From NCBI RefSeq assembly GCF_900102265.1, contig NZ_FNBH01000001.1, forward strand, positions 1,240,001 to 1,304,000: 64,000 nucleotides of DNA, in the 5' to 3' direction. This document shows positions 1 to 64,000 of this stretch, in pieces. The stretch is from Epilithonimonas hungarica (GTDB taxonomy: Bacteria; Bacteroidota; Bacteroidia; Flavobacteriales; Weeksellaceae). Position numbers and translations under genes: made by a program. Each line of letters begins with the position of its first letter. Position 1 is the stretch's first letter. Under the pieces are notes generated by a model. It saw only the letters and a program-made list of their open reading frames with translations. It did no database searches and was not told the origin of the DNA.

Positions 1-66
1 ACCCAATCTCAGAAGATTTCCAACTGAACGGTTAAGGTCAACATCTGTAAATGGTCTTGTTCTCAT
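1..66 (-). CDS. DUF1634 family membrane protein, N-terminal fragment
   Basis: The complement of the first 66 bases is an open frame from an ATG at 66 that runs off the window edge; its first residues read MRTRPFTDVDLNRSVGNLLR. This resembles the N-terminus of DUF1634 proteins, small membrane proteins often encoded beside TauE/SafE exporters. Its ATG directly follows the TAA stop of the exporter gene with no gap, so the two are probably translationally coupled. Only 22 codons are visible, so the assignment rests on the short N-terminus and the neighbour. Confidence 0.6.
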   Translation of the reverse strand, partial: MRTRPFTDVDLNRSVGNLLRLG

Positions 67-897
67 TTAGCTGAAATTTTTGGCAATACCATTATACATC
101 ATATAGATCGAAAGAATTGTGATCACGATTGCGAAGAAAACTTTCAGTTTTTTCGTTTTGGAGATCATCAAAGTTTTGGAACCGATAAAACTCCCGACAA
201 CTACACCAATCAAAACCGGGGCAGCAATCACGGGAATGATCTGCCCTCTTTGGAAATAGATCAAAGCGCCTGCAACAGCAGTTACCCCAATCATAAAGTT
301 ACTTGTCGTAGTTGAAACCTTGAATGGTAATTTCATCATATTATCCATTGCCAATACTTTCAAAGCTCCGGAACCAATGCCTAAAAGTCCAGACATTGCG
401 CCTGCAAAAACCATCATACAGAATCCTCCAATACTGTTTTTCGCTGCGTAATTTTTGACACCGTCTTTGTCGGGGAAAGTTCCGTAGAGTTTCAGTTTGT
501 GCTCTAGACTTCCTTTGATCAATTCCTCCTGATGGTCAGGCTTTCCTCTCAGATTCAATAAAACTGTCAAGATCAAGATACTTGCGAAGATAATTCCGAT
601 TGTATTTGGATTCAGAAATCCTGAGACTAATGCACCGGTTACGGCACCAGCAGTAGTTGCAATTTCCAGAAACATCCCGATTCGCATATTTGTAAAACCT
701 TCCTTCACAAAGGCAACCGCAGCACCGGAAGAGGTTCCGATAACGGAGATAAGAGAAGCGCCAATCGCGTAATGCATCGGAACGCCAAAACCTAGTGTAA
801 GAAGAGGAATAATGATGACACCGCCACCCAGACCTGTAAGAGAACCCATCAATCCGGCAGCAATTGCTCCAATAAAGAGAATTATGATTTCTGACAT
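67..897 (-). CDS. TauE/SafE family sulfite/organosulfonate exporter-like permease
   Basis: A polytopic inner-membrane protein of about 276 residues. It starts MSEIIILFIGAIAAGLMGSL and has the glycine-rich GSLTGLGGG turn and a second GLLGIGSG-type half-repeat, which is the duplicated layout of TauE/SafE transporters exporting small sulfur or organic anions. The substrate cannot be told. A longer frame exists to 930, but the ATG at 897 is preferred because a TTTG-N20-TATATTTG promoter (902-933) lies between the two candidate starts. DUF1634 follows directly. It could equally be called a generic DUF81 permease. Confidence 0.88.
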   Translation of the reverse strand: MSEIIILFIGAIAAGLMGSLTGLGGGVIIIPLLTLGFGVPMHYAIGASLISVIGTSSGAAVAFVKEGFTNMRIGMFLEIATTAGAVTGALVSGFLNPNTIGIIFASILILTVLLNLRGKPDHQEELIKGSLEHKLKLYGTFPDKDGVKNYAAKNSIGGFCMMVFAGAMSGLLGIGSGALKVLAMDNMMKLPFKVSTTTSNFMIGVTAVAGALIYFQRGQIIPVIAAPVLIGVVVGSFIGSKTLMISKTKKLKVFFAIVITILSIYMMYNGIAKNFS

Positions 898-901
898 CCC
901 G

Positions 902-933
902 CAAATATAGAAAGGATTATTTGTGTACACAAA
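902..933 (-). promoter_or_regulatory. Promoter of the TauE/SafE gene (Bacteroidetes -33/-7 type)
   Basis: On the minus strand TTTG and TATATTTG are separated by 20 nt, matching the Bacteroidetes TTTG / TANNTTTG consensus. Only 4 nt (CGGG) separate the -7 box from the ATG at 897, so transcription would start at or next to the start codon, giving a leaderless mRNA. Confidence 0.55.
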
Positions 934-1289
934 AAAACTAGTAATTATTGTTTGTGTAGTATTTTTAGATAAATTTATCTATTTTATGGTATTATAAAAT
1001 GCTTTAGTATTGTGCTAAATAACAATAATAATTTATTTTTATTTTTTTTAAATTATTGAATAAGGTTTTAGAAAAAATGAATGTCTGGCTTCATAAATAT
1101 GACGATTTTCTTTGATCATAGAGATCAAGACAATTTTTGATCTAAATAAAAAATTAATTAATTAAAAACCATGATACTCTTAAATATGTGAATTTATTGA
1201 TAATCATCTAATGTCTATTATTTAATGTTTTCATTATTACTGTTTTATATATAAACAAGAGGTTTTCTTTTGGTAAAAAAATAATATTG

Positions 1290-1355
1290 AGTACCTGTAT
1301 GGTATTTATGTGGTATGTGCTTTTTTTTATGGTGATTTATGATTCTATTTCTTTG
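1290..1355 (+). promoter_or_regulatory. Triple 11-bp phased direct repeat with -7-like box (copy 1)
   Basis: Three consecutive 11-mers, AGTACCTGTAT, GGTATTTATGT and GGTATGTGCTT (1290-1322), fit GGTAYYTRTKT. A TTTG inside TATTTCTTTGTG (1346-1357) begins exactly 40 bp after the start of the third unit. The same geometry recurs at 2349-2414. Unit length equals one helical turn, so a protein bound to each unit would sit on one DNA face. No gene follows closely; the next is the HTH gene at 1888. Confidence 0.5.
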
Positions 1356-1392
1356 TGTTGCTTTCAAAAATTGAAATAGTGAGAAGCTTGAT

Positions 1393-1414
1393 GGTATTTA
1401 TGTGGTATGTACTT
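1393..1414 (+). repeat. Partial second copy of the 11-bp phased repeat block
   Basis: GGTATTTATGT and GGTATGTACTT repeat units two and three of the block at 1301-1322 almost exactly, 92 bp further on. The first unit (1382-1392) is poorly conserved. The position 40 bp downstream reads TTTTA, not TTTG, so this looks like a degraded tandem duplicate. Confidence 0.5.
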
Positions 1415-1887
1415 TTCTGTAATGATTTATTTAAATATTACGTTTTATCTGTTTCTATTCTCGATGTAGAAAATGAGATCACTTCAGCGTTTTCTGAGAT
1501 GTCTTTTCAGAAATGCAACTCCCACCTCAGCTTTTTTCAAAAAAGGTCAAATGTATTTACACATCATTTGTCTATGGTATTATTGATAATTTCCAAATTA
1601 TTTTTGAGTGGTATATGGCCCCCTTAGTCGTGAGAATATTTTCAAACAAATGGACACTTATGATTCAATAATATATCATTAAGATATGCCCGCGATTGGA
1701 TAGCAGCCGGTCAAAAACAAAATAAAGAGAGTTACAGATAATTGTAAAAATTTGAACGGTTGCTATCTCGATCTGATTCCCAATATTATAAGATGAAAAA
1801 TAGATTCCTTGTTTTTTACTTGTGATGTTCAAGCTTGTGGAATAACACTTTCGTTCGAATAATATAATACGTGAAAAAATAAAAGAA

Positions 1888-2319
1888 ATGATAGTATCTA
1901 TCGCCATACTTTTGATAGCCATAATAATCATTTTGATATTTGTTTTAAAAAAAATCAGATATACTGAATTCAAAATAAATGAAGTAATGCAGGATGTTGT
2001 TTTGTCTCAAGATGTACTTAGTGTAGATTCTTATGAAGAAATAATCTCTCTTGCAAGGGATAATTCTTCGGAATTTTTATTCAGATTCAAGGAATATTAT
2101 CCAAGTTTTATCGATAAACTTCTGGAAATAGAACCAAAGCTAAAAACATCTGAACTGACTTTTTGTGCTTATCTGAAGCTGAATTTTTCTACAAAAGATA
2201 TTGCTACTTATACATTTGTAACGCCAAAGGCTGTGCAAAATCGCAAAAACAGAATACGGAAAAAACTTAGTATAGATTCTAATATAGATATTTACGTCTG
2301 GTTCAACAATATTAAATGA
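1888..2319 (+). CDS. Membrane-tethered LuxR-like HTH protein (143 aa)
   Basis: Residues 1-20 form one hydrophobic segment (MIVSIAILLIAIIIILIFVL). The C-terminal part, about residues 85-140, has a LuxR-like helix-turn-helix pattern: ELTFCAYLKLNFSTKDIA, then TFVTPKAVQNRKNRIRKKL. Similar C-termini close much longer TPR-containing regulators in Chryseobacterium-type genomes, so this looks like a short version without the sensor half; that comparison is from memory. It lies between two copies of the 11-bp repeat block and directly upstream of three secreted VGIN proteins, making it the obvious candidate regulator of that array. The upstream frame is closed by a TAA at 1843, so it is not simply the tail of a longer intact ORF. 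Confidence 0.7.
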   Translation: MIVSIAILLIAIIIILIFVLKKIRYTEFKINEVMQDVVLSQDVLSVDSYEEIISLARDNSSEFLFRFKEYYPSFIDKLLEIEPKLKTSELTFCAYLKLNFSTKDIATYTFVTPKAVQNRKNRIRKKLSIDSNIDIYVWFNNIK

Positions 2320-2348
2320 TTGATTGCTATTAGGTTTTACGTTGCTAG

Positions 2349-2414
2349 GGTATTAATGTGGTATCTGTTTGGTACCTGTTTTTTCCTAATTAGAGAGTTT
2401 AATTTATTCCTTTG
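2349..2414 (+). promoter_or_regulatory. Triple 11-bp phased direct repeat with -7-like box (copy 2), upstream of the VGIN array
   Basis: GGTATTAATGT, GGTATCTGTTT and GGTACCTGTTT stand head to tail (2349-2381). TATTCCTTTGTG (2405-2416) follows, with its TTTG exactly 40 bp after the third unit begins, as in the copy at 1290. The predicted leader to the first VGIN gene would be roughly 130 nt. Confidence 0.55.
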
Positions 2415-2550
2415 TGCTCAAATTATATATAAAGATGAGTCTGTAAGACTTATTATATATTAAAAATTCCGTATTAAAGTTTTTTATTGAATCTAAAAAT
2501 TTCCAATGTAATAATATAAGTATACAGTATAATTCTAAAAACACACAAAA

Positions 2551-3156
2551 TTGAAAAAAAAAATTTTTTTACTGCTTTTTGCATTATCATTTCTTGATTC
2601 AAATGCACAGGTAGGTATTAATACGCCTTCGCCAAGAACTGACCTTGATGTCAATGGTAGTTTCAAGTCTGATAATATTATTGCCGGTACTATAGATGGG
2701 CTGACTTTGGAAGAAAAAGACAGATATTTGTTGCTGACTCAAGATGTTTCCAATAATGGGATTAAAAGAATAGACCCCAGAGTGCCCGGAGCACCAGGTA
2801 TAGCGACTATTGCAACTTATAAATTGCAGAATGCCAGTGGAGATTGGGTTGAAAGATTTAATACAAAAATTAACACTACGGATTACTCTCTTGTGATTTT
2901 ATCCGCCTATTTTGATAGAGATATCTATTTAGGTAGTTCAGGTATTCTCTCATTGCCATCTTTTGGGGTGATAGATTTCAACGGTTTCTGGAATTTATAT
3001 GCCGATTATTCACAAATGTCTTCACAGACCAATGGAACATGGACGTTTGTTTGCGCAATATATCCTAAGACATATGTGAAAATTTTTGGAGAAAGAGTTC
3101 GTCCTTTAGGTAATACTTCTTCAGGAACTGAATCTACCCCAATCCTGAATCCTTAA
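2551..3156 (+). CDS. Secreted VGIN/LDVNG-motif protein, first of three
   Basis: 201 residues with a TTG start and a signal peptide ending near SNAQ (about residue 20), followed at once by VGINTPSPRTDLDVNG. That motif opens many flavobacterial surface or fibre-like proteins. The remaining 160 residues are beta-rich with no recognised catalytic motif; GTWTFVCAIYP near the C-terminus recurs in altered form in the next two proteins. Only 11 nt separate it from the next gene, so the three are one operon. Attachment to the surface is inferred from family habit; no T9SS C-terminal domain or lipobox is visible. Function unknown. Confidence 0.8.
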   Translation: MKKKIFLLLFALSFLDSNAQVGINTPSPRTDLDVNGSFKSDNIIAGTIDGLTLEEKDRYLLLTQDVSNNGIKRIDPRVPGAPGIATIATYKLQNASGDWVERFNTKINTTDYSLVILSAYFDRDIYLGSSGILSLPSFGVIDFNGFWNLYADYSQMSSQTNGTWTFVCAIYPKTYVKIFGERVRPLGNTSSGTESTPILNP

Positions 3157-3167
3157 ACAAAAAACAC

Positions 3168-3812
3168 ATGAAAAAAAAATTATCAATAATTTCTCTGGCT
3201 TTATCTGGAGCATTATTTTCACAAAATATAGGAATAAACACAAATGCTCCTACAGAAGCTTTAGATGTTAATGGAAGTGTGGCAATCGGCACATCTGTAT
3301 TTGTAGATCCGAATAATTACACAGCCAGCCCTCAAGGTTTTGATATCCTTGGTACCGACCCTCAATCAGCCATCGTAAATGGTAAAATTTTTAAAGTAGA
3401 AACACTTTATACACCAATAATCATACAGCCGTATTCGGTGTCGAATATTTACAGAGATGATCTTAATGACCTTAATCTGCAAATTCCTTCAGACAAATAT
3501 ACGGTATTGATCACTAATTTTGAAGCTATTCCAAGTACGTCTAATATTAATGAGCCAAACAACGGAGTTTATTCCAACACGAATATGAAGGGACGTTTTG
3601 TTATCAGAACTTTTGAATCCGGGGGTAGTTGGCATGTCAATATAGGATATCCCAGTTTGAGTACACAATATACTAGTGCAAGATACACCTATAATTTTGA
3701 TGTGATTCTTTTATCCAAAAGATTTTATAAAGTTTTGGACGAGTCGGTTACAACATATGACCTAAACGGGGCAACATCCGGCGAAGCAGCTGCTCCACCA
3801 AGTGGAATTTAA
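3168..3812 (+). CDS. Secreted VGIN/LDVNG-motif protein, second of three
   Basis: 214 residues: a signal peptide cut near LFSQ, then IGINTNAPTEALDVNGSVAI, the same N-terminal module as its neighbours. The body is diverged but keeps the order of a YTVLITNF strand and a GSWHVNIGYPS strand, aligning by pattern with GTWTFVCAIYP and GTWRLKFLP in the flanking genes. This suggests an old tandem triplication of one beta-sandwich protein. It is polar-rich and Asn/Ser/Thr-rich, as expected outside the cell. No enzymatic motif seen. Confidence 0.78.
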   Translation: MKKKLSIISLALSGALFSQNIGINTNAPTEALDVNGSVAIGTSVFVDPNNYTASPQGFDILGTDPQSAIVNGKIFKVETLYTPIIIQPYSVSNIYRDDLNDLNLQIPSDKYTVLITNFEAIPSTSNINEPNNGVYSNTNMKGRFVIRTFESGGSWHVNIGYPSLSTQYTSARYTYNFDVILLSKRFYKVLDESVTTYDLNGATSGEAAAPPSGI

Positions 3813-3819
3813 AAACATA

Positions 3820-4470
3820 ATGATGAAAAAAAATATAACAACAATTGCAATTTTGCTTTTTTTGACGGTTAAAGCACAAGTAGGTATCAATAAGCCTAAT
3901 CCTACGGAAATGCTAGATGTTAATGGGAATATGAAATTTTCAAATATATTGTACTTGGAAAATCCAGGGGTTTATCTTGGTTCATCTTCTAATTCTTACC
4001 TTATTGTAAAGGATAATGGAAGCCAGGTCATAAAAAGATATGTTCCGGAAACATCTGATTACAGTGCTATCAACACTGTGAACTATACATTCACTGGGGT
4101 CAACTTTACAGGATTGACAAATTATGACACAGGTATACCGTCCTCCAATTATTATTTGACAATTGGTGGATATATCATACGGGGAGGTGGTAATAGTTCT
4201 AATGTATCCATTAGTGGAAGCAACGTTAATATTCCTTTATATTCTGCCAGAGCCTTTATACAAGGTGGTACGTGGAGATTGAAGTTTCTCCCCAACCATA
4301 GCCGTACTTTTACGGTGCCGGACAGTCAAAATCCAAAAAATGTTGATATAAAACTCAACATAATTGTATATAGGCGGGATATGCTTACAACAGTGAATCC
4401 TGTTATAAATTATAATATGAACGCAAATGTAGCCGGTACAGGAACATCACCTCAACCTGATAAACTATAG
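3820..4470 (+). CDS. Secreted VGIN/LDVNG-motif protein, third of three
   Basis: About 216 residues. Two adjacent ATGs (3820, 3823) precede KKNITTIAILLFLTVKAQ, a clear signal peptide. An in-frame ATG at 3802 would overlap the previous gene and spoil the signal, so it is not used. VGINKPNPTEMLDVNG follows the cleavage site. The C-terminal body is beta-rich with GGTWRLKFLPNHSRTF. A strong hairpin plus T-run at 4505-4540 ends the operon. Role unknown; probably exported together with the other two. Confidence 0.78.
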   Translation: MMKKNITTIAILLFLTVKAQVGINKPNPTEMLDVNGNMKFSNILYLENPGVYLGSSSNSYLIVKDNGSQVIKRYVPETSDYSAINTVNYTFTGVNFTGLTNYDTGIPSSNYYLTIGGYIIRGGGNSSNVSISGSNVNIPLYSARAFIQGGTWRLKFLPNHSRTFTVPDSQNPKNVDIKLNIIVYRRDMLTTVNPVINYNMNANVAGTGTSPQPDKL

Positions 4471-4504
4471 TTCCTGCTATTAGCAATAGATATTATCAAA
4501 ACAA

Positions 4505-4540
4505 CTAGCAATGTTCTTTAAGTTCATTGCTAGGTCTTTT
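4505..4540 (+). terminator. Intrinsic terminator of the VGIN operon
   Basis: CTAGCAATG (4505-4513) and CATTGCTAG (4525-4533) form a perfect 9-bp stem with an 11-nt loop, followed by GTCTTTTTT. It lies 35 nt after the third VGIN gene. Confidence 0.8.
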
Positions 4541-4724
4541 TTAGAAAGGAATTACACTGACTATATACCTTCAAAAAATTTAATGTCCCTTTGAAAGATT
4601 AAGTCCGGATCCAACCAATAAAGTAGAAACTTCACTCTATTAAAACGATGATAGATACTACATCAATATTTAAATAGAGCTTTTAATCATAAAAAAATAG
4701 AAGAATCTTTATTATTAAAACATT

Positions 4725-5204
4725 TTGAATATTTTTGTTCAACTTATTATAAAGATTTTGAAAAGTATCTATATCCTAGTTTTATCATTGGCATTTTTCC
4801 CAAATTTTTCAGCTCAAAAATCTGACGAAGAATCTATTAAATCAACAGTTGATCAGTTGTTTAACGGAATGAGAACTTCGGATTCTGTATTGATCAAAAA
4901 ATCATTTCATAAGAATGCTGTATTGCAGACCATCACAAAAACAGCTGAAGTTAAAAATGAAAGCATCAATGATTTTGCATTAAGTATTTCCAAAGCCGAA
5001 AAAGGAAGTCTGGATGAGAGAATCACTTTCTCGAATATCCTGATCGACGGAAATCTGGCTTCTGTTTGGACACCTTATGAGTTTTATTACAAAGGACAGT
5101 TTTCACATTGTGGTGTCAATTCTTTCCAATTGGTAAAATCGAATGACGAATGGAAAATCCAATACATTATTGATACGAGAAGAAAGGATAATTGTAAAAA
5201 GTAA
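4725..5204 (+). CDS. Secreted nuclear transport factor 2 / lumazine-binding-like protein
   Basis: Up to 159 residues with an N-terminal signal ending FFPNFSAQ. The domain has the NTF2-fold pattern of the Lumazine_bd_2 group: ESIKSTVDQLFNGMRTSDS, a central SFHKNAVLQTI, then ASVWTPYEFYYKGQF..CGVNSFQLVKSNDEWKI. Such proteins are usually small secreted ligand binders of unknown role. Both possible starts are TTG: 4725 gives a long hydrophobic N-terminus, while 4758 gives a more standard signal (KSIYILVLSLAFFPNFSAQ). It stands 38 nt before purK on the same strand. Confidence 0.72.
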   Translation: MNIFVQLIIKILKSIYILVLSLAFFPNFSAQKSDEESIKSTVDQLFNGMRTSDSVLIKKSFHKNAVLQTITKTAEVKNESINDFALSISKAEKGSLDERITFSNILIDGNLASVWTPYEFYYKGQFSHCGVNSFQLVKSNDEWKIQYIIDTRRKDNCKK

Positions 5205-5242
5205 ATAAATCTAAAAAATAAAAGAAAGTAAAAAAGTAAATT

Positions 5243-6352
5243 ATGAAAATCGGAATTTTAGGAGGGGGACAATTGGGAAGAATGTTCATTCAGGAAGCAT
5301 TAAAATATGATGATGAATTCTATGTTCTCGACCCAAATTCAGAATGTTCCTGTGCCAGCATTTCTCATTTTACAAGAGGGGATTTCAATGACTATGATAC
5401 CGTTTTGGAATTCGGAAGAGACAAAGATGTGGTGACGATTGAAATAGAACATGTTAGTGCAGATGCGCTTGAAGAACTGGAAAATCAAGGTGTAAAAGTA
5501 GTTCCGAATTCTAAAATCATCAAAATCATTCAACAGAAGATCCTTCAGAAAAAATTCTATGAAGAAAACAGAATTCCGTCCCCAGAATTTGAAATTATGG
5601 ATGGAAGTGAGGATGATATCAAAATCCAGATTCCTTTCGTTCAAAAACTGAATACAGGCGGTTACGACGGAAAAGGTGTTCAGTTGATTCGTTCAGATCA
5701 GGATTGGAAAAACCTTTGGACTCAGGAATCTGTTTTGGAAAATCTAGTGGATATAGACAAAGAATTATCAGTGATTGTTGCTAAAAACGATAACGGAGAA
5801 ACCAAAACTTTTCCCGTGACAGAAATGGTTGCTGACCCCAAACTGAATCTCCTCGATTTTAATATTTGCCCGGCTGATATTTCTGAGGAAACTCAGAAAC
5901 AAATTGATGTGATTGCTGATCAATTTATCAAAAGCGCAGATTCTGCAGGACTTTTCGCTATCGAATTGTTCCTTGATAAAAATGGGAAAGTTTGGGTGAA
6001 TGAAACGGCACCGAGACTCCATAACTCAGGACATCAATCGCAGGAAGGAAATGCGAATTCCCAATTCGAGCAATTTTACAGAGTTGTTAAAAATTTACCT
6101 TTGGCAGATACGGACAACTTCGGGTTCTCAGGAATGCTGAATCTTGTCGGCGAGGAAAATTATTCAGGAAAAGTGAAATATCAAGGTTTGGAAGAGGTTT
6201 TGAAACTCCCAAAAACCTATGTTCATCTTTACGGTAAAACTGAAACAAAGCCTGGAAGAAAAATGGGTCATATCAATGTTCTGGCAGATTCCAGAGAAGA
6301 ATTGATGGAGAAATTAATTCACATCAAATCCTTGGTGAAAGTTATAGCATAA
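5243..6352 (+). CDS. purK: 5-(carboxyamino)imidazole ribonucleotide synthase
   Basis: 369 residues, the usual PurK length. It makes N5-CAIR from AIR, bicarbonate and ATP in purine synthesis. MKIGILGGGQLGRM is the N-terminal nucleotide-binding loop. The ATP-grasp core includes VQKLNTGGYDGKGVQLI, and the C-terminal ligand region is LFLDKNGKVWVNETAPRLHNSGH. Its partner purE is 2.4 kb downstream (8806) rather than adjacent, with lipoprotein and permease genes between. Confidence 0.95.
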   Translation: MKIGILGGGQLGRMFIQEALKYDDEFYVLDPNSECSCASISHFTRGDFNDYDTVLEFGRDKDVVTIEIEHVSADALEELENQGVKVVPNSKIIKIIQQKILQKKFYEENRIPSPEFEIMDGSEDDIKIQIPFVQKLNTGGYDGKGVQLIRSDQDWKNLWTQESVLENLVDIDKELSVIVAKNDNGETKTFPVTEMVADPKLNLLDFNICPADISEETQKQIDVIADQFIKSADSAGLFAIELFLDKNGKVWVNETAPRLHNSGHQSQEGNANSQFEQFYRVVKNLPLADTDNFGFSGMLNLVGEENYSGKVKYQGLEEVLKLPKTYVHLYGKTETKPGRKMGHINVLADSREELMEKLIHIKSLVKVIA

Positions 6353-6418
6353 GAATTTGTTAATAAATAAAAAATTGTTTAATTCAAGGCGTCTTAATAA
6401 CCACGAAATTATACCTTT

Positions 6419-6952
6419 ATGAAAAATTTACTTTTTTTTACCCTGTTATCAATAGGCCTTCTTTCTTCTTGTAAAGATGATGAGCAGGATCAAAATGTAT
6501 TACCAGAAGCAACGCAATCCGGTAAAAACACTGCCGGTGCACTGATAAATGGCAAAGTTTGGGTAGCTACTACAAAAAAGCTAAACAGCAATAACGACGG
6601 TACATATTGCGAAAAATTGAATGAGAACTATCTAATTAAATTAGATTTAAGAAAAAATCCCGACAGATACACTGAATCTATTTACCTAATTGTATCGATC
6701 CCCAATTTAGAGATTAACCAAACTTATGAGGTTATTAATCAAACACCTGACGATGGTTACAATTATGCAACCTATATTAGTAATGATAAAGTTAGTTACT
6801 CATCAAATCCAAATAACTCCGGTAGAATAAAAATAACGAGACTTGATCTTCAAAATCAGATCGTTTCTGGAACATTTGAATTCAAAGCCAAAGATAGCAA
6901 TGGGAATATTGTTACCATAACAGAAGGACGTTTTGATAAAAAATTCGATTAA
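6419..6952 (+). CDS. DUF6252-type lipoprotein
   Basis: 177 residues with a lipoprotein signal (LLSIGLLSSC, Cys18). The mature start, QNVLPEATQSGKNTAGALIN followed by GKVW, fits the flavobacterial DUF6252 family. Remaining sequence is beta-rich; ITRLDLQNQIVSGTFEFKAK near the C-terminus fits this family. A bound calcium or ligand is not evident. It is likely attached to a periplasmic or outer-membrane face. Function unknown. Confidence 0.75.
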   Translation: MKNLLFFTLLSIGLLSSCKDDEQDQNVLPEATQSGKNTAGALINGKVWVATTKKLNSNNDGTYCEKLNENYLIKLDLRKNPDRYTESIYLIVSIPNLEINQTYEVINQTPDDGYNYATYISNDKVSYSSNPNNSGRIKITRLDLQNQIVSGTFEFKAKDSNGNIVTITEGRFDKKFD

Positions 6953-6975
6953 AAATTAAATTAAAAAAATAATCT

Positions 6976-7153
6976 ATGAAAACAAAATTATATTTTTGAC
7001 AGCATTCATTACTGTCAAATTTCTATTTGCAATCAACAATTTGCATTACAACAACCAACTAATTCTACCATAGAATCTAAACTTTTTATTGCTTTTTGTA
7101 AATATAATCAATTTTCAGAAAGCAATCAAAATATCAGAATTTTCAGTATTTGA
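6976..7153 (+). pseudogene. Possible frameshifted remnant of a small secreted protein gene
   Basis: From the ATG at 6976 the frame reads MKTKLYF then TGA. Skipping back one base continues as LTAFITVKFLFA, completing a plausible signal peptide. A second shift at 7032 opens QQFALQQPTNSTIESKLF and runs to a TGA at 7151. Three frames joined by two single-base losses would give about 58 residues. It directly follows the lipoprotein gene. The evidence is only compositional, and chance is possible. Confidence 0.35.
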
Positions 7154-7200
7154 ATTACATGATAGGACAATAACAAAAATTATCACAATATAATAAGCAA

Positions 7201-7230
7201 AAAACGGTCAGAAAGTTCTGACCGTTTTTT
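7201..7230 (-). terminator. Intrinsic terminator of the Ala/Lys-rich lipoprotein gene
   Basis: AAAACGGTCAGAA and TTCTGACCGTTTT form a perfect 13-bp stem around a 2-nt loop, with A/T runs on both sides, so it could work in both directions. It lies 10 nt past the stop at 7240. Confidence 0.85.
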
Positions 7231-7239
7231 ACTTTAAAA

Positions 7240-7740
7240 TTATTTTGCCTTGGCTTTTTCCAAAGCGTTGTTATAAGCATCCTTTGCATCATCAGTAGCT
7301 TTTTTTGTAGCTTCTTTGGCATCTTGAGTTGTTTTGTTAATAGCCTGCTTTGTGTCTTTCGCTGCTTCTTTGATGTCTTGTTTGGCATCTTGTGCAGCCA
7401 CTTTTGTCTTGTCAACGGCATTATCAACGCCTTTTTTCACATCCTGAGCCGCATTTCCCACAGCTGTTTTTGCGTTGTTCCAAGCCATATTAGCATCTTC
7501 TAGCGCTTTTCTCGCAGTAGCTTCAGCTTCTTTATCACCTTTTTTGATGGCCGCATCCAAGTCAGCTTGTGCTTTGTCCACTGCAGCTTTGGCATCAGCC
7601 TCGGTCAGAGTTTTGGTTTCGGTTGTTACCACAGCAACCGTGTCTTTGTTTTCGTCTGTAACGACCGTTTGCTCTTTTTTTGTACAAGAGGTTGCGAATA
7701 ATAATACAGCTGCGGAAGCTGTTACAAAAATTTTTTTCAT
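7240..7740 (-). CDS. Ala/Lys/Asp-rich helical lipoprotein
   Basis: 166 residues. A lipobox (LLFATSC, Cys19) is followed by a short linker and then about 120 residues made almost only of Ala, Lys, Asp, Glu, Thr and Asn, with an imperfect 11-residue-like periodicity (DAKQDIKEAAK, DTKQAINKTTQ, DAKEATKKATD). This gives a long amphipathic or coiled helix resembling LEA/apolipoprotein-like stress proteins. A role in envelope spacing or desiccation protection is only a guess. Monocistronic, with its own terminator. Confidence 0.75.
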   Translation of the reverse strand: MKKIFVTASAAVLLFATSCTKKEQTVVTDENKDTVAVVTTETKTLTEADAKAAVDKAQADLDAAIKKGDKEAEATARKALEDANMAWNNAKTAVGNAAQDVKKGVDNAVDKTKVAAQDAKQDIKEAAKDTKQAINKTTQDAKEATKKATDDAKDAYNNALEKAKAK

Positions 7741-7792
7741 AAAAAGATTATTTATAATGTGTTTAATTGAATTGTAATAAATATAATAATTT

Positions 7793-8740
7793 TTATCGTT
7801 TCAAATATTTCTGCATCAATTTAAATTTCAACATCCCCGGTTTGTAATTAATGATAAAGACCCCACCGATAATGCAGGCTGTTGCAATAATGAATTTAGC
7901 AGAGATAACTTCACCCAGAATCAGCCAGCTTAGGAAAATACTGATGATCGTATTAACATAAGACAAAATGGAGACCTGCGTCGGAAGCAATGTCTTCAGC
8001 AGATAGTGATATGAGAAAAAAGCAATCACCGAGCCAAAAATAGCCAAATAGATAATTGCGGAAATACTTTTTACAGACCAGGTTGAAACATCGATCGTTT
8101 CTGAAAAAGAAAATGCAAAGATCAGCTGTACAATTCCTGCGAACGCAAATTGGTAAAAGAGATTCAGGAAGAGATTGTTGTTCCCTACATTTATTTTCTT
8201 CGTATAGATCGTTCCCAATCCCCAACACATCAATGCGATAATAAGAATGAGCAATCCCAATCGATAGTCAGGATTCATCAGGTCATTAATGCCGTCCCAG
8301 AAGATGAAGATCACACCGAAAAATCCCATTAGTAAACCAATCATTGTACGAAAAGTAAATTTTTCCATTCCGATGACCATACTCGCAATGAAAATAAAAA
8401 CTGGCGAAAGTGCACTGATCAATGAGGTCAGACTACTCGTGAGATTTTCTTCGGCAACTGTGGTCAGTCCATTTGCGCCGACCAGCATCAGTGAAGAAAG
8501 CGTACTCTGGATCCTGAGATTTTTCCATCCGATCCATTTCAGGTTTTTGGTGTAAATCAAAATTGGAAGTAGGATTAAGGCTGCTAAAAACTGACGAAAT
8601 CCCGCGACAAACCAAGGCGGAACAGTTTCCACTCCGATTTTGATGCCGAGAAAGGTCGTGCCCCAAACGATAGCGACGATGCAGATTGCAATAATGGTTT
8701 TTGAACTCAAAGCTTTACTTGAAAAAAGAATTAAAGCCAA
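7793..8740 (-). CDS. EamA/DMT-superfamily permease
   Basis: About 315 residues with ten hydrophobic segments in two EamA halves (VAIVWGTTFLGIKIGVETVP near the N-terminus; ALMCWGLGTIYTKKI starting the second half). It is a drug/metabolite transporter of unknown substrate. No ATG opens the frame: TTG at 8740 or a later TTG (giving SSKTIIAICIVAIVWGTTF) are the options. Divergent from purE with a 65-bp gap. Confidence 0.88.
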   Translation of the reverse strand: MALILFSSKALSSKTIIAICIVAIVWGTTFLGIKIGVETVPPWFVAGFRQFLAALILLPILIYTKNLKWIGWKNLRIQSTLSSLMLVGANGLTTVAEENLTSSLTSLISALSPVFIFIASMVIGMEKFTFRTMIGLLMGFFGVIFIFWDGINDLMNPDYRLGLLILIIALMCWGLGTIYTKKINVGNNNLFLNLFYQFAFAGIVQLIFAFSFSETIDVSTWSVKSISAIIYLAIFGSVIAFFSYHYLLKTLLPTQVSILSYVNTIISIFLSWLILGEVISAKFIIATACIIGGVFIINYKPGMLKFKLMQKYLKR

Positions 8741-8777
8741 AGGTATTCCAAAAACTCCGATTTTACCTATAAATTTT

Positions 8778-8785
8778 TATCTTTG
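8778..8785 (+). promoter_or_regulatory. -7-like box upstream of purE
   Basis: TATCTTTG matches TANNTTTG and stands 20 nt before the purE ATG. No clean TTTG -33 box is seen at the right distance, so this is only a partial promoter call. Confidence 0.4.
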
Positions 8786-8805
8786 AACATCTAATAAAAA
8801 ATGAA

Positions 8806-9309
8806 ATGGTCGGAATAATAATGGGCAGTCAAAGCGATTTGCCAATAATGCAACAAGCTGCTGATTTTCTAAGATCTCTGGAAATCCCTTACGAGTTGAC
8901 AGTCGTTTCTGCACATAGAACGCCGGAACGTATGTTCGATTACGCAAAAACAGCAAAAGAACGGGGACTGAAAGTTATCATCGCAGGAGCTGGAGGAGCT
9001 GCCCATCTTCCGGGGATGGTTGCCAGTTGTACCACTTTGCCTGTGATTGGCGTTCCGATTTTGTCCAGCAATTCTATCGACGGCTGGGATTCTGTTTTGT
9101 CGATTCTTCAGATGCCTTCCGGGATTCCTGTCGCTACCGTTGCCTTAAATGGCGCTGCCAATGCCGGAATTCTCGCTGCAAAAATCATTGGAACTTCTGA
9201 TTCACAAGTCTCAGAGAGATTACAAAAATATCAGGATTCATTGAAAGATAAAGTACTTGGAACTGTTGAGGAAATCAAGAAACAACATCCAAATCAGTTT
9301 GATAAATAG
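8806..9309 (+). CDS. purE: 5-(carboxyamino)imidazole ribonucleotide mutase
   Basis: 167 residues, normal for class I PurE, which converts N5-CAIR to CAIR. Family signatures are GIIMGSQSDLPIM (phosphate-binding loop), VVSAHRTPERM with the active-site His, and GAGGAAHLPGMVAS. It is separated from purK by four other genes and one possible pseudogene. A copy of the modular 3-prime repeat begins 7 nt after the stop, with no separate classical terminator. Confidence 0.96.
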   Translation: MVGIIMGSQSDLPIMQQAADFLRSLEIPYELTVVSAHRTPERMFDYAKTAKERGLKVIIAGAGGAAHLPGMVASCTTLPVIGVPILSSNSIDGWDSVLSILQMPSGIPVATVALNGAANAGILAAKIIGTSDSQVSERLQKYQDSLKDKVLGTVEEIKKQHPNQFDK

Positions 9310-9316
9310 AATTATT

Positions 9317-9403
9317 TTGGCAGCTTGATCCGTCTTCCGCTCCCAATCTTTTCACACCACTACGTTGCGTAAAAAGGATTTCCGCTCAAGCCGGCCGGGC
9401 TGC
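9317..9403 (+). repeat. Modular 3-prime repeat family, copy A
   Basis: Left arm GCAGCTTGATCCGTCTTCCG, an inner AATCTTTT...AAAAAGGATT hairpin with a variable loop, and right arm TTCCGCTCAAG...GGGCTGC. GCAGC pairs with GCTGC and TTGA with TCAA at the outside. This is the shortest copy, lacking the insert seen in D and E. It starts 7 nt after purE. Confidence 0.75.
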
Positions 9404-9444
9404 AGGTTCAGTATAAAAACAAGATTAGTCATAGGATACAAACT

Positions 9445-9484
9445 TGGTCATTCCGTAGGAATCTTGACTACTATTGAATGACAA
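9445..9484. repeat. TCATTCCGTAGGAATCT palindrome family, decayed copy
   Basis: GGTCATTCCGTAGGAATCT (9446-9464) is an intact left arm; only GAATGACA (9476-9483) remains of the right arm. Better copies are at 40591 and 42115. Confidence 0.6.
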
Positions 9485-9496
9485 AGATTATGAGTC

Positions 9497-9805
9497 TTAT
9501 TTTTTACGCTTAAATACAAAACTAATTTCTGAGGTCCTTACATTGGGTTGTAAGCCGGTTACATATTCATTATTCCCAAAATTAGGATGAACGGTTTCTA
9601 TTTTTGAAAAAACATCAACTAGTTCCCAGCCTTCATCACCCAATGAATTAAGAGAGCTATTTGATATGTCAATTTTTTTTGATGTAAACGTTGCCAATGC
9701 ATCTTGTTCAGTTCCTTTGAATATAATTGTTTTATATTCCCATTTTGAAGTGCAAGAAGTAAAGAATATAGTTAAAATTAATCCAACTAAAAATAATTTT
9801 TTCAT
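9497..9805 (-). CDS. Small DUF4177-like lipoprotein
   Basis: 102 residues with a lipoprotein signal (LILTIFFTSC, Cys18). The core WEYKTIIFKGTEQDALAT followed by LNSLGDEGWELVDVF matches the DUF4177 pattern (aromatic start, then LN-x-LG-x-EGWELV). DUF4177 proteins are small alpha/beta proteins of unknown role. No operon partner. Confidence 0.65.
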   Translation of the reverse strand: MKKLFLVGLILTIFFTSCTSKWEYKTIIFKGTEQDALATFTSKKIDISNSSLNSLGDEGWELVDVFSKIETVHPNFGNNEYVTGLQPNVRTSEISFVFKRKK

Positions 9806-9880
9806 TTTGTTAGTAGTTTGTTTCTAACAAAACTAATTTATTCTGATATTCTTTTCTTACGGAAATCCGTAATCTGAAAA

Positions 9881-10726
9881 CTACTTATCCAAAATTCCCC
9901 GAATCTTATTCGCATTTCTGATCAACTCTTCCAGATAATCAAAATTCTCCTTCTCCAAAGCAGATTTGAATTTTCTAAGCTGTGTAATATGTTCGTTCAA
10001 GACATCCAAAACATTTTCTTTGTTCTGACGGAAAATAGGAACCCACATTTCGGGATGAGATTTTGCTAAACGGACTGTACTTGAGAAACCGGAACTTGCC
10101 AATTGGAAAATCGTGTCTTCCTCACGTTCTTTTTCCAAAACGGTATTGGCTAACGCATAAGAAGTGATATGCGAAATATGCGAAATGTAAGCCGTGTGAA
10201 TATCGTGCGCATCGGCATTCATATAGATGGGATGCATTTCCAAAGTTTCGATGACTTTTTCTACAATTTCCAAAGCATTTTCATCAGATTCTTCTTTGTT
10301 GCAGATCACGGCTGCTTTTCCTGTGAAACTGTCTTTGGTCGCTGCATTCGGACCGGAGTTTTCTGTTCCCCACATTGGATGGAAAGCCACGAAACGTTTT
10401 CTCTTCGGATGATTTTTGATAGAATCTACAATTCCTGATTTTGTAGAGCCAACATCCATTACAATTTGTTTTTCATTGATCAAATCCAGAATATAGGGTA
10501 AAATTTTCTTGGCAGAATCTACCGGAACCGAAATAATAATCAAATCAGAATTCCTGATTCCATTTTCAAGATCCGCTTTTTCATCAATGATTTTGAGTTC
10601 GAGTGCTTTGTTGAGATTTTCTTCATTTTGGTCAATTCCGTAAACGAAATTGGTGAAGTTTTTTTCTTTTAATTTTAGTGCGATGGAACCTCCAATCAAT
10701 CCTGTTCCGATAATGCCTATCTTCAT
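9881..10726 (-). CDS. tyrA: Prephenate dehydrogenase
   Basis: 281 residues. It oxidatively decarboxylates prephenate to 4-hydroxyphenylpyruvate for tyrosine synthesis. The Rossmann loop GTGLIGGS is at residues 7-14; FVAFHPMWGTENSGP carries the catalytic His; HDIHTAYISHISHITSYALA is the helical dimer domain typical of TyrA. There is no fused chorismate mutase or ACT domain, so allosteric tyrosine control may be replaced by transcriptional control: a Tyr-codon leader peptide and a terminator lie just upstream (10757-10862). Confidence 0.94.
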   Translation of the reverse strand: MKIGIIGTGLIGGSIALKLKEKNFTNFVYGIDQNEENLNKALELKIIDEKADLENGIRNSDLIIISVPVDSAKKILPYILDLINEKQIVMDVGSTKSGIVDSIKNHPKRKRFVAFHPMWGTENSGPNAATKDSFTGKAAVICNKEESDENALEIVEKVIETLEMHPIYMNADAHDIHTAYISHISHITSYALANTVLEKEREEDTIFQLASSGFSSTVRLAKSHPEMWVPIFRQNKENVLDVLNEHITQLRKFKSALEKENFDYLEELIRNANKIRGILDK

Positions 10727-10756
10727 CTGTAATATTTTCTGTTAATATTTCAAAAC

Positions 10757-10785
10757 AAAAAACCCCGTCATCAGGACGAGGTTTT
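10757..10785 (-). terminator. Attenuator terminator upstream of tyrA
   Basis: In the minus-strand RNA AAAACCUCGUC pairs with GACGGGGUUUU around CUGAU, followed by a U run. It ends about 30 nt before the tyrA ATG, so it sits in the leader rather than after a gene. CAGGATTAGG at the leader-peptide stop (10805-10814) can pair with CCTCGTCCTG (10772-10781) in 9 of 10 positions, forming an antiterminator. Confidence 0.75.
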
Positions 10786-10805
10786 GATATTTCTACATAC
10801 GAATC

Positions 10806-10862
10806 CTAATCCTGTTCCAAGGTCTGAATTGCGTAATAATATGTTGTCTTTGTTGTTTTCAC
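10806..10862 (-). CDS. Tyrosine leader peptide controlling tyrA
   Basis: An 18-codon frame from GTG at 10862 to TAG at 10806 encodes MKTTKTTYYYAIQTLEQD, with three consecutive Tyr codons. The attenuator terminator follows 20 nt downstream, then tyrA. A ribosome stalled on the Tyr codons would leave the CAGGATTAGG segment free to pair with the terminator 5-prime arm; a ribosome reaching the stop would cover it. Every part needed for ribosome-mediated attenuation is present. The GTG start is inferred, since no ATG is in frame. Confidence 0.72.
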   Translation of the reverse strand: MKTTKTTYYYAIQTLEQD

Positions 10863-10866
10863 AAAA

Positions 10867-10898
10867 CGAAGATAGAAATTAATTTATTAAAATTCAAA
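10867..10898 (-). promoter_or_regulatory. Promoter of the tyrA leader
   Basis: TTTG-N20-TATCTTCG on the minus strand. The -7 box is followed by TTTT and then the leader GTG, the same 4-nt spacing as at the TauE/SafE and bifunctional-nuclease genes, so the leader would be translated from the very 5-prime end of the RNA. Confidence 0.45.
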
Positions 10899-10916
10899 TT
10901 AAAAACTTTATAATTT

Positions 10917-11008
10917 ACCACATAGACACATAGTTTGTAAAGTCTTTAATTAAGACGAAATAACTATTTAAACTTTTTAATATCAATAATTCTATGTGTC
11001 TATGTGGT
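10917..11008. repeat. Inverted repeat CACATAGACACATAG
   Basis: ACCACATAGACACATAG (10917-10933) and its exact complement CTATGTGTCTATGTGGT (10992-11008) are 58 bp apart, with a smaller GTCTT...AAGAC palindrome inside. It lies just past the antiporter stop codon (11016). This sequence type is, from memory, a dispersed element in Bacteroidetes genomes. Confidence 0.75.
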
Positions 11009-11015
11009 TTTTAAC

Positions 11016-13304
11016 TTATGGATTCGAAACAATTAAAGTGGATGGAATGTCAGACAGCCAAAGACTTTTTGTGTCGATAAGACTTTTCCAGCTTTTACTG
11101 CTGATCAGCATCAGGTCCTGTGATGCCAGAAAGTCTTTCTCAATCGTTTTCTCGTTGTAAAGTGTGATGTGATTTGGTGCGATATGCTCGATGTTTCTTA
11201 TCAATTCACGGATTTCCGTATTCTTACGGATTTGTCCGGCTGCATCCAGAATGATAACCTGAGAATCGTTGTTGTTGATCAATCTTTTTGCATATTCAAC
11301 CAAATAAAAATCGCTCAAATCAAAGATCGGAATAAAGATTCTATCTGCACTTTCGAAGTTTTTATCAACCATTATTCCAACAGGAATATTGGTTTTATCC
11401 AGAATACTCAATGTAAAATCATCAAAAGGAGAGGAGTTGAAAATGTAAGATCTTCCTTTTACTGTGTTCAATAATTTTTCTGGATTGATGATTTTAGTTG
11501 TGAAACCAAGCAATTTTCCAAGCAGAGTACCTTCATAGATCGATTTTCCTAGCATTATCAAAAGCAGATCATAATTACCTTTATTAGTAATATTGATCAG
11601 ATCATTTTCGATGTCTGTTGAAGCTTTGAAAAGCGTTGTGACTTCCAGTTTCAGCTCGTGGGAAGTATCGATGATATTTTCGAATAGACCTTTTTCATAA
11701 TCTTCGATATCAAAAGCGTGTAGTTCATCAACAGGAGCAATATTCATTGCAGTTACACTTTTGTTTCCGTTCATTTTATGAGTGAAATTATCGGACAATT
11801 TCAATAATGTACTTCCAGACTCTGGGGTGTCAAATGAAAGAAGAATCTTGTACTTTCCACTGTTTTCATCGGTTTCTTCATCAACCATCGATTTTTTTCC
11901 CTTGAAAATAAAATTGATCAAATCTAAAGAAGGCCCTGTCATAAATGTCGTGAACAACGCCATTATAACCATCATAGCAAAAATCTCAGGACTCAAAACT
12001 CCTAGATCATAACCGATATTAAGGACAATCAATTCCATCAGACCTCTCGTGTTCATCAATGCTCCGATGGTGAGGCTGTCTTTCCAGTCTATTCTTAGAA
12101 ATTTTGCAGTTAGTGCACTCCCAATGAATTTTCCTGTGACAGCGGTCGCAATTATCAAACCGGCAATCATCCAAAGATGTTTGTCATTCAGTAACCCTAT
12201 TTGAGTTCTCAATCCGGTAAATACGAAGAACAATGGAAGTAATAAAACCAAAGCAACATCTTCAACTTTCTCAATGAAAAGATTTCTGAATTTCACATTT
12301 TCCGGCATTATCGCACCCGCCATAAATGCTCCGAACAATGCGTGAATCCCAATAACCTCTGTCGCATAAGCAGAGATGATCAATGTCAGAAAGAAGATAG
12401 CCACAATAGATTTATTGATGATCCCTTTTCCGACCTGTAATTCTCCAATTCTTTTCAGGAAAGGTCTTACGATCTTTATCATCAGGAAAACGTAAGCAAT
12501 CGCCATAAGAATTACGTAGATTGAACTAGCGAAAGAACCAGCTTTTACAATGGCAATCACAGCCGCCAAAATACACCAGGCTGTAATATCATCCGCTGCT
12601 GCACAAGTAATGACTATGGTTCCGAGCTTGGTTTTCTGAAGGTTTCTTTCCTGAACGATTCTTGCCAAAACAGGAAAAGCTGTAATACTCATAGCAATCG
12701 CAATAAACAACGCAAACGAACTGAACTGGATTCCGTCTGGTGCAAATTCTTTATAAATGAAGTAAGATAATCCAATTCCCAGAGCAAACGGGATAATTAT
12801 ACTTGCGTGGCTGATGACAACCGCGTCGTGCGCCTTTTTCCTGAGGACACTCAAATCCAGCTCCATCCCGACGATATACATAAAAAGGATCAAACCGATC
12901 TGACTCAAAAACTGTAGATTTCCTAAAGATTCTTTTGGAAATAGGAAAGCGGAAAACTCCGGGAAATATAATCCTAAGAGTGAAGGCCCGAGAACAATTC
13001 CTGCAATCATTTCTCCGATTACAGAAGGTTGTTTCATCTTCATACAGATCCAGCCAAATAATCTTGCAACCAGAATAATTGTCACGATTTGCGCCAAAAG
13101 CAAAGCTAACGGATGATGGAGATTGGTTGAAAAGGATTCGACAAAGTTCTCCCAAATCGTACCTTTTGATTCTTTGATGACAATATTTTCGCCAGCTTCC
13201 AGCGTTTTTCCTTCTATCAGAAACCAATATACCAGACAGGAGAAGAACGCAATTGTAACTGTGTAAAATATAATATTCCTGTACTTTTTCATATTCAATT
13301 TCAT
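11016..13304 (-). CDS. CPA2-family cation:proton antiporter with C-terminal Usp-like domain
   Basis: 762 residues. After an N-terminal membrane segment (about 10-30) and a short periplasmic stretch, residues ~65-480 carry a KefB/NhaS-type exchanger (MKQPSVIGEMIAGIVLGPSL; ITCAAADDITAWCILA with the paired acidic residues; HALFGAFMAGAIMP). Residues ~500-762 are soluble and resemble two Usp-like halves (YKILLSFDTPESGSTLLKL; GIMVDKN). It probably exchanges Na+ or K+ for H+ across the inner membrane. A second Met at residue 5 is an alternative start. Confidence 0.9.
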   Translation of the reverse strand: MKLNMKKYRNIIFYTVTIAFFSCLVYWFLIEGKTLEAGENIVIKESKGTIWENFVESFSTNLHHPLALLLAQIVTIILVARLFGWICMKMKQPSVIGEMIAGIVLGPSLLGLYFPEFSAFLFPKESLGNLQFLSQIGLILFMYIVGMELDLSVLRKKAHDAVVISHASIIIPFALGIGLSYFIYKEFAPDGIQFSSFALFIAIAMSITAFPVLARIVQERNLQKTKLGTIVITCAAADDITAWCILAAVIAIVKAGSFASSIYVILMAIAYVFLMIKIVRPFLKRIGELQVGKGIINKSIVAIFFLTLIISAYATEVIGIHALFGAFMAGAIMPENVKFRNLFIEKVEDVALVLLLPLFFVFTGLRTQIGLLNDKHLWMIAGLIIATAVTGKFIGSALTAKFLRIDWKDSLTIGALMNTRGLMELIVLNIGYDLGVLSPEIFAMMVIMALFTTFMTGPSLDLINFIFKGKKSMVDEETDENSGKYKILLSFDTPESGSTLLKLSDNFTHKMNGNKSVTAMNIAPVDELHAFDIEDYEKGLFENIIDTSHELKLEVTTLFKASTDIENDLINITNKGNYDLLLIMLGKSIYEGTLLGKLLGFTTKIINPEKLLNTVKGRSYIFNSSPFDDFTLSILDKTNIPVGIMVDKNFESADRIFIPIFDLSDFYLVEYAKRLINNNDSQVIILDAAGQIRKNTEIRELIRNIEHIAPNHITLYNEKTIEKDFLASQDLMLISSKSWKSLIDTKSLWLSDIPSTLIVSNP

Positions 13305-13407
13305 TTAGATCTTACGTATTTTCAAGATGTAAAATTGAGAAGTTTTTGAATGCGAAATTCATCTTCGATTGAAAAATGTAATGAAACGGCTGAATTCTGC
13401 GCTGAAA

Positions 13408-14115
13408 TTATTTCGAGAGTTTTTCAGAAACCTGATTCCTAAAAACATCGCTGACAAGCAATTTCAAAGGATTTCCTTCAGGGGAATTGATATCCAGGAT
13501 AATTTCAGATGAAGAAACAACCTGAATGTGCTGAATATTGACCATTTCTTTTTTGTTGATCTGAACAAAGTTTTTCTGCGGTAATAATTCGAATAAATTT
13601 TTGAAACTTAGGTTTTTAAGAATAATTTCCGAATTGTTTTTTAGTTTCAAATCTTTATCTCGGCTATCGATTTCAGATGTTTTGATATAGATAATGTCGT
13701 TGACGAAAATTCGGGTTTTCCCAAGATTGGTATTCCATTCAAAGAACTGATTTTTCTGATGTTCGTTAAGTAGTTTTCCTGCCTTTTCAAAAGCTTGTTG
13801 CAGACGTTCTTTTTTTATCGGTTTTCTGACGTAATCAACCACATCTAGGTCAAAAGCTTCCGCCGCATATTCTTTGTATGCTGTCGTGAAAATAATTTTT
13901 TTGTCCTTGACCAATTCGGCAACTTGAAGCCCGTTCATTCCGGGCATTTCGATATCAAGAATGCAAACGTCGCAATCGATGTCATCAATTTCTTGCAAGA
14001 AGACTTTAGGATTATTGAAAGCTTTCACAACTCCGATTCCTTCAATCTGGTCGCAGAGAAGTTTCAAATAGCTGATTGCCAATAACTCATCATCCAGAAT
14101 AACGCATTTTATCAT
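13408..14115 (-). CDS. LytTR-family response regulator
   Basis: 235 residues. The N-terminal receiver domain has DD at 8-9, the phosphoacceptor Asp54 in CILDIEMPGMNG, T/A at FTTAY and K at VRKPIKK. The C-terminal LytTR DNA-binding domain (about 130-230) includes IIYIKTSEIDSRDKD and FVQINKKEMVNIQHI. It overlaps the kinase gene by 26 bp, so the two are co-translated and form a LytS/LytR-like pair. No targets are visible. Confidence 0.92.
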   Translation of the reverse strand: MIKCVILDDELLAISYLKLLCDQIEGIGVVKAFNNPKVFLQEIDDIDCDVCILDIEMPGMNGLQVAELVKDKKIIFTTAYKEYAAEAFDLDVVDYVRKPIKKERLQQAFEKAGKLLNEHQKNQFFEWNTNLGKTRIFVNDIIYIKTSEIDSRDKDLKLKNNSEIILKNLSFKNLFELLPQKNFVQINKKEMVNIQHIQVVSSSEIILDINSPEGNPLKLLVSDVFRNQVSEKLSK

Positions 14116-14863
14116 AAAATTCTGAAAGATTAATGGTTAATTGCGCTGTGAAAACATCATTGCTGATATTTTTACTGAGTTTGTAATGGTTTTTATAGAT
14201 CAATTTCAATCTTTGGTCAAAAGATTTGCTTCCGAAACCGCTATTTTCTTTCTCAAGTGGTTTTTTGTCTGAGATTTTGTTGGAAACTTTCATTTCAAAT
14301 TTTCCGTCTTCGAGAATCAGATTAATTGAAATAAAAGAATCTTGAGCCAGAAAATCTGTGTGTTTAAAGGCATTTTCAATCAAATCAACAGAAATCAACG
14401 GAGCAAAAACTTTCTCAGAATAGATAGGGTCTTCTTTGTTGATTTTCGTCTTGATCCTGAAATCAAATAACGGATTGATTTTGATCTTGTTGATTTCGAT
14501 AAGGTTCATTGCAAAATCCAACTCTTCTTTTGGACTCACAAATTTATTGCTGCTTTCGTAGAGAATATAATCCAGAATGCTCGCCAGTTTATCCAACGAA
14601 ATGTACGTCTGATAAGCGTGCGACTGAACTGAATTGAGAATATTTTTGAAAAGATGCGGATTGAGTTTGGTCTCGATATGTTCCAATCTTACGTTATCAA
14701 GTTTGCTTTCAATCGCTTTGTAATTGTCTTCGAGGAGCTTGTTTTTTGTTTTGGCGGATTTGTATTTTCCGAACAGGAAAAAACTGAGGGCCAATAAGAA
14801 AAAGATGACGAAAATCCCACCAAACAGAAGATAATCCGGAAGTAAGAGATTTTTGCCGCTCAT
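14090..14863 (-). CDS. LytS/YehU-type sensor histidine kinase
   Basis: 257 residues. A single transmembrane segment (about 10-32) with almost no periplasmic part, a coiled linker, then the His_kinase box IETKLNPHLFKNILNSVQ with phosphoacceptor His70. SVDLIENAFKHTDFLA is the N box and SGFGSKSFDQRLKLIY the G-box region of the ATPase domain. With no sensory ectodomain it may sense membrane state or a partner, perhaps the small anchored protein encoded 3 nt upstream. Confidence 0.9.
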   Translation of the reverse strand: MSGKNLLLPDYLLFGGIFVIFFLLALSFFLFGKYKSAKTKNKLLEDNYKAIESKLDNVRLEHIETKLNPHLFKNILNSVQSHAYQTYISLDKLASILDYILYESSNKFVSPKEELDFAMNLIEINKIKINPLFDFRIKTKINKEDPIYSEKVFAPLISVDLIENAFKHTDFLAQDSFISINLILEDGKFEMKVSNKISDKKPLEKENSGFGSKSFDQRLKLIYKNHYKLSKNISNDVFTAQLTINLSEFYDKMRYSG

Positions 14864-14866
14864 TTT

Positions 14867-15238
14867 TTATTTTAATTTTTTGAATCCCGTAAATTCTGCT
14901 TTTTCTTTACATTTAGAATAATTGATCTCAAATCTGGAATCATTTTTCGGATACAGAAGAACGTATTCCGGGCAAGGTTGTTTTTGAGCCTGGCTTTTGT
15001 CAAAATCAATTGCTCCGTTAGTAATTATTTCGTCTTTCAGTTGTTTTTCAGATATCTTATTCGCTTCCATTTCTTTTTTGAAATTTTCGGAATAAGAAAA
15101 ATCTTTGGTCAAAGTCTCTGCAATGACCCTGTCATTCGGGAAATAAGAGCAGCTCGCACCTTTCTGGTTGAGGACAAAGAAAACGATCAATAATCCCGGA
15201 ACCAATCCGATGAAATAGAATTTAAGTTTTTTAAGCAT
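14867..15238 (-). CDS. Small membrane-anchored DUF4258-type protein
   Basis: 123 residues with one N-terminal transmembrane segment (FYFIGLVPGLLIVFFVLNQ) and a soluble remainder containing CSYFPNDRV, a KDEIITNGAIDFDKS stretch, PCPEYVLLYP and a final Cys. Flavobacteria often encode a DUF4258 protein like this beside the Ald-like gene; the assignment is by recall of that pair. Three Cys in the exported part could form disulfides. It lies 9 nt after the Ald-like gene and 3 nt before the kinase. Confidence 0.6.
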   Translation of the reverse strand: MLKKLKFYFIGLVPGLLIVFFVLNQKGASCSYFPNDRVIAETLTKDFSYSENFKKEMEANKISEKQLKDEIITNGAIDFDKSQAQKQPCPEYVLLYPKNDSRFEINYSKCKEKAEFTGFKKLK

Positions 15239-15247
15239 TAATGAGTT

Positions 15248-16468
15248 TTAGAAAATCAGAAGATTGATATCGTGATAAGGAAGTTCGAACCTGTTGCAAA
15301 TCATTTGTTTCGTATGCCTTCCTTTGTACATATAAAGCGATTGCTTGATTTCGTTTTTGTGGATCAGCATATTCTCGAAGCCGCCTTCTTCGTCATAACC
15401 TAAAAGATAACTTAAGAAGAAATTGCTAACAGCTTTCGTCGTAGTTCTTGGCATTCTGGATGTCAGATTCGGTAAGCCACAATGGATGACGTCGTGTTTT
15501 ACAATGAAAGGTTTTTCTGTCGTAGTAAGCTCTGACGTTTCGATCACTTTTCCATTATCGATCGTAATGTCGATAATAACGCTACCTTTTTTCATTTTCA
15601 TTACCATATCTTCTGTAACAATTGGAGATAGGTTAAGTCTTGGCAAAGCTCCGATCACAACGTCGGCTCTTCTGAGAGATTTCGTCAATTCCTTTGGATC
15701 GATAACGGATGTCGGAACGCGGCTGTCTACCAAAGTATGAAGTCTTCTCAGTTTTGAAAGCGAATTATCAAAAACCTTGACACTTGCGCCTAATCCAATT
15801 GCCGCTTTTGTTGCAAATTCACCCACGATTCCTGCTCCGATAATCACAACTTCCGTTGGTCGAACGCCTGTAATTCCGCCAAGCATCAATCCGTTGGACA
15901 TCGCCAGTAGTTCCGATGCGTATAGGATTGAAACGCTTCCTGCGATTTCGCCAATCAATCTTACCAATGACAATTGCTTATATTCATCCATTATGAACTC
16001 AAATGCAATCGCATTGACTTTTTTGCTGGCCAATTTCAGGAAATATTCTTTGTCTCTAAGGTTGATCTGTAAAGCTGAAATCAAATAGGTCATCGGTCTG
16101 AGGTAATCGATTTCCTCTTCCGTTGGTGGATTGATTTTCAGGACCAGATCCTGGGAAAAAGCCACTTTTGGGTCGTTCGTAATCTCTGCGCCAGCTTCAG
16201 AATACAAGATATCAGTGAAGTGAGAACCTTCTCCGGCACCACTTTCTATAATGACTTTGTGACCGTTGTTTACAAGTATCTGAACGGCATCCGGAATAAG
16301 ACAGGTTCTTTTCTCATTAAGGCAAGTTTCTTTCGGAACACCTATACTAAAGGTCTTTCCAGGTTTTTTTACAACTTCTAGTTTCTCTTCTTTCGGAATC
16401 AACTCTTCCTCGGAAAAAGGTGTAAATATGGTAGATGTACTGCTCATAAAAAACGAATCATTGTTCAA
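15248..16468 (-). CDS. Alanine dehydrogenase-like protein (AlaDh/PntC family)
   Basis: 406 residues with an N-terminal extension of about 40 (FTPFSEEELIPKEEKLEVV) beyond classical Ald. FSIGVPKETCLNEKRTCLIP and VVIIGAGIVGEFATKAAIGL (NAD-binding loop) place it in the AlaDh/PNT family. Where classical Ald carries its catalytic His in a YLHLA-like segment this protein reads ISALQINL, so genuine alanine dehydrogenase activity is uncertain. The ending DINLLIF is typical of the flavobacterial subgroup. First gene of a run continuing into the DUF4258 and two-component genes. Confidence 0.82.
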   Translation of the reverse strand: MNNDSFFMSSTSTIFTPFSEEELIPKEEKLEVVKKPGKTFSIGVPKETCLNEKRTCLIPDAVQILVNNGHKVIIESGAGEGSHFTDILYSEAGAEITNDPKVAFSQDLVLKINPPTEEEIDYLRPMTYLISALQINLRDKEYFLKLASKKVNAIAFEFIMDEYKQLSLVRLIGEIAGSVSILYASELLAMSNGLMLGGITGVRPTEVVIIGAGIVGEFATKAAIGLGASVKVFDNSLSKLRRLHTLVDSRVPTSVIDPKELTKSLRRADVVIGALPRLNLSPIVTEDMVMKMKKGSVIIDITIDNGKVIETSELTTTEKPFIVKHDVIHCGLPNLTSRMPRTTTKAVSNFFLSYLLGYDEEGGFENMLIHKNEIKQSLYMYKGRHTKQMICNRFELPYHDINLLIF

Positions 16469-16504
16469 AATCTAAAGCAAAGATAAAACAATTTACTATT
16501 ATTA

Positions 16505-16912
16505 TTAATTAAACTCGATCTCTCTTCCGGATTCTGTATTGGTGATGGTCATCTCGTGGAAGTCATAAGCTTCCAGCTCATCCATATAGATTTCCGGCCA
16601 TTCGATGATTGATAGAAAGGCATTGTCAAGATATTCTTCTATTCCGAAATCGTATGCCTCTTCCACGGATTTCAATCGATACAAATCGAAATGATAGATT
16701 TTTCCTTCTGGCGTATCATATTCATTAACAATTGAATAAGTCGGAGATGATATTTCATCCTGGCTTCCCAATTCTTTAAGCAGATATTGTGTGAAGGTTG
16801 TCTTTCCTGCACCAAGATTTCCCTTGAGTAATAAGATATTGTGCCGCAGATTTGGAATGATTTGATTGACAATGTCTTTCCATTCTACCAGTTGATGAAT
16901 TTTGAATTGCAT
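16505..16912 (-). CDS. tsaE: tRNA threonylcarbamoyladenosine biosynthesis ATPase TsaE
   Basis: 135 residues, standard length. It is the ATPase partner of TsaD/TsaB in t6A37 tRNA modification. The Walker A is LLKGNLGAGKTTFTQYLL, followed by EISSPTYSIVNEY, KIYHFDLYRLK and IIEWPE, all conserved TsaE blocks. It lies 36 nt upstream of the Ald-like gene on the same strand. From memory, this tsaE-ald order is common in flavobacteria. Confidence 0.93.
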   Translation of the reverse strand: MQFKIHQLVEWKDIVNQIIPNLRHNILLLKGNLGAGKTTFTQYLLKELGSQDEISSPTYSIVNEYDTPEGKIYHFDLYRLKSVEEAYDFGIEEYLDNAFLSIIEWPEIYMDELEAYDFHEMTITNTESGREIEFN

Positions 16913-17038
16913 CTTGATTTTTTTTACAAAAATAAACTTTTCAACTTTTTAATGGATGATTGTTTCCGATGATAATAAACTTATCTATAAATTTACCGTT
17001 CCAAATTTTATAATAATAATTTCAAATCATTTTCTGAG

Positions 17039-18964
17039 TTGATCACCAAAGAAACCATCGACAAGATTTTTTCCACCATCAGGGTAGAGGAGATCATCGG
17101 CGAATATGTTCAGCTGAAAAGAGCAGGCTCCAACTTCAAGGGGCTGAGTCCTTTTCATGAAGAAAAATCGCCAAGTTTTGTCGTTTCTCCCAGTAAGCAG
17201 ATCTGGAAAGATTTCTCGACTGGGAAAGGTGGAACTGCGATTTCTTTCCTGATGGAAATCGAGAATTTTACTTATCCGGAAGCTCTTCGCCATGCAGCAA
17301 AAAAGTACGGGATTGAAATTAAGGAAGATGTAAAAGAATACTCTGAGGAACAAAAACAAGCGCAGACAGAACGTGATGTTCTTTACAAGATCCACGAAGT
17401 TGCGAACGATTTTTTTCAAGATCAGCTCTGGAACTCGGAGGAGGGAAAGATGATCGGTTTTTCCTATTTTAAGGAGAGGGAACTGCGAGATGACATTATC
17501 AAGAAATTCCAATTGGGATATTCGCCGGAAAAGAAAAATGCATTTACAGAATTTGCTTTACAAAAAGCTTACTCCAAAGAGATCCTGGAAAAATCCGGAC
17601 TTTCCATTTTTCCGGAAAATACGCCTTCCGGAATTGACCGGTTCCGCGACAGAGTTGTTTTCCCTATCCATAGTTTTTCAGGAAGAGTTCTTGGTTTTGG
17701 AGCAAGGATTCTCAAGAATAATGTCAAAACGGCAAAATATCTCAATTCCCCTGAAACCGAGATCTACCATAAATCAAATGTCTTATATGGTCTGAATCAA
17801 AGCAAACAATCCATTTCCAGAAAGAATCTTTGTCTTTTGGTAGAAGGTTATATGGATGTTGTATCGCTTCATCAATCCGGGATCGAAAATGTTGTGGCAA
17901 GCTCTGGAACATCTTTGACGACGGAGCAGATTAAACTAATAAAAAGATTAACGGAAAACGTAACCATTCTTTTCGATGGCGATAATGCAGGAATAAAAGC
18001 GAGTTTCCGAAGCATCGATATGTTGCTTTCCGAGGGAATGAACATCCGTGTTCTGCTTTTCCCGGATGGCGATGACCCGGATTCTTTTGCAAGAAAACAT
18101 CCGCAGGAATTTGTTGAGAATTTCATTGATCAAGAAGCTAAGGATTTTATCGATTTCAAAGCGGAGATCCTTCTTCGTGATGCCGGGAATGACCCGATCA
18201 GAAAAGCAGAATCTATCCGGGATATTGTGAAGTCTGTTGCATTTGTCCAGAATGCTTTGAAGCGTGAAATTTACCTGAAAGAAGTTTCGAATAAATTTGG
18301 ACTCAGCGAGCAGAGTTTATTCAACGAACTTCAGATCCAAACCAGTGTTACGCATCAGCAGGAACCAAAAACTGCAGTAGCCGAGAAAAAAGCACCACAA
18401 AAATTAGAAATTGTTCAGGAAGCTTTCACATCAATAAATCCACTTTTGGTACTGGAAGAGAAATTGGTAGACCTGATGTTGAAGTATGGCGATGTTGTTT
18501 TGGATAGAAAAGATCCTGACGGAAATGATTATAAGATCACTGTAATAGAAGAGGTTCTTGGCCATTTGGAGGAAGATGAATGTGAGATACAATTGGATAT
18601 TCATAAAAAGATCGTTTCCGAGATCAAAGAAGGTATTCTCCAAAATGAGATAAGATCGGGCAGTTTTTTCTTCAATTTTATGGATGAAGAAGTTTCTGGA
18701 AAACTGGCCAATGCATTGATCGATAATTATCAGACCAGCAATTGGAACAAGTTCAATATCTACTTTAGTTCAGAGGAAGAGGTACTCCCAAAGATGGTTG
18801 CGGATATTGTTCTGAGACACAAAAGAGAGTATATTGTAAAATTGATCAATGACCTTAAAAATTCTCTCAGTGACGAGAATGATAATACTCAAATTTATCA
18901 ACAAATAATCCTTCTGACTCAACTAAAAAATAAATTGGACAGCGAATTATTTCGTATTTTGTGA
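17039..18964 (+). CDS. dnaG: DNA primase
   Basis: 641 residues from a TTG start (ITKETIDKIFSTIRVEEIIG). The N-terminal domain aligns with the DnaG zinc-ribbon, but the ligands are largely gone: GLSPFHEEKSPSF keeps only the His, and QIWKDFSTGKGG lacks both later Cys. The TOPRIM core is intact (LLVEGYMDVVSLHQ; TILFDGDNAGIKA; FPDGDDPDSFAR). The C-terminal helicase-binding part is present. Divergent from tsaE with a 126-bp gap. Confidence 0.94.
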   Translation: MITKETIDKIFSTIRVEEIIGEYVQLKRAGSNFKGLSPFHEEKSPSFVVSPSKQIWKDFSTGKGGTAISFLMEIENFTYPEALRHAAKKYGIEIKEDVKEYSEEQKQAQTERDVLYKIHEVANDFFQDQLWNSEEGKMIGFSYFKERELRDDIIKKFQLGYSPEKKNAFTEFALQKAYSKEILEKSGLSIFPENTPSGIDRFRDRVVFPIHSFSGRVLGFGARILKNNVKTAKYLNSPETEIYHKSNVLYGLNQSKQSISRKNLCLLVEGYMDVVSLHQSGIENVVASSGTSLTTEQIKLIKRLTENVTILFDGDNAGIKASFRSIDMLLSEGMNIRVLLFPDGDDPDSFARKHPQEFVENFIDQEAKDFIDFKAEILLRDAGNDPIRKAESIRDIVKSVAFVQNALKREIYLKEVSNKFGLSEQSLFNELQIQTSVTHQQEPKTAVAEKKAPQKLEIVQEAFTSINPLLVLEEKLVDLMLKYGDVVLDRKDPDGNDYKITVIEEVLGHLEEDECEIQLDIHKKIVSEIKEGILQNEIRSGSFFFNFMDEEVSGKLANALIDNYQTSNWNKFNIYFSSEEEVLPKMVADIVLRHKREYIVKLINDLKNSLSDENDNTQIYQQIILLTQLKNKLDSELFRIL

Positions 18965-19036
18965 CAGAAAGTCCTATTTTAGCAAAGGAATAGAAATTGC
19001 AAACTCAATACTGATTTAAAAATAACCAAATATAAT

Positions 19037-19714
19037 ATGGACATTAAAAAAGAATTCAGAGATTTCTCAGTAAAACATATGGGAAACAACGGTCTGGTAA
19101 CCGATCAATATATGGGAATGTTCAACCCGACCAATCTCACGCCTTACATTATGGAGGAAAGAAGAATGAACGTTGCGCAGATGGACGTTTTTTCAAGATT
19201 GATGATGGATAGGATCATTTTCTTAGGAACAGGTATCGACGATCAGGTCGCTAATATCATAACAGCGCAATTGCTGTTCTTGGAAAGTTCAGATTCAGCG
19301 AAAGATATTCAGATCTATATCAACTCTCCTGGAGGAAGCGTTTATGCGGGATTGGGGATCTATGATACGATGCAGATCATCAAGCCTGATGTTGCAACGA
19401 TCTGTACCGGAATTGCCGCTTCTATGGGAGCTGTACTATTGGTGGCAGGAGAGAAAGGTAAACGTTCTGCTTTGAAGCACTCTCGAGTGATGATCCACCA
19501 ACCTTCTGGTGGGGCGCAAGGTGTAGCTTCTGATATGGAGATCAATTTGAGAGAGATGTTGAAACTGAAAAAAGAATTGTATGACATCATTTCAAACCAC
19601 TCCGGACAAACTTACGAATGGGTCGAGAAAGCCTCAGACAGAGATTACTGGATGACATCTACCGAAGCTAAAGAATTCGGAATGGTGGATGAAGTTCTCG
19701 AAAGAAAAAAATAA
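19037..19714 (+). CDS. clpP: ATP-dependent Clp protease proteolytic subunit
   Basis: 225 residues. The catalytic triad is readable: Ser129 in GIAASMGAVLL, His154 in VMIHQPSGGAQG and Asp203 in SDRDYWMTS. It has an N-terminal extension before IIFLGTGIDDQVAN, as in Bacteroidetes ClpP, perhaps a propeptide. It forms tetradecamers with ClpX/ClpA for cytosolic protein turnover; no clpX follows here. A terminator directly follows. Confidence 0.96.
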   Translation: MDIKKEFRDFSVKHMGNNGLVTDQYMGMFNPTNLTPYIMEERRMNVAQMDVFSRLMMDRIIFLGTGIDDQVANIITAQLLFLESSDSAKDIQIYINSPGGSVYAGLGIYDTMQIIKPDVATICTGIAASMGAVLLVAGEKGKRSALKHSRVMIHQPSGGAQGVASDMEINLREMLKLKKELYDIISNHSGQTYEWVEKASDRDYWMTSTEAKEFGMVDEVLERKK

Positions 19715-19720
19715 AAAATA

Positions 19721-19750
19721 AAACCTGATTCACTTGAGTCAGGTTTTTTT
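19721..19750 (+). terminator. Intrinsic terminator of clpP
   Basis: AAACCTGA (19721-19728) pairs with TCAGGTTT (19739-19746), followed by a T run, 6 nt after the clpP stop. Confidence 0.85.
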
Positions 19751-19756
19751 ATAATA

Positions 19757-19870
19757 ATTGACTTCGTGGAACCAATTCGTTAGGTTTGGGCACCTTTATC
19801 CGCCCTCCGTTCCCGCTTTTTTCTTTTTTTGAGAAAAAAAAGAAAAAGAGCTCCACTCAGGTCGGGGCGC
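19757..19870 (+). repeat. Modular 3-prime repeat family, copy B (with external inverted module)
   Basis: Core GGGCACCTTTATCCGCCCTC...CTCCACTCAGGTCGGGGCGC (19788-19870). The inner hairpin is a long CTTTTTTCTTTTTTT / AAAAAAAAGAAAAAG stem. In front, TGACTTCGTGGAACCAATTC (19759-19778) is the reverse complement of the module that lies inside copies D and E. Confidence 0.65.
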
Positions 19871-20035
19871 GCTTCGCAAAGTAGAAATGTTGATCTTTGG
19901 ATTTTAGTTTTGAAATAAGATCGAGGTGAATTAATTAGACTTATTATATAATACATTTGTACAATATACATTTTACAAAAATAATTTTGCAGAAAATCTC
20001 AATTTCACTACTTTTGACACGTTAAATTATAAAAA

Positions 20036-20290
20036 ATGAAAAAATCTGTAATATTGTTGGCTTCTGCTATCTTAGTTGTATCTTGTGATCTTCCTGCTGG
20101 CGGGAACAAAGGACGTTTGAAAAAAACGGATGAAGTAGTAAGATACGATGACCCAAACGCCCCTCACGGAACTTACCATCCAACTGCAGATTCTACAAAA
20201 GCTGTTTCTCACGTTGTAGCAGATTCTGTAAAAGTTTCAACGCCTGAAGTAAAACCAACAACAGAAGAAGCTCAAAAAGCTGAACATTAA
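20036..20290 (+). CDS. Small lipoprotein of unknown function
   Basis: 84 residues: lipobox AILVVSC (Cys17), then DLPAGGNKGRLKKTDEVVRY and a disordered Thr/Val/Lys/Pro-rich tail. No domain recognised. It is probably anchored in an envelope membrane. It has its own terminator 26 nt downstream, so it is monocistronic. Confidence 0.7.
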   Translation: MKKSVILLASAILVVSCDLPAGGNKGRLKKTDEVVRYDDPNAPHGTYHPTADSTKAVSHVVADSVKVSTPEVKPTTEEAQKAEH

Positions 20291-20315
20291 TAAGAATTTA
20301 TAAAAATATTATAAC

Positions 20316-20347
20316 AAAAAATGTCTTGCGTATGCAGGACATTTTTT
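20316..20347 (+). terminator. Intrinsic terminator of the small lipoprotein gene
   Basis: AAAAATGTC-T-TGC pairs with GCA-G-GACATTTTTT around GTAT, with one internal mismatch and a T run. Confidence 0.8.
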
Positions 20348-20401
20348 ATTTTTACGAACCTCAATAGAAAAATGAAAGTAATAATGAACTTTGTTTTTCT
20401 T

Positions 20402-20478
20402 TATTGAGTTTTACGTCTTTGCGAATCTTAAAATATCCTCAATAATTTTTTTAAAAAAACTTTGCGGACTTTACGTTC
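20402..20478 (+). repeat. GAGTTTTACGTCTTTGCG repeat, copy 1
   Basis: TTGAGTTTTACGTCTTTGCG, then AATCTTAAAATAT, then ACTTTGCGGACTTTACGTT. A near-identical block is at 40664-40735; each copy ends 35-50 bp before a gene start. No coding content. Confidence 0.75.
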
Positions 20479-20526
20479 AAAAAAACAATTTTTAAAATCA
20501 TAGACTAATCATTTATCATTAATAAA

Positions 20527-21909
20527 ATGAGTACAACACAAACATACATCCAAGAAAACAAGCAACGTTTCCTTGATGAATTATTTGATATCCTTAGAAT
20601 TGCCTCCATCAGTGCAGACCCTGCTTACAGATCCGAAGTTCTGAAATGTGCCGATGAGGTTGCGAGACATCTTAAGGTTGCCGGAGCAGACAATGTGGAG
20701 ATTCTTCAGACAAAAGGTTATCCAATTGTTTTCGGAGAGAAAATTATTGATGCTAATTTACCAACAGTTCTAGTTTACGGACATTACGATGTCCAGCCAG
20801 CTGACCCATTGGAATTATGGACAAGCGACCCATTCGAGCCGGTTGTGAAAACAACTGAACTTCATCCAGAGGGTGCTATTTTCGCAAGAGGTTCTGCGGA
20901 TGACAAAGGACAGTTCTTTATGCATGTCAAAGCATTCGAAGCAATGATGAAAACCGATTCTTTGCCTTGTAATGTCAAATTTTTGATTGAAGGAGAGGAA
21001 GAAGTTGGTTCTGCAAGTTTGGCAGATTTCCTTGAAGACCATAAAGAAAAATTGAGTTGTGATGTCATTTTGATTTCTGATACGCATATTTATTCTAATG
21101 AGCAGCCTACGGTTACAACAGGTTTAAGAGGTTTAAGCTATGTTGAAGTTGAGGTGGAAGGTCCGAATCGTGATCTGCATTCCGGGCTTTATGGTGGCGC
21201 AGTTCCGAATCCGATCAATGTTCTTTCAAAAATGATCGGAGATCTGATCGATGATAATGGACATATTACAATCGATGGATTTTATGACAATGTCTTAATT
21301 GTTTCCGATGAAGACAGAAAAGAAATGAACAAACTGAAAGATGATCAGGACAGTTACAAAAAATCAATTGGACTGAATGATATTCAGGGAGAGGAAGGTT
21401 ACACGACTTTGGAAAGGGCTTCGATTCGCCCGACTTTGGATGTTAACGGGATTTGGGGCGGTTATACAGGTGAAGGTGCAAAAACAGTAATAGCTTCCAA
21501 AGCTTTTGCTAAAATATCAATGAGATTGGTTCCAAATCAAACGCCGGAAGAAATCACGGAAAAATTCACAAAACATTTTGAGAGAATTGCTCCGAAAAGT
21601 GTGAAAGTAAAGGTAACACCACACCACGGAGGAATGCCTTATGTTTTAGAAAGTAACACCAAAGAATTTTTAGCGGCTAAAAAGGCAATGGAAAAGGCTT
21701 TCGGAAAAGAGGTCCTTCCTTACAGAAGTGGAGGAAGTATTCCAATTACATCACTGTTTGAGAAAGTTCTTGGTGCTAAATCTGTATTGATGGGATTTGG
21801 TTTGGATTCTGATGCTATCCATTCACCGAACGAACATTACGGATTGTACAATTACTATAAAGGAATAGAAAGTATCCCTTATTTCTTTGAGTTTTACGCT
21901 CAAGGTTAA
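20527..21909 (+). CDS. M20-family dipeptidase
   Basis: 460 residues, a zinc-dependent dipeptidase of the M20 (CNDP/PepV-like) type. Metal and active-site signatures: VLVYGHYDVQPAD (His/Asp), FARGSADDKGQF, LIEGEEEVGSASL (general-base Glu pair) and the C-terminal AIHSPNEHYGLYN His. The lid domain sits near 190-320, with GLRGLSYVEVEVEGPNRDLH leading into it. No signal peptide, so it probably degrades dipeptides in the cytosol. Confidence 0.9.
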   Translation: MSTTQTYIQENKQRFLDELFDILRIASISADPAYRSEVLKCADEVARHLKVAGADNVEILQTKGYPIVFGEKIIDANLPTVLVYGHYDVQPADPLELWTSDPFEPVVKTTELHPEGAIFARGSADDKGQFFMHVKAFEAMMKTDSLPCNVKFLIEGEEEVGSASLADFLEDHKEKLSCDVILISDTHIYSNEQPTVTTGLRGLSYVEVEVEGPNRDLHSGLYGGAVPNPINVLSKMIGDLIDDNGHITIDGFYDNVLIVSDEDRKEMNKLKDDQDSYKKSIGLNDIQGEEGYTTLERASIRPTLDVNGIWGGYTGEGAKTVIASKAFAKISMRLVPNQTPEEITEKFTKHFERIAPKSVKVKVTPHHGGMPYVLESNTKEFLAAKKAMEKAFGKEVLPYRSGGSIPITSLFEKVLGAKSVLMGFGLDSDAIHSPNEHYGLYNYYKGIESIPYFFEFYAQG

Positions 21910-21917
21910 GAAAATTG

Positions 21918-21942
21918 AAGACAGTTTAGGCTGTCTTTTTTT
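21918..21942 (+). terminator. Intrinsic terminator after the dipeptidase
   Basis: AAGACAG, loop TTTAGG, CTGTCTT and a T run, 9 nt after the stop. Confidence 0.8.
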
Positions 21943-21966
21943 GTTTAATATTAATAAAATCAAATT

Positions 21967-22668
21967 ATGTCAAAAGTCGTATATATCACAGGGGGGACCA
22001 AAGGAATTGGTTTCGGAATCGCAGAAGTGTTACTGAAAAACGGTCACAAAGTGGCTATCAGCGGAAGAAAACAGGAAGATGTTGATAAGGCTGTTTTGGA
22101 GCTTAAAGGAATCTCAGAAAGTGTATTTGGTGTTAGCTCTGATGTTCGAAATTTCGAAGATGAAGAGAATGCGGTTTCCAAGATTGTTGAAAGATTCGGC
22201 AGCTTGGATGTTGTAATTGCCAATGCAGGGCTGGGAATCTTCAAACCCGTCGATGAATTGAGTATCGAAGATTGGAATGCAATGCAGGAAACAAATTTGA
22301 CAGGCTGTTTCTACACATTAAAAGCATCGGTTGAAGAGCTGAAAAAATCACAGGGCTATTACATTACGATCGCAAGTCTTGCAGGAACTAATTTCTTCGA
22401 AAATGGAGCCGGTTACAATGCTTCCAAGTTCGGTGTTGTCGGTTTTACGCAAGCTGCGATGATCGATCTTAGAAAATACAATATCAAAGTTTCTACGATA
22501 ATGCCTGGTTCTGTAGCGACCTATTTCAATGGAAATGTGCCATCCGAAAAGGATGAATGGAAAATTCAGCCGGAAGACATGGGGAATCTTGTTCTTGATA
22601 TGCTGAACATGAATCCTCGTGTTTTGCCAAGTAAAATTGAGTTCAGAGCAAGTCAGGTGAAAAAATAA
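21967..22668 (+). CDS. Short-chain dehydrogenase/reductase
   Basis: 233 residues of classical SDR form: TGGTKGIGFG cofactor loop at the N-terminus, VVIANAGLGIF (NAG motif), ITIASLAGTN with the catalytic Ser, and YNASKFGVV with the Tyr-x3-Lys pair. The substrate is unknown; the similarity to 3-ketoacyl-ACP reductases is generic. Monocistronic between a terminator and the etf genes. Confidence 0.9.
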   Translation: MSKVVYITGGTKGIGFGIAEVLLKNGHKVAISGRKQEDVDKAVLELKGISESVFGVSSDVRNFEDEENAVSKIVERFGSLDVVIANAGLGIFKPVDELSIEDWNAMQETNLTGCFYTLKASVEELKKSQGYYITIASLAGTNFFENGAGYNASKFGVVGFTQAAMIDLRKYNIKVSTIMPGSVATYFNGNVPSEKDEWKIQPEDMGNLVLDMLNMNPRVLPSKIEFRASQVKK

Positions 22669-22891
22669 AAAGAATTGATTTTTTTGAAAATTCGATAATT
22701 TGACCTTGATTTTTGTTATACCTAAAAGCTGATCAAATTGCTTAAAACGGACAAAATTATTTATAAAGAGTCTAAATACCCTTTTATTAAAGCGGTTTCC
22801 GATACTATTTAATAAATAACAATAAATTATGCATGCATAGTATTTTTTATATATATTAGCACAGTTAGTAAAATAAAAACATCATCTTAAA

Positions 22892-23638
22892 ATGAAAATA
22901 TTAGTTTGTATCAGTAGCGTTCCGGACACTACAAGTAAAATTAATTTTACAGCAGATAAATCTGCTTTTGACAAAAACGGAATCCAATGGGTTATTAATC
23001 CTCTGGACGAATTTGCTTTAACGAAAGCTATAAAATTACAAGAATCCCAAGGTGCAACTGTAACGGTTGTAAACGTTGGAGATGCAGGGACAGAAGCTGT
23101 TATCAGAAAAGCTTTGGCAATCGGTGCGAATGATGCAGTAAGAGTAAACACAGAAGCAAAAGATAGTTTCTCTGTAGCAAAAGAAATTGCAAAAGTGGCT
23201 CAGGATGGCGGTTACGACCTTATCCTTACAGGAAAAGAATCTATTGACTATAATGGTGGAGCAGTTCCGGGAATGGTAGCTCAATTGCTTAATATTCCTT
23301 TCGTGAATGCAAGCGTTGGATTAGATGTGAATGGTTCAGAAGCGACTGCTGTAAGAGAGATCGAAGGTGGGAAAGAAACTATTTCTGTGAAATTACCAGC
23401 TGTTGTTGCAGGACAAAAAGGTTTGGTTGACGAAAAAGATCTGATCATTCCAAATATGAGAGGAATTATGTCTGCAAGAACAAAAACGCTTAATGTTGTT
23501 GAGCCTTCAAATTCTGAAGTGAAAGTGGAAGCGGTTTCTTTTGACAGTGTTGCGCCAAGAGCAGCTGTGAAATTGGTTTCTGCAGATAACCTAGATGAAT
23601 TAGTAAGATTACTTCACGAAGAGGCAAAAGTGATATAA
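22892..23638 (+). CDS. etfB: Electron transfer flavoprotein beta subunit
   Basis: 248 residues. MKILVCISSVPDTTSKINF starts the ETF beta fold; ILTGKESIDYNGGAVPGMVAQLL is the conserved core, and IIPNMRGIMSARTKTL is the recognition-loop region for acyl-CoA dehydrogenase partners. It forms a FAD/AMP-binding heterodimer with EtfA, passing electrons from fatty-acid oxidation to the quinone pool. etfA follows after 132 bp. Confidence 0.95.
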   Translation: MKILVCISSVPDTTSKINFTADKSAFDKNGIQWVINPLDEFALTKAIKLQESQGATVTVVNVGDAGTEAVIRKALAIGANDAVRVNTEAKDSFSVAKEIAKVAQDGGYDLILTGKESIDYNGGAVPGMVAQLLNIPFVNASVGLDVNGSEATAVREIEGGKETISVKLPAVVAGQKGLVDEKDLIIPNMRGIMSARTKTLNVVEPSNSEVKVEAVSFDSVAPRAAVKLVSADNLDELVRLLHEEAKVI

Positions 23639-23650
23639 ATTATAGACAAT

Positions 23651-23750
23651 AAGATAATAGACAAATAGATAATAGAAAGAGATTCAAGAAAAAAAACTTC
23701 TCAATCCCAATCGAGTTATCAAAGTCTATCATCTATTCGTCTTTTATCTT
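23651..23750. repeat. Imperfect inverted repeat in the etfB-etfA gap
   Basis: The arm at 23651-23676 and the arm at 23725-23750 are complementary in 23 of 26 positions (core AATAGATAATAGA against TCTATCATCTATT). It occupies nearly the whole gap between two genes that are expected to be co-transcribed. Confidence 0.7.
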
Positions 23751-23770
23751 TTAATCTAAAAAATAAAATT

Positions 23771-24718
23771 ATGGCAGTATTCGTATACGCAGAAAATATA
23801 AACGGAGTTTACAAAAAAGCAGCATTTGAAGCTGTTTCCTATGCAAAAGCAATTGCAGCAAAAACTGGAGATTCAGTTACAGCGATTTCCATTAATCCTA
23901 CAGATTCTCCAGAACTATTATATAAATATGGAGCAGACAAAGTCATCAATGTAAAAGATGCAGGTCTTAAAGATTTTAGCGCTAAGGCTTATGCTGAAGC
24001 GGTTGGTCAAATTGCTGACGGAAACATCATTGTTTTTCCTCATACAACAGACGCTTCTTCTGTTGCCCCGATGTTGGCAATTCAGAAAAATTATTCTTTG
24101 ATAACCAATGCAATTGATGTTCCGGAAAGTACTTCTCCTTTCCAGGTAAAAAGAAGAGCTTTTTCTGGAAAAGGATTTATGCATGCAAAAGCTGATGCAG
24201 CTGGCGTTATCGTGACCGTTTCTCAGAATGCTTTCGGCGTTAAAGAAAATCCAGCTTCGGGCTCTGAAGAAGTGAAAGAATTAAGCATTGCAAATGAAGA
24301 TACAAAAGTCATCAATCACGAGCAGTCTTCAGGGAAATTAGACCTAAAAGAAGCGGAGATCGTTGTTTCTGCCGGCAGAGGTCTTAAAGGTCCTGAAAAC
24401 TGGGGAATGATAGAAGATCTGGCAAATGTCCTTGGGGCTGCAACTGCTTGTTCAAAACCGGTTTCCGATATCGGTTGGAGACCTCACACAGAGCACGTTG
24501 GACAAACCGGAAAAGCAATTTCACCAAATCTGTATGTTGCCGTTGGTATTTCCGGTGCGATCCAACATTTGGCAGGAGTCAACAGTTCTAAGACGATTGT
24601 TGTTATCAACAATGATCCGGAAGCACCTTTCTTCAAATCTGCGGATTATGGAGTAGTGGGCGATGCCTTCCAGATCATTCCTGCATTGACGGAGAAGATC
24701 AAAGCTTTGAAAGCTTAA
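23771..24718 (+). CDS. etfA: Electron transfer flavoprotein alpha subunit
   Basis: 315 residues. The C-terminal FAD domain carries VSAGRGLKGPENWGMIEDLA, VGQTGKAISPNLYVAVGISG and IVVINNDPEAPFFKSADYGV, the EtfA signature region. The N-terminal domain pairs with EtfB. The gene pair probably stems from one transcript despite the palindromic gap. A terminator follows 19 nt after the stop. Confidence 0.96.
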   Translation: MAVFVYAENINGVYKKAAFEAVSYAKAIAAKTGDSVTAISINPTDSPELLYKYGADKVINVKDAGLKDFSAKAYAEAVGQIADGNIIVFPHTTDASSVAPMLAIQKNYSLITNAIDVPESTSPFQVKRRAFSGKGFMHAKADAAGVIVTVSQNAFGVKENPASGSEEVKELSIANEDTKVINHEQSSGKLDLKEAEIVVSAGRGLKGPENWGMIEDLANVLGAATACSKPVSDIGWRPHTEHVGQTGKAISPNLYVAVGISGAIQHLAGVNSSKTIVVINNDPEAPFFKSADYGVVGDAFQIIPALTEKIKALKA

Positions 24719-24737
24719 TAAATTTCAAAATAGAATC

Positions 24738-24767
24738 AAAACCTGAGTCAATGGCTTAGGTTTTTTT
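24738..24767 (+). terminator. Intrinsic terminator of etfA
   Basis: AAACCTGAG (24738-24746) pairs with CTTAGGTTT (24755-24763), with one G-T pair, followed by T residues. Confidence 0.8.
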
Positions 24768-24785
24768 GTTTTTAGGAAATATAAT

Positions 24786-24890
24786 CTGGGCATCTTTATC
24801 CGCCTGGAGTTTATCCTGAGCTTGCCGAAGGGCTCCCGATCCTTTTTGTTCGCCTTGCTTCGCAAAAAAGATTTCCACTCAAACCTGACG
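24786..24890 (+). repeat. Modular 3-prime repeat family, copy C
   Basis: GGGCATCTTTATCCGCC...GATTTCCACTCAAACCTGACG. A different insert sits at the module site: CCTGAGCTTGCCGAAGG, the core of another common Bacteroidetes intergenic motif. The inner hairpin is CCTTTTTGTTCGC / GCTTCGCAAAAAAG. It lies downstream of the etfA terminator, within a 352-bp gap that holds no gene. Confidence 0.65.
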
Positions 24891-25058
24891 AAGTGTTCAT
24901 CGATCCAAATAAAAAAATAAATGTAATTGAGATAAGTCGGACTGCTGCAATTCAACGCTTTAAGGATTCAGAATCAGAAATGCTGAATTATTTAATGATT
25001 TTACTACGCAAACGATGTAAAAATCTACAATTCCTTAATGGAAATTAACAAAAAATTT

Positions 25059-25066
25059 TATATTTG
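25059..25066 (+). promoter_or_regulatory. -7-like box of the bifunctional nuclease gene
   Basis: TATATTTG is followed by CTAA and then the ATG at 25071, so the start codon would be at or near +1. The -33 region is weak. Confidence 0.45.
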
Positions 25067-25070
25067 CTAA

Positions 25071-25676
25071 ATGGATTATAAAAGATTAATCATTAGAGGG
25101 ATCTCATACAGCCAAACCCAATCGGGAGCTTATGCGCTGTTGCTGGAACATGAAGAAACATCAGTCAAACTGCCTGTTGTTATAGGTAATTTCGAAGCAC
25201 AATCCATTTCACTGGGATTGGAAAAGGATATCAATCCGCCACGTCCGCTAACCCACGATCTATTCACGCAATTCGTTAAAAATACAGGTTTCAACATCGA
25301 TTCTGTGATCATCTATCAAATAAAGGACGGTGTTTTCTTTTCAAATATCAATTTCAAAAATCCATTGTCGGACGAAGAGCTTATTTTAGATGCAAGAACT
25401 TCGGACGCTGTTGCAATGGCTGTAAGATTCGATGCACCTATTTTCACGACTTCTGATGTCTTGAATGAGGCAGGGATTTTATTAGAGCTAGATGAAACAC
25501 CAAAAGTTGGGGATGAAGAAGTCATTTCTGATGAGGTTTCAGATTTCAATGATCTGTCAGGGATCTCTTCGGAAGAGTTGGATCAATTATTGGCTGATGC
25601 TGTAAGGGAAGAAGATTATGATACGGCTCTCAGATTACAGGAAGAGATCAAAAGAAGAAATAAAAAAATAGAATAA
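25071..25676 (+). CDS. Bifunctional nuclease (BFN/DUF151) family protein with UVR motif
   Basis: 201 residues. Residues 1-130 form the BFN domain (LLLEHEETSVKLPVVIGNFEAQSI; LDARTSDAVAMAVRFDAPIF). Residues 165-201 are a UvrB/UvrC-type motif (LDQLLADAVREEDYDTALRL, QEEIKRRN) expected to make a coiled-coil hairpin for protein contact. The domain pair is standard in Bacteroidetes. The biological role is not settled; nuclease activity is by family name only. Confidence 0.9.
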   Translation: MDYKRLIIRGISYSQTQSGAYALLLEHEETSVKLPVVIGNFEAQSISLGLEKDINPPRPLTHDLFTQFVKNTGFNIDSVIIYQIKDGVFFSNINFKNPLSDEELILDARTSDAVAMAVRFDAPIFTTSDVLNEAGILLELDETPKVGDEEVISDEVSDFNDLSGISSEELDQLLADAVREEDYDTALRLQEEIKRRNKKIE

Positions 25677-25698
25677 CAATATAATATCAATTTAAGAT

Positions 25699-27078
25699 AT
25701 GAGTCTAAAACTACGACTGACTATACTTAGCTTTCTGCAATTCTTTGTTTGGGGAGCTTGGCTGATAACGATGGCAAACTTCTGGTTTGGAACCAAACAT
25801 TGGGATGGAACACAATTTGGAGCTGTGTTCGGAACTATGGGTATTGCCTCTATCTTTATGCCAACTATCACGGGAATTATTGCAGATAGATGGGTAAATG
25901 CTGAGAGGATCTATTCTGTCTTGCAGATTTTATATGGAGTAGTGCTTTTCATTTTGCCACATTCTGAAACGCCTAATTCGTTCTTCTCTGTAATGTTGGT
26001 CGCAATGTGTTTCTATATGCCAACCATCGCTTTGACCAATTCTATTTCTTATACGATATTGAAAAACAGTCATTTGGATGTAGTGAAGGATTTCCCACCA
26101 ATTAGGGTTTGGGGAACTATCGGGTTTATCGTTGCCATGTGGATCACGAATCTTACAGGTAACAAGTCTTCTGAAGGGCAATTCTATATTGCTGGAGGTG
26201 TTGCTGTTTTATTAGGCCTCTATGCTTTGACATTACCTAAATGTCCTCCGCAGAAATTAATTGATAAAAATGCACCACTTTCAGAACAATTAGGGTTGAA
26301 TGCTTTCAAACTTTTTGGAGATTACAAGATGGCATTGTTCTTTTTGTTTTCCATGCTACTAGGAGCCGCTTTGCAGTTAACCAATGCTTATGGAGATGTT
26401 TTCCTGAGTGAGTTCGCCCATTTTCCTAAATATGCCAATTCTATAGTTGTAGAAAAATCTACAATTATTATGTCTATTTCACAGATCTCGGAAACCTTAT
26501 TTATTTTAGCAATTCCATTCTTTTTGAAAAAATTTGGAATCAAGAAAGTAATGTTGATCAGTATGTTGGCATGGGTTCTTAGATTTGGACTTTTTGCTTA
26601 TGGAGATCCGGTAACAGGACTTTGGATGATTATACTTTCTTGTATTGTTTATGGGATGGCCTTTGATTTCTTCAATATTTCAGGTTCACTTTTTGTAGAA
26701 ACCACTACCGATAAGAAGATCCGTTCTTCGGCACAAGGTCTGTTCATGATGATGACCAATGGTTTTGGAGCTGTAATTGGTAGTTATGTTGCAGGGTGGG
26801 CTATAGACAGATTTTTTACACTTAAATTTACTACAGCATCAGAGTTGGCAAAATATTTGGAAACAACTCCCAATGATTCTACTTTTGTGGAGATTCTGAA
26901 AAATTCGTTTAATTCTGTCGTTGGTGCGGATGGAACTTTATCAAATATTGTATTAGTTAAAGACTGGCAACATATTTGGCTGTATTTTGCGTTATATTCT
27001 TTAGTGATCGCTATTTTGTTCGCAATATTTTTCAGACATGAGCATTCACCTTCTGATGTAAAGAACATTGGTCATTAA
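25699..27078 (+). CDS. NupG-type nucleoside:H+ symporter (MFS)
   Basis: 459 residues with 12 hydrophobic segments. The start LSFLQFFVWGAWLITMANFW and GIIADRWVNAERI (MFS loop 2-3 signature) match nucleoside permeases, as does ALTNSISYTILKN. A loop of about 55 residues between the last two helices is an extra compared with E. coli NupG. Inner-membrane nucleoside uptake is likely. It begins 22 nt after the BFN gene, so the two may be one operon. Confidence 0.88.
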   Translation: MSLKLRLTILSFLQFFVWGAWLITMANFWFGTKHWDGTQFGAVFGTMGIASIFMPTITGIIADRWVNAERIYSVLQILYGVVLFILPHSETPNSFFSVMLVAMCFYMPTIALTNSISYTILKNSHLDVVKDFPPIRVWGTIGFIVAMWITNLTGNKSSEGQFYIAGGVAVLLGLYALTLPKCPPQKLIDKNAPLSEQLGLNAFKLFGDYKMALFFLFSMLLGAALQLTNAYGDVFLSEFAHFPKYANSIVVEKSTIIMSISQISETLFILAIPFFLKKFGIKKVMLISMLAWVLRFGLFAYGDPVTGLWMIILSCIVYGMAFDFFNISGSLFVETTTDKKIRSSAQGLFMMMTNGFGAVIGSYVAGWAIDRFFTLKFTTASELAKYLETTPNDSTFVEILKNSFNSVVGADGTLSNIVLVKDWQHIWLYFALYSLVIAILFAIFFRHEHSPSDVKNIGH

Positions 27079-27127
27079 TCAAATCTTGAGACTTTTATGT
27101 CATTAAAATAAGCATGAAAAAGCAATT

Positions 27128-27700
27128 ATGAAAAAGACAATTTTGAATTTAACAACGGTTTTCTTTATGGTTATAGCAGTCATTGGTGTGAGCAGCTGTA
27201 GTAAAACAGAAGACGCAGTTGAGGATATAACTGTTCCTGTGCCATTATCGATCAATACAAATACTGAAATTGAAATTCCTTTTGCAGTTTCAACAGAAGA
27301 AGTAGTATTTCCGGATATGCCTCTCAATTTGGATGTTGAGGCCAAGATCAAGGAAAAATTCCCTGCATTATCTATAAATAATTTGAAATCTGCAAAGTTA
27401 TCAAGTTTTAGTATAGATTTTCTTTCTTCTTCGAATGGAGATTCCATTAAGCTAAACAAAGTTTTGAGTGCAAAGTTATTGATCAAGGCTCCCGATCTTT
27501 CTGATAAAGAAATTGCAACTGTTGAAAACAATACGAGCGAAACTTCGCTTAACTTCACTCCGCTTGCTGATGTAGAATTAATGGATTATTTGAAATCTTC
27601 AAATCATTCTTTATATTTAAAAGTAAAAGGAACCGAGGCGGCCGCGACACAAATGAAAGTAAGGGTCAATTCTGCTTTCACGATACAAGTCGGTTTGTAA
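27128..27700 (+). CDS. Lipoprotein of unknown function
   Basis: 190 residues with a lipobox IGVSSC (Cys24). The mature protein has repeating short beta segments (INTNTEIEIPFAV; LSINNLKSAKLSSFSIDFLS; LNKVLSAKLLIKAPDLSD) and no recognised enzyme motif. It may be an envelope beta-sandwich protein. It shares a bidirectional terminator with the gene on the other strand. Confidence 0.7.
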   Translation: MKKTILNLTTVFFMVIAVIGVSSCSKTEDAVEDITVPVPLSINTNTEIEIPFAVSTEEVVFPDMPLNLDVEAKIKEKFPALSINNLKSAKLSSFSIDFLSSSNGDSIKLNKVLSAKLLIKAPDLSDKEIATVENNTSETSLNFTPLADVELMDYLKSSNHSLYLKVKGTEAAATQMKVRVNSAFTIQVGL

Positions 27701-27706
27701 AAAAAT

Positions 27707-27731
27707 AAAGATGATCTTATAGGTCATCTTT
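27707..27731. terminator. Bidirectional terminator overlapping a stop codon
   Basis: AAAGATGA (27707-27714) and TCATCTTT (27724-27731) flank a 9-nt loop, with A-run and T-run tails on both sides. The loop contains the stop codon (27717-27719) of the minus-strand gene. Confidence 0.8.
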
Positions 27732-28058
27732 TTTTGTGAAATTATTGTCATAAGGATTTTCTTCCGCAAACAGAATATTCAGTATCATCCCAATGATTAC
27801 AATGGTATTGATAATTAGCCATAAAAAATGTGGAAATGGAATTGAAAAGAAGGGGTTGTAAATGATAACTAATGTTGCAAATATCTTGAAATCTGTCTGA
27901 TTTCTTCTATTGAACGCATCATAAGCCAGCCAACCAAATCCAACGAATAGAAAATACCCAGAAAGCCTATAGAAGAGATAGGGCATGCTTAAAAAGCATA
28001 GAATCAAAATGCCTGTTAAAATTAATTTTAGAAGCTGATTCATATTTCTCAGTTTCAT
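27717..28058 (-). CDS. Small integral membrane protein (DUF6804-like)
   Basis: About 113 residues with four hydrophobic helices (LLKLILTGILILCFLSMPYL; YFLFVGFGWLAYDAF; FATLVIIYNPFFSIPF; LIINTIVIIGMILNILF). The IYNPFFSI loop between the third and fourth helix resembles DUF6804-type proteins, which is a tentative match. Possible starts are the Met at 1 or the Met at residue 6. Function unknown. Confidence 0.6.
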   Translation of the reverse strand: MKLRNMNQLLKLILTGILILCFLSMPYLFYRLSGYFLFVGFGWLAYDAFNRRNQTDFKIFATLVIIYNPFFSIPFPHFLWLIINTIVIIGMILNILFAEENPYDNNFTKKDDL

Positions 28059-28150
28059 GTAAAATTAATAAATTAATATTAATTCCTAACTTTTTGTATG
28101 AATTAGGTTTAAATAATATTATTTAATTATAAAATTTGATTTAATATTGA

Positions 28151-29128
28151 TTATTCGAAAACAAGGTTGTTTTGAATCGCAAGGGATTTCAGTTCTGTTT
28201 CATCCCATTCTTTATGAGGGTCGCTTTTCAAAGTAATTCCTCCACCAACAAACAGAAATGCATAATTTTTAAAGAAACTCGCACAACGAAGATTTACGAA
28301 ATAATAGATGAAATCCTCGGTTTCTACTTTGATATATCCAGCATAAAATTCGCGGTTAAAGTGTTCGATGCTTTTTATCCCTTGTGCGCAGAGTTCTTTT
28401 GGAAACCCACAAACAGCTGGAGTTGGATGTAATTCAGAAATGATCTTATCCAGACTTTCCGGACTTATCTCTGCAGAAAAATCTGTTTTAAGATGCTTGA
28501 TATTTCCGGATATCATATCTTTTGTAGATGACACTTTCAGATCAGATGAGAATTTTTTCAGAATAGACTGTATATAATCTGTGACTGTTTTCTGTTCCTC
28601 AATTTCTTTATCAGTCCAGTTTTCTTCTACAGGAACAGTTCCTGCAACACTCATGGTTTCGAAGGAATTATTTCTTTTATTGAATTTTCCCAATACTTCC
28701 GAAAAACCTCCCATCCAGATTTCTCCATTTTTTTCAAATAAATAGCAAAATGCGGAAGGATAACTTTCACAAAATTTCAGAAAACTCTTTGTCATCGATA
28801 ACTTTTTCTGAGCGTCGATGTCAAGGTACATCAGAAGTTTTCGTCTGGAGAGTACCAATTTTTTAAGCTCATTTTTCTCAATGAAGTCCTTGGCCTGTGA
28901 GATTTTCAAAGCATAGGATTCAAGTGTTTCTTTTGCGATCTCTATGAAAGAACTTTTACTTTTTGGGGAAACATTCAGATCTTCAATATCATTTCTAGAG
29001 ATTTCCTTGATGTTTCCTTTAAAATCCAGAATTGTCTTTGTATCAAAACTTACAAAAGAAACGTTGACGTCCGAAGTATTATCAACAGAGAAAAATTTAT
29101 CGTTATCGGGTAATTTGAAAATGAGCAT
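28151..29128 (-). CDS. menF: Isochorismate synthase (chorismate-binding family)
   Basis: 325 residues from the ATG at 29128; the frame opens two codons earlier at a TTG. The chorismate-binding core holds LVLSRRKLL, SVAGTVPVEENW, ISELHPTPAVCGFPKELC (active-site HPTPAVCG) and REFYAGYIKVETED. It converts chorismate to isochorismate for menaquinone or siderophores; menaquinone is more likely because a PaaI-type thioesterase is encoded just upstream. The symbol is by pathway inference (entC is possible). Confidence 0.82.
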   Translation of the reverse strand: MLIFKLPDNDKFFSVDNTSDVNVSFVSFDTKTILDFKGNIKEISRNDIEDLNVSPKSKSSFIEIAKETLESYALKISQAKDFIEKNELKKLVLSRRKLLMYLDIDAQKKLSMTKSFLKFCESYPSAFCYLFEKNGEIWMGGFSEVLGKFNKRNNSFETMSVAGTVPVEENWTDKEIEEQKTVTDYIQSILKKFSSDLKVSSTKDMISGNIKHLKTDFSAEISPESLDKIISELHPTPAVCGFPKELCAQGIKSIEHFNREFYAGYIKVETEDFIYYFVNLRCASFFKNYAFLFVGGGITLKSDPHKEWDETELKSLAIQNNLVFE

Positions 29129-29139
29129 TAACAAAAATA

Positions 29140-29571
29140 TTAAACTTTCCCGACAGGAACAATGTTATTCGTCATAGTTGTGTGATTGATAAGATGACCT
29201 TTCTCATCACGGATCTCGATTTGAGACACGTGCATTGTATTGCCTTTTCTGATAAAGGTTGCAGTTCCGGTAACGATACCATCTCGTTTTGCCCTCAGGT
29301 GATTACTGTTGATATTCGTCCCGACCGGAACAGATTTTGAAGTGTCCAGATTAATGAGAGAAAGACAAGAACCCAATGTCTCTGCCAAAACACAGCTTGC
29401 GCCGCCGTGCAGAATACCATAAGGTTGATGAACTCTGGAATTAACTGGCATTGTAGCTGTAAGATGGTCATCGGAAACATCAGTATAAACGATTTCCAGA
29501 GTTTCACCCAAAGTGTTCTTGCTGGCTTTGTTTAGACGGTCAAGTATTTCTATTTTTTTTGCTTCGTCCAT
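29140..29571 (-). CDS. PaaI-type hotdog thioesterase (possible DHNA-CoA thioesterase)
   Basis: 143 residues of the PaaI/YbdB 4HBT family: QPYGILHGGASCVLAETLGS carries the HGG motif and the general base region, NINSNHLRAKRDGIVTGTAT the second conserved stretch. It lies 11 nt before isochorismate synthase, so a menaquinone step (1,4-dihydroxy-2-naphthoyl-CoA hydrolysis, MenI) is a reasonable inference. Generic aromatic acyl-CoA thioesterase activity is the alternative. Confidence 0.82.
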   Translation of the reverse strand: MDEAKKIEILDRLNKASKNTLGETLEIVYTDVSDDHLTATMPVNSRVHQPYGILHGGASCVLAETLGSCLSLINLDTSKSVPVGTNINSNHLRAKRDGIVTGTATFIRKGNTMHVSQIEIRDEKGHLINHTTMTNNIVPVGKV

Positions 29572-29635
29572 TTCTTGGTTTTGGGGTTAAAGTTTACTGT
29601 TCCTAATGTTAGAACTCAGGATTTCGAATCTTGAA

Positions 29636-30208
29636 TTAATAAATCTGAGGATTCCAGTTTTCAGGATGTTTTGGAGTAATATCATGTTCGATATAAAAGT
29701 TCTGGATCTCTTCCATGATCTCCTCAAAAGTATGGGTCTCCAATTTTTCATAAGGAATTTTATAACCAAGATTGATGGTCTTCCTTTTGTAATCTCCTCC
29801 TGCTAAAACGATAGGGACTTTTGCGGCCAGAGCCATATTATAAAAACCTTTTCTCCATTTCGGAACCCAGCTCCTTGTTCCTTCTGGTGTTATTACCAAG
29901 CTGAAATCATCCTTCTTGAATTCGTTAGCTACAAAATTAACAAGGTCATTTTTTTGGGAGCGGTCTATTCCAATTCCGCCAATCCCTTTTACAATTGCAC
30001 CATACCAAGCTTTTGTATGAGCATCTTTGATAATGACTTTAAGTTTTTTTCCTAATGTCCAATACGCAAGGTTACCTAGGATATATTCGCTGTTGTCTGT
30101 GTGTGGAGCAACAACAAGAATACATCTGTCCAGATTGTTGACATCGCCCTGAAGAACAACTTTCCATCCGATGATTTTAAGAATGATTTTAGCTAATATT
30201 TTTTTCAT
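29636..30208 (-). CDS. 1-acyl-sn-glycerol-3-phosphate acyltransferase-like protein
   Basis: 190 residues from the ATG at 30208 (MKKILAKIILKIIGWKVVLQ). The PlsC-type fold shows the glycerolipid motif TPEGTRSWVPKWRKGFY intact. The catalytic HX4D box reads H-TDNS-E (His36, Glu41), so Asp is replaced by Glu. Many flavobacteria carry a short homologue like this. Membrane phospholipid acylation is the likely role, with activity uncertain because of the substitution. Confidence 0.8.
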   Translation of the reverse strand: MKKILAKIILKIIGWKVVLQGDVNNLDRCILVVAPHTDNSEYILGNLAYWTLGKKLKVIIKDAHTKAWYGAIVKGIGGIGIDRSQKNDLVNFVANEFKKDDFSLVITPEGTRSWVPKWRKGFYNMALAAKVPIVLAGGDYKRKTINLGYKIPYEKLETHTFEEIMEEIQNFYIEHDITPKHPENWNPQIY

Positions 30209-30294
30209 AAAAAAAAGTATAACCATAACGGTCATACTTTACAAATTTACAAAATATGTTTATTCTTAAGAAATATCTAAGTATTCTTTATGTC

Positions 30295-30357
30295 TCAAAA
30301 CAGGTTGCTGATGAAATCTACGATTTTGATTGCGATTTCTAGTACTAATTGAATCAT
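30295..30357 (-). CDS. Putative small amphipathic peptide (20 aa)
   Basis: An ATG at 30357 opens MIQLVLEIAIKIVDFISNLF before a TGA. The sequence alternates charged and hydrophobic residues with helical periodicity, like small membrane peptides or phenol-soluble modulins. It stands alone in a 245-bp gap behind an AT-rich upstream region. No homology is known to me and chance is not excluded. Confidence 0.3.
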   Translation of the reverse strand: MIQLVLEIAIKIVDFISNLF

Positions 30358-30453
30358 TTTTTAATTTTTTATAGTTAGAAGTTTATTTCTCAAACAAATT
30401 TAATAATAATTTTGCTTCTTAAATAATCAAAGCGTTAAAATTTTATTAAATTA

Positions 30454-31287
30454 TCAATTTATTACAGGATATACCACAGCATTTTTCAAATCCATAGGAT
30501 TGTTATTCTTGGCAATGAAATTCTGTATAACTTTCGCGGCATCTTTGAACTGTTCTTTGCTTGTAATTTTCGTTCCTCCGACTTGGAAAGTTCCAGGAGG
30601 CACATCATCAAATTTTTGTCTCATCTCTTTTGTTGGGTCATTGTAGAACTGAAGCATCATTTTGTGCATATTGGCAATGGACACCGAAACTGGTTTTTTT
30701 CCTGCAAAGCTTTCAAGAAAGTCTGATGTGTCATACGTTTTCTCCAGTTTTTGGCTTTTTGCCAATTTGAAGAAAAAGTTTTCTTTACTATCATTCAATT
30801 CGAATATCAAACCAGGTAATCCTCGGAATTTGTAAGGACCTTCGGAAATGTTGATGTCTTTGCAAAACCAAGCCGTCCAATGTCTTCCTCCAAAATCTGT
30901 TGTCGCTTTTTGAAGTGTGTATTGTCCGGAAGTTTTGGTTTCTTTCTCCAGTTTCCAATCCATTTTGTCTTCGGTGTTGTAAGAAAAATAATCCATCATC
31001 ATCTCGTAATTGGTATTCTGGTAGGAATTTTTAAGTCTTCTTAAGGTTGGGATGTCTGGAGATGCGCTATGATTGTTGCCTCCTTTTTTGTTCAGAGAAT
31101 CATTGATGATGTTTTCATAGTTATAGAATTTTACATCTTTCGGATTGATATCAAGAGCCATATTCACATTTCTATAATTAGTAGAAGAAGAATCCGGCTT
31201 GAATTTGTACTCGTAAATAAAACGATGCGTTTGCGCTTTTGATAGATTGGTGAGGAATATCAAAAGTAAAAAAGTATAGAGTTTCAT
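30454..31287 (-). CDS. GLPGLI family secreted protein
   Basis: 277 residues from MKLYTFLLLIFLTNLSKAQ (signal peptide). The family motif GLPGLI is at residues 156-161 within YKFRGLPGLIFEL; FIYEYKF near the N-terminus and WTAWFCKDINISEGPY before the motif also fit. GLPGLI proteins are exported Bacteroidetes proteins of unknown function, often with porin-like outer-membrane partners. The frame extends to 31311 but the internal ATG gives the better signal peptide and leaves 13 nt after the hydrolase gene. Confidence 0.9.
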   Translation of the reverse strand: MKLYTFLLLIFLTNLSKAQTHRFIYEYKFKPDSSSTNYRNVNMALDINPKDVKFYNYENIINDSLNKKGGNNHSASPDIPTLRRLKNSYQNTNYEMMMDYFSYNTEDKMDWKLEKETKTSGQYTLQKATTDFGGRHWTAWFCKDINISEGPYKFRGLPGLIFELNDSKENFFFKLAKSQKLEKTYDTSDFLESFAGKKPVSVSIANMHKMMLQFYNDPTKEMRQKFDDVPPGTFQVGGTKITSKEQFKDAAKVIQNFIAKNNNPMDLKNAVVYPVIN

Positions 31288-31300
31288 ATTGATAGAGATT

Positions 31301-32218
31301 TTATTTAACATAACTTTTATAATTATCCACGATAAGTTTTGCTACTAATTCTGGATTTTGATAATGTATGCCATGGGAATATTTTGGTAACAGAATGATC
31401 TTGCTGTTGTCATTGTCTTTGATCAGGTCAGAAAAATGCTGTATTCTGAGATTATCATATTCTTTCCACCAAGCTTTAAAATTGATTCCCAGATTTAGAT
31501 TTTTGTTCAACTCTTCATCCGGAGTTTCAATATATTTGTTGTACGAAATGATAACTGTTGTGGCAATGTCTTTGTTCAGCGCTGGCAGATCTGTATATTC
31601 GATAAAAAAACCTTTGGAATTTGAGTTTAATGCTCTTATAGCATCATTTCTGGTTCCCTGGCTGACATTTTTATTCTGTGACAGCGATTTTATTATGATG
31701 GTAGAAATTTCCCGATATCCGGTTTTGCTTTCAGATTTTATCCTTGCCCTTTCATCTTCCTCTTTTGTTAACATAAAATCTGTCGGGTCTGATAAAACCA
31801 GTCCGGAGACCTCATGTGGAAACTTTGCTGCAAATAGCCTGATGTAAGGTCCCCCAATAGAATGTCCAACAAGTAGATATGGAGGTTTTATGTTGAGTGT
31901 TTGCAACATACTATGCAGTCTTTCTACAAGTTGGGAATCTGAGAGAACCTTTGGGTCAGCATCAGAATTTCCAACACCAGTTCTTTCATATTCTATTCCT
32001 CCAATGTTAGCCGGCAGATACCGGAGGATAGGGTCGAAGGTACCACCTCCTAATCCAGCTTCGAACACCAAAATAGGTTCTCCATCTTTTCTGTTTTCAA
32101 GATTGAAAGTTTTGTAGGACATTTTTTTGCCTTCAACAGATACGAGTTTACTATCGCTATGTTGAGCAGAAGTTGGTAAATAACCAATTATCAAAAGTAA
32201 AAAAGTAAAGAGTTTCAT
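31301..32218 (-). CDS. Secreted alpha/beta hydrolase
   Basis: 305 residues with a signal peptide MKLFTFLLLIIGYLPTSAQ. The nucleophile elbow is VGHSIGGPYIR (Ser120); the oxyanion-type turn is FEAGLGGGTFDP; the acid candidate is LSDPTDF, and the late His is in YSHGIHYQNPE. Substrate unknown; it acts in the periplasm. It is followed by the GLPGLI gene, and the first 26 bp of the two coding regions are almost identical, suggesting an exchanged or duplicated signal sequence. Confidence 0.87.
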   Translation of the reverse strand: MKLFTFLLLIIGYLPTSAQHSDSKLVSVEGKKMSYKTFNLENRKDGEPILVFEAGLGGGTFDPILRYLPANIGGIEYERTGVGNSDADPKVLSDSQLVERLHSMLQTLNIKPPYLLVGHSIGGPYIRLFAAKFPHEVSGLVLSDPTDFMLTKEEDERARIKSESKTGYREISTIIIKSLSQNKNVSQGTRNDAIRALNSNSKGFFIEYTDLPALNKDIATTVIISYNKYIETPDEELNKNLNLGINFKAWWKEYDNLRIQHFSDLIKDNDNSKIILLPKYSHGIHYQNPELVAKLIVDNYKSYVK

Positions 32219-32256
32219 ATAAATTTTGTGATTCGATGGTTTTAAAGAACTAGGAG

Positions 32257-32291
32257 AAAAGCGGAGATCCGAAGATCTTTGATCCGCTTTT
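32257..32291 (-). terminator. Intrinsic terminator after the PspC protein gene
   Basis: AAAAGCGGA (32257-32265) pairs with TCCGCTTTT (32283-32291), with an inner GATC..GATC pairing. It lies 20 nt past the stop at 32311 on the minus strand. Confidence 0.75.
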
Positions 32292-32310
32292 CAACTAATC
32301 CACTCTCAAT

Positions 32311-34029
32311 TTATTTAGTTTTGATAGAAATTTCTTTCTTTCCGTCTTTGATATTGATGTTTAGGTCTTCGATACTTTTCTTAACCTGCTCATCCAATTT
32401 CATCCTTTCCAGAACAACATCCGCGGAATCTTTAGAATAATTTTTTCCATTGATCTTCACACTGTCGCTTTCTTCTGAGTTGTACTCGATAGTCGTTCCG
32501 TTGATATTGATCTTGTTTTTCTCAACTGTGATCCCGTGATTGTTTTGGTTTCCAGCATCGTTATCATCGTCGTCGTCATCCCCACGAGTGCTAACTTCGT
32601 ATTCTTTTTCGTTGATGATTTTCATTCTTGAAGGTACTACCAACTCGTAATCCAATCTGTAATCTCTGAATCTGTATTCATAAGGATACTCGAAGTAGTT
32701 TGGAAGAAGAACCCTGTTACCTCTGATTTCCACAGGAACTTTCATCTTAAGAGGTTGGTTGTAACCTTCCGCTTCTTTTTTGATGATGATGTAAGGCGTT
32801 TTGATGTCGTCTCTTCTTGTGATCTCCACACTTGGATAATCTCTTTTATAGATAGTAGCCTTATCAGAATAGATATTATTAAAGTAAGTTTTGAAATTCT
32901 CAGGGATTGCCACTTTCTTGCTGTCAATATAGATAGTGTCGTTTGGAGCAGAGATTGAGATATTTTCATAATCCTCATTTTGTCCGCTATATCTAAAGTT
33001 GAATTTAGAAGCGCTCGCGGCCAATACACCGATCAAGATGATCCAGATGATCCCCAATGTTCCAAGAACTGGCCCAACATAGTTGAATTTCGTCTTTGGA
33101 GAGAATAGCTTGATTGCTAATAATAAGAATGCTACACCGAAAATAATGGTTGGTAGAGCTGCAATTGCAAGCAACAGATAACCAAGATTATTTTCTTCCA
33201 GATAAAATCCAAGATTATTATCCATTCCAAATTTGTCTGAACCGTAAGCAAACATCATTGCAAACAATCCGATGAAACAACCTGCTGCCATCAACGAAAG
33301 CAAAACAGCTAGACAATATTTCAGAACTTTCAGAAAAGAATCTCCAGCAGAACCAACTTTTGGACGATTCTCGTTATAGATCTCTCCTGCTCTTGTAGTT
33401 GTCTCATTGGCAAACTGTACTATTTTGCTGGATTCTTCCTTTAGGTTGTCGAAGTTTAAAGGCTTTCCTTTCATCTTCAAAAAGTCGGAAGCTGATTCTG
33501 CTTTTGGTAAAACTGCCCAAAGAATGAAATACAAAATGACTACTAAGAATGATGAACCTGGAGCTACCCAAAGGAACAGAAATGCGCCAACCCATATCAA
33601 TCTCATCCAAGTGATATCCATTCCGAAATAAGCTGCCAGACCTGCACAAACTCCGGCGATTTTCTGTCTTTCCGGGTCACGGAACATCTGTTTCTGTGAG
33701 TTGCTGCTATAGCTATAGCCTGTGGAGGATTTTGATTTGTTTTGTTTTCCTTCAGAGAAATAAGCTTCTTCCTGCTCATCGATTTGTTCAGGTGTTCCAA
33801 TTTGAGCAATTACTTTTTCTACATCAGAATCGTTTATAACTTCTCTTTTGGCAAGAGTTTCTTTGAAAATCTCGACCATTCGGATTTCAATGTCGTGCAT
33901 TACTTCGTCTGCTTCTGAAGCGTCTAGAGAATTTCTCAAGGCATTCAGATAATCGCTAAGCTTGATATAAGCGTGTTCGTCTATCATAAAAGAGAACCCT
34001 GCGAGTGCTATAGATAATGTCTTGTTCAT
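32311..34029 (-). CDS. PspC domain membrane protein
   Basis: 572 residues. A cytoplasmic N-terminal DUF1700-like helical part (LSDYLNALRNSLDASEADEV) is followed by a PspC domain (about 115-180: FRDPERQKIAGVCAGLAAYF, then a membrane hairpin), further membrane segments (about 230-345), and a long soluble C-terminal region with acidic DDDDDDND. Paired with a PadR regulator 4 nt upstream, this is the common Bacteroidetes PadR-PspC stress module. The role is probably in envelope stress. Confidence 0.88.
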   Translation of the reverse strand: MNKTLSIALAGFSFMIDEHAYIKLSDYLNALRNSLDASEADEVMHDIEIRMVEIFKETLAKREVINDSDVEKVIAQIGTPEQIDEQEEAYFSEGKQNKSKSSTGYSYSSNSQKQMFRDPERQKIAGVCAGLAAYFGMDITWMRLIWVGAFLFLWVAPGSSFLVVILYFILWAVLPKAESASDFLKMKGKPLNFDNLKEESSKIVQFANETTTRAGEIYNENRPKVGSAGDSFLKVLKYCLAVLLSLMAAGCFIGLFAMMFAYGSDKFGMDNNLGFYLEENNLGYLLLAIAALPTIIFGVAFLLLAIKLFSPKTKFNYVGPVLGTLGIIWIILIGVLAASASKFNFRYSGQNEDYENISISAPNDTIYIDSKKVAIPENFKTYFNNIYSDKATIYKRDYPSVEITRRDDIKTPYIIIKKEAEGYNQPLKMKVPVEIRGNRVLLPNYFEYPYEYRFRDYRLDYELVVPSRMKIINEKEYEVSTRGDDDDDDNDAGNQNNHGITVEKNKININGTTIEYNSEESDSVKINGKNYSKDSADVVLERMKLDEQVKKSIEDLNINIKDGKKEISIKTK

Positions 34030-34033
34030 AATA

Positions 34034-34375
34034 TTAGTTTTGAGAGTGAGAGTTTGATGTGATTTGGTTTACAGAATCTGTCAGTTCCTGCCAAGTGGTT
34101 TGTAATTCTGCAAGGAAGAGACTTCCTTTTTCAGTGATCTGATAATACTTTCTTGGCGGCCCGCTTGTAGATTCTTCCCATCTGTAAGCGAGGAACTCGC
34201 CGTTTTTCAATCTAGTAAGGAGAGGATAAAGAGTTCCTTCCACTACATCCAGTTTTCCTTTTTTGAGAGATTCTATCAGGTCGGAAACATACATTTCGCG
34301 TTGTTGAATTAGACTCAAAATACAGAATTCCAGAATTCCTTTACGCATTTGCGCCTTTGTGTTCTCGGTATTCAT
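34034..34375 (-). CDS. PadR family transcriptional regulator
   Basis: 113 residues, a short PadR: KGILEFCILSLIQQREMYVS (helix-turn-helix start), LDVVEGTLYPLLTRLKNGEF (recognition helix with GTLYPLL) and SGPPRKYYQITEKG (the wing), then a dimerisation helix. It precedes the PspC gene by 4 nt and probably autoregulates the operon. The 312-bp gap upstream is shared with the divergent SDR gene. Confidence 0.93.
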   Translation of the reverse strand: MNTENTKAQMRKGILEFCILSLIQQREMYVSDLIESLKKGKLDVVEGTLYPLLTRLKNGEFLAYRWEESTSGPPRKYYQITEKGSLFLAELQTTWQELTDSVNQITSNSHSQN

Positions 34376-34604
34376 ATTAATTTGATTTAATGTTTAAAAG
34401 CTTAAAGTCCTTTGGATTTGCGTCCAACATCCAACTACTACTTCAACTTTACATTGCAAAGATATATAAATGAAATGGTATTATGCAATACAAAGTAGTA
34501 AATATTTTATAGATTAATATCTAACTAGCTGATTTTCAATATTAAAATTTTATAATGGAAATTAATGAATTTTAGAAATTTAGAAATTAATTTTAGAAAG
34601 GACT

Positions 34605-34644
34605 TTTGAACAAAGTGTATTCGGACGTTTAAACAAAGTTAATT
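34605..34644 (+). promoter_or_regulatory. Direct-repeat operator upstream of the SDR gene
   Basis: TTTGAACAAAGTGTATT (34605-34621) and TTTAAACAAAGTTAATT (34628-34644) match in 14 of 17 positions, 23 bp apart, close to two helical turns. TAATTTTG at 34659-34666 is a -7-like box, so the proximal copy overlaps the -33 area. The divergent or downstream AraC-type regulator is the natural candidate to bind. Confidence 0.5.
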
Positions 34645-34687
34645 AATGTTTTGCTACCTAATTTTGCTTTAATAAAATATTTAAACA

Positions 34688-35677
34688 ATGAACAATTATC
34701 AAGGAGCATTACAAAAGCCTATTAATTCTGGTTTCAATGCAAAATCAACAACAGAAGAAGTGATCAAAGGAATTGATCTCGAAGGAAAAATAGCAATCGT
34801 GACCGGAGGAAATTCCGGAATAGGATTGGAAACAGTAAAAACCTTATCAAAAGCCGGAGCAACCGTAATAGTTCCTGCAAGAGACATCGAAAAAGCGAAA
34901 AGAAATCTCGTTGGAATTCCTAATGTAGAATTGGAAGAATTAGATCTAGCTAATCCTGATTCCATCAATGCATTTGCTGAAAAATTCCTGGAATCAGCAA
35001 GACCGCTTCATTTATTGATCAATAATGCAGGAATTATGTGGGTTCCACTTCGTAGAGACAATCGGGGTTTCGAATCTCAACTTGCTATTAATTACCTGGC
35101 ACATTTTCAATTAACAGCTAAATTATGGTCTGCATTGAAAAAAGCAAACGGCGCAAGAGTAGTGAATGTATCTTCCGGCGGACATCAATTTTCAGATTTT
35201 AATTTTGAAGACCCGAACTTTCTCAATCGAGAATATGAAACTTTACTCGGGTATGGACAATCAAAAACAGCAGTCAATCTTTTCTCAATGGAATTGGATA
35301 ATCGGGCAAAAGAATTTAATGTAAGAAGTTATGCTTTATGTCCTGGTGCTGTTGGCGAAACAGAATTAGGGAGAGAAGCGCCATTGGATTTGTTTCAGAA
35401 ACTCGGTTATGTTGATTCGGAAGGGAATTTATTACCGGAAGTTAAGGCTTCTCTAAAGACCATTCCTCAAGGTGCGGCAACCACGGTCTGGTGTGCAACA
35501 AGTCCTTTATTAAATGATTTAGGTGGCGTTTATTGTGAAAATGTAGATGTCGCACTTTTGAGTTCTGACGTGTCAATTATCGGTGGTATCAAAGCATATT
35601 CTTTGGATGAAACCAATGCAAAAAGATTATGGAGTTTGAGTGAAGAAATGACAGGAATAACATTTGAGCTCAATTGA
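34688..35677 (+). CDS. SDR family oxidoreductase (retinol dehydrogenase-like)
   Basis: 329 residues. VTGGNSGIGLETVKTLSKAG is the cofactor loop; LHLLINNAGIMWVPL the NNAG motif; VVNVSSGGHQF has the catalytic Ser and GYGQSKTAVN the Tyr-x3-Lys pair. The extended C-terminus resembles the RDH/WWOX-like group. Substrate unknown. The AraC gene follows after 26 nt and probably regulates this gene. Confidence 0.9.
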   Translation: MNNYQGALQKPINSGFNAKSTTEEVIKGIDLEGKIAIVTGGNSGIGLETVKTLSKAGATVIVPARDIEKAKRNLVGIPNVELEELDLANPDSINAFAEKFLESARPLHLLINNAGIMWVPLRRDNRGFESQLAINYLAHFQLTAKLWSALKKANGARVVNVSSGGHQFSDFNFEDPNFLNREYETLLGYGQSKTAVNLFSMELDNRAKEFNVRSYALCPGAVGETELGREAPLDLFQKLGYVDSEGNLLPEVKASLKTIPQGAATTVWCATSPLLNDLGGVYCENVDVALLSSDVSIIGGIKAYSLDETNAKRLWSLSEEMTGITFELN

Positions 35678-35691
35678 TATTTGTACATTTG
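35663..35691 (+). promoter_or_regulatory. Possible own promoter of the AraC gene
   Basis: TTTG (35663) - N17 - TACATTTG (35684-35691) overlaps the end of the SDR gene and ends 12 nt before the AraC ATG at 35704. Spacing is slightly short. Confidence 0.35.
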
Positions 35692-35703
35692 TGTAAGAAT
35701 AAT

Positions 35704-36513
35704 ATGGATTATCAGGTCAATTATATCAACCCGGAAATCAAACTTTCCTGTTATGAGGGCAAGTTGTTCAAGACCGAAGCAGCATTTAACGACCATTTAC
35801 TGGTTTGGCTGATTTCTGGTGAGACAAAGATCATCCAGGCAGACGAGAGCTTTGTGTTTGGCGCAGGAAGTACTTTTCTGATTCCCAGAAATCAATTGGC
35901 GACTATCATCAATTATCCGAAAGATGGATTGCCTCACAAAGCAGTTGCAATGCATTTATCTGCAAAAAGACTCAGAGAGTTTTATAATGATGATCATATA
36001 AAATCAAAAATCACAACAGAAAAAATCATCAGTTTCGAGAAACATCCTTTATTGGAAAGCTGTTTGGCTTCGTTGATTCCATATTTCGAAATGCAGAACA
36101 ACTTTCCCGAAAATATTGCCATATTGAAAATCAATGAAGCGATCAATATTCTCACAACGATTGATGAAAATATAGATTCTGTGCTCAATAATTTTGAGGA
36201 ACCGGGAAAGATTGATTTGGTAAGTTTTATGGAAAAGAACTTTATGTTCAATATGCCATTGGAGAAATTCGGCTATTTGACTGGCCGTAGTTTAACGACT
36301 TTCAAAAGGGATTTTTACAAAGCATTCAATTCTACACCACAAAGATGGCTCACCAAAAAACGTCTGGAATTAGCACACTACGAACTTACCGAGAAAAATA
36401 AAAAACCTGCAGATGTCTATTATGAAATAGGTTTCGAGAACTTGTCGCATTTTTCTTTTGCATTTAAGAAACAGTTTGGATATGCGCCGACAAAACTTTT
36501 TGGTCATAATTAG
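35704..36513 (+). CDS. AraC family transcriptional regulator
   Basis: 269 residues from the ATG at 35704. The N-terminal cupin-like sensing region (LLVWLISGETKIIQADESFV) is followed by a C-terminal double HTH: LEKFGYLTGRSLTTFKRDFY, then STPQRWLTKKRLELAHYEL, and DVYYEIGFENLSHFSFAFKK. It lies directly behind an SDR gene whose promoter has a 23-bp-spaced direct repeat. It is immediately followed (2 nt) by copy D of the 3-prime repeat. Confidence 0.9.
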   Translation: MDYQVNYINPEIKLSCYEGKLFKTEAAFNDHLLVWLISGETKIIQADESFVFGAGSTFLIPRNQLATIINYPKDGLPHKAVAMHLSAKRLREFYNDDHIKSKITTEKIISFEKHPLLESCLASLIPYFEMQNNFPENIAILKINEAINILTTIDENIDSVLNNFEEPGKIDLVSFMEKNFMFNMPLEKFGYLTGRSLTTFKRDFYKAFNSTPQRWLTKKRLELAHYELTEKNKKPADVYYEIGFENLSHFSFAFKKQFGYAPTKLFGHN

Positions 36514-36515
36514 AA

Positions 36516-36629
36516 TTTGGGCAGCTTGATCCGCCTTCCGCTCCCAAACCTAACGAAGTGGTTCGACGAAGTCAATCTTTTCACTCCACTACGTTGCGTT
36601 AAAAGGATTTCCGCTCAAGTCGGGCTGCG
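36516..36629 (+). repeat. Modular 3-prime repeat family, copy D
   Basis: GGGCAGCTTGATCCGCCTTC, then CGCTCCCAAACCTAACGAAG (including the start of the insert module), then the AATCTTTTCACTCC...AAAAGGATT hairpin and TTCCGCTCAAGTCGGGCTGC. This is the cleanest copy: outer GCAGC-TTGA against TCAA-GTCGG-GCTGC. It starts 2 nt after the AraC stop. Confidence 0.78.
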
Positions 36630-36694
36630 TTAGATTCGCTGTTTTTAATAGTATGTGAATTTTATAAAGAAATTCAAAAATTTTTGAATAAAAA

Positions 36695-36725
36695 TTTGCA
36701 GATGAGAAATGTTTTCATATTTTCG
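36695..36725 (+). promoter_or_regulatory. Promoter of the thr leader-thrABC operon
   Basis: TTTG (36695-36698), 19 nt, TATTTTCG (36718-36725). Predicted start is about 14 nt before the leader-peptide ATG at 36744, which is a good fit. Confidence 0.5.
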
Positions 36726-36743
36726 TAAGAGATTTACAAAACG

Positions 36744-36818
36744 ATGATGAATTTTACAACCACAACAACGATTTCTACAACAACTACAATTAGTAGCTGC
36801 AGAAAGGTGTGTTTGTGA
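36744..36818 (+). CDS. thrL: Threonine operon leader peptide
   Basis: 24 codons from ATG ATG at 36744 to TGA at 36816, with TTTTTISTTTTIS in the middle: nine Thr and two Ile codons. This is the composition of an attenuation leader for threonine and isoleucine. A perfect 14-bp terminator lies 24 nt downstream and thrA starts 138 nt after the leader stop. CAGAAAGG within the last leader codons (36800-36807) duplicates the 3-prime arm of the terminator and can pair with its 5-prime arm (CCTTTCTG) as antiterminator. Confidence 0.85.
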   Translation: MMNFTTTTTISTTTTISSCRKVCL

Positions 36819-36841
36819 TATTGTGAAAATAGATAATTAAC

Positions 36842-36875
36842 AAAAGCCTTTCTGATTTCAGAAAGGCTTTTTGTT
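36842..36875 (+). terminator. Attenuator terminator of the thr operon
   Basis: AAAAGCCTTTCTGA (36842-36855) and TCAGAAAGGCTTTT (36858-36871) pair perfectly around a 2-nt loop, followed by T residues. It stands between the leader peptide and thrA, where a plain terminator would stop the operon. Confidence 0.88.
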
Positions 36876-36913
36876 TTGAATAGATCAATTAACATTTAGT
36901 ATTAGAATTGTCA

Positions 36914-36933
36914 CACTGAGCGGAGTCGAAGTG
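36914..36933. repeat. CTGAGCGGAGTCGAAG motif
   Basis: CACTGAGCGGAGTCGAAGTG just upstream of thrA. A related CTAAGCGAAGTCGAAGT is at 57187-57203, and CCTGAGCTTGCCGAAGG is embedded in repeat copy C. Confidence 0.6.
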
Positions 36934-36955
36934 TTAAAAAATAAGAAATCAAATA

Positions 36956-39400
36956 ATGAAAATTTTAAAATTTGGGGGAACTTCGGTTGGAAGTGTAGAA
37001 GCATTGCGAAATGTAAAATCAATCATTGAAAAAGAATTTAATAAAGACAAATCTCTAATCGTTGTCTGTTCCGCTTTGTCAGGAATTACGAATGTGCTTT
37101 TATCGGCATCAGAAGAAGCTTTGAAACAAAACGATTTCTCAGAAATCCTGAAATCTGCAGAAGAAAAGCATTATCAGATTATCTCGGAATTATTGCCAAG
37201 AACGGCTCAGAATCCATTATTGATGATGGTGAAAGTAGGTTTCAACGAGATTGAGGATATTTTGTTCAGTGTCAAAAATCTAGGCGAATTATCAGACAGG
37301 ATCAAAGATAGACTTCTTTCTTACGGAGAACAGATGTCGAGCAAAATTGTTTCGGTTTTTCTGCAATCTGAAGGTTTTCCAACGGTTTTTCAAGATTCAA
37401 GAGAGTTGATTTCAACGGATTCTCATTTCGGAAATGCCAATGTCGATTCTAAAAAAACGAATGAAACCCTAAAAAACTGGAAATTAGAAAATCAAATTTA
37501 TGTAGTAACAGGTTTTATCGCCAAAGATAAAAATGATGATACAACAACTTTGGGTCGAGGCGGTTCAGATTACACCGCGGCCATTCTCGGTTCTGGCTTG
37601 CAAGCTGACGAGATCCAGATCTGGACAGATGTTGATGGCTTTTTGACTGCTGATCCGAGGTTGGTGAAAAATGCGTTTTCACAATCGGAACTCAGTTATC
37701 AGGAAGCGATGGAAATGTCGTACTTCGGTGCAAAAGTGATTTATCCACCAACAATGATTCCTGCTATCGAAAGTCAAATCCCGATCTATATCAAAAATAC
37801 TTTCAAACCGGAAAATCCGGGAACTTTGATCCATCAAAGATCTGAAGTTTCCAAAGGTCTTATCAAAGGAATTGTTTCCATCGAGAAAACCTGCCTGATC
37901 AATATTACCGGAAACGGGATGATCGGGATGAAAGGTTTCAGCGGAAGATTGTTCAATGCTTTGGCCAGATATGAAGTTAATGTTATTCTAATCACGCAGG
38001 CGAGTTCGGAACATAGTATTTCGTTTGTGGTTGCTTTTGACGATGAGAAAAAAGCGAAAACAGCAATCTATGAAGAATTTGATTTTGAAATTAGTTCAAA
38101 CAAAATTGATGAACCGCAATTCGATAATGAGCTTAGTATTATTTCTGTCGTTGGTGAGAATATGAAAAAAACAAGGGGAATCAGCGGGAAGTTTTTCAGT
38201 GCTTTGGGCAAGAATGGAATCAATATTATTGCCATTGCACAAGGTTCATCTGAGCTTAATATTTCTGCCGTAATTGAGAGAAACGAATTGTCAAAAGCAC
38301 TTAATGTCGTTCACGATTCGCTGTTGCTTTCTCCTGTAAAAACTTTCAATGTGATGTTTGCTGGAACAGGAAATATCGGGAAAGAATTGTTTCGGCAATT
38401 GGAAAGAGAACAACAAAACCTGGAAGAAAACCATCAGATTAAAATCAATGTTGTAGGAATTACAAACAGCCGGGAAATGAAAATTTTCGATAATCCTGAA
38501 TCCGATTTTGATTTAAATAATAACTTTAATAATAATTTGCAAAAATCAGATTTAAAACAATTTATAAATTCTATTTCAAGTAAAAATTTACCTAATTTGG
38601 TTTTTGTGGACAACACTTCTAGCGAAGATGTCGTCAAAGAATATCCGTTGTTATTTAATAATAATATCTCCATTGTAACTTGCAACAAAAAAGGGAATTC
38701 TTCGTCTTATGAGCAATACAGCAAATTCAAAAGGCTGGCAAAAAAGAACAATGTGAATTTCTTATATGAGACCAACGTTGGAGCTGGACTTCCAATCATC
38801 AAAACGCTGAATGACCTTTGGATTTCCGGTGATGAAATTCTGAAAATAGAAGCGATTCTGTCCGGAACAATTTCTTACATTTTTAATAATTATGTTGGCG
38901 ATAAAACTTTTGCGGAAGTTGTAAGAACAGCACAGGAATTAGGTTATACAGAACCTGATCCGAGAGACGATTTGAACGGAATGGATTTCTCCCGGAAGAT
39001 GTTGATTCTGGGAAGAGAAATTGGATTGCCTTTGGAAATGTCGGATGTCAATATCAAAGATTTCCTTCCGGAAGATTGTCTCAAGGCAAATTCAATTCCT
39101 GCATTTTATGAAGAACTAGAAAAACACGAACCTTATTTTTCATCTTTCAAAAACGAAGCAGAGAATTCTGGAAGAAAACTGAGATTAATCGGCGTTCTGG
39201 AAGACGGAAAAATCAACATCGAAGTTCAGATTGTAGATGCTGATCATCCATTTTTCGGACTGTCTGGAAGCGATAATATCATTTCGTTCACAACTTCCAG
39301 ATATAAAAATACACCTTTGGTTGTGAAAGGTCCTGGTGCGGGTGCGGAAGTTACAGCAGCTGGTGTTTTTGCAGATTTGGTAAGAGTTACAGCGCAATAA
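36956..39400 (+). CDS. thrA: Bifunctional aspartate kinase / homoserine dehydrogenase
   Basis: 814 residues. The aspartokinase domain (1-~280) begins MKILKFGGTSVGSVEALRNV and contains TTLGRGGSDYTA; ACT-like regulatory repeats follow (~300-455: LINITGNGMIGMKGFSGRLF; SIISVVGENMKKTRGISGKF); the homoserine dehydrogenase domain (~460-814) has VMFAGTGNIGKEL, NVGAGLPIIKTLNDL and FSGMDFSRKML-like catalytic stretches (here LNGMDFSRKM). First and third steps of threonine/methionine synthesis. Threonine attenuation precedes it; thrB and thrC follow. Confidence 0.96.
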   Translation: MKILKFGGTSVGSVEALRNVKSIIEKEFNKDKSLIVVCSALSGITNVLLSASEEALKQNDFSEILKSAEEKHYQIISELLPRTAQNPLLMMVKVGFNEIEDILFSVKNLGELSDRIKDRLLSYGEQMSSKIVSVFLQSEGFPTVFQDSRELISTDSHFGNANVDSKKTNETLKNWKLENQIYVVTGFIAKDKNDDTTTLGRGGSDYTAAILGSGLQADEIQIWTDVDGFLTADPRLVKNAFSQSELSYQEAMEMSYFGAKVIYPPTMIPAIESQIPIYIKNTFKPENPGTLIHQRSEVSKGLIKGIVSIEKTCLINITGNGMIGMKGFSGRLFNALARYEVNVILITQASSEHSISFVVAFDDEKKAKTAIYEEFDFEISSNKIDEPQFDNELSIISVVGENMKKTRGISGKFFSALGKNGINIIAIAQGSSELNISAVIERNELSKALNVVHDSLLLSPVKTFNVMFAGTGNIGKELFRQLEREQQNLEENHQIKINVVGITNSREMKIFDNPESDFDLNNNFNNNLQKSDLKQFINSISSKNLPNLVFVDNTSSEDVVKEYPLLFNNNISIVTCNKKGNSSSYEQYSKFKRLAKKNNVNFLYETNVGAGLPIIKTLNDLWISGDEILKIEAILSGTISYIFNNYVGDKTFAEVVRTAQELGYTEPDPRDDLNGMDFSRKMLILGREIGLPLEMSDVNIKDFLPEDCLKANSIPAFYEELEKHEPYFSSFKNEAENSGRKLRLIGVLEDGKINIEVQIVDADHPFFGLSGSDNIISFTTSRYKNTPLVVKGPGAGAEVTAAGVFADLVRVTAQ

Positions 39401-39482
39401 TCATAGAAGATAAACGATAATTGATTGCAATTCATCGTTTTATTTAATGTCATTCATCAATCATCATTTATCAATTATAAAA

Positions 39483-40412
39483 ATGGATTCTATAAAAGTT
39501 TTCGCTCCCGCTACAGTCGCCAATGTCGTTTGCGGTTATGATATTCTCGGTTTTGCGATAGAAGAACCGGGCGACGAAATTATCTTAAGAAAAAACGATT
39601 CCAACCAAATCATCATCACAAAGATCGAAGGCGATAACGGAAAACTACCAAAAGACCCAAAGAAGAATGTCGTTTCCCACGTTATCAGATTGTTTCTTGA
39701 AAAAATAAATTCCAATCAGGGAATTGATATTGAACTATATAAAAAAATGCCACTCAACAGCGGAATGGGTTCCAGTGCGGCAAGCAGTGTTGCAGCTCTG
39801 GTAGCGATAAATGAATTGATGGGAAAACCATTTTCCAAACAAGAATTGTTGCCTCTCGCAATGGAAGGCGAACGAATTGCCTGCGGAAATGCGCACGCAG
39901 ACAATGTTGCACCCGCACTTTTGGGCGGCTTGGTTTTGGTCAGGAGCTACGAACCTTTGGACGCTCTTAAACTGCCTTATCCAAAAGATTTGTCGGTGGT
40001 TTCCGTTCATCCGCACGTGGATGTTCCGACAGGTGAAGCAAGGAAAATTATCAAGGAAAGAATCAGTCTCAAATCTGCTGTTCAGCAGTGGGGAAATGTT
40101 GCCGGTTTGGTTGCCGGATTTTGCAACAACGATTTGGGTCTGGTCAGCCGAAGTATGGAAGACGTCATTATAGAACCGGTTCGTGCGATGCTGATCCCGT
40201 ATTTTTATGAGATGAAACAGTTGGCTTTGGACAACAGTGCGATTGGTTTTGGGATTTCCGGTTCCGGTCCGTCGGTTTTTGCGTTGTGTGAAAAAAAGGA
40301 AATTGCGGAAGAGATTTCATTTAAAATTAAAGAATTACTCAATCAAAAAAATATAGAAAGTGAAGCATTTGTAACCAAAATAAACGATGAGGGTGCAAGA
40401 GTCATTTATTGA
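39483..40412 (+). CDS. thrB: Homoserine kinase
   Basis: 309 residues from the ATG at 39483; a longer frame to 39447 runs through an AT-rich palindromic gap and is rejected. It is a GHMP kinase: VFAPATVANVVCGYDILGFA and the phosphate loop MPLNSGMGSSAASSVAALVA; the third motif is IGFGISGSGPSVFAL. It phosphorylates homoserine for threonine. The gap to thrA holds ATCATTTATCAATTATAA-type repeats. Repeat copy E starts 1-2 nt after the stop. Confidence 0.95.
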   Translation: MDSIKVFAPATVANVVCGYDILGFAIEEPGDEIILRKNDSNQIIITKIEGDNGKLPKDPKKNVVSHVIRLFLEKINSNQGIDIELYKKMPLNSGMGSSAASSVAALVAINELMGKPFSKQELLPLAMEGERIACGNAHADNVAPALLGGLVLVRSYEPLDALKLPYPKDLSVVSVHPHVDVPTGEARKIIKERISLKSAVQQWGNVAGLVAGFCNNDLGLVSRSMEDVIIEPVRAMLIPYFYEMKQLALDNSAIGFGISGSGPSVFALCEKKEIAEEISFKIKELLNQKNIESEAFVTKINDEGARVIY

Positions 40413-40413
40413 A

Positions 40414-40550
40414 ATTTGGGCAGCTTAATCCGCCTTCCGCTCCCAAACCTAACGAAGTGGTTCGACGTAGTCAATCTTTTTTGCAGACGATCTACAATCA
40501 ATAGAAATTAAGTAAAAGCAAAAAAGGATTTCCGCTCAAGTCGGGCTGCG
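40414..40550 (+). repeat. Modular 3-prime repeat family, copy E
   Basis: Same left arm and insert module as copy D (GCTCCCAAACCTAACGAAGT, GGTTCGACGTAGTC), but the loop is expanded to about 45 nt between TCAATCTTTT and AAAAAAGGATT. Right arm TTCCGCTCAAGTCGGGCTGC is identical to D. It abuts the thrB stop codon. Confidence 0.75.
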
Positions 40551-40590
40551 GCTTCGTCGTTAAATCTAGATTTGTCCTAAAACCCAATAT

Positions 40591-40637
40591 TGTCATTCCA
40601 GAGGAATCTAAACTGTTGAGATTCCTACGGAATGACA
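40591..40637. repeat. TCATTCCGTAGGAATCT palindrome family, best copy
   Basis: TGTCATTCCAGAGGAATCT (40591-40609) and AGATTCCTACGGAATGACA (40619-40637) are complementary in 17 of 19 positions with a 9-nt loop. It would form a strong hairpin in thrB-thrC read-through RNA. Confidence 0.8.
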
Positions 40638-40663
40638 AAAGAGCTTTAAAATTTTTAGTCTTT

Positions 40664-40735
40664 GCTGAGTTTTACGTCTTTGCGAATCTTAAAAATATTT
40701 TCAGAGTAAAAAAAACTTTGCGGACTTTGCGTTAA
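40664..40735 (+). repeat. GAGTTTTACGTCTTTGCG repeat, copy 2
   Basis: GCTGAGTTTTACGTCTTTGC, then GAATCTTAAAAATAT, then ACTTTGCGGACTTTGCGTT; about 85 percent like the copy at 20402. It ends 37 bp before the thrC ATG. With copy E and the palindrome it makes the 359-bp thrB-thrC gap almost wholly repeat-derived. Confidence 0.75.
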
Positions 40736-40771
40736 AATTTTGAACTTATCAAACAACAATTACCAACCAAA

Positions 40772-42070
40772 ATGAAATACATATCAACAAGACAACAACA
40801 AGAAACTGATATAAAAACAGCAATACTGAAAGGTTTAGCTGATGACGGCGGACTTTTTATGCCGGAATATATTCCGCAATTGGATTCTGAATTCTTTGAA
40901 GATTTATCCAACCTTAGTTTGCAGGAAATTGGATTTCGGGTTGCAAAAGAATTTCTCGGTGAATCCATTTCCGATGATAATTTGAAAGAGATCATCGATG
41001 AAGTTTTAAACTTTGAAATTCCTGCAGTGAAAATTTCAGAGGATATTTATTCACTAGAGTTATTTCACGGACCAACAATGGCTTTCAAAGATGTTGGGGC
41101 AAGATTTATGGCAAGAATGATGTCTTACTTCTCTGGAGGGAAACCAATGAAAGTGATTGCAGCAACTTCTGGAGATACGGGAAGTGCAGTTGCGTCTGGA
41201 TTTTTCGGAGTGCAGGGAATCGAGGTTTATATTCTTTATCCGAAAGGAAAAGTAAGTCCGTTACAAGAAAAACAGCTTACAACTTGGGGTGGGAATATCA
41301 AAGCTTTAGAAATCGATGGAACTTTTGATGATTGTCAGGCTCTGGCAAAACAAATTCTGTCCGACGAAGAATTGAATGAGAAATTTACTTTAACATCGGC
41401 GAACAGTATTAATATCGCAAGATTAATTCCTCAATCTTTTTATTATTTCTGGGCTTTTGCACAACTTCAAAAGCTAGGAAGGCCGATTGTTTTCTCAGTT
41501 CCAAGTGGAAATTTTGGAAACTTGACAGCTGGACTTTTTGCCAAGAAAATGGGATTGCCAATTCACCAATTCATCGCTTCAACCAATTCAAATGATGTCG
41601 TTCCAAAGTTTTTAGAAACAGGAAATTATGAATCGAAACTTTCCAAACAAACCATCAGTAATGCAATGGACGTTGGCAATCCAAGCAATTTTGAAAGGAT
41701 GAAAAGCTTGTTCAATAATGATGTTTCAGAATTTAAAAAAGAGATCGAGTCTTATTCTTTTTCAGATGAAGAAACAAAAGATACGATGATTAAAGTTAAG
41801 AACGATTTTGGCTATACTTTGGACCCGCACGGCGCAGTTGCTTATCTTGGTTTAGAAAAATATTCTAAGAAATCGAATGAAGATTTTGTAGGTGTTTTAT
41901 TAGAAACAGCCCATCCTGCAAAGTTTGTAGAAGTGGTGGAAGATGTTCTGAAGGAGGAAGTTACCATTCCAGAGAAATTAGAGGCATTCAATAAAAAAGA
42001 AAAGCGATCTGTGGAATTTTCTGTTGATTTTCAACAGGTGAAACAATTTTTGATGGAGGAGAAGCAATAA
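40772..42070 (+). CDS. thrC: Threonine synthase
   Basis: 432 residues. It converts O-phosphohomoserine to threonine with PLP. The PLP lysine is in LFHGPTMAFKDVGARFMA, the phosphate-binding loop in AATSGDTGSAVASGFFG, and FSVPSGNFGNLTAGLFAKKM is the second conserved loop. Last gene of thrABC, though 359 bp of repeat DNA separates it from thrB, so it may be less tightly coupled. Confidence 0.96.
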   Translation: MKYISTRQQQETDIKTAILKGLADDGGLFMPEYIPQLDSEFFEDLSNLSLQEIGFRVAKEFLGESISDDNLKEIIDEVLNFEIPAVKISEDIYSLELFHGPTMAFKDVGARFMARMMSYFSGGKPMKVIAATSGDTGSAVASGFFGVQGIEVYILYPKGKVSPLQEKQLTTWGGNIKALEIDGTFDDCQALAKQILSDEELNEKFTLTSANSINIARLIPQSFYYFWAFAQLQKLGRPIVFSVPSGNFGNLTAGLFAKKMGLPIHQFIASTNSNDVVPKFLETGNYESKLSKQTISNAMDVGNPSNFERMKSLFNNDVSEFKKEIESYSFSDEETKDTMIKVKNDFGYTLDPHGAVAYLGLEKYSKKSNEDFVGVLLETAHPAKFVEVVEDVLKEEVTIPEKLEAFNKKEKRSVEFSVDFQQVKQFLMEEKQ

Positions 42071-42114
42071 AACGCAAAAGGCACAAAGGTTTTTTGCAAT
42101 CATAAGCAGAATTT

Positions 42115-42166
42115 TGCCATTCCGTAGGAGTCTAAACAAAGCTGTCGAGATTCCTATGGAATGACA
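42115..42166. repeat. TCATTCCGTAGGAATCT palindrome family, third copy
   Basis: TGCCATTCCGTAGGAGTCT (42115-42133) against AGATTCCTATGGAATGACA (42148-42166); 16 of 19 positions pair. It lies in the thrC-rpsO gap. Confidence 0.75.
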
Positions 42167-42262
42167 AGCTAAATATTAATTTTGATTAACTTTCTTTTGT
42201 GGTTTAAAACTATTGCAATAAAAATAGTTTTGATTTACAGTTCCTAATCCGGAAATAAATCA

Positions 42263-42270
42263 TATCTTTG
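42263..42270 (+). promoter_or_regulatory. -7-like box of rpsO
   Basis: TATCTTTG, 38 nt before the rpsO ATG. The only upstream TTTG (42229) is too far, so the -33 element is unclear. Confidence 0.4.
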
Positions 42271-42308
42271 CATCCGAATTTACATAATAATCATTAAATA
42301 ATATTGGA

Positions 42309-42578
42309 ATGTATTTAACATCAGAAAAGAAAGCAGAGATCTTCGCAAAACACGGAAAATCTGCACAAGACACAGGAACTGCTGAAGGACAAGTTGCTCT
42401 ATTCACTTTTAGGATCAACCACCTTACTCAGCATTTGAAAGCTAACCACAAAGACTTCAACACAGAAAGATCTCTTGTGAAGTTAGTAGGTAAAAGAAAA
42501 GCTCTTTTAGATTATTTGAAGAAAAAAGATATCAACAGATATAGAGCAATTATCGCTGAATTAGGAATCAGAAAGTAA
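42309..42578 (+). CDS. rpsO: 30S ribosomal protein S15
   Basis: 89 residues, exact S15 length. Conserved RNA-contact segments: GTAEGQVALFTFRINHLTQH, LKANHKDFNTERSLVKLVGK and RKALLDYLKKKDINRYRAII. It binds the 16S rRNA central domain early in 30S assembly. Monocistronic with its own terminator. Confidence 0.98.
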   Translation: MYLTSEKKAEIFAKHGKSAQDTGTAEGQVALFTFRINHLTQHLKANHKDFNTERSLVKLVGKRKALLDYLKKKDINRYRAIIAELGIRK

Positions 42579-42600
42579 TTCCAGGTTCACGCAAAAAATT

Positions 42601-42630
42601 AAAGCAACTCATTTGGGTTGCTTTTTTTTT
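42601..42630 (+). terminator. Intrinsic terminator of rpsO
   Basis: AAAGCAAC (42601-42608) pairs with GTTGCTTT (42617-42624), followed by a run of T. It lies 22 nt past the stop and just before the convergent nrdG stop. Confidence 0.87.
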
Positions 42631-42636
42631 TATTAA

Positions 42637-43107
42637 TTAAATCCTTTCTTTTCGAAATAAAAAAGTCATATCAATAAGTTCATCATCAATAATTTTATAA
42701 AAGCTTTGATTGGTATCAGGCGAACCCAGTCCACCATATTTTTCTTTATAAGGTCCAAGTTTTATGAAATTAAAATATTTAAGCTGAAAAGCTTTAGGCA
42801 ATTTCTGTTTCCCGGAGTACCAAGCAATTTTCAAATTTGGATCAATCGATTTGACAAACACTGCCAAATTTTCTATTTCTGATGGCTCAGAATCTCCACC
42901 CATAAAACAAATACAAGTAATAGCTTTGTCATATTTTTCGATGATATTCAGAATAATATCTTCTGTTAGAAAAATTCCGATATCTTCCTGTAATTGTGGA
43001 CTATGACAGCTTTTGCAACGCAAAGGGCAATTAGAAATATTGATGGCCAATGATATTTCATTCGGCACTTCTTGGAAAACAATGTTATGATCAATGAACT
43101 TTAGCAT
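42637..43107 (-). CDS. nrdG: Anaerobic ribonucleotide reductase activating protein
   Basis: 156 residues, radical SAM. The iron-sulfur motif is CPLRCKSCHSP (Cys27, Cys31, Cys34, the CX3CX2C form), followed by a CFMGGDSEPSEI glycine-rich SAM-binding stretch. It makes the glycyl radical on NrdD. It overlaps nrdD by 17 bp, so the two are one translational unit. Confidence 0.93.
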   Translation of the reverse strand: MLKFIDHNIVFQEVPNEISLAINISNCPLRCKSCHSPQLQEDIGIFLTEDIILNIIEKYDKAITCICFMGGDSEPSEIENLAVFVKSIDPNLKIAWYSGKQKLPKAFQLKYFNFIKLGPYKEKYGGLGSPDTNQSFYKIIDDELIDMTFLFRKERI

Positions 43108-45175
43108 AATGCCTTACAGATGCTTCTTCTTGTCGGGGAGCAGAAAAATTGCTGATTCTTTTCAGATAACCAATGACCCTTGTGATATGGTCCAGGTTTT
43201 CACTTTCGCAAGTTGTACATTTTTTCAGATTTTGCTTACTGATATGTCCGCAATCATTACAGATCGTATTCGGAACATTGAATGTGAAATAATTACAACC
43301 CTCCAAGATCGCCACTCTCAGAAGTTGATGGTATTGCTCTTTGGAAAGATGCTCTTCCAGATTAAGATGCAGAGCGGAACCTCCAGTCAAATGTTCGATA
43401 TACTTTTTGCCGTGTAATTTGAATTTGTCTAGAATATTTGTGGATTCATCTTCAACAATGTAGAAGTAGCTATTGTAGCAATTTCTGGGGACTTGATAGC
43501 CGTCTTGTTTATCCCATTTTGAAAATTTGACACCCACATTTTCGGCCGGAATCATCTCGCAATTGAACATAACTTCAGCAGATTTGTATTTTTTATTGTA
43601 ATGTTCTATCATTCCTAATATTTCCTGGACGAATGTTTCATATTCATGATTATCATTGATTTGGATGCCTAAGAATTCTGCAGCTTCCACAAGCCCGTTC
43701 ACACCAATTGTCAGATATTGACGTTTCATATTGATATAACCGGAATCGAAGAGAGGTAACATTCTTTTACTTTCCAGGTATTTGAGATTTTCGTTGTAAG
43801 CCAGTTGCACCTTATGAACCAGATCCACTACCTGTTCCAAAAATTCAAGATGAGGAAGCCCTTTATTCACTGCATTTTGAACACATCGATTTAGATTAAT
43901 TGTAAGTACGCTTTTGGATCCTGTCGAGATTCCGCCAGCGCCTAAAGTATAGCTGAAAGTATTGTCTGTGATCTCATTTCTCAATCTGCAGCAGCTGCTC
44001 AAAGAATCGGCATTGTCACTAATGTAAGTGAAAAACGAATGTCCTTTGGAGTACATCTCCGCCGTAAAATTGCCATAATCTTTATCTTTTGCATCACCAT
44101 TTTCTGTTAACAAAGCCATTGTTTCTACCGGAAAAGTCAAAACAGCTTTGATTCTTTCTTCATTGAACCAATTCATAAATCGTTTTTGAAGCCAGCTCAA
44201 GGATTTCCAATCCGGTCTTCTTCCATCAGGGAAAACAAAATCCTCGAAAAGGCTTTCAAAATAATATTGATCATAGTAGGAGATATTCCAAAACACCGCT
44301 TGGAAGTTTCTTGCACCAGTCGGCTGATTGATAGAATAGACGATCTGCTCAAAACAATCCGTGATCACTTTGTCCAGAGTTCTTTGCTTTAAGGAAAGAT
44401 CAACGATCTTGTCAGTGTTCAAATAATAATCATCACCATATTCTTTCTGTATGAAATGGTTCATATACATCAGGAATTCCGGCGTTGCACAAGCACCGCT
44501 CAACATACTGGAAACCATAAAAACCAGATTGATAAAACCGCCGCAAAAGGATTTGAGATTGGTTGGCGCTTTGGAATTGCCTCCAATCGATTTTGTTCCG
44601 TCGATCAGCCAGGGATACATTGTGATACTTGCACAGTAATTGGCAAGGCTGGTTTCATCATTCTTATAAATGAAATGATTGTTGAGCAGCTTTATATATT
44701 TATCCGAGACTTCTTTTCCATACATATCTTTTAATCTGTCGGTCAGCAACTTTCTGTTGAGACGGATGAAGTTGGATTTGGGCAATTCTCCGATCAATGT
44801 TGCCAGATTCTTGTTGTCAACGTTGGCATTGGCGTCATATCGGCTTCCTGTCGCGGCATTGGAAGCATCACAATAATCTATCAAAAACTCCAGTTTGTCT
44901 TTTACTTCCCGGTCTTCTGTGTGCTTTTGGCGATACAGCATATAAGACTTGGCAACGTGATAATATTGCTCTTTCATCAAGGCAATTTCCACTTGATTCT
45001 GAATCTCTTCCACAGAGATCTGATTCCTGATACTGATCCTGCTAAGGATGTTTCCCAAAGCTTCCTGTGTTGCAAAACTGCCAACAGAGAGAAAAGCTTT
45101 TGAAATGGCATTTTTGATTTTTTTGATGGAGAAAACTTCCTTTTTTCCGTCTCTTTTGATAATAATCGTTTCCAT
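43091..45175 (-). CDS. nrdD: Anaerobic ribonucleoside-triphosphate reductase
   Basis: 694 residues, class III RNR. N-terminal ATP-cone (METIIIKRDGKKEVFSIKKI); catalytic barrel with SYYDQYYFESLFEDF and LTINLNRCVQNAV; a C-terminal zinc site CNDCGHISKQNLKKCTTC; and the glycyl-radical loop TRVIGYLKRISNF, with the radical Gly near residue 669. It gives dNTPs without oxygen, so the organism can make DNA under anoxia. A 250-bp upstream gap holds no obvious NrdR box. Confidence 0.95.
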   Translation of the reverse strand: METIIIKRDGKKEVFSIKKIKNAISKAFLSVGSFATQEALGNILSRISIRNQISVEEIQNQVEIALMKEQYYHVAKSYMLYRQKHTEDREVKDKLEFLIDYCDASNAATGSRYDANANVDNKNLATLIGELPKSNFIRLNRKLLTDRLKDMYGKEVSDKYIKLLNNHFIYKNDETSLANYCASITMYPWLIDGTKSIGGNSKAPTNLKSFCGGFINLVFMVSSMLSGACATPEFLMYMNHFIQKEYGDDYYLNTDKIVDLSLKQRTLDKVITDCFEQIVYSINQPTGARNFQAVFWNISYYDQYYFESLFEDFVFPDGRRPDWKSLSWLQKRFMNWFNEERIKAVLTFPVETMALLTENGDAKDKDYGNFTAEMYSKGHSFFTYISDNADSLSSCCRLRNEITDNTFSYTLGAGGISTGSKSVLTINLNRCVQNAVNKGLPHLEFLEQVVDLVHKVQLAYNENLKYLESKRMLPLFDSGYINMKRQYLTIGVNGLVEAAEFLGIQINDNHEYETFVQEILGMIEHYNKKYKSAEVMFNCEMIPAENVGVKFSKWDKQDGYQVPRNCYNSYFYIVEDESTNILDKFKLHGKKYIEHLTGGSALHLNLEEHLSKEQYHQLLRVAILEGCNYFTFNVPNTICNDCGHISKQNLKKCTTCESENLDHITRVIGYLKRISNFSAPRQEEASVRHYAKVH

Positions 45176-45387
45176 AAATATATAGTTTTAGCTGTCCGTA
45201 AATGATGGGTTTACAGATGGTTTGATGAACATTTAAAAAAAGCTGTGCATCAAATTTAGAGACATTAATGGATTAATTTGCCCTTTTCGGAACCGAATTT
45301 TATATGAGATTATTCAGTTAAGTGGTCTTTTATTTTTGTGTAAATTGAATGTTTTTTGTGATGGGATTCTTTGAGATGTTTCAAATA

Positions 45388-45416
45388 AAAAAGCAACTCG
45401 GTTTTTGAGTTGCTTT
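45388..45416 (-). terminator. Intrinsic terminator of the gene ending at 45426
   Basis: AAAGCAACTC and GAGTTGCTTT around GGTTTTT, with A/T runs, 10 nt past the stop on the minus strand. Confidence 0.8.
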
Positions 45417-45425
45417 GTTAACTAA

Positions 45426-45716
45426 TTATTTTCCTAATATGTCTTTGAAATGAATATCCCAATCTCCAATATAAGTTCTTTGATATCTAAAAGGAGTGTT
45501 TTCATTTGTACCATCAAAAAAATATTCTTTCTCATCATCCAACACTACCAAATACCAAGTTTGATTTTTTTTGATTATTTTAAAATGATGACATTGGTTT
45601 TTTAAATCATAACCATTTTCAATTTGAGTTAATTCAAAAAATCCATTTCTTTCACTGGCAAATTTTTTTATAAGTTGATAAGCATTGAATTCTAATTTTG
45701 TTAATTCGTTGTTCAT
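45426..45716 (-). CDS. Uncharacterised small cytosolic protein
   Basis: 96 residues from the internal ATG at 45716 (NNELTKLEFNAYQLIKKFAS). It is charged and aromatic-rich with alternating strands (GFFELTQIENGYDLKNQCHH; TWYLVVLDDEKEYFFDG) and a YIGDWDIHFKDIL end. No signal, membrane segment or known motif. Possibly a small immunity-like or SMI-type protein, but not assignable. Confidence 0.6.
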   Translation of the reverse strand: MNNELTKLEFNAYQLIKKFASERNGFFELTQIENGYDLKNQCHHFKIIKKNQTWYLVVLDDEKEYFFDGTNENTPFRYQRTYIGDWDIHFKDILGK

Positions 45717-45844
45717 AAAAATAAAATTTAGATTAATAAACACAAAGATATTTACGAACCAAGATTTAAAATTTTTGCTTATTTGAGAAGGTTTTTAAAT
45801 TTTAAAATACTTATAATCAGTTGTTTAAATTTATAAATTAGTAT

Positions 45845-48382
45845 TTATGCTTTTGCAACTTTAGATTTCCTAGAATTCCTAAAAAGAAAATAACCGCCAA
45901 CCAAACTCAACAAAACGAACAATCCAAAACTTATCAAAGAGAATAATTTTCCTTTTTCGATAACAGCGGGTTCAAATTTCATTTCAATTTTATGCTTTCC
46001 TGCTGGAACATAAAGCGCTCTCAAAAGATAATCTGCTTTGATATAATCTACTTTTGAACCATCTAAATAAACATTCCAACCATGAGGGTAATAGATTTCT
46101 GAAAATACAGCCAATTGAGGCGTTTTGGAAGATGAATCAAATGATAATTCGTTAGGTTGATAAGTTTTCAATGCCAAATAAGCTGTTGAATCTTTTACCA
46201 GATTTTTCCCATTGAAATAAGTTTTGTCATCTTTAGAAATTACGGCAATTTTCTTTGTGTCAACATTCCCTGTTTCATTCAGTTCCTCATTTGGATTATT
46301 TACAAATTTTATATCAGAAACAAACCATGCATTTCCATTAGCTTCAGGATTGGGCGTGATTTCCGGTTTTTGCTGGTCGCCAACTAAGAAATATTTGGTG
46401 TTCAGCATATTCAGGATCCTAACCGTTTTTACCTGATCGGTTGTTGAAAAATATTTGTTGATTAAATCATCATAACGTCTCAATTTCACAGCGTGATAAC
46501 CACCGATTGATGATTTGAAATAAGATGTATTTGTCTCGCTGAAAGTCGATAGGATATTATTAAAGATCCTGTAATGGTCTTTGTCTTTTTCAACAATCGT
46601 TTGAAGCGCTTTATTAACTTCGGTCTGTTGAAGAAGGCTTTGAACAAAAGAATCGTTTCCGGCTTTGCTCATCAGATATTCCGAATTTTCGGTCTGAAAA
46701 GGATAATCGGCAAAAGTTTTATCAACGAAATTATCATCATTCAGATAACGTCTGTTAACCGTCCAAAGGTCAAATAAACTTACAACACCGATAATCAGTA
46801 AAACAATATTAATATTCAGTTTTTTCTTCAATCCTAAAAATAAAACGACAGCTGTAATAAAAACATAGATAATCGCTTTGAGTGCGTCAGTTTGAAACAT
46901 CGAAGCTCTTTCATCCACCAAATAATCCAATAAAAATGGAGGAAGATAAGTTTTCTCATTGGCTGTATAGAAACCCAAAATTCCTTTTCCAAAAAGCGTC
47001 AGGATCAATGTGATTCCTAAAACCGTTCCTGAAACATAAAACAAAATTTTCTTTTTATATTCTTCGGTCAGATTTTCATCGGTAAAGAATTTATATAATC
47101 CAAGAATCGCGATAAGAGGAAATAAAAACTCGACAACCACCAAAATAGAAGACGGTGCACGGAATTTATTATACATCGGAACATAATCGATAAAGAAATC
47201 TGTAAGAACAGCGAAATTGCTTCCCCAAGCTAAAAAGATGGTCAAAATCGAAGCGCCTAAAATCCAATATCTGTATCTTTTTCCGGCAAAGAAAAATCCT
47301 AAAACTGCCAAGAAACAAACGACTGCGCCTTGATAAGCTGGTCCAGATGTGCTCGGTTGGTCGCCCCAATAGGTTAGACTTCCAAAACCTTTCATCATCA
47401 TTTCATATTCCTGTTGAGATTTGATGTTTTCCTGAGCCAATTCTTGCACGTGTTCCATCATTTTATCTGAACCTGGTTCCTGACTTCCACCTCCCATTAA
47501 TCTCGGAATGAATAAGTTAAGGGTTTCCAGTTTTCCGTAGCTCCACATTGTGATGCTTTCTTTGTCCATTCCTGATTTTCCTGCAGTATGAGAACTGGTG
47601 TTCAGGATTTGTTTTCCACGTACGGTTTCTTTCACATATTCGGCATTAGCCATAATTCTTTGAGAATTCATTCCAACACCAATGATTACTGCTAATCCCA
47701 CAATTCCGGAGGAAATTAGGAAATGTTTCCATTCGATTTTTCCTTTGATGGCTCTTATTAGTTCAGATAAAAATAAAAATCCTAAGCCAAGAAACAGATA
47801 ATAAGTCATTTGTGGATGGTTCGCACAAATCTGCAAACCTGCAAAAAGGGCAGTGGTGATAAACCCGAGAATATATTTTTTTCTAAAATAAACGAGTATA
47901 ATTCCTGCTACAAGTGGTGCGAAATAAGCAATCGTATGAACTTTTCCGTTATGCCCAGCGGCAATAATGATGTAGAAATAAGTTGATAATCCGAAGAATG
48001 TTGCGCCTAACAATGCGTATTTCCAGTTACGAACCGCAACCATTCCCAAAAAGAAAAACCCGGCAAACAATAAGAATAAATAATTCGCAGGTTTTGGAAG
48101 GAACAAAAACAAATCATCTATTTTTTTGATGACATCGCCACGGAACTGGGCTCCGGTTTGGTAAGTCGGCATTCCGCCAAACATTGCGTCACTCCAATAT
48201 GTCTCATTCTCGTTATTTGCACGATATTGCAAAAGTTCTTCTGCTCCGCCCTTGTAGAAAACGATATCGTGTTGCATCAAACGTTTTCCGGAGATTACCG
48301 GATTTGCATATAAAACCGCCAGCAAAACGAAAATCACCAGACTGGCGATTACGAATAGGATATTTTTCTTGTTTTTGAACAT
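45845..48382 (-). CDS. YfhO family membrane protein
   Basis: About 845 residues from the ATG at 48382; the frame extends to a TTG at 48412. Some 13 hydrophobic segments make a GT-C-like glycosyltransferase core in the first ~560 residues (VLYANPVISGKRLMQHDIVF; GGMPTYQTGAQFRGD). A soluble C-terminal half includes YHAVKLRRYDDLINKYF and IYYPHGWNVYLDGSKVDYIK, and a final helix. In flavobacteria this gene is next to DUF4834. It probably acts in envelope glycan modification; substrate unknown. Confidence 0.87.
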   Translation of the reverse strand: MFKNKKNILFVIASLVIFVLLAVLYANPVISGKRLMQHDIVFYKGGAEELLQYRANNENETYWSDAMFGGMPTYQTGAQFRGDVIKKIDDLFLFLPKPANYLFLLFAGFFFLGMVAVRNWKYALLGATFFGLSTYFYIIIAAGHNGKVHTIAYFAPLVAGIILVYFRKKYILGFITTALFAGLQICANHPQMTYYLFLGLGFLFLSELIRAIKGKIEWKHFLISSGIVGLAVIIGVGMNSQRIMANAEYVKETVRGKQILNTSSHTAGKSGMDKESITMWSYGKLETLNLFIPRLMGGGSQEPGSDKMMEHVQELAQENIKSQQEYEMMMKGFGSLTYWGDQPSTSGPAYQGAVVCFLAVLGFFFAGKRYRYWILGASILTIFLAWGSNFAVLTDFFIDYVPMYNKFRAPSSILVVVEFLFPLIAILGLYKFFTDENLTEEYKKKILFYVSGTVLGITLILTLFGKGILGFYTANEKTYLPPFLLDYLVDERASMFQTDALKAIIYVFITAVVLFLGLKKKLNINIVLLIIGVVSLFDLWTVNRRYLNDDNFVDKTFADYPFQTENSEYLMSKAGNDSFVQSLLQQTEVNKALQTIVEKDKDHYRIFNNILSTFSETNTSYFKSSIGGYHAVKLRRYDDLINKYFSTTDQVKTVRILNMLNTKYFLVGDQQKPEITPNPEANGNAWFVSDIKFVNNPNEELNETGNVDTKKIAVISKDDKTYFNGKNLVKDSTAYLALKTYQPNELSFDSSSKTPQLAVFSEIYYPHGWNVYLDGSKVDYIKADYLLRALYVPAGKHKIEMKFEPAVIEKGKLFSLISFGLFVLLSLVGGYFLFRNSRKSKVAKA

Positions 48383-48424
48383 ATAAAATGTCTTTTTAAT
48401 TTTAAATTCCAAATTTAATATTAA

Positions 48425-48458
48425 AAAACCTTTCAGACTTCATAATCTGAAAGGTTTT
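48425..48458 (-). terminator. Intrinsic terminator of the DUF4834 gene
   Basis: AAAACCTTTCAGA (48425-48437) and TCTGAAAGGTTTT (48446-48458) pair perfectly over 13 bp; the minus-strand product ends in a T run. It lies between the DUF4834 stop and the YfhO start. Confidence 0.85.
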
Positions 48459-48483
48459 GTATTTATTTTAATTAAAATCTAAA

Positions 48484-48711
48484 CTAATGTTTTTTCTCTT
48501 CCTTTACTTCCTCATAATCCACCGTTTCTGCATCCCATTTTACCTTTTGGTTAGGCATCTTTTTAGAATTTGTCTGCTCGCTCTGTTGTTGGTTCTTAGG
48601 ATTAAGAGCTGGGAAGTTTTTATAAAACGCATTGAAAAACAATCGTTTCAAAATATTCCAAACAAAGAATATGATGATGGTTGCTAATATGAATTCGAAA
48701 ATGTACTTCAT
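48484..48711 (-). CDS. DUF4834 family small membrane protein
   Basis: 75 residues: one transmembrane segment (FEFILATIIIFFVWNILKRL), then a basic/polar tail ending WDAETVDYEEVKEEKK. This is the shape of DUF4834, a Bacteroidetes single-pass protein found beside YfhO. It is 12 nt after the DUF6263 lipoprotein gene. Function unknown. Confidence 0.8.
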   Translation of the reverse strand: MKYIFEFILATIIIFFVWNILKRLFFNAFYKNFPALNPKNQQQSEQTNSKKMPNQKVKWDAETVDYEEVKEEKKH

Positions 48712-48723
48712 TTCCTAATTTTT

Positions 48724-49767
48724 TTATTTATAAGAAGGATTAATAATAATAGATGTTGTGGAGTTTTTGGTCATACTTTGCGTCTGTTTCCCGTCTGACA
48801 AAGTTTCCTTCTGGTTTGTTTTTACAGAAAGGTTTTGATTAAGCAACCATCCCGTATTTTCATCGATGATGATTTTTCCGCTTTCAGAACCGCCCATTGT
48901 CATGCTGTGTGTCATTCCGTTTTGGCTTTGTTTGTCAGATTTGGAAGGGATCACGCCGGTTACACTGATCTCCGCTTTGCCATCTTCAACTTTTACCAAA
49001 GTGAATGTCAAAGTCTGCTTAAGTTTTCCGCTTGGGTCTATATCCTCAGATGTGGTCCATTTTTCTCCTATTTTAGCACCCTTTGTCGGAATTAACTTAA
49101 GATTTTTACTTAATTGTTCCTTCATCATTTCCTCATTGAAGCCAGCTTTAAAGCTTTCTACAAAAGCATCCTGTTGTTTGGTGTCTTTTACAGTTCCGGC
49201 AATCGATTTTCTTAAATTGTTCTGAACCGCTTCAAAGCCTGTAATGGATCTGATATTTCCGTAAACGTCCATTTTTACATTCAGCTTGTTGCCGGCTAAG
49301 CCTTTGCTCACGATGTAATCCATTTTCAGGTTTTCTTCTTTCGGAGCGGCTTTTTTAGTGTCGATGGAAACCGTTTTTCCGTTAGCTGTTGTTGACATTC
49401 TTTTTCCAACCATATTTAACGTCAAATCGTAGATGTTATCTTTGAAATCGTTAACGGTTACGGTCATTTCATCTGTTGTTTCGCTGGTTCCGGACACTGT
49501 TTTCCCGTCTGGTGAGGTCAGTTGCTGGATTTCTCTCTGATAAGAGACCAAAGGATAAGTTGTCCCTTTTTCCAGAATGAATTTCTGCTTATAAATTCCA
49601 CTGCTGTCAGCAATAGCTTTTGGTTTTGCGGCTTCTTCCGGAGAAACTTCTACGGTTACTGTTTCCGTTTTCCCTGTTTTCGGGTCAACTCTTGTAATAG
49701 TTTTGGTTTCCTTTTTACAAGCTACTAAAGTTATTGCGATTAGCGTAAGCGCTGTTATTTTTTTCAT
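48724..49767 (-). CDS. DUF6263 family lipoprotein
   Basis: 347 residues with lipobox IAITLVAC (Cys17). The mature protein has an acidic Thr/Val-rich linker, then a beta-rich domain with LKMDYIVSKGLAGNKLNVKM and LIPTKGAKIGEKWTTSEDID, as in DUF6263. A methionine/serine-rich loop (GMTHSMTMGGSESG) stands near residue 290. Probably a periplasmic or surface lipoprotein of unknown role, in one operon with DUF4834. Confidence 0.8.
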   Translation of the reverse strand: MKKITALTLIAITLVACKKETKTITRVDPKTGKTETVTVEVSPEEAAKPKAIADSSGIYKQKFILEKGTTYPLVSYQREIQQLTSPDGKTVSGTSETTDEMTVTVNDFKDNIYDLTLNMVGKRMSTTANGKTVSIDTKKAAPKEENLKMDYIVSKGLAGNKLNVKMDVYGNIRSITGFEAVQNNLRKSIAGTVKDTKQQDAFVESFKAGFNEEMMKEQLSKNLKLIPTKGAKIGEKWTTSEDIDPSGKLKQTLTFTLVKVEDGKAEISVTGVIPSKSDKQSQNGMTHSMTMGGSESGKIIIDENTGWLLNQNLSVKTNQKETLSDGKQTQSMTKNSTTSIIINPSYK

Positions 49768-49823
49768 AAATGATATTTGATAAATGAATAAAGCTAAATT
49801 GATTGATCTCTAATTATTCATTT

Positions 49824-50576
49824 TTAATTATTAATTATCTTCTGTCTCACGGCCTCATAAAGAATTGCGCCACACGCTACAGAGACGTTAAGGGATTGAG
49901 TTTTACCTTCAATCGGAAGTTTTATTTTTTCATCTGAATGATGAAGCACTTCTTTGGAAATTCCCGTTTCCTCATTTCCCATCACAATAGCGCACGGTTC
50001 TGTGAAGTCTGCATCGTATATCAATTTCTGCGCCTTTTCTGTCGCCGAGAAAACTTTTATCCCACTTTGCTGAAGAAAATCAACGGAATGGGCAAGGTTT
50101 TTTTCTTTACAGATCTTGATGTTATAAATGGCGCCAGCCGAAGTTTTAATCGCATCCGAGTTGATTGGTGCGCCACCTTTTTCCGGAATCAGGATTGCAT
50201 CGATTCCCACACATTCTGCAGTTCTACAAATCGCTCCGAAGTTTCTGACATCGGTCAATCTGTCAAGAATCAGGATGAAAGGCGTTTTTCCTTCCTCGAA
50301 AAGTTGGGGCAAAACATCTTCTATTTTATAAAATGGAACATCAGAAATAAAGGCAACCACACCTTGGTGGTTTTTTCTCGTAAAACGATTGAGTTTTTCT
50401 ACGGGAACGTAGTTTGGACGCAGATTATGTTTTGCAAGAAGTTGTTTCAGTTCGATATAGATTTCGCCCTGCAAAGCATTTTGAACAAAAATTTTGTCAA
50501 TAGTTTTTCCAGCTTCTAAGGCTTCTAATACTGGTCTAAGTCCGAAGATGAAATCGTCTTTTTTCTGTTCGTTCAT
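49824..50576 (-). CDS. rlmB: 23S rRNA (guanosine-2'-O-)-methyltransferase
   Basis: 250 residues, SpoU/TrmH class with a SPOUT knot. The N-terminal substrate-binding domain has FIFGLRPVLEALEAGKTIDK. The methyltransferase part shows the three SPOUT motifs: DRLTDVRNFGAICRTAECVG, CAIVMGNEETGIS and LPIEGKTQSLNVSVACGAIL. It methylates G2251 of 23S rRNA in the peptidyl-transferase P loop. The 250-bp upstream gap holds no gene. Confidence 0.93.
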   Translation of the reverse strand: MNEQKKDDFIFGLRPVLEALEAGKTIDKIFVQNALQGEIYIELKQLLAKHNLRPNYVPVEKLNRFTRKNHQGVVAFISDVPFYKIEDVLPQLFEEGKTPFILILDRLTDVRNFGAICRTAECVGIDAILIPEKGGAPINSDAIKTSAGAIYNIKICKEKNLAHSVDFLQQSGIKVFSATEKAQKLIYDADFTEPCAIVMGNEETGISKEVLHHSDEKIKLPIEGKTQSLNVSVACGAILYEAVRQKIINN

Positions 50577-50825
50577 TTATAAAAATTTGTTTTGCAAAAG
50601 TAAGGTTTTTGAGATTAGTTTTATCTTAAGGAAATTGTAAAGTTTTTTAAACAAAATAGAAGAAAAATGTAAACACTTAAGTTGGCAGAAAGAATTTTTG
50701 AAATAGTTCACATTAGAACAATTAAGCTTAGAAAGTCAAAGATTTTCATTTTTCTAAATTGAACTTATTTTATTGATTTATAACTTAACTTTAAAGTGGC
50801 TTAAGTGTTAAAAAATAATTTCATT

Positions 50826-51254
50826 TTAATCCAATACAAAAACCAGAAACTCATCAGTTTTAAATTTCAAATCACCGGTTTTTCTTAGATCTTCGAATAA
50901 TGGAGTAGGGAAAGTCTCGTCAAACTGTTTCGTTTTATAGAGTTTTCCTTTTAGTGTTAATGGGATTTTCTTGATCAATTTATCTGTCGTAACCGGAATT
51001 TTGAATTTTCTTTTTTCCGGGTCTTTGGAATCGACATAGAAACAATGATCGATCAATTCCGTTTTATCGACGTACTTTTTGTAATCTGATGTCTTTATGA
51101 AATTTGGTAAGTTGGTATCTGACCAGGTCAGATAAAAAACCTCGATTTCCTGAGTTTTACTGATTGGCTGATAATATTTGAACCTTTCATTCTCAGACTT
51201 CGAAAATGATAAGATCATTAAAATTAAAATCGGAAAAATAAATCGAAAATTCAT
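50826..51254 (-). CDS. Uncharacterised exported protein
   Basis: 142 residues with an N-terminal hydrophobic segment (FIFPILILMILSFSKSENE) that may be an uncleaved or weak signal. The remaining part is charged with alternating beta segments (EIEVFYLTWSDTNLPNFIK; KKIPLTLKGKLYKTKQF) and ends in VFVLD. No family recognised. It begins 8 nt after the DinB gene, so they probably share a transcript. Confidence 0.65.
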   Translation of the reverse strand: MNFRFIFPILILMILSFSKSENERFKYYQPISKTQEIEVFYLTWSDTNLPNFIKTSDYKKYVDKTELIDHCFYVDSKDPEKRKFKIPVTTDKLIKKIPLTLKGKLYKTKQFDETFPTPLFEDLRKTGDLKFKTDEFLVFVLD

Positions 51255-51262
51255 TTTATCAT

Positions 51263-51742
51263 TTATAAACTGCTCAATCCTTCTCCAATCAAAGCTCTCT
51301 TCTGAGCAAGGATATAACCGTAATGGATACTCTCGTGCATATTGTTGAAAATAATAGCATCTTGGATATTCTTCAAATCGATTCCAAAACTTGTGGAATA
51401 AGGCGTGTAATCCGGGAAAAAGTCATTGTCAAAATCTTTCATCAGAATCTTTGAAGTTTCAATCAGAAGATAAGCTAGATCCTCCATTTCAGATTGCTTC
51501 ACATCCACATTGGCAAAAGTTCCCTTCTTGTAAGTTTCCACCCAATATTTATCGATCCTGAACTGGTTTCCGCTTAGATAATAGCAAAGCAATTGTTGCT
51601 GAGCAATACAATGCGCGATATTCCAGTAGATATTATTATTGAATCCGTCAGGAATTGTAAGCAAGTCCTTTTCGGATGTATTTTGTAAAATATTCAGCAG
51701 GTTTTTTCTGACCTGTCTGTGATTGGCAAAATGATAATTCAT
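51263..51742 (-). CDS. DinB-like family protein
   Basis: 159 residues from the internal ATG at 51742 (MNYHFANHRQVRKNLLNIL). A four-helix DinB/YfiT fold is suggested by the metal-His pattern: YWNIAHCIAQQ early and NMHESIHYGYILAQ late (HxxxH). Typically such proteins are metal-dependent thiol transferases or of unknown role. The upstream in-frame extension to 51787 starts at poor codons and is rejected. Confidence 0.78.
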   Translation of the reverse strand: MNYHFANHRQVRKNLLNILQNTSEKDLLTIPDGFNNNIYWNIAHCIAQQQLLCYYLSGNQFRIDKYWVETYKKGTFANVDVKQSEMEDLAYLLIETSKILMKDFDNDFFPDYTPYSTSFGIDLKNIQDAIIFNNMHESIHYGYILAQKRALIGEGLSSL

Positions 51743-51963
51743 TTTAAAATTTGAATTTGAATTTATAAATGTAAGAAAAAGAGCCAAAATAAAAGAATAA
51801 TCGTTGGAGAGATTATTGAAAAGGCTTCGAGAGCCTCAGCCTGACAACCATCGACTATCAACCAAAAACTACTTTAACAAATATTTAACGCAAGATTAGC
51901 AATTATTGTGTTTGCTGTTGCGGGTTTTTATATGAAATTTACCAATTATTTTTAATATTTACT

Positions 51964-52968
51964 ATGTCAGAATTGAATCAAGCAGAAGATATCAGACAAC
52001 TTACAGAGAAAGTAAAAGAACAGAATTACTTTTTTTCCATATTAAAACAAGAAATCAACCGCGCTATTATCGGTCAGGAATATATGATTGACCGCCTTTT
52101 GATAGGACTTCTGGGAAATGGTCACGTCCTTTTGGAAGGTGTTCCGGGTTTAGCAAAGACTTTAGCGATCAAAACTTTGGCAGAAGCTGTTCACGGACAG
52201 TTTTCAAGAATCCAGTTTACACCGGATCTGTTGCCTGCAGATGTTGTGGGAACAATGATCTATAATGTAAAAGACAATGATTTCTCTATAAAAAAAGGTC
52301 CTGTATTTGCGAACTTCGTTTTGGCAGATGAGATCAATAGAGCACCTGCGAAAGTTCAGTCTGCTTTGCTTGAAGTAATGCAGGAAAAACAAGTGACCAT
52401 TGGTGACGAAACAATGCCTTTGCCAAAACCTTTCCTTGTGTTGGCAACCCAAAACCCGATCGACCAGGAAGGAACTTACCTTTTACCTGAAGCACAGACT
52501 GACCGTTTTATGCTGAAATGTAAAATCGATTATCCTGATTTTGAGGATGAAAGAAAGGTAATGAGAATGGTTTCTACGCAAGATATTCCACAGATCAGAC
52601 AGGTTGTGAATCTTGAACAAATTGTTGAGGCAAAAAGACTCATCAATCAGATCTATCTGGACGAGAAAATCGAAAAATATATTCTGGATATGGTTTTCGC
52701 AACGCGTTATCCTGAAAAATATGGATTATCTGACCTTAAAAATTATATCAGTTTCGGAGCATCGCCAAGAGCAAGTATCAATCTAGCGATTGCCTCCAGA
52801 GCTTATGCATTCATCAAAGGAAGGGCTTTCGTAATTCCGGAAGACGTGAAGGAGATTGCAAAAGATGTTTTGAGACACAGGATCGGATTAAGTTTCGAAG
52901 CGGAAGCTGAGGAAGTGACTCAGGACGAAATCGTAAATAGAATTCTTAGTAAGGTCCAAGCGCCTTAA
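51964..52968 (+). CDS. MoxR-type AAA+ ATPase
   Basis: 334 residues. Walker A GVPGLAKTLAIK, Walker B VLADEINRAPAKVQ, sensor 1 LVLATQNPIDQEGTYLLPEA, then the lid with FGASPRASINLAIASRAYAF. MoxR ATPases act as chaperones for the VWA-domain proteins encoded next to them. First gene of a Bat-type operon (DUF58, BatD-like, BatA, BatB follow). Confidence 0.94.
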   Translation: MSELNQAEDIRQLTEKVKEQNYFFSILKQEINRAIIGQEYMIDRLLIGLLGNGHVLLEGVPGLAKTLAIKTLAEAVHGQFSRIQFTPDLLPADVVGTMIYNVKDNDFSIKKGPVFANFVLADEINRAPAKVQSALLEVMQEKQVTIGDETMPLPKPFLVLATQNPIDQEGTYLLPEAQTDRFMLKCKIDYPDFEDERKVMRMVSTQDIPQIRQVVNLEQIVEAKRLINQIYLDEKIEKYILDMVFATRYPEKYGLSDLKNYISFGASPRASINLAIASRAYAFIKGRAFVIPEDVKEIAKDVLRHRIGLSFEAEAEEVTQDEIVNRILSKVQAP

Positions 52969-52979
52969 ACAAATAGGTT

Positions 52980-53054
52980 TATCAGTTGATAGTGGTCAGT
53001 TGTCGAATTGTTATATATTAGGAAAAGAGATGATTTGAAAACTATCAACCGATA
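52980..53054. repeat. Inverted repeat in the MoxR-DUF58 gap
   Basis: TATCAGTTGATAGT (52980-52993) and ACTATCAACCGATA (53041-53054) pair in 13 of 14 positions across the 100-bp intergenic gap, inside one operon. Confidence 0.65.
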
Positions 53055-53068
53055 ACCGTCAAAAGATT

Positions 53069-53929
53069 ATGCAGATAAAAGATATCGTCAAAAAAGTAAA
53101 GCAGATAGAGATCCGTACTCGAAAGAAAACGGAAGCATCGCTTATGGGACAATATCACAGTGCTTTCAAAGGTCAGGGAATGACATTTTCGGAAGTGCGG
53201 CAATACCAATTTGGAGACGATACCAGACGAATCGACTGGAACAAAACAGCACGCTTCCGTGAACCATTCGTAAAAGTAATGGAAGAGGAGCGGGAGCTGA
53301 CGATGATGCTGGTTGTAGATGTTTCTGCATCTATGGATTACGGTACCAAAACCCAATTAAAAAGAGAATACGTTGCAGAAATTTGCGCTTCTCTTGGATT
53401 TTCTGCTGCCGGAAATAATGATAAAGTCGGATTGATTCTTTATGCAGACAAAGTTCTGAAAGTCGTTCCGCCACAAAAAGGAAGAAAGCACGTTTTGTCG
53501 ATCATCAGTAATATCCTGACTGCGGATTATGTTCCGGCAAAATCTAATATTGATACGGCTTTTAATTATATGATGAGTGTTTTCAAAAGAAAATCCCTGG
53601 TTTTTGTTTTTTCTGATTTCGAAGACGAATTTGACCAGAAAATACTGAATGTAACGGCAAGAAAGCATCAGGTTTTGGGACTTCGTGTTTTTGATGAAAA
53701 GGATATGGAAATTCCTGATATCGGGTACGCACTCTTTCGTGATGCGGAAACCGGAAAACAAGTCTGGGCCAATACTTCCAGCGCAAGATGGCGTTATGAA
53801 TTTGCTGAACAGCAAAAGCAGAAAATGAGACACACCAAGGAAGAGTTTGAGAATTCTTCTGCCCATTTTTTAGATATCAAAACTTCTGATGATTACAGCA
53901 AATTTTTGTATCAATATTTCAGGAAATAA
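53069..53929 (+). CDS. DUF58 domain protein (VWA-like)
   Basis: 286 residues. FGDDTRRIDWNKTARFREPF is the DUF58 hallmark; MMLVVDVSASMDYG supplies a MIDAS-type DxSxS. No membrane segment, so it is likely cytosolic or membrane-associated, working with MoxR. Standard second gene of the Bat cluster. Confidence 0.92.
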   Translation: MQIKDIVKKVKQIEIRTRKKTEASLMGQYHSAFKGQGMTFSEVRQYQFGDDTRRIDWNKTARFREPFVKVMEEERELTMMLVVDVSASMDYGTKTQLKREYVAEICASLGFSAAGNNDKVGLILYADKVLKVVPPQKGRKHVLSIISNILTADYVPAKSNIDTAFNYMMSVFKRKSLVFVFSDFEDEFDQKILNVTARKHQVLGLRVFDEKDMEIPDIGYALFRDAETGKQVWANTSSARWRYEFAEQQKQKMRHTKEEFENSSAHFLDIKTSDDYSKFLYQYFRK

Positions 53930-53987
53930 ATAAAAGAGACAAGAACAAAGAAAAAAGAGTCAAGACTTTCAACTGACAATTAAATCA

Positions 53988-54944
53988 ATGCCTTACAGAT
54001 TATTCAAAATATTCCTTTCATTTTTCATTATCATTTCGACTTTTGGATTTGGTCAGACCTTGACATCAAGTCTTGATAAAACGACTTTGGCTTTGGGCGA
54101 AGTGGCGGTTTTTAAAATTCAGATTTTGGATTTGGCTGGCAAAGATGTTCAGATTGCACCAAGAAATGAATTGTTGCCCTTTCACTTCGAAATGGTCAAT
54201 GACAGTATTGCGGTTCAGAAAGATATCTATTTGCGTTCGGTGAAGTTTGCAGTTTTCCAGGAAGGTAAATTTACAATTCCTGAAATCGAAATTAAAGTCG
54301 GTGATGAGATCCTAAAAACCATTCCATACGAGGTAGAAGTCATTAACACAGCCAAAAAGGGTGACCAGATCAATGACATTATGAAGAACAAAGAAGTGGA
54401 ACTGAATGTCCAGGATTATTGGGATTTGTATAAGTTTTACGTTCTGGTCGCATTGATGATCATTGCAATTGTTGTTCTAATAATCGGAATTATAAAATAT
54501 GGAAAAAAACGCAAATCCAGTCCGATCGTTACGACCAATCAGACTTTAAAAGACTTAGAAAAATTAAGAAAGAAAAATTATATCGAGAATGAGAATTTCC
54601 GTGCTTTCTATATTGAATTGATCGATATTACAAGGACTTTTATCACAAAACAATATCAGATTCCGGCAGATGTTTTGCTGACGGATGATTTGATTGATCA
54701 TATGAAAAATACGAACGCCATTTCCCAGGAGAATGAAAAGGTTGTGGAAGATATATTCCTGCGTGGTGACCTTGTGAAATTTGCAAAAACGATTCCTACA
54801 AAAGAACTAATGGCTAAAGATTTTACAGAGATCAGAGATTTTGTAAAACGTTCTACGAAAGATGTAGAAGCTGAGAATCTTCGGAATGTTTCTGTTGCAG
54901 AACTCTCAGAGGCTGACAAATCTAAAATTAGAAAACTTAAATAA
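53988..54944 (+). CDS. BatD-like membrane protein
   Basis: 318 residues. A signal peptide (FLSFFIIISTFGFGQ), an N-terminal beta-rich domain (~20-130: SLDKTTLALGEVAVFKIQIL), one transmembrane segment near 150 (YVLVALMIIAIVVLIIGIIK) and a basic cytosolic tail rich in Lys/Glu. The placement between DUF58 and BatA matches the small BatD-like protein found in flavobacterial Bat operons. Confidence 0.82.
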   Translation: MPYRLFKIFLSFFIIISTFGFGQTLTSSLDKTTLALGEVAVFKIQILDLAGKDVQIAPRNELLPFHFEMVNDSIAVQKDIYLRSVKFAVFQEGKFTIPEIEIKVGDEILKTIPYEVEVINTAKKGDQINDIMKNKEVELNVQDYWDLYKFYVLVALMIIAIVVLIIGIIKYGKKRKSSPIVTTNQTLKDLEKLRKKNYIENENFRAFYIELIDITRTFITKQYQIPADVLLTDDLIDHMKNTNAISQENEKVVEDIFLRGDLVKFAKTIPTKELMAKDFTEIRDFVKRSTKDVEAENLRNVSVAELSEADKSKIRKLK

Positions 54945-54977
54945 AATCATTTATCAATCATCATTTATAATTAATCC

Positions 54978-55967
54978 GTGAATTTCGAGTTTTATAGTCC
55001 GTGGTTTTTACTGCTTTTTATTTTGTTCGTTCCATTATTGATATTGGATTCGGGCAAGAAAAAGAGTAGGGGAATTGCTGTACCTTCGGTGAAGAACATG
55101 CAACCGAGCGGAAACATTTCGCTGGTAATGATTTTTCTAAAGATTTCGAAATATTTTATTCTTTCGGCTTTGATCATTGCTTTGGCAAGACCTAGAACTT
55201 ATACAATTTCTCAAGACAGAGACGAATCCAAAGGAATTGATATCATGCTTTCCGTGGACGTTTCCTTGAGTATGATGGCAAAAGACCTTGATCCGGACAG
55301 ATTGGAAGCGTTGAAAAAGATCGCGATTGATTTCGTCAACAAAAGAGAAAATGACAGAATTGGATTGGTTGCATATTCGGGAGAAGCTTATACCAAAGTT
55401 CCTTTGACAACCGACCATCAAGTTGTTATTGATGAATTAAATCAATTAAATCCATTAGAATTACAACCTGGGACCGCAATTGGCGAAGGTCTTTCTGTTG
55501 CTGTCAACCACTTGAAAAAAAGTAAAGCCAAAAGTAAAATTATCATTCTGATGACCGATGGCGTGAACACAGTTCTGAATGCAATGCCTCCACAGATCGC
55601 TGCAGAATTAGCAAAAAATAATAGTATCAAAGTTTATACAGTTGGGATTGGAAGCAATGGTTTTGCCGCTTTCCCGACAGGAACTAATATCTTTGGAGAC
55701 ATTGTTTTCACAGAACAGAAAACCGAAATCGATGAAAATACATTGATGGATATTGCTCAATTGACCGGCGGAAAATATTTCCGGGCAACTTCCAACAGCA
55801 GCCTTCAGAATGTTTACGATGAGATTAATCAATTGGAAAAATCTGAAGTGAAAACTTCAAAACTGTATAATTATGAAGAGTATTTCAGGATTTTTCTTTG
55901 GGTTGCCTTAGGATTTTTATTGCTGGATGCATTGTTGAGATGGGTAATTTTTAAAATTTTGAATTAA
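54978..55967 (+). CDS. batA: VWA domain protein BatA
   Basis: 329 residues from a GTG start. Two N-terminal membrane helices (PWFLLLFILFVPLLILDSGK; ILSALIIALARPRTY), then a VWA domain with MIDAS motif MLSVDVSLSMMAKDLDPDRL, the Thr in GTAIGEGL and IILMTDGVN, and a C-terminal helix. Bat proteins were named for Bacteroides aerotolerance. BatB begins 4 nt after the stop. Confidence 0.9.
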   Translation: MNFEFYSPWFLLLFILFVPLLILDSGKKKSRGIAVPSVKNMQPSGNISLVMIFLKISKYFILSALIIALARPRTYTISQDRDESKGIDIMLSVDVSLSMMAKDLDPDRLEALKKIAIDFVNKRENDRIGLVAYSGEAYTKVPLTTDHQVVIDELNQLNPLELQPGTAIGEGLSVAVNHLKKSKAKSKIIILMTDGVNTVLNAMPPQIAAELAKNNSIKVYTVGIGSNGFAAFPTGTNIFGDIVFTEQKTEIDENTLMDIAQLTGGKYFRATSNSSLQNVYDEINQLEKSEVKTSKLYNYEEYFRIFLWVALGFLLLDALLRWVIFKILN

Positions 55968-55971
55968 ACTG

Positions 55972-56979
55972 ATGAATTGGTATTTAGGAAATTACTGGTA
56001 TCTTTTTTTACTTCTTTTGTTACCTGCCATTGGTTACTTCATTATCCATTATGTCCGTTGGAAAAACCGAAAAAGAGACCTTTTTGCAGAAGGCAGATTT
56101 CAGGAAGTGTTGTTTGAGAAAACATCTTGGTTTGCCAAATTGTTTCCAATTTTATACTTACTTGGATTTTTATTCTTGATATTTTCGATTATAGACCTTT
56201 TGGGAGGAAAAGAAGAGATCAGTGTACAACAAAATGTGAGCAGTACGATTTTCGTTCTGGACGTCTCCAACTCGATGAATGCACAGGATATCCAGCCAAG
56301 CCGATTGGAAGAAGCTAAGAATATTATCGTTAATTCTTTACAAAAACTGACCAACGATAGAGTAGGGATCATCGTTTTTGCCGGAGATGCTTATTCTGTG
56401 ATGCCTTTATCGAGCGATTATTCTGCCGCTGAAACTTATCTTTCCGGAATCGAAACAAGCGTTATTCAAAACCAGGGAACCGATTTTCTGAAACCGATTC
56501 AAATCGCTGTTCAGAAATTTAAAAATATTACAAAAGGTTCCCGAAATATTGTATTAATAAGTGACGGAGAGGATAACGAAGGTCACGAGGACGAAGCAAT
56601 TGATCTGGCGAAAAAAGAAGGGATCAGGGTGACAACAATTGGTGTGGGAACAGAAGAAGGAGCTCCAATTCCAGAATATTATTTTGGACAATTGATGGGC
56701 TACAAATCCGATATGTATGGCGAAACAGTTGTTTCTAAATTGCAGACCAAAGCACTTAAAAATATTGCTAATTCAACTGGAGGCAATTATCTGGACGGAA
56801 ATAATTTGGATAACGCCATTAATAATCTCATCAGTGAACTTCACAAATCCTCAAGTTCCACCAAGACTACGATAAGCTCCCAATCAGCGGTTCATTATTA
56901 CCAATACTTTTTGGCGGTTTCAGTTCTGTTTTTCTTTTTGATCTACCTTTTCAATCCGAAGAAGGATTTTAATTTGTAG
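55972..56979 (+). CDS. batB: VWA domain protein BatB
   Basis: 335 residues, paralogous to BatA. Helices at 5-25 and 55-75; MIDAS VLDVSNSMNAQDIQPSRLEE, then IIVFAGDAYSVMPLSSDY and a C-terminal helix (YYQYFLAVSVLFFFLIYLF). BatA and BatB probably form a membrane complex exposing both VWA domains in the periplasm. The usual TPR protein BatC and large BatD do not follow; a 21-bp tandem repeat and an unrelated gene do. Confidence 0.9.
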   Translation: MNWYLGNYWYLFLLLLLPAIGYFIIHYVRWKNRKRDLFAEGRFQEVLFEKTSWFAKLFPILYLLGFLFLIFSIIDLLGGKEEISVQQNVSSTIFVLDVSNSMNAQDIQPSRLEEAKNIIVNSLQKLTNDRVGIIVFAGDAYSVMPLSSDYSAAETYLSGIETSVIQNQGTDFLKPIQIAVQKFKNITKGSRNIVLISDGEDNEGHEDEAIDLAKKEGIRVTTIGVGTEEGAPIPEYYFGQLMGYKSDMYGETVVSKLQTKALKNIANSTGGNYLDGNNLDNAINNLISELHKSSSSTKTTISSQSAVHYYQYFLAVSVLFFFLIYLFNPKKDFNL

Positions 56980-57000
56980 AAATATTTTTAGTGAATTTCT

Positions 57001-57168
57001 TTTGACAGCTTACTATGTTCTTTTGACTGTTTACTTAACACCTTTGATTGTCTACCCAACATCTTTGATTGTTTACTAAAGACCTTTGATAATCTACTTT
57101 GTTCCTTTGATTTGTTACTTAATATCTTTGATGATCTACTTTAGACCTTTGATTGCCAACTTAGCACC
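57001..57168. repeat. Eight-copy 21-bp tandem repeat
   Basis: Eight units of exactly 21 bp, starting at 57001, 57022, 57043, 57064, 57085, 57106, 57127 and 57148, each TTTGA-x-x-G/A-x-YTACTTAAYACC-like, with a partial ninth at 57169. One plus-strand frame stays open through six and a half units but has no start and ends in TAG at 57142, so it is unlikely to be translated. It is located 22 bp after batB. Confidence 0.88.
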
Positions 57169-57241
57169 TTTGTTCATAATTTCAAACTAAGCGAAGTCGA
57201 AGTATCAAATCTGCAAAATTTCCAAAATCAACGAGAGATCC

Positions 57242-57676
57242 TCACACCTTAGAATTTAAAAACAGATATTTTCCGTCTTTGTAATCGGCGAAAATATGAT
57301 GCAAACCATTACTGATGATGATTTGTTCCGCACCAATTAAGCTGTTGTAACGTGCAATTTGCTCAAAGTGGATTTCTTTCAAAACAATATTCGGAGCTTT
57401 GAGTTCTAGTAATATTTTCGGTTTTGTTTTTTCGGTGATGAGAAGGTCGATTCTTTTTGTAGTTCCATTCAGTTCCAGTTTTTTTTCAAGGATTAAAGAA
57501 GACAGATTTTTCTTTTTCACAAACCGATAATAATGAAGCCAATGCTGTCTTACCCACTCTTCCGGAGTCAGTACAAGCCAGCTTTTCCTTACCAAATCAT
57601 AGATAAAAAATGTATCTTTGTCTTGTTTGATTTGGAAATCGAACTCATTTTCAAAATTTAGCTTCGGAACCTGCAT
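57242..57676 (-). CDS. Type I restriction-like N-terminal nuclease-fold protein (HSDR_N_2)
   Basis: 144 residues. A PD-(D/E)xK-type core is visible: LVLTPEEWVRQHWLHYY, then RIDLLITEKTKPKILLELKA with the D...ELK residues and QIARYNSLIGAEQIIISNG. It is a free-standing HSDR_N_2 domain, not a restriction system; no methylase or specificity subunit is nearby. From memory, it is a conserved gene beside holA in flavobacteria. Its start is only 8 bp from the divergent holA start. Confidence 0.8.
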   Translation of the reverse strand: MQVPKLNFENEFDFQIKQDKDTFFIYDLVRKSWLVLTPEEWVRQHWLHYYRFVKKKNLSSLILEKKLELNGTTKRIDLLITEKTKPKILLELKAPNIVLKEIHFEQIARYNSLIGAEQIIISNGLHHIFADYKDGKYLFLNSKV

Positions 57677-57684
57677 ACTTTAAG

Positions 57685-58722
57685 ATGAAAGAAATAGATA
57701 TTATCCTCAAAAATATTAAAAATAAAGAACTATTACCGGTTTATTTTTTTCAAGGCGATGAGGCTTTTTATATTGATTTGGCTGTCAAGCATTTTGAACA
57801 GGATGTTTTGGAGGAGGACGAGAAAGCTTTCAACCAAACCATTGCTTACGGTCGCGATACCGGTTATCTTGAGATCCTTTCTCTGGCAAGACAATATCCG
57901 ATGATGGGTGACAAACAGCTCATCATTGTAAAAGAAGCCCAGGATATGAAACTGAATGATGAAGAGTCCAAAGCTTTGGAAGCTTATTTGGAAAATCCTG
58001 TTCCTTCAACCATTTTAGTCATTGCCCACAAACATAAAAAGCTGGATGCCAGAAAAAAAGTAGCAAAAACTTTAGCCAAATCCGGAATGCTTTTCACGAG
58101 TGAGAAGATGAAAGATTATCAGCTTCCGACCTGGATCCAAGGGGAAATGTCTGTAATGGGGATCAAATCTGCGCCGAACATCAGTCATCTTTTGGCGGAA
58201 TATCTCGGAAACGACCTTTCCAGAATTGCCAATGAACTGAACAAGCTTAAAATCGTTCTCAAAGACGGTGCTGTCCTGGACGGAAAAATCATTGAGGAAC
58301 ACATCGGGATCAGTAAGGATTTCAACATTTTCGAACTTCAGAAAGCTTTGGCGACGAAAGACCAGGCAAAAGCCTTCAGTATTGCTTATTATATGGGAAA
58401 GAATAAAAAATCCAATCCTGTTCAGATGGCTTTTGGCGCTTTGTATAATTTCTTTTCCAACATCATTATTTACCATACTTTGAGTGGACGATCTCCGCAA
58501 ACCATCGCTTCAACAATGGGTGTTAATCCTTACGCCATCAAGGATTATTCGGAAGCAGCAAGATTTTATCCTTTGAAACATGCGACCAGGGTTATTTCTG
58601 TTCTTCGCGAAATGGATTTGAAATCGAAAGGTCTTGGCGTAAGACAAATGGAAGACGAGGAAATCTACAAAGAACTGGTTTACAAAATCATAAAAATCGA
58701 CGAACTGAAAGTTTCGGTTTAA
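57685..58722 (+). CDS. holA: DNA polymerase III subunit delta
   Basis: 345 residues. FFQGDEAFYIDLAVKHFEQD is the N-terminal AAA-like region without a working Walker A; IVKEAQDMKLNDEESKALEA and LLAEYLGNDLSRIANELNKL are conserved delta stretches; the C-terminal collar domain follows (FGALYNFFSNIIIYHTLSGR). It opens the sliding clamp in the clamp loader. Confidence 0.93.
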   Translation: MKEIDIILKNIKNKELLPVYFFQGDEAFYIDLAVKHFEQDVLEEDEKAFNQTIAYGRDTGYLEILSLARQYPMMGDKQLIIVKEAQDMKLNDEESKALEAYLENPVPSTILVIAHKHKKLDARKKVAKTLAKSGMLFTSEKMKDYQLPTWIQGEMSVMGIKSAPNISHLLAEYLGNDLSRIANELNKLKIVLKDGAVLDGKIIEEHIGISKDFNIFELQKALATKDQAKAFSIAYYMGKNKKSNPVQMAFGALYNFFSNIIIYHTLSGRSPQTIASTMGVNPYAIKDYSEAARFYPLKHATRVISVLREMDLKSKGLGVRQMEDEEIYKELVYKIIKIDELKVSV

Positions 58723-58725
58723 AAA

Positions 58726-58780
58726 TTCCCCTCAGTGGAGGGGTGGCAAAAATTTTAAAGAAATTTTTGCCGGGGTGGTT
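58726..58780. repeat. GGAGGGGTGGCAAAAATTTT element
   Basis: CCCCTCAGTGGAGGGGTGGC is a small hairpin, followed by AAAATTTTAAAGAAATTTTT and GCCGGGGTGGTT. A recognisable Bacteroidetes intergenic element type (from memory). It lies 5 nt after holA and may act in 3-prime end formation. Confidence 0.65.
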
Positions 58781-58980
58781 TATCGTTAAAGAGACTAATG
58801 ACTTTTTACAATCATTCATCATTCATATATTTTACATTGATGTTTTAGATAGGTTTTGAATAATTAATTCCCGAAATTTGCTTTCGCTTTTTCACACAAA
58901 GGATTATATTTGAAAATTCCAATTTTAAATTGGAAAGACAGATAACTTATTCCTTAAAAATAAATAATTTAATAATAAAA

Positions 58981-59949
58981 ATGGAAAACAATATCTTAGA
59001 TTGTGTCATTATAGGTTCTGGACCAGCTGGTTTTACAGCCGCAATTTACGCAGCAAGAGCAAGCCTGAAGCCGGAACTTTTCACAGGATTGGAACCAGGT
59101 GGACAATTAACAACAACTACGGAAGTAGAAAATTTCCCGGGTTATCCGGACGGAATCACGGGACCGGAAATGATGCTTCATTTACAAAAACAGGCGGAAC
59201 GTTTCGAGACAAAAGTTCATTATGAAATGATCTCCAAAGTTGAGTTTTCCAAAGTAAGAGGCGGAATTCACAAATTGAGCACAGGTTCTCGTGAGATCCT
59301 TGCTAAAAGTGTGATCATTTCTACTGGTGCTGCAGCAAAATATTTGGGATTACCGGATGAGAAAAAATATGCAGGCGGAGGCGTTTCGGCTTGTGCGACA
59401 TGTGATGGATTTTTCTACAGAGGAAAGGACGTCATTGTTGTGGGAGCAGGAGATACGGCTGCCGAAGAAGCCACTTATCTTTCTAAGATTTGTAATAAAG
59501 TGACCTTGTTGGTAAGAAAAGACCATTTCCGTGCTTCAAAAGTAATGGTTGACAGAGTTCTGAGTACTTCCAACATCGAAGTGAAGTACAATCACGAACT
59601 AATCGGAATAGAAGGTGAAAACTCTTTGGTTGAAAGAGCTAAGGTTGTCAATAATCTGACAGATGAGATTTCTACAATAGATGTTCACGGGATTTTCATC
59701 GCCATCGGTCACAAACCAAATACTGGTCTTTTCAAAGGACAGATCGACCTTGATGAAAACGAATACATCATCACAGAAGGAAAATCGGCAAGAACCAATC
59801 TTCCAGGTGTTTTCGCAGCGGGAGATGTTCAGGACCACCATTACAGACAAGCGATTACGGCTGCCGGAAGCGGTTGTATGGCAGCAATGGATGCGGAAAA
59901 ATATCTTGGCGAACTGGCCGGAGAAAACCACACCTGGGTGGAGCAGTAA
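58981..59949 (+). CDS. trxB: Thioredoxin reductase
   Basis: 322 residues from the ATG at 58981; an upstream TTG at 58930 would add a hydrophilic tail not found in TrxB. FAD loop IIGSGPAGFTAAIYAARAS, redox pair CATC in SACATCDGFFYRG, NADPH loop VVGAGDTAAEEATYLS, and the C-terminal GVFAAGDVQDHHYRQAITAA. It keeps thioredoxin reduced. A terminator follows. Confidence 0.97.
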   Translation: MENNILDCVIIGSGPAGFTAAIYAARASLKPELFTGLEPGGQLTTTTEVENFPGYPDGITGPEMMLHLQKQAERFETKVHYEMISKVEFSKVRGGIHKLSTGSREILAKSVIISTGAAAKYLGLPDEKKYAGGGVSACATCDGFFYRGKDVIVVGAGDTAAEEATYLSKICNKVTLLVRKDHFRASKVMVDRVLSTSNIEVKYNHELIGIEGENSLVERAKVVNNLTDEISTIDVHGIFIAIGHKPNTGLFKGQIDLDENEYIITEGKSARTNLPGVFAAGDVQDHHYRQAITAAGSGCMAAMDAEKYLGELAGENHTWVEQ

Positions 59950-59973
59950 AGACCAATTCTATATAATAAAATC

Positions 59974-60009
59974 AAAATACACCGAGACTTTTTCCCGGTG
60001 TATTTTTTT
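59974..60009 (+). terminator. Intrinsic terminator of trxB
   Basis: AAAATACACCG (59974-59984) pairs with CGGTGTATTTT (59996-60006), followed by T residues, 24 nt past the stop. Confidence 0.85.
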
Positions 60010-60066
60010 AAGAACTATTACAAAAAACTAATATATATGAAGTGTTTCTATTGATCATTTAATCTT

Positions 60067-60921
60067 CTAATCCTCATTGAATGCTAATTTTGTATTGGTT
60101 CTAGGATTGGAATGACTTGTGGTCCTTTTTTCGTCCTTGTTATGGATCTTGTAATATAAGAACGCAATAAAAGTTGGCTTGTGATAGATCTTGTAATATC
60201 GGTATTCCGTTTGGAAATGTCTGATATTTATCTTGTAAAAATCATAACCGATCACAACTAGAAGACAGACGCTGATCACATAGAACACCCGGAACTCCAG
60301 ATTGTAATAGGTTAATCCAGAAAATACAGCACCTAGAACATAAGCAAACATAATACTCATCAATAGTTTTGCTCTGGCAATCAATTCTGGGTTTTTCCTG
60401 AATTTTTTCTGGGTAAACATAGAGAACAGGATTCCCAGATCTGTTGTTGTTCCCGTAAGGTGGGTCGTTTTTACGGAGAAGTTCGAGATACTTGCTGTCA
60501 ATCCGTTTTGCAAGCCTGTTGCGAACAACATCAGCGCTACCAAGGTCTCGGTTTCCCCTAAAGTTTTTTGATAATAAAACTGCCCATAGATTCCTACTGC
60601 TAAAAGACAAAGTATTTCCAGTATGATCGGGAATGCGTGTGCAAAATATTTACTTTTCTTATTGAAATTGATGACACTTAGATTGGCCACAAAACCTCCG
60701 AAAAAGAATAAGAAGATCCACGAAGCTACGACTGCGACCTGAGTCCAGTTTCCCTGGCTGATCTCTGCTGCGAATATCGCATAATGTCCTGTTACGTTGG
60801 ATGTAAAAGAGAGAAATATCAATAGAGATGCTATATTTATAGTCCCTGCTGTGAAAGCAGTCAGCGTCCCCAGTCTGATGTTGTCTCCCAACGTTCTGCT
60901 GTTACTATAATTTCTTAACAT
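60067..60921 (-). CDS. YoaK/DUF1275 family membrane protein
   Basis: 284 residues with about six membrane helices. Family marks: TLTAFTAGTINIASLLIFLS (conserved G-x-x-N), SFTSNVTGHYAIFAAEI, and LMLFATGLQNGLTASISNFS with VKTTHLTGTTTDLGILFS. Function not known; small-molecule transport is presumed. It lies 48 nt after the Usp-like gene on the same strand. Confidence 0.87.
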   Translation of the reverse strand: MLRNYSNSRTLGDNIRLGTLTAFTAGTINIASLLIFLSFTSNVTGHYAIFAAEISQGNWTQVAVVASWIFLFFFGGFVANLSVINFNKKSKYFAHAFPIILEILCLLAVGIYGQFYYQKTLGETETLVALMLFATGLQNGLTASISNFSVKTTHLTGTTTDLGILFSMFTQKKFRKNPELIARAKLLMSIMFAYVLGAVFSGLTYYNLEFRVFYVISVCLLVVIGYDFYKINIRHFQTEYRYYKIYHKPTFIAFLYYKIHNKDEKRTTSHSNPRTNTKLAFNED

Positions 60922-60969
60922 TTTACTTTATTTTTTAATAATTAAATTCAGACTTTTCTTAATTGTTTT

Positions 60970-61461
60970 CTACAAGAAAACTTCGGCCAATCTTCCTTTT
61001 TCAGGAACGAGTTCCGTTGTTTCTGTTGTTATTTCCACAGCATCGACATGTTTACATTTTTTAAGATAAGAAGTGATATCGAACTGATTTTTGCTTAGAT
61101 GCCTACTCTTCGAAGTTGAATAATAGGCTTCATCTACGTTTGCGGCCTCTATAAAACTGTTGAATGTTCTTTGGAAACTTCCTGTGAAGATGTCGCAAGT
61201 TATCTTGTTGATCAGGCTCGGATATTTGTTATTGATAATGCTGTAGGCATCACAAAACTCCTGTGGTCTGATCTTTCCGAAAACAGAACTCTTGGTTGTA
61301 AATAGCAAGTCTCTGATAGAGTCACCCATGTCATACCCGGAAACCAAAAGAATGTTATATTGGTTTTCGTCATTCTTATCAGTTTTATTTTTTAAAACTT
61401 TTTTAAGTATGTCCAAAGATTCCAGTGAGAAATCTGTTGCTATTAAAATGGTCTTTGTCAT
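60970..61461 (-). CDS. Universal stress protein-like protein
   Basis: 163 residues. MTKTILIATDFSLESLDILK is the Usp N-terminal strand-helix; the rest is divergent, with NQYNILLVSGYDMGD and FIEAANVDEAYYSTSKSRH. The C-terminal G-x-x-G nucleotide loop of ATP-binding Usps is not evident, so it is probably not an ATP binder. It may share a transcript with the YoaK gene. Confidence 0.65.
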   Translation of the reverse strand: MTKTILIATDFSLESLDILKKVLKNKTDKNDENQYNILLVSGYDMGDSIRDLLFTTKSSVFGKIRPQEFCDAYSIINNKYPSLINKITCDIFTGSFQRTFNSFIEAANVDEAYYSTSKSRHLSKNQFDITSYLKKCKHVDAVEITTETTELVPEKGRLAEVFL

Positions 61462-61592
61462 AACTTTTTAATTTTGTGAGTTGTTATTTTTTTGATAATA
61501 CAAAACTATACTCACCAAATTAGAAAGCCTTTGGAATAGAATTAAAATGTAATTAAAGAAATTAAAATGAGATTAGAATTTTTGATAAGCCA

Positions 61593-61650
61593 AAAGATCT
61601 TATCAAAATTAATTCCTTGTGTTAAGGAAAATAATCCTGATAAGATCTTT
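61593..61650 (-). terminator. Long-stem terminator of the LptF/G-type gene
   Basis: AAAGATCTTATCA (61593-61605) and TGATAAGATCTTT (61638-61650) form a 13-bp stem. TTCCTT...AAGGAA makes a second hairpin inside the loop. It lies 24 nt past the stop at 61674 (minus strand). Confidence 0.75.
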
Positions 61651-61673
61651 ATTTATGTTAGCTTTTTCAATTA

Positions 61674-63125
61674 TTATTGATAGCGCTCATGTTCTTTTGG
61701 TTTTGAGAATCGCTCTATCAATGGTTTGAAAAGTGCTTTGTATTTTTCTATATCGAATAACTGAGAATCTGTCAGTGCCTTGTAAGTCAGCCATATACTG
61801 AACGGGAATAACACAATATTCGGGATCCATGCTGCAAGATAAGGATTCAAGGAACCTTTCCATGAGAGATTTTCTACAGATAAATTCAAAACATAAAATA
61901 TAATGAAAATAATGATCGATATGACAACAGGTAATCCCATTCCTCCTTTTCTGATGATGGAGCCCAGACTCGCCCCGATCATGAAGAAAATGATACAGGT
62001 AAAAGAATAGGAGATTATTCTCTGTTGGTACATCACGATCTTGTTATGTGTTTTTATGGTATCATTGATTGCATTTTGATTGGAATCTATGCTTGTTTTC
62101 AGAGACTCTATCTTGTTATAGGCTGCATAAAGAACCTCCAGTTTTTTTGGTGATTTTAAGGTGTCTATTTTATAAGGTTCTTTTATTTTGTCTTTAGATT
62201 TGGATCTATCTATATATTCTACATAATTGTTGGTCTGTGAAATGACGGGAGAAGCAATAGAGTTAAGGGTTACAATGTTTCCTTTTCTATTTTTAACAAG
62301 GGTTTCATTCACTTCACTATACGTTTGGAAACGGTAATCGTCTGTGATCTTCTCCTTTTCGATCGCATTATTGATAAGTTCACTGATATCAAAATGATAG
62401 ACGAGTGTATCAAACTTTATAGACTGATTTGGTTGTTTTTTCCTTTCTTCATAAGGTTTGTTTGTGATGTTATCTGTGAAGACAAAACCATTGTAAAGGA
62501 TCAGTTTCAAATAATTTCTATCTGCTGCAGGCGCAAATTTTCCTGTCTTAGCAATGATGGTCTGCTGGTCATCATAGGGACTTGCATTTTTATGAAGAAA
62601 AACACCTTCCAGCTTCTCTGATTTTTCACCTGAGATTTTATCGAATTTGACAGAAAATCCAGTGATCTGATCAATGAAAACTCCTGGGGTAAAGTTGATC
62701 GCCGGTTTGGAAGAAATGATATTGTACATCATATTCTTTGCTTTTCGCTGAAAATCAGGAATCACATTATTAGAAAACAGAAACAGGATTCCTGAAAGTA
62801 TGGAAACAGTCAAAAATAATGGCATCATTACCCGAACTAGGGAAATTCCGGCCGCCTTCATGGCAGCAAGCTCATACCTTTCTCCAAAATCTCCAAAGGT
62901 CATAATCGAGGAAAGCAAGATCGTAAGCGGTAGAACCATACTTACAACATTGATTCCCAGGTAGAAAAGAAATTTGGATATTTCCCAATATGTAAGACCT
63001 TTTCCTGTCAGTTGAGACATTTGAGTCCAGATAATGTTCACAATGAAAATGAAGAACAGTACGCTGAAAATAAATAGAAATGGACCAAAAAAGGTTTTGA
63101 TGATATACTTGTCTAATTTTTTCAA
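61674..63125 (-). CDS. LptF/LptG family lipopolysaccharide export permease
   Basis: 483 residues. Three N-terminal helices (MKKLDKYIIKTFFGPFLFIF; NVVSMVLPLTILLSSIMTFG), GDFGERYELAAMKAAGISLV (coupling helix to the LptB ATPase), a large periplasmic beta-jellyroll (~150-360) and three C-terminal helices including CIIFFMIGASLGSIIRKGG. It moves LPS from the inner membrane to the Lpt bridge. F and G cannot be told apart here. Confidence 0.9.
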   Translation of the reverse strand: MKKLDKYIIKTFFGPFLFIFSVLFFIFIVNIIWTQMSQLTGKGLTYWEISKFLFYLGINVVSMVLPLTILLSSIMTFGDFGERYELAAMKAAGISLVRVMMPLFLTVSILSGILFLFSNNVIPDFQRKAKNMMYNIISSKPAINFTPGVFIDQITGFSVKFDKISGEKSEKLEGVFLHKNASPYDDQQTIIAKTGKFAPAADRNYLKLILYNGFVFTDNITNKPYEERKKQPNQSIKFDTLVYHFDISELINNAIEKEKITDDYRFQTYSEVNETLVKNRKGNIVTLNSIASPVISQTNNYVEYIDRSKSKDKIKEPYKIDTLKSPKKLEVLYAAYNKIESLKTSIDSNQNAINDTIKTHNKIVMYQQRIISYSFTCIIFFMIGASLGSIIRKGGMGLPVVISIIIFIIFYVLNLSVENLSWKGSLNPYLAAWIPNIVLFPFSIWLTYKALTDSQLFDIEKYKALFKPLIERFSKPKEHERYQ

Positions 63126-63218
63126 TTCAGAAATTTAGACTTCAAAAATACTGTAAAAAAAACAATACTGAAATCGATTCCAAAATTTTAGCATTTTTTT
63201 TGTGTTAGATAGAAAGAA

Positions 63219-63247
63219 AAAATCCGCAATTATTAGTTACGGATTTA
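63219..63247 (-). terminator. Intrinsic terminator after the aldehyde dehydrogenase gene
   Basis: AAAATCCG and CGGATTT around AATTATTAG with an extra A/T pairing and a T run on the minus strand, about 50 nt past the stop. Confidence 0.65.
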
Positions 63248-63297
63248 ATTTTTGAAATAAAAGTCTCTTGTCTTTTATCTATGATCTTCTGGTCTTC

Positions 63298-64000
63298 TTA
63301 AAAAATATAATCAGTGCTCAGGAAATTAGAATCGTGGTCTCTCACAATTGTATTAAGAAGTTCTTTGTTGGAATCGGTCACTTTTGCTGCTACCAGTGAA
63401 CGGATGGAGAATGAGCGAAGCGCATCAAAAACGGAAAGCGTCCCTTCCGCACTGTCTTTTCTTCCTGTGAATGGGAAAACATCAGGACCTCTCTGAGCCT
63501 GACAATTGATGTTCACACGGCTTACAAGATTCACGAATGGGTCAATCAGTTTTGAAACTTCCAAAGCATCCTCACTGAAGATACTCACCTGCATTCCGTG
63601 ATCAGCATTCACTTGGTAATCAATCGGCTCATCAAGACTTTCAAACGGAACAACTGGAATCACTGGTCCGAACTGCTCTTCGTGATACAATTTCATATCG
63701 CTATTTACAGGATAGACCACAGCTGGAAAGAAGAAAGAAGCTTCGTTGTAGCCACCGTTTTCATTCAAAACTTTTGCGCCTTTTGATAAAGCATCATCAA
63801 GACAATCTTTTAGATAAGATGGTTTATTGACTTCCGGGAGTGGTGTGATCTTCACATCTTTTTCCCATGGCAATCCACCTTTCATGGCAGAAACAGCTTC
63901 GGATAATTTTTTAGTGAATTCTTCCGCAACATCTTTCTGAACGAATATTAATTTAAGAGCAGTGCAACGTTGTCCATTAAAAGACAATGATCCCAAAATA
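63298..64000 (-). CDS. Aldehyde dehydrogenase (GapN-like), N-terminus beyond the window
   Basis: The frame is open to the window edge (about 234 codons visible). LSFNGQRCTALKLIF contains the catalytic Cys, and the C-terminal catalytic part includes YHEEQFGPVIPVVPFESLDE and RGPDVFPFTGRKDSAEGTLS. The FNGQRCTA and HDSNFLSTDYIF ends resemble NADP-dependent glyceraldehyde-3-phosphate dehydrogenases (GapN group). The first half is missing, so cofactor preference cannot be judged. Confidence 0.82.
   Translation of the reverse strand, partial: ILGSLSFNGQRCTALKLIFVQKDVAEEFTKKLSEAVSAMKGGLPWEKDVKITPLPEVNKPSYLKDCLDDALSKGAKVLNENGGYNEASFFFPAVVYPVNSDMKLYHEEQFGPVIPVVPFESLDEPIDYQVNADHGMQVSIFSEDALEVSKLIDPFVNLVSRVNINCQAQRGPDVFPFTGRKDSAEGTLSVFDALRSFSIRSLVAAKVTDSNKELLNTIVRDHDSNFLSTDYIF

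Follow-up and report, generated by a model that had tools for sequence, protein, structure and literature searches.

A conserved tyrosine-codon leader and candidate transcription attenuator upstream of tyrA in Epilithonimonas and related Weeksellaceae

The tyrA gene of Epilithonimonas hungarica is preceded by a short leader that very probably acts as a ribosome-mediated transcription attenuator, sensing charged tyrosyl-tRNA and controlling tyrA. The proposal is built on promoter spacing, an open reading frame (ORF), a run of three tyrosine codons (YYY), competing helices and the position before tyrA, all of them read from the DNA. The locus combines the features by which leader-peptide attenuators are recognised: a run of end-product codons in a short ORF (YYY, codons 8-10), an intrinsic terminator between leader and tyrA, a downstream gene that makes the sensed amino acid and, from sequence and folding, an antiterminator that would exclude the terminator and that a ribosome on the stop codon could mask, with an equilibrium effect that is clear in E. 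hungarica and not in most leaders of the Chryseobacterium group.

The window, by which we mean the whole stretch of 64,000 nucleotides analysed, carries tyrA, the presumed regulated gene, on its reverse strand (9881-10726, ATG at 10726). The product is a prephenate dehydrogenase (NCBIfam NF006307, 373 bits for a cut-off of 295; Pfam PDH_N and PDH_C) with 96% identity to TyrA of E. caeni. Upstream of it on the same strand lie, from distal to proximal, a cation antiporter gene (13304-11016), the 18-codon leader ORF (10806-10862; GTG start at 10862-10860, stop TAG at 10808-10806), which encodes MKTTKTTYYYAIQTLEQD, and the terminator, whose end is 30 nt from the tyrA start. This arrangement agrees with the first-pass annotation, which had placed an 18-residue peptide with a GTG start ahead of a terminator and tyrA. 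It had also assigned the control to tyrA alone, a point that was not confirmed: a small DUF4177 gene (9497-9805), likewise on the reverse strand, begins 75 nt 3' of tyrA, and a scan of 9400-9950 revealed no terminator-like site between the two genes, so the transcription unit may hold both tyrA and the DUF4177 gene.

Other elements were noticed in the window. An inverted repeat, ACCACATAGACACATAG and CTATGTGTCTATGTGGT about 70 nt apart, lies at 10918-11016, directly upstream of the tyrA promoter. Its core, CATAGACACATAG, has 19 copies in the E. hungarica genome (a control pattern has 0), four as facing pairs 70-90 nt apart, and thus resembles a small palindromic repeat family. A match to the S15-Flavobacteria ribosomal protein leader (Rfam RF03161, 55.8 bits) occupies 42263-42311 on the forward strand.

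The presumed sensor is the codon run TAT TAT TAC (10833-10841, reverse strand). Among 1440 small ORFs in the 64-kb window (10-40 codons, both strands) the tyrA leader is the only one that encodes YYY, and when the upstream 330 nt were resampled 20,000 times with a first-order Markov model, 204 of the copies contained any YYY small ORF. Recurrence of the tyrosine codons in relatives had been proposed as a check, and they do recur: a YYY leader lies upstream of tyrA in 22 of 23 genomes examined from the genus, the remaining one (L016) reading YYD. In a second set, the best 80 of 188 tyrA loci, which shares some genomes with the first, 76 have YYY. The other four loci are L031, with YYD, and L070, L089 and L101, which have no leader. 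In L070 (Chryseobacterium echinoideorum) a degenerate terminator-like stretch, identified by eye, remains upstream of tyrA although the leader is gone, suggesting that the leader was lost recently; this locus is probably a natural loss.

Further counts were made on 99 distinct leaders chosen for carrying at least YY, so the genus and locus counts above are the unbiased YYY frequencies. A weak paralogue match (L024), a sequence of 10 bases (L157) and L161-L175, which represent other genes or families, were dropped before counting, and L150 (G182) did not pass the ORF filter, although the covariance model described below matches it. For the group split, assignment by exclusion put 68 leaders in the Chryseobacterium group, and L041 was counted with the genus group. 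YYY is present in 98 of the 99 leaders, and the remaining one carries GAC (Asp). The first tyrosine codon is TAT in all 99, the second TAT in 96 and TAC in 3, and the third TAT in 53 and TAC in 45; variation in the run is thus limited to third codon positions, the one GAC excepted.

The ORF keeps its position, which is what would be expected if the peptide itself had a function as a small protein and the features of the RNA were incidental. We regard this as very improbable, because the 99 leaders encode 76 distinct peptides that vary at every position outside YYY and have called lengths from 13 to 19 codons. Replacement is nearly complete at the extreme, as in MKANAQHYYYFSEIVFG (C. piscicola), MFNQATYYYELTT (g32, one of the genera compared) and VELNNTYYYSILKRT, all of which keep YYY. 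Among these leaders, the conserved element is YYY together with the RNA, not the rest of the peptide.

Nascent-peptide arrest, for which TnaC is the model, offers another way to sense tyrosine, in which the peptide would bind the free amino acid and neither codons nor tRNA would be read. The frequent Thr directly before YYY (90/99) and Ile as the second residue after it (87/99) could be such a peptide constraint, but both residues vary (A, I, N or H at the first position; N, S, M, V or L at the second), and the most diverged peptides keep only YYY. Moreover, 87 of 99 leaders place the last tyrosine codon 8 codons ahead of the stop, as the geometry of codon stalling needs. We therefore give an arrest sensor little credence and retain the attenuator that reads tyrosine codons.

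The terminator consists of an 11-bp stem (AAAACCTCGTC/GACGGGGTTTT, 10785-10759), a 5-nt loop (CTGAT) and a T run to 10757. Two terminator-like sites were found in 2.5 kb, nested in this one hairpin (10785-10757), and 1.6 were expected from shuffled sequences; since such sites are frequent by chance, the terminator by itself carries no weight as evidence. Folded as a whole, the leader scores only moderately better than shuffles (z -1.72; 13 of 200 shuffles as good). Over an alignment of 38 non-redundant leaders the terminator is paired in 95.1% of cells, compared with at most 64.6% when the stem is slid; covariation in it is weak, with one compensated pair.

The putative antiterminator joins a 5' arm, CAGGATTAGG (10805-10814), to a 3' arm, CCTCGTCCTG (10772-10781), made up of the 5' arm of the terminator and the start of its loop. 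Nine of the ten positions pair and the stop codon (10808-10806) lies inside the 5' arm, both as first annotated. In most leaders the 3' arm, and hence the 5' arm of the terminator, reads CCTCGTCC, and the antiterminator 5' arm follows the pattern GGAT.AGG; a GG(A/C)(T/C) motif stands near the stop in 96 of 99 distinct leaders and was not found in 3. The register of this motif differs among the 96 leaders: it begins 3 nt upstream of the stop in 66 and 4 nt upstream in 23, and in the remaining 7 it begins 2-3 nt past the first base of the stop. This argues that the RNA motif is maintained while the reading frame beneath it shifts.

Across these 96 leaders the eight positions of the helix form 7 pairs in 78, 6 in 14 and 5 in 4. 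Position 5 is unpaired in 90 (24 U-C and 66 A-C), a mismatch that looks forced because a stop-codon base, which cannot match the terminator C, falls there in both main registers. Changes that keep pairing were seen at position 4 (U to C in 5) and position 6 (A to G in 39), and letters that break it at positions 3, 6, 7 and 8 (in 4, 6, 8 and 10 leaders, respectively). The terminator differs in g23 and complementarity is retained in other letters; the g32 helix runs to as many as 9 pairs without a break. When the leaders were scanned without gaps, L042, L057 and L075 retained 5 contiguous pairs and the best helix of L072 lay elsewhere. Both the terminator and the antiterminator are thus kept in relatives, mostly through pair-preserving changes, which bears out the second check that had been proposed, conservation of the stems.

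Shuffling the antiterminator helix alone yielded modest values (median p 0.047; under 0.05 in 53 of 99), and the helix exceeded the other windows of the same leader in 99 of 99. Its covariation, scored on an alignment one base out of register for Chryseobacterium, was no better in paired cells than in shuffles (257/500) and is not significant, so the argument for the antiterminator rests on the position count and on the nascent-folding control given below. A possible protector hairpin, tentatively drawn from the centroid fold and the 38-leader alignment, would pair ACGCAATTC (10826-10834), directly 3' of the tyrosine codons, with GGATTCGT (10799-10806); 78.3% of its cells are paired versus at most 65.4% when slid, and it is no better than column shuffles (227/500).

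From this arrangement we propose the following mechanism. Transcription would start at the GTG, or within about 1 nt of it, and the ribosome would load directly onto the 5' end. With Tyr-tRNA plentiful, the ribosome would reach the stop codon inside the antiterminator arm and mask that arm; the terminator would then form and stop transcription ahead of tyrA. With Tyr-tRNA scarce, the ribosome would stall at TAT-TAT-TAC, 8 codons upstream of the stop, and would leave CAGGATTAGG free to capture the 5' arm of the terminator as it emerges, allowing RNA polymerase to enter tyrA. That the leader is translated and used in vivo, and that it responds to Tyr-tRNA in this direction, is what we infer.

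We folded the leaders with a ribosome modelled as covering 13 nt from the A-site codon, a footprint known from E. coli toeprints. For the E. hungarica leader, the predicted probability of the terminator was 0.00 with the A site at the first tyrosine codon, 0.03 at the third and 0.96 at the stop, compared with 0.58 with no ribosome. The value was higher at the stop than at the third tyrosine codon in 93 of 99 leaders, by more than 0.2 in only 33, and the stalled value was below the shuffled mean in only 61 of 99. At equilibrium and with a finished terminator, a stall at the third tyrosine codon still favoured termination in 53 of 68 leaders of the Chryseobacterium group (median 0.95), 14 of 24 of the genus group, 4 of 5 from g23 and 1 of 2 from g32, the terminator probability being under 0.5 in the others (15/68, 10/24, 1/5 and 1/2, respectively). 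The switch in most Chryseobacterium leaders must therefore be kinetic. When the nascent RNA was folded with a ribosome at the third tyrosine codon, the terminator arm was captured by the antiterminator region with a probability above 0.5 in 97 of 99 leaders (mean 0.823, as compared with 0.216 in shuffles), and the real value exceeded the shuffled mean in 99 of 99. In these models, a kinetic switch fits nearly all leaders, and an equilibrium switch fits E. hungarica and some relatives.

A promoter-like sequence precedes the leader on the reverse strand, with a -7 box of the TAnnTTTG type, TATCTTCG (10867-10874), that ends 4 nt before the GTG, and a -33-like TTTG element (10895-10898) 20 nt 5' of the box. 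The distance from the end of a TAnn(T/C)T(T/C)G box to the start codon is 4 nt in 83 of 99 distinct leaders, 5 nt in 6 and 1 nt in 6, and no box was found in 4; the six 1-nt cases have five TTG starts and one ATG, each one codon upstream of another start. According to the available text of the two reports, the -7 box spans -12 to -5 in Flavobacterium psychrophilum (PMC9723704) and F. johnsoniae (PMC6847099), and the latter gives the consensus TTTG/TAnnTTTG with a -33 motif that is much less evident. Together with the 4-nt spacing, this location predicts +1 on the G of the GTG. The tyrA leader mRNA is thus probably leaderless, and the promoter spacing agrees with the probably leaderless GTG start that had been put forward; in F. 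psychrophilum such mRNAs are the minority (5.5%; PMC9723704, available text).

To survey the family, a covariance model was built from the 38 non-redundant leaders and run over 197 genomes. It matched 87 of the 197 at an E value of 0.01 or better, 80 of them strongly (2e-5 or better): 23/23 in the genus of the window, 50/50 in g20 (Chryseobacterium), 5/5 in g23 and 2/2 in g32. A match lies 14-82 nt upstream of tyrA and on its strand in 80 of these 80 genomes. An 81st strong match (G012:C125:76-181), in a fragmented genome that is 73% complete, runs by eye into a tyrA start at the contig end. The remaining seven genomes had only weak matches, which by eye are ordinary terminators. No tyrosine element was found at other genes: 11 further weak places (E 7e-4 to 0.01) look by eye like gene tails with ordinary terminators, and the YYY leader is present in none.

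These matches bear on whether the hairpin might be the ordinary terminator of the antiporter gene, or a constitutive partial terminator, with the small ORF arising by chance. That gene does lie upstream on the same strand, and the chance frequency of terminator-like sites is in keeping with such an origin. The comparison contradicts it, because the strong matches precede tyrA in 81 of 81 cases across the 197 genomes, YYY and the antiterminator arm, like the position of the ORF, its frame through YYY and its stop, are kept in four genera, and a promoter at a fixed distance from the start of the small ORF separates it from the antiporter gene. We thus judge a chance ORF beside an ordinary terminator highly unlikely, and take the hairpin as part of the proposed tyrosine attenuator.

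The E. hungarica genome contains other candidate leaders (L188, L189 and L190): hisG is preceded by a His leader, MTTQFMHHHHHFLAQTGR, trpE by a Trp leader with WWW, MKITNNKNWWWLSNSLSGLKGLSVF, and the gene that stands in front of ilvD by an Ile/Val/Leu leader, MNNTIIILVILVIIGFRW. The Trp leader starts 5 nt after a -7-like box, and the distances are longer for the His and Ile/Val/Leu leaders. The patterns used detected no attenuator on the prephenate dehydratase gene of the same genome, which lies about 15 nt behind another ORF.

Beyond the family, 14 regions upstream of tyrA were read from elsewhere in the order. In 13 of them (L162-L172, L174 and L175, not L173), 11 of which are from f3, presumably Flavobacteriaceae, a gene run to tyrA is preceded by a Phe- and Tyr-rich peptide that sometimes also contains Trp. 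Similar Phe/Tyr-rich leaders occur within the family in three g21 regions (L219, L220 and L222); MATNRFYFSNNFYFFFSRS is an example of a mixed leader. Pfam comparisons identified the first gene of these runs as a prephenate dehydratase in 5 of 5 tested and the second as an aminotransferase in 2 of 2 tested. From their sequences, mixed Phe/Tyr(/Trp) leaders are apparently a widespread attenuator of their own. It is plausible that the mixed leader of pheA-aminotransferase-tyrA operons was the ancestor of the tyrosine-only leader.

Within the family, we compared 25 tyrA loci that lack the leader, one per genome. A homologue of one small gene ends at most 150 nt before tyrA in 16 of them, the same gene lies 260 and 313 nt before tyrA in 2 more, and it is absent in 7. 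The E. hungarica copy (14867-15238) is located behind an alanine-dehydrogenase-like gene (below the NCBIfam cut-off), and in L004 the small gene precedes the YYY leader itself. A TyrA tree of 47 rows requires four changes of the YYY label, at least two of them forced by supported branches, and long branches meet in it; the tree allows either one gain followed by losses or several gains. As a tentative scenario, to which we give somewhat less than even chances, a leaderless tyrosine-only attenuator would have arisen as tyrA left the operon with the mixed leader and gained its own promoter, its sensor narrowing from two amino acids to one, and would have been lost, or never gained, in relatives that carry tyrA immediately after another gene.

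The mechanism class is old; new are the tyrosine-only specificity on tyrA, the probable leaderless design and the embedded stop codon. A compact and conserved tyrosine-only attenuator with the stop built into the antiterminator offers a clean test case of attenuation that dispenses with a Shine-Dalgarno sequence and probably also with a 5' UTR, and it does so in the Bacteroidota, where attenuation has been little studied. Around this one gene, the presence, absence and change in specificity of a leader can be traced genus by genus.

The first-pass annotation had called a single-gene tyrosine attenuator with a probably leaderless GTG start unusual. This stands for the tyrosine-only attenuator of tyrA, as the literature available to the search, in which subscription journals are thinly covered, yielded no paper describing a leader peptide with tyrosine codons ahead of tyrA; it does not stand for the leaderless start, which Sinorhizobium meliloti trpL also has and which the 5-nt box spacing suggests for the Trp leader of the same genome. 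Leader-peptide attenuation has been described for the trp, his, leu, thr, ilv and pheA operons (PMC1183508, available text). Strong clues for it have been reported before amino acid biosynthesis operons of F. psychrophilum (PMC9723704), and small ORFs reminiscent of attenuation leaders in Bacteroides thetaiotaomicron (PMC7366714); a tyrosine leader is not named in the main text of the former, where 'tyr' has 0 occurrences, nor in the available text of the latter. The available text of PMC2659441 lists Shewanella aroF with an 'Attenuator sensing tyr-tRNA', citing a 1980 paper on E. coli aroF-tyrA, so tyrosine attenuation may have been proposed earlier on other grounds.

A search at Rfam gathering thresholds gave no match in the tyrA leader region and no T-box anywhere in the window. 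Tyrosine control is otherwise known mainly through repressors and T-boxes, which bind tRNA directly and have no leader peptide. The Tyr T-box riboswitches of Firmicutes (PMC1262725, available text) likewise control tyrosine genes at the RNA level. In the permissive Rfam search, Phe_leader (RF01859) was one of five sub-threshold matches, with 22.3 bits for a gathering threshold of 55, and by the Rfam rule the tyrA leader is therefore not a member. E. coli pheL-pheA (RF01859; PMC11802643, available text) nevertheless shares with it a leader with end-product codons, a competing terminator and antiterminator and an aromatic gene downstream; the tyrA leader differs in having Tyr and not Phe codons, in being probably leaderless and in its Bacteroidota promoter. 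Corynebacterium glutamicum aroR, before aroF, is also a leader with aromatic codons (Phe-Tyr-Phe) ahead of an aromatic-pathway gene, but it responds to limitation for Phe and not Tyr (PMC11802643, available text), whereas the tyrA leader has Tyr codons only. The mixed leaders of f3 and g21 share with it the pathway gene tyrA, the order and the succession of leader and terminator; they differ in combining Phe, Tyr and sometimes Trp codons, and the 13 order-level ones start with ATG and, judged by eye, have no -7 box at the 4-5 nt distance. Finally, the mRNA of S. meliloti trpL begins at its start codon (PMC7298713, available text), as predicted for the tyrA leader, although trpL is a Trp leader of 14 amino acids with an ATG start and belongs to another phylum.
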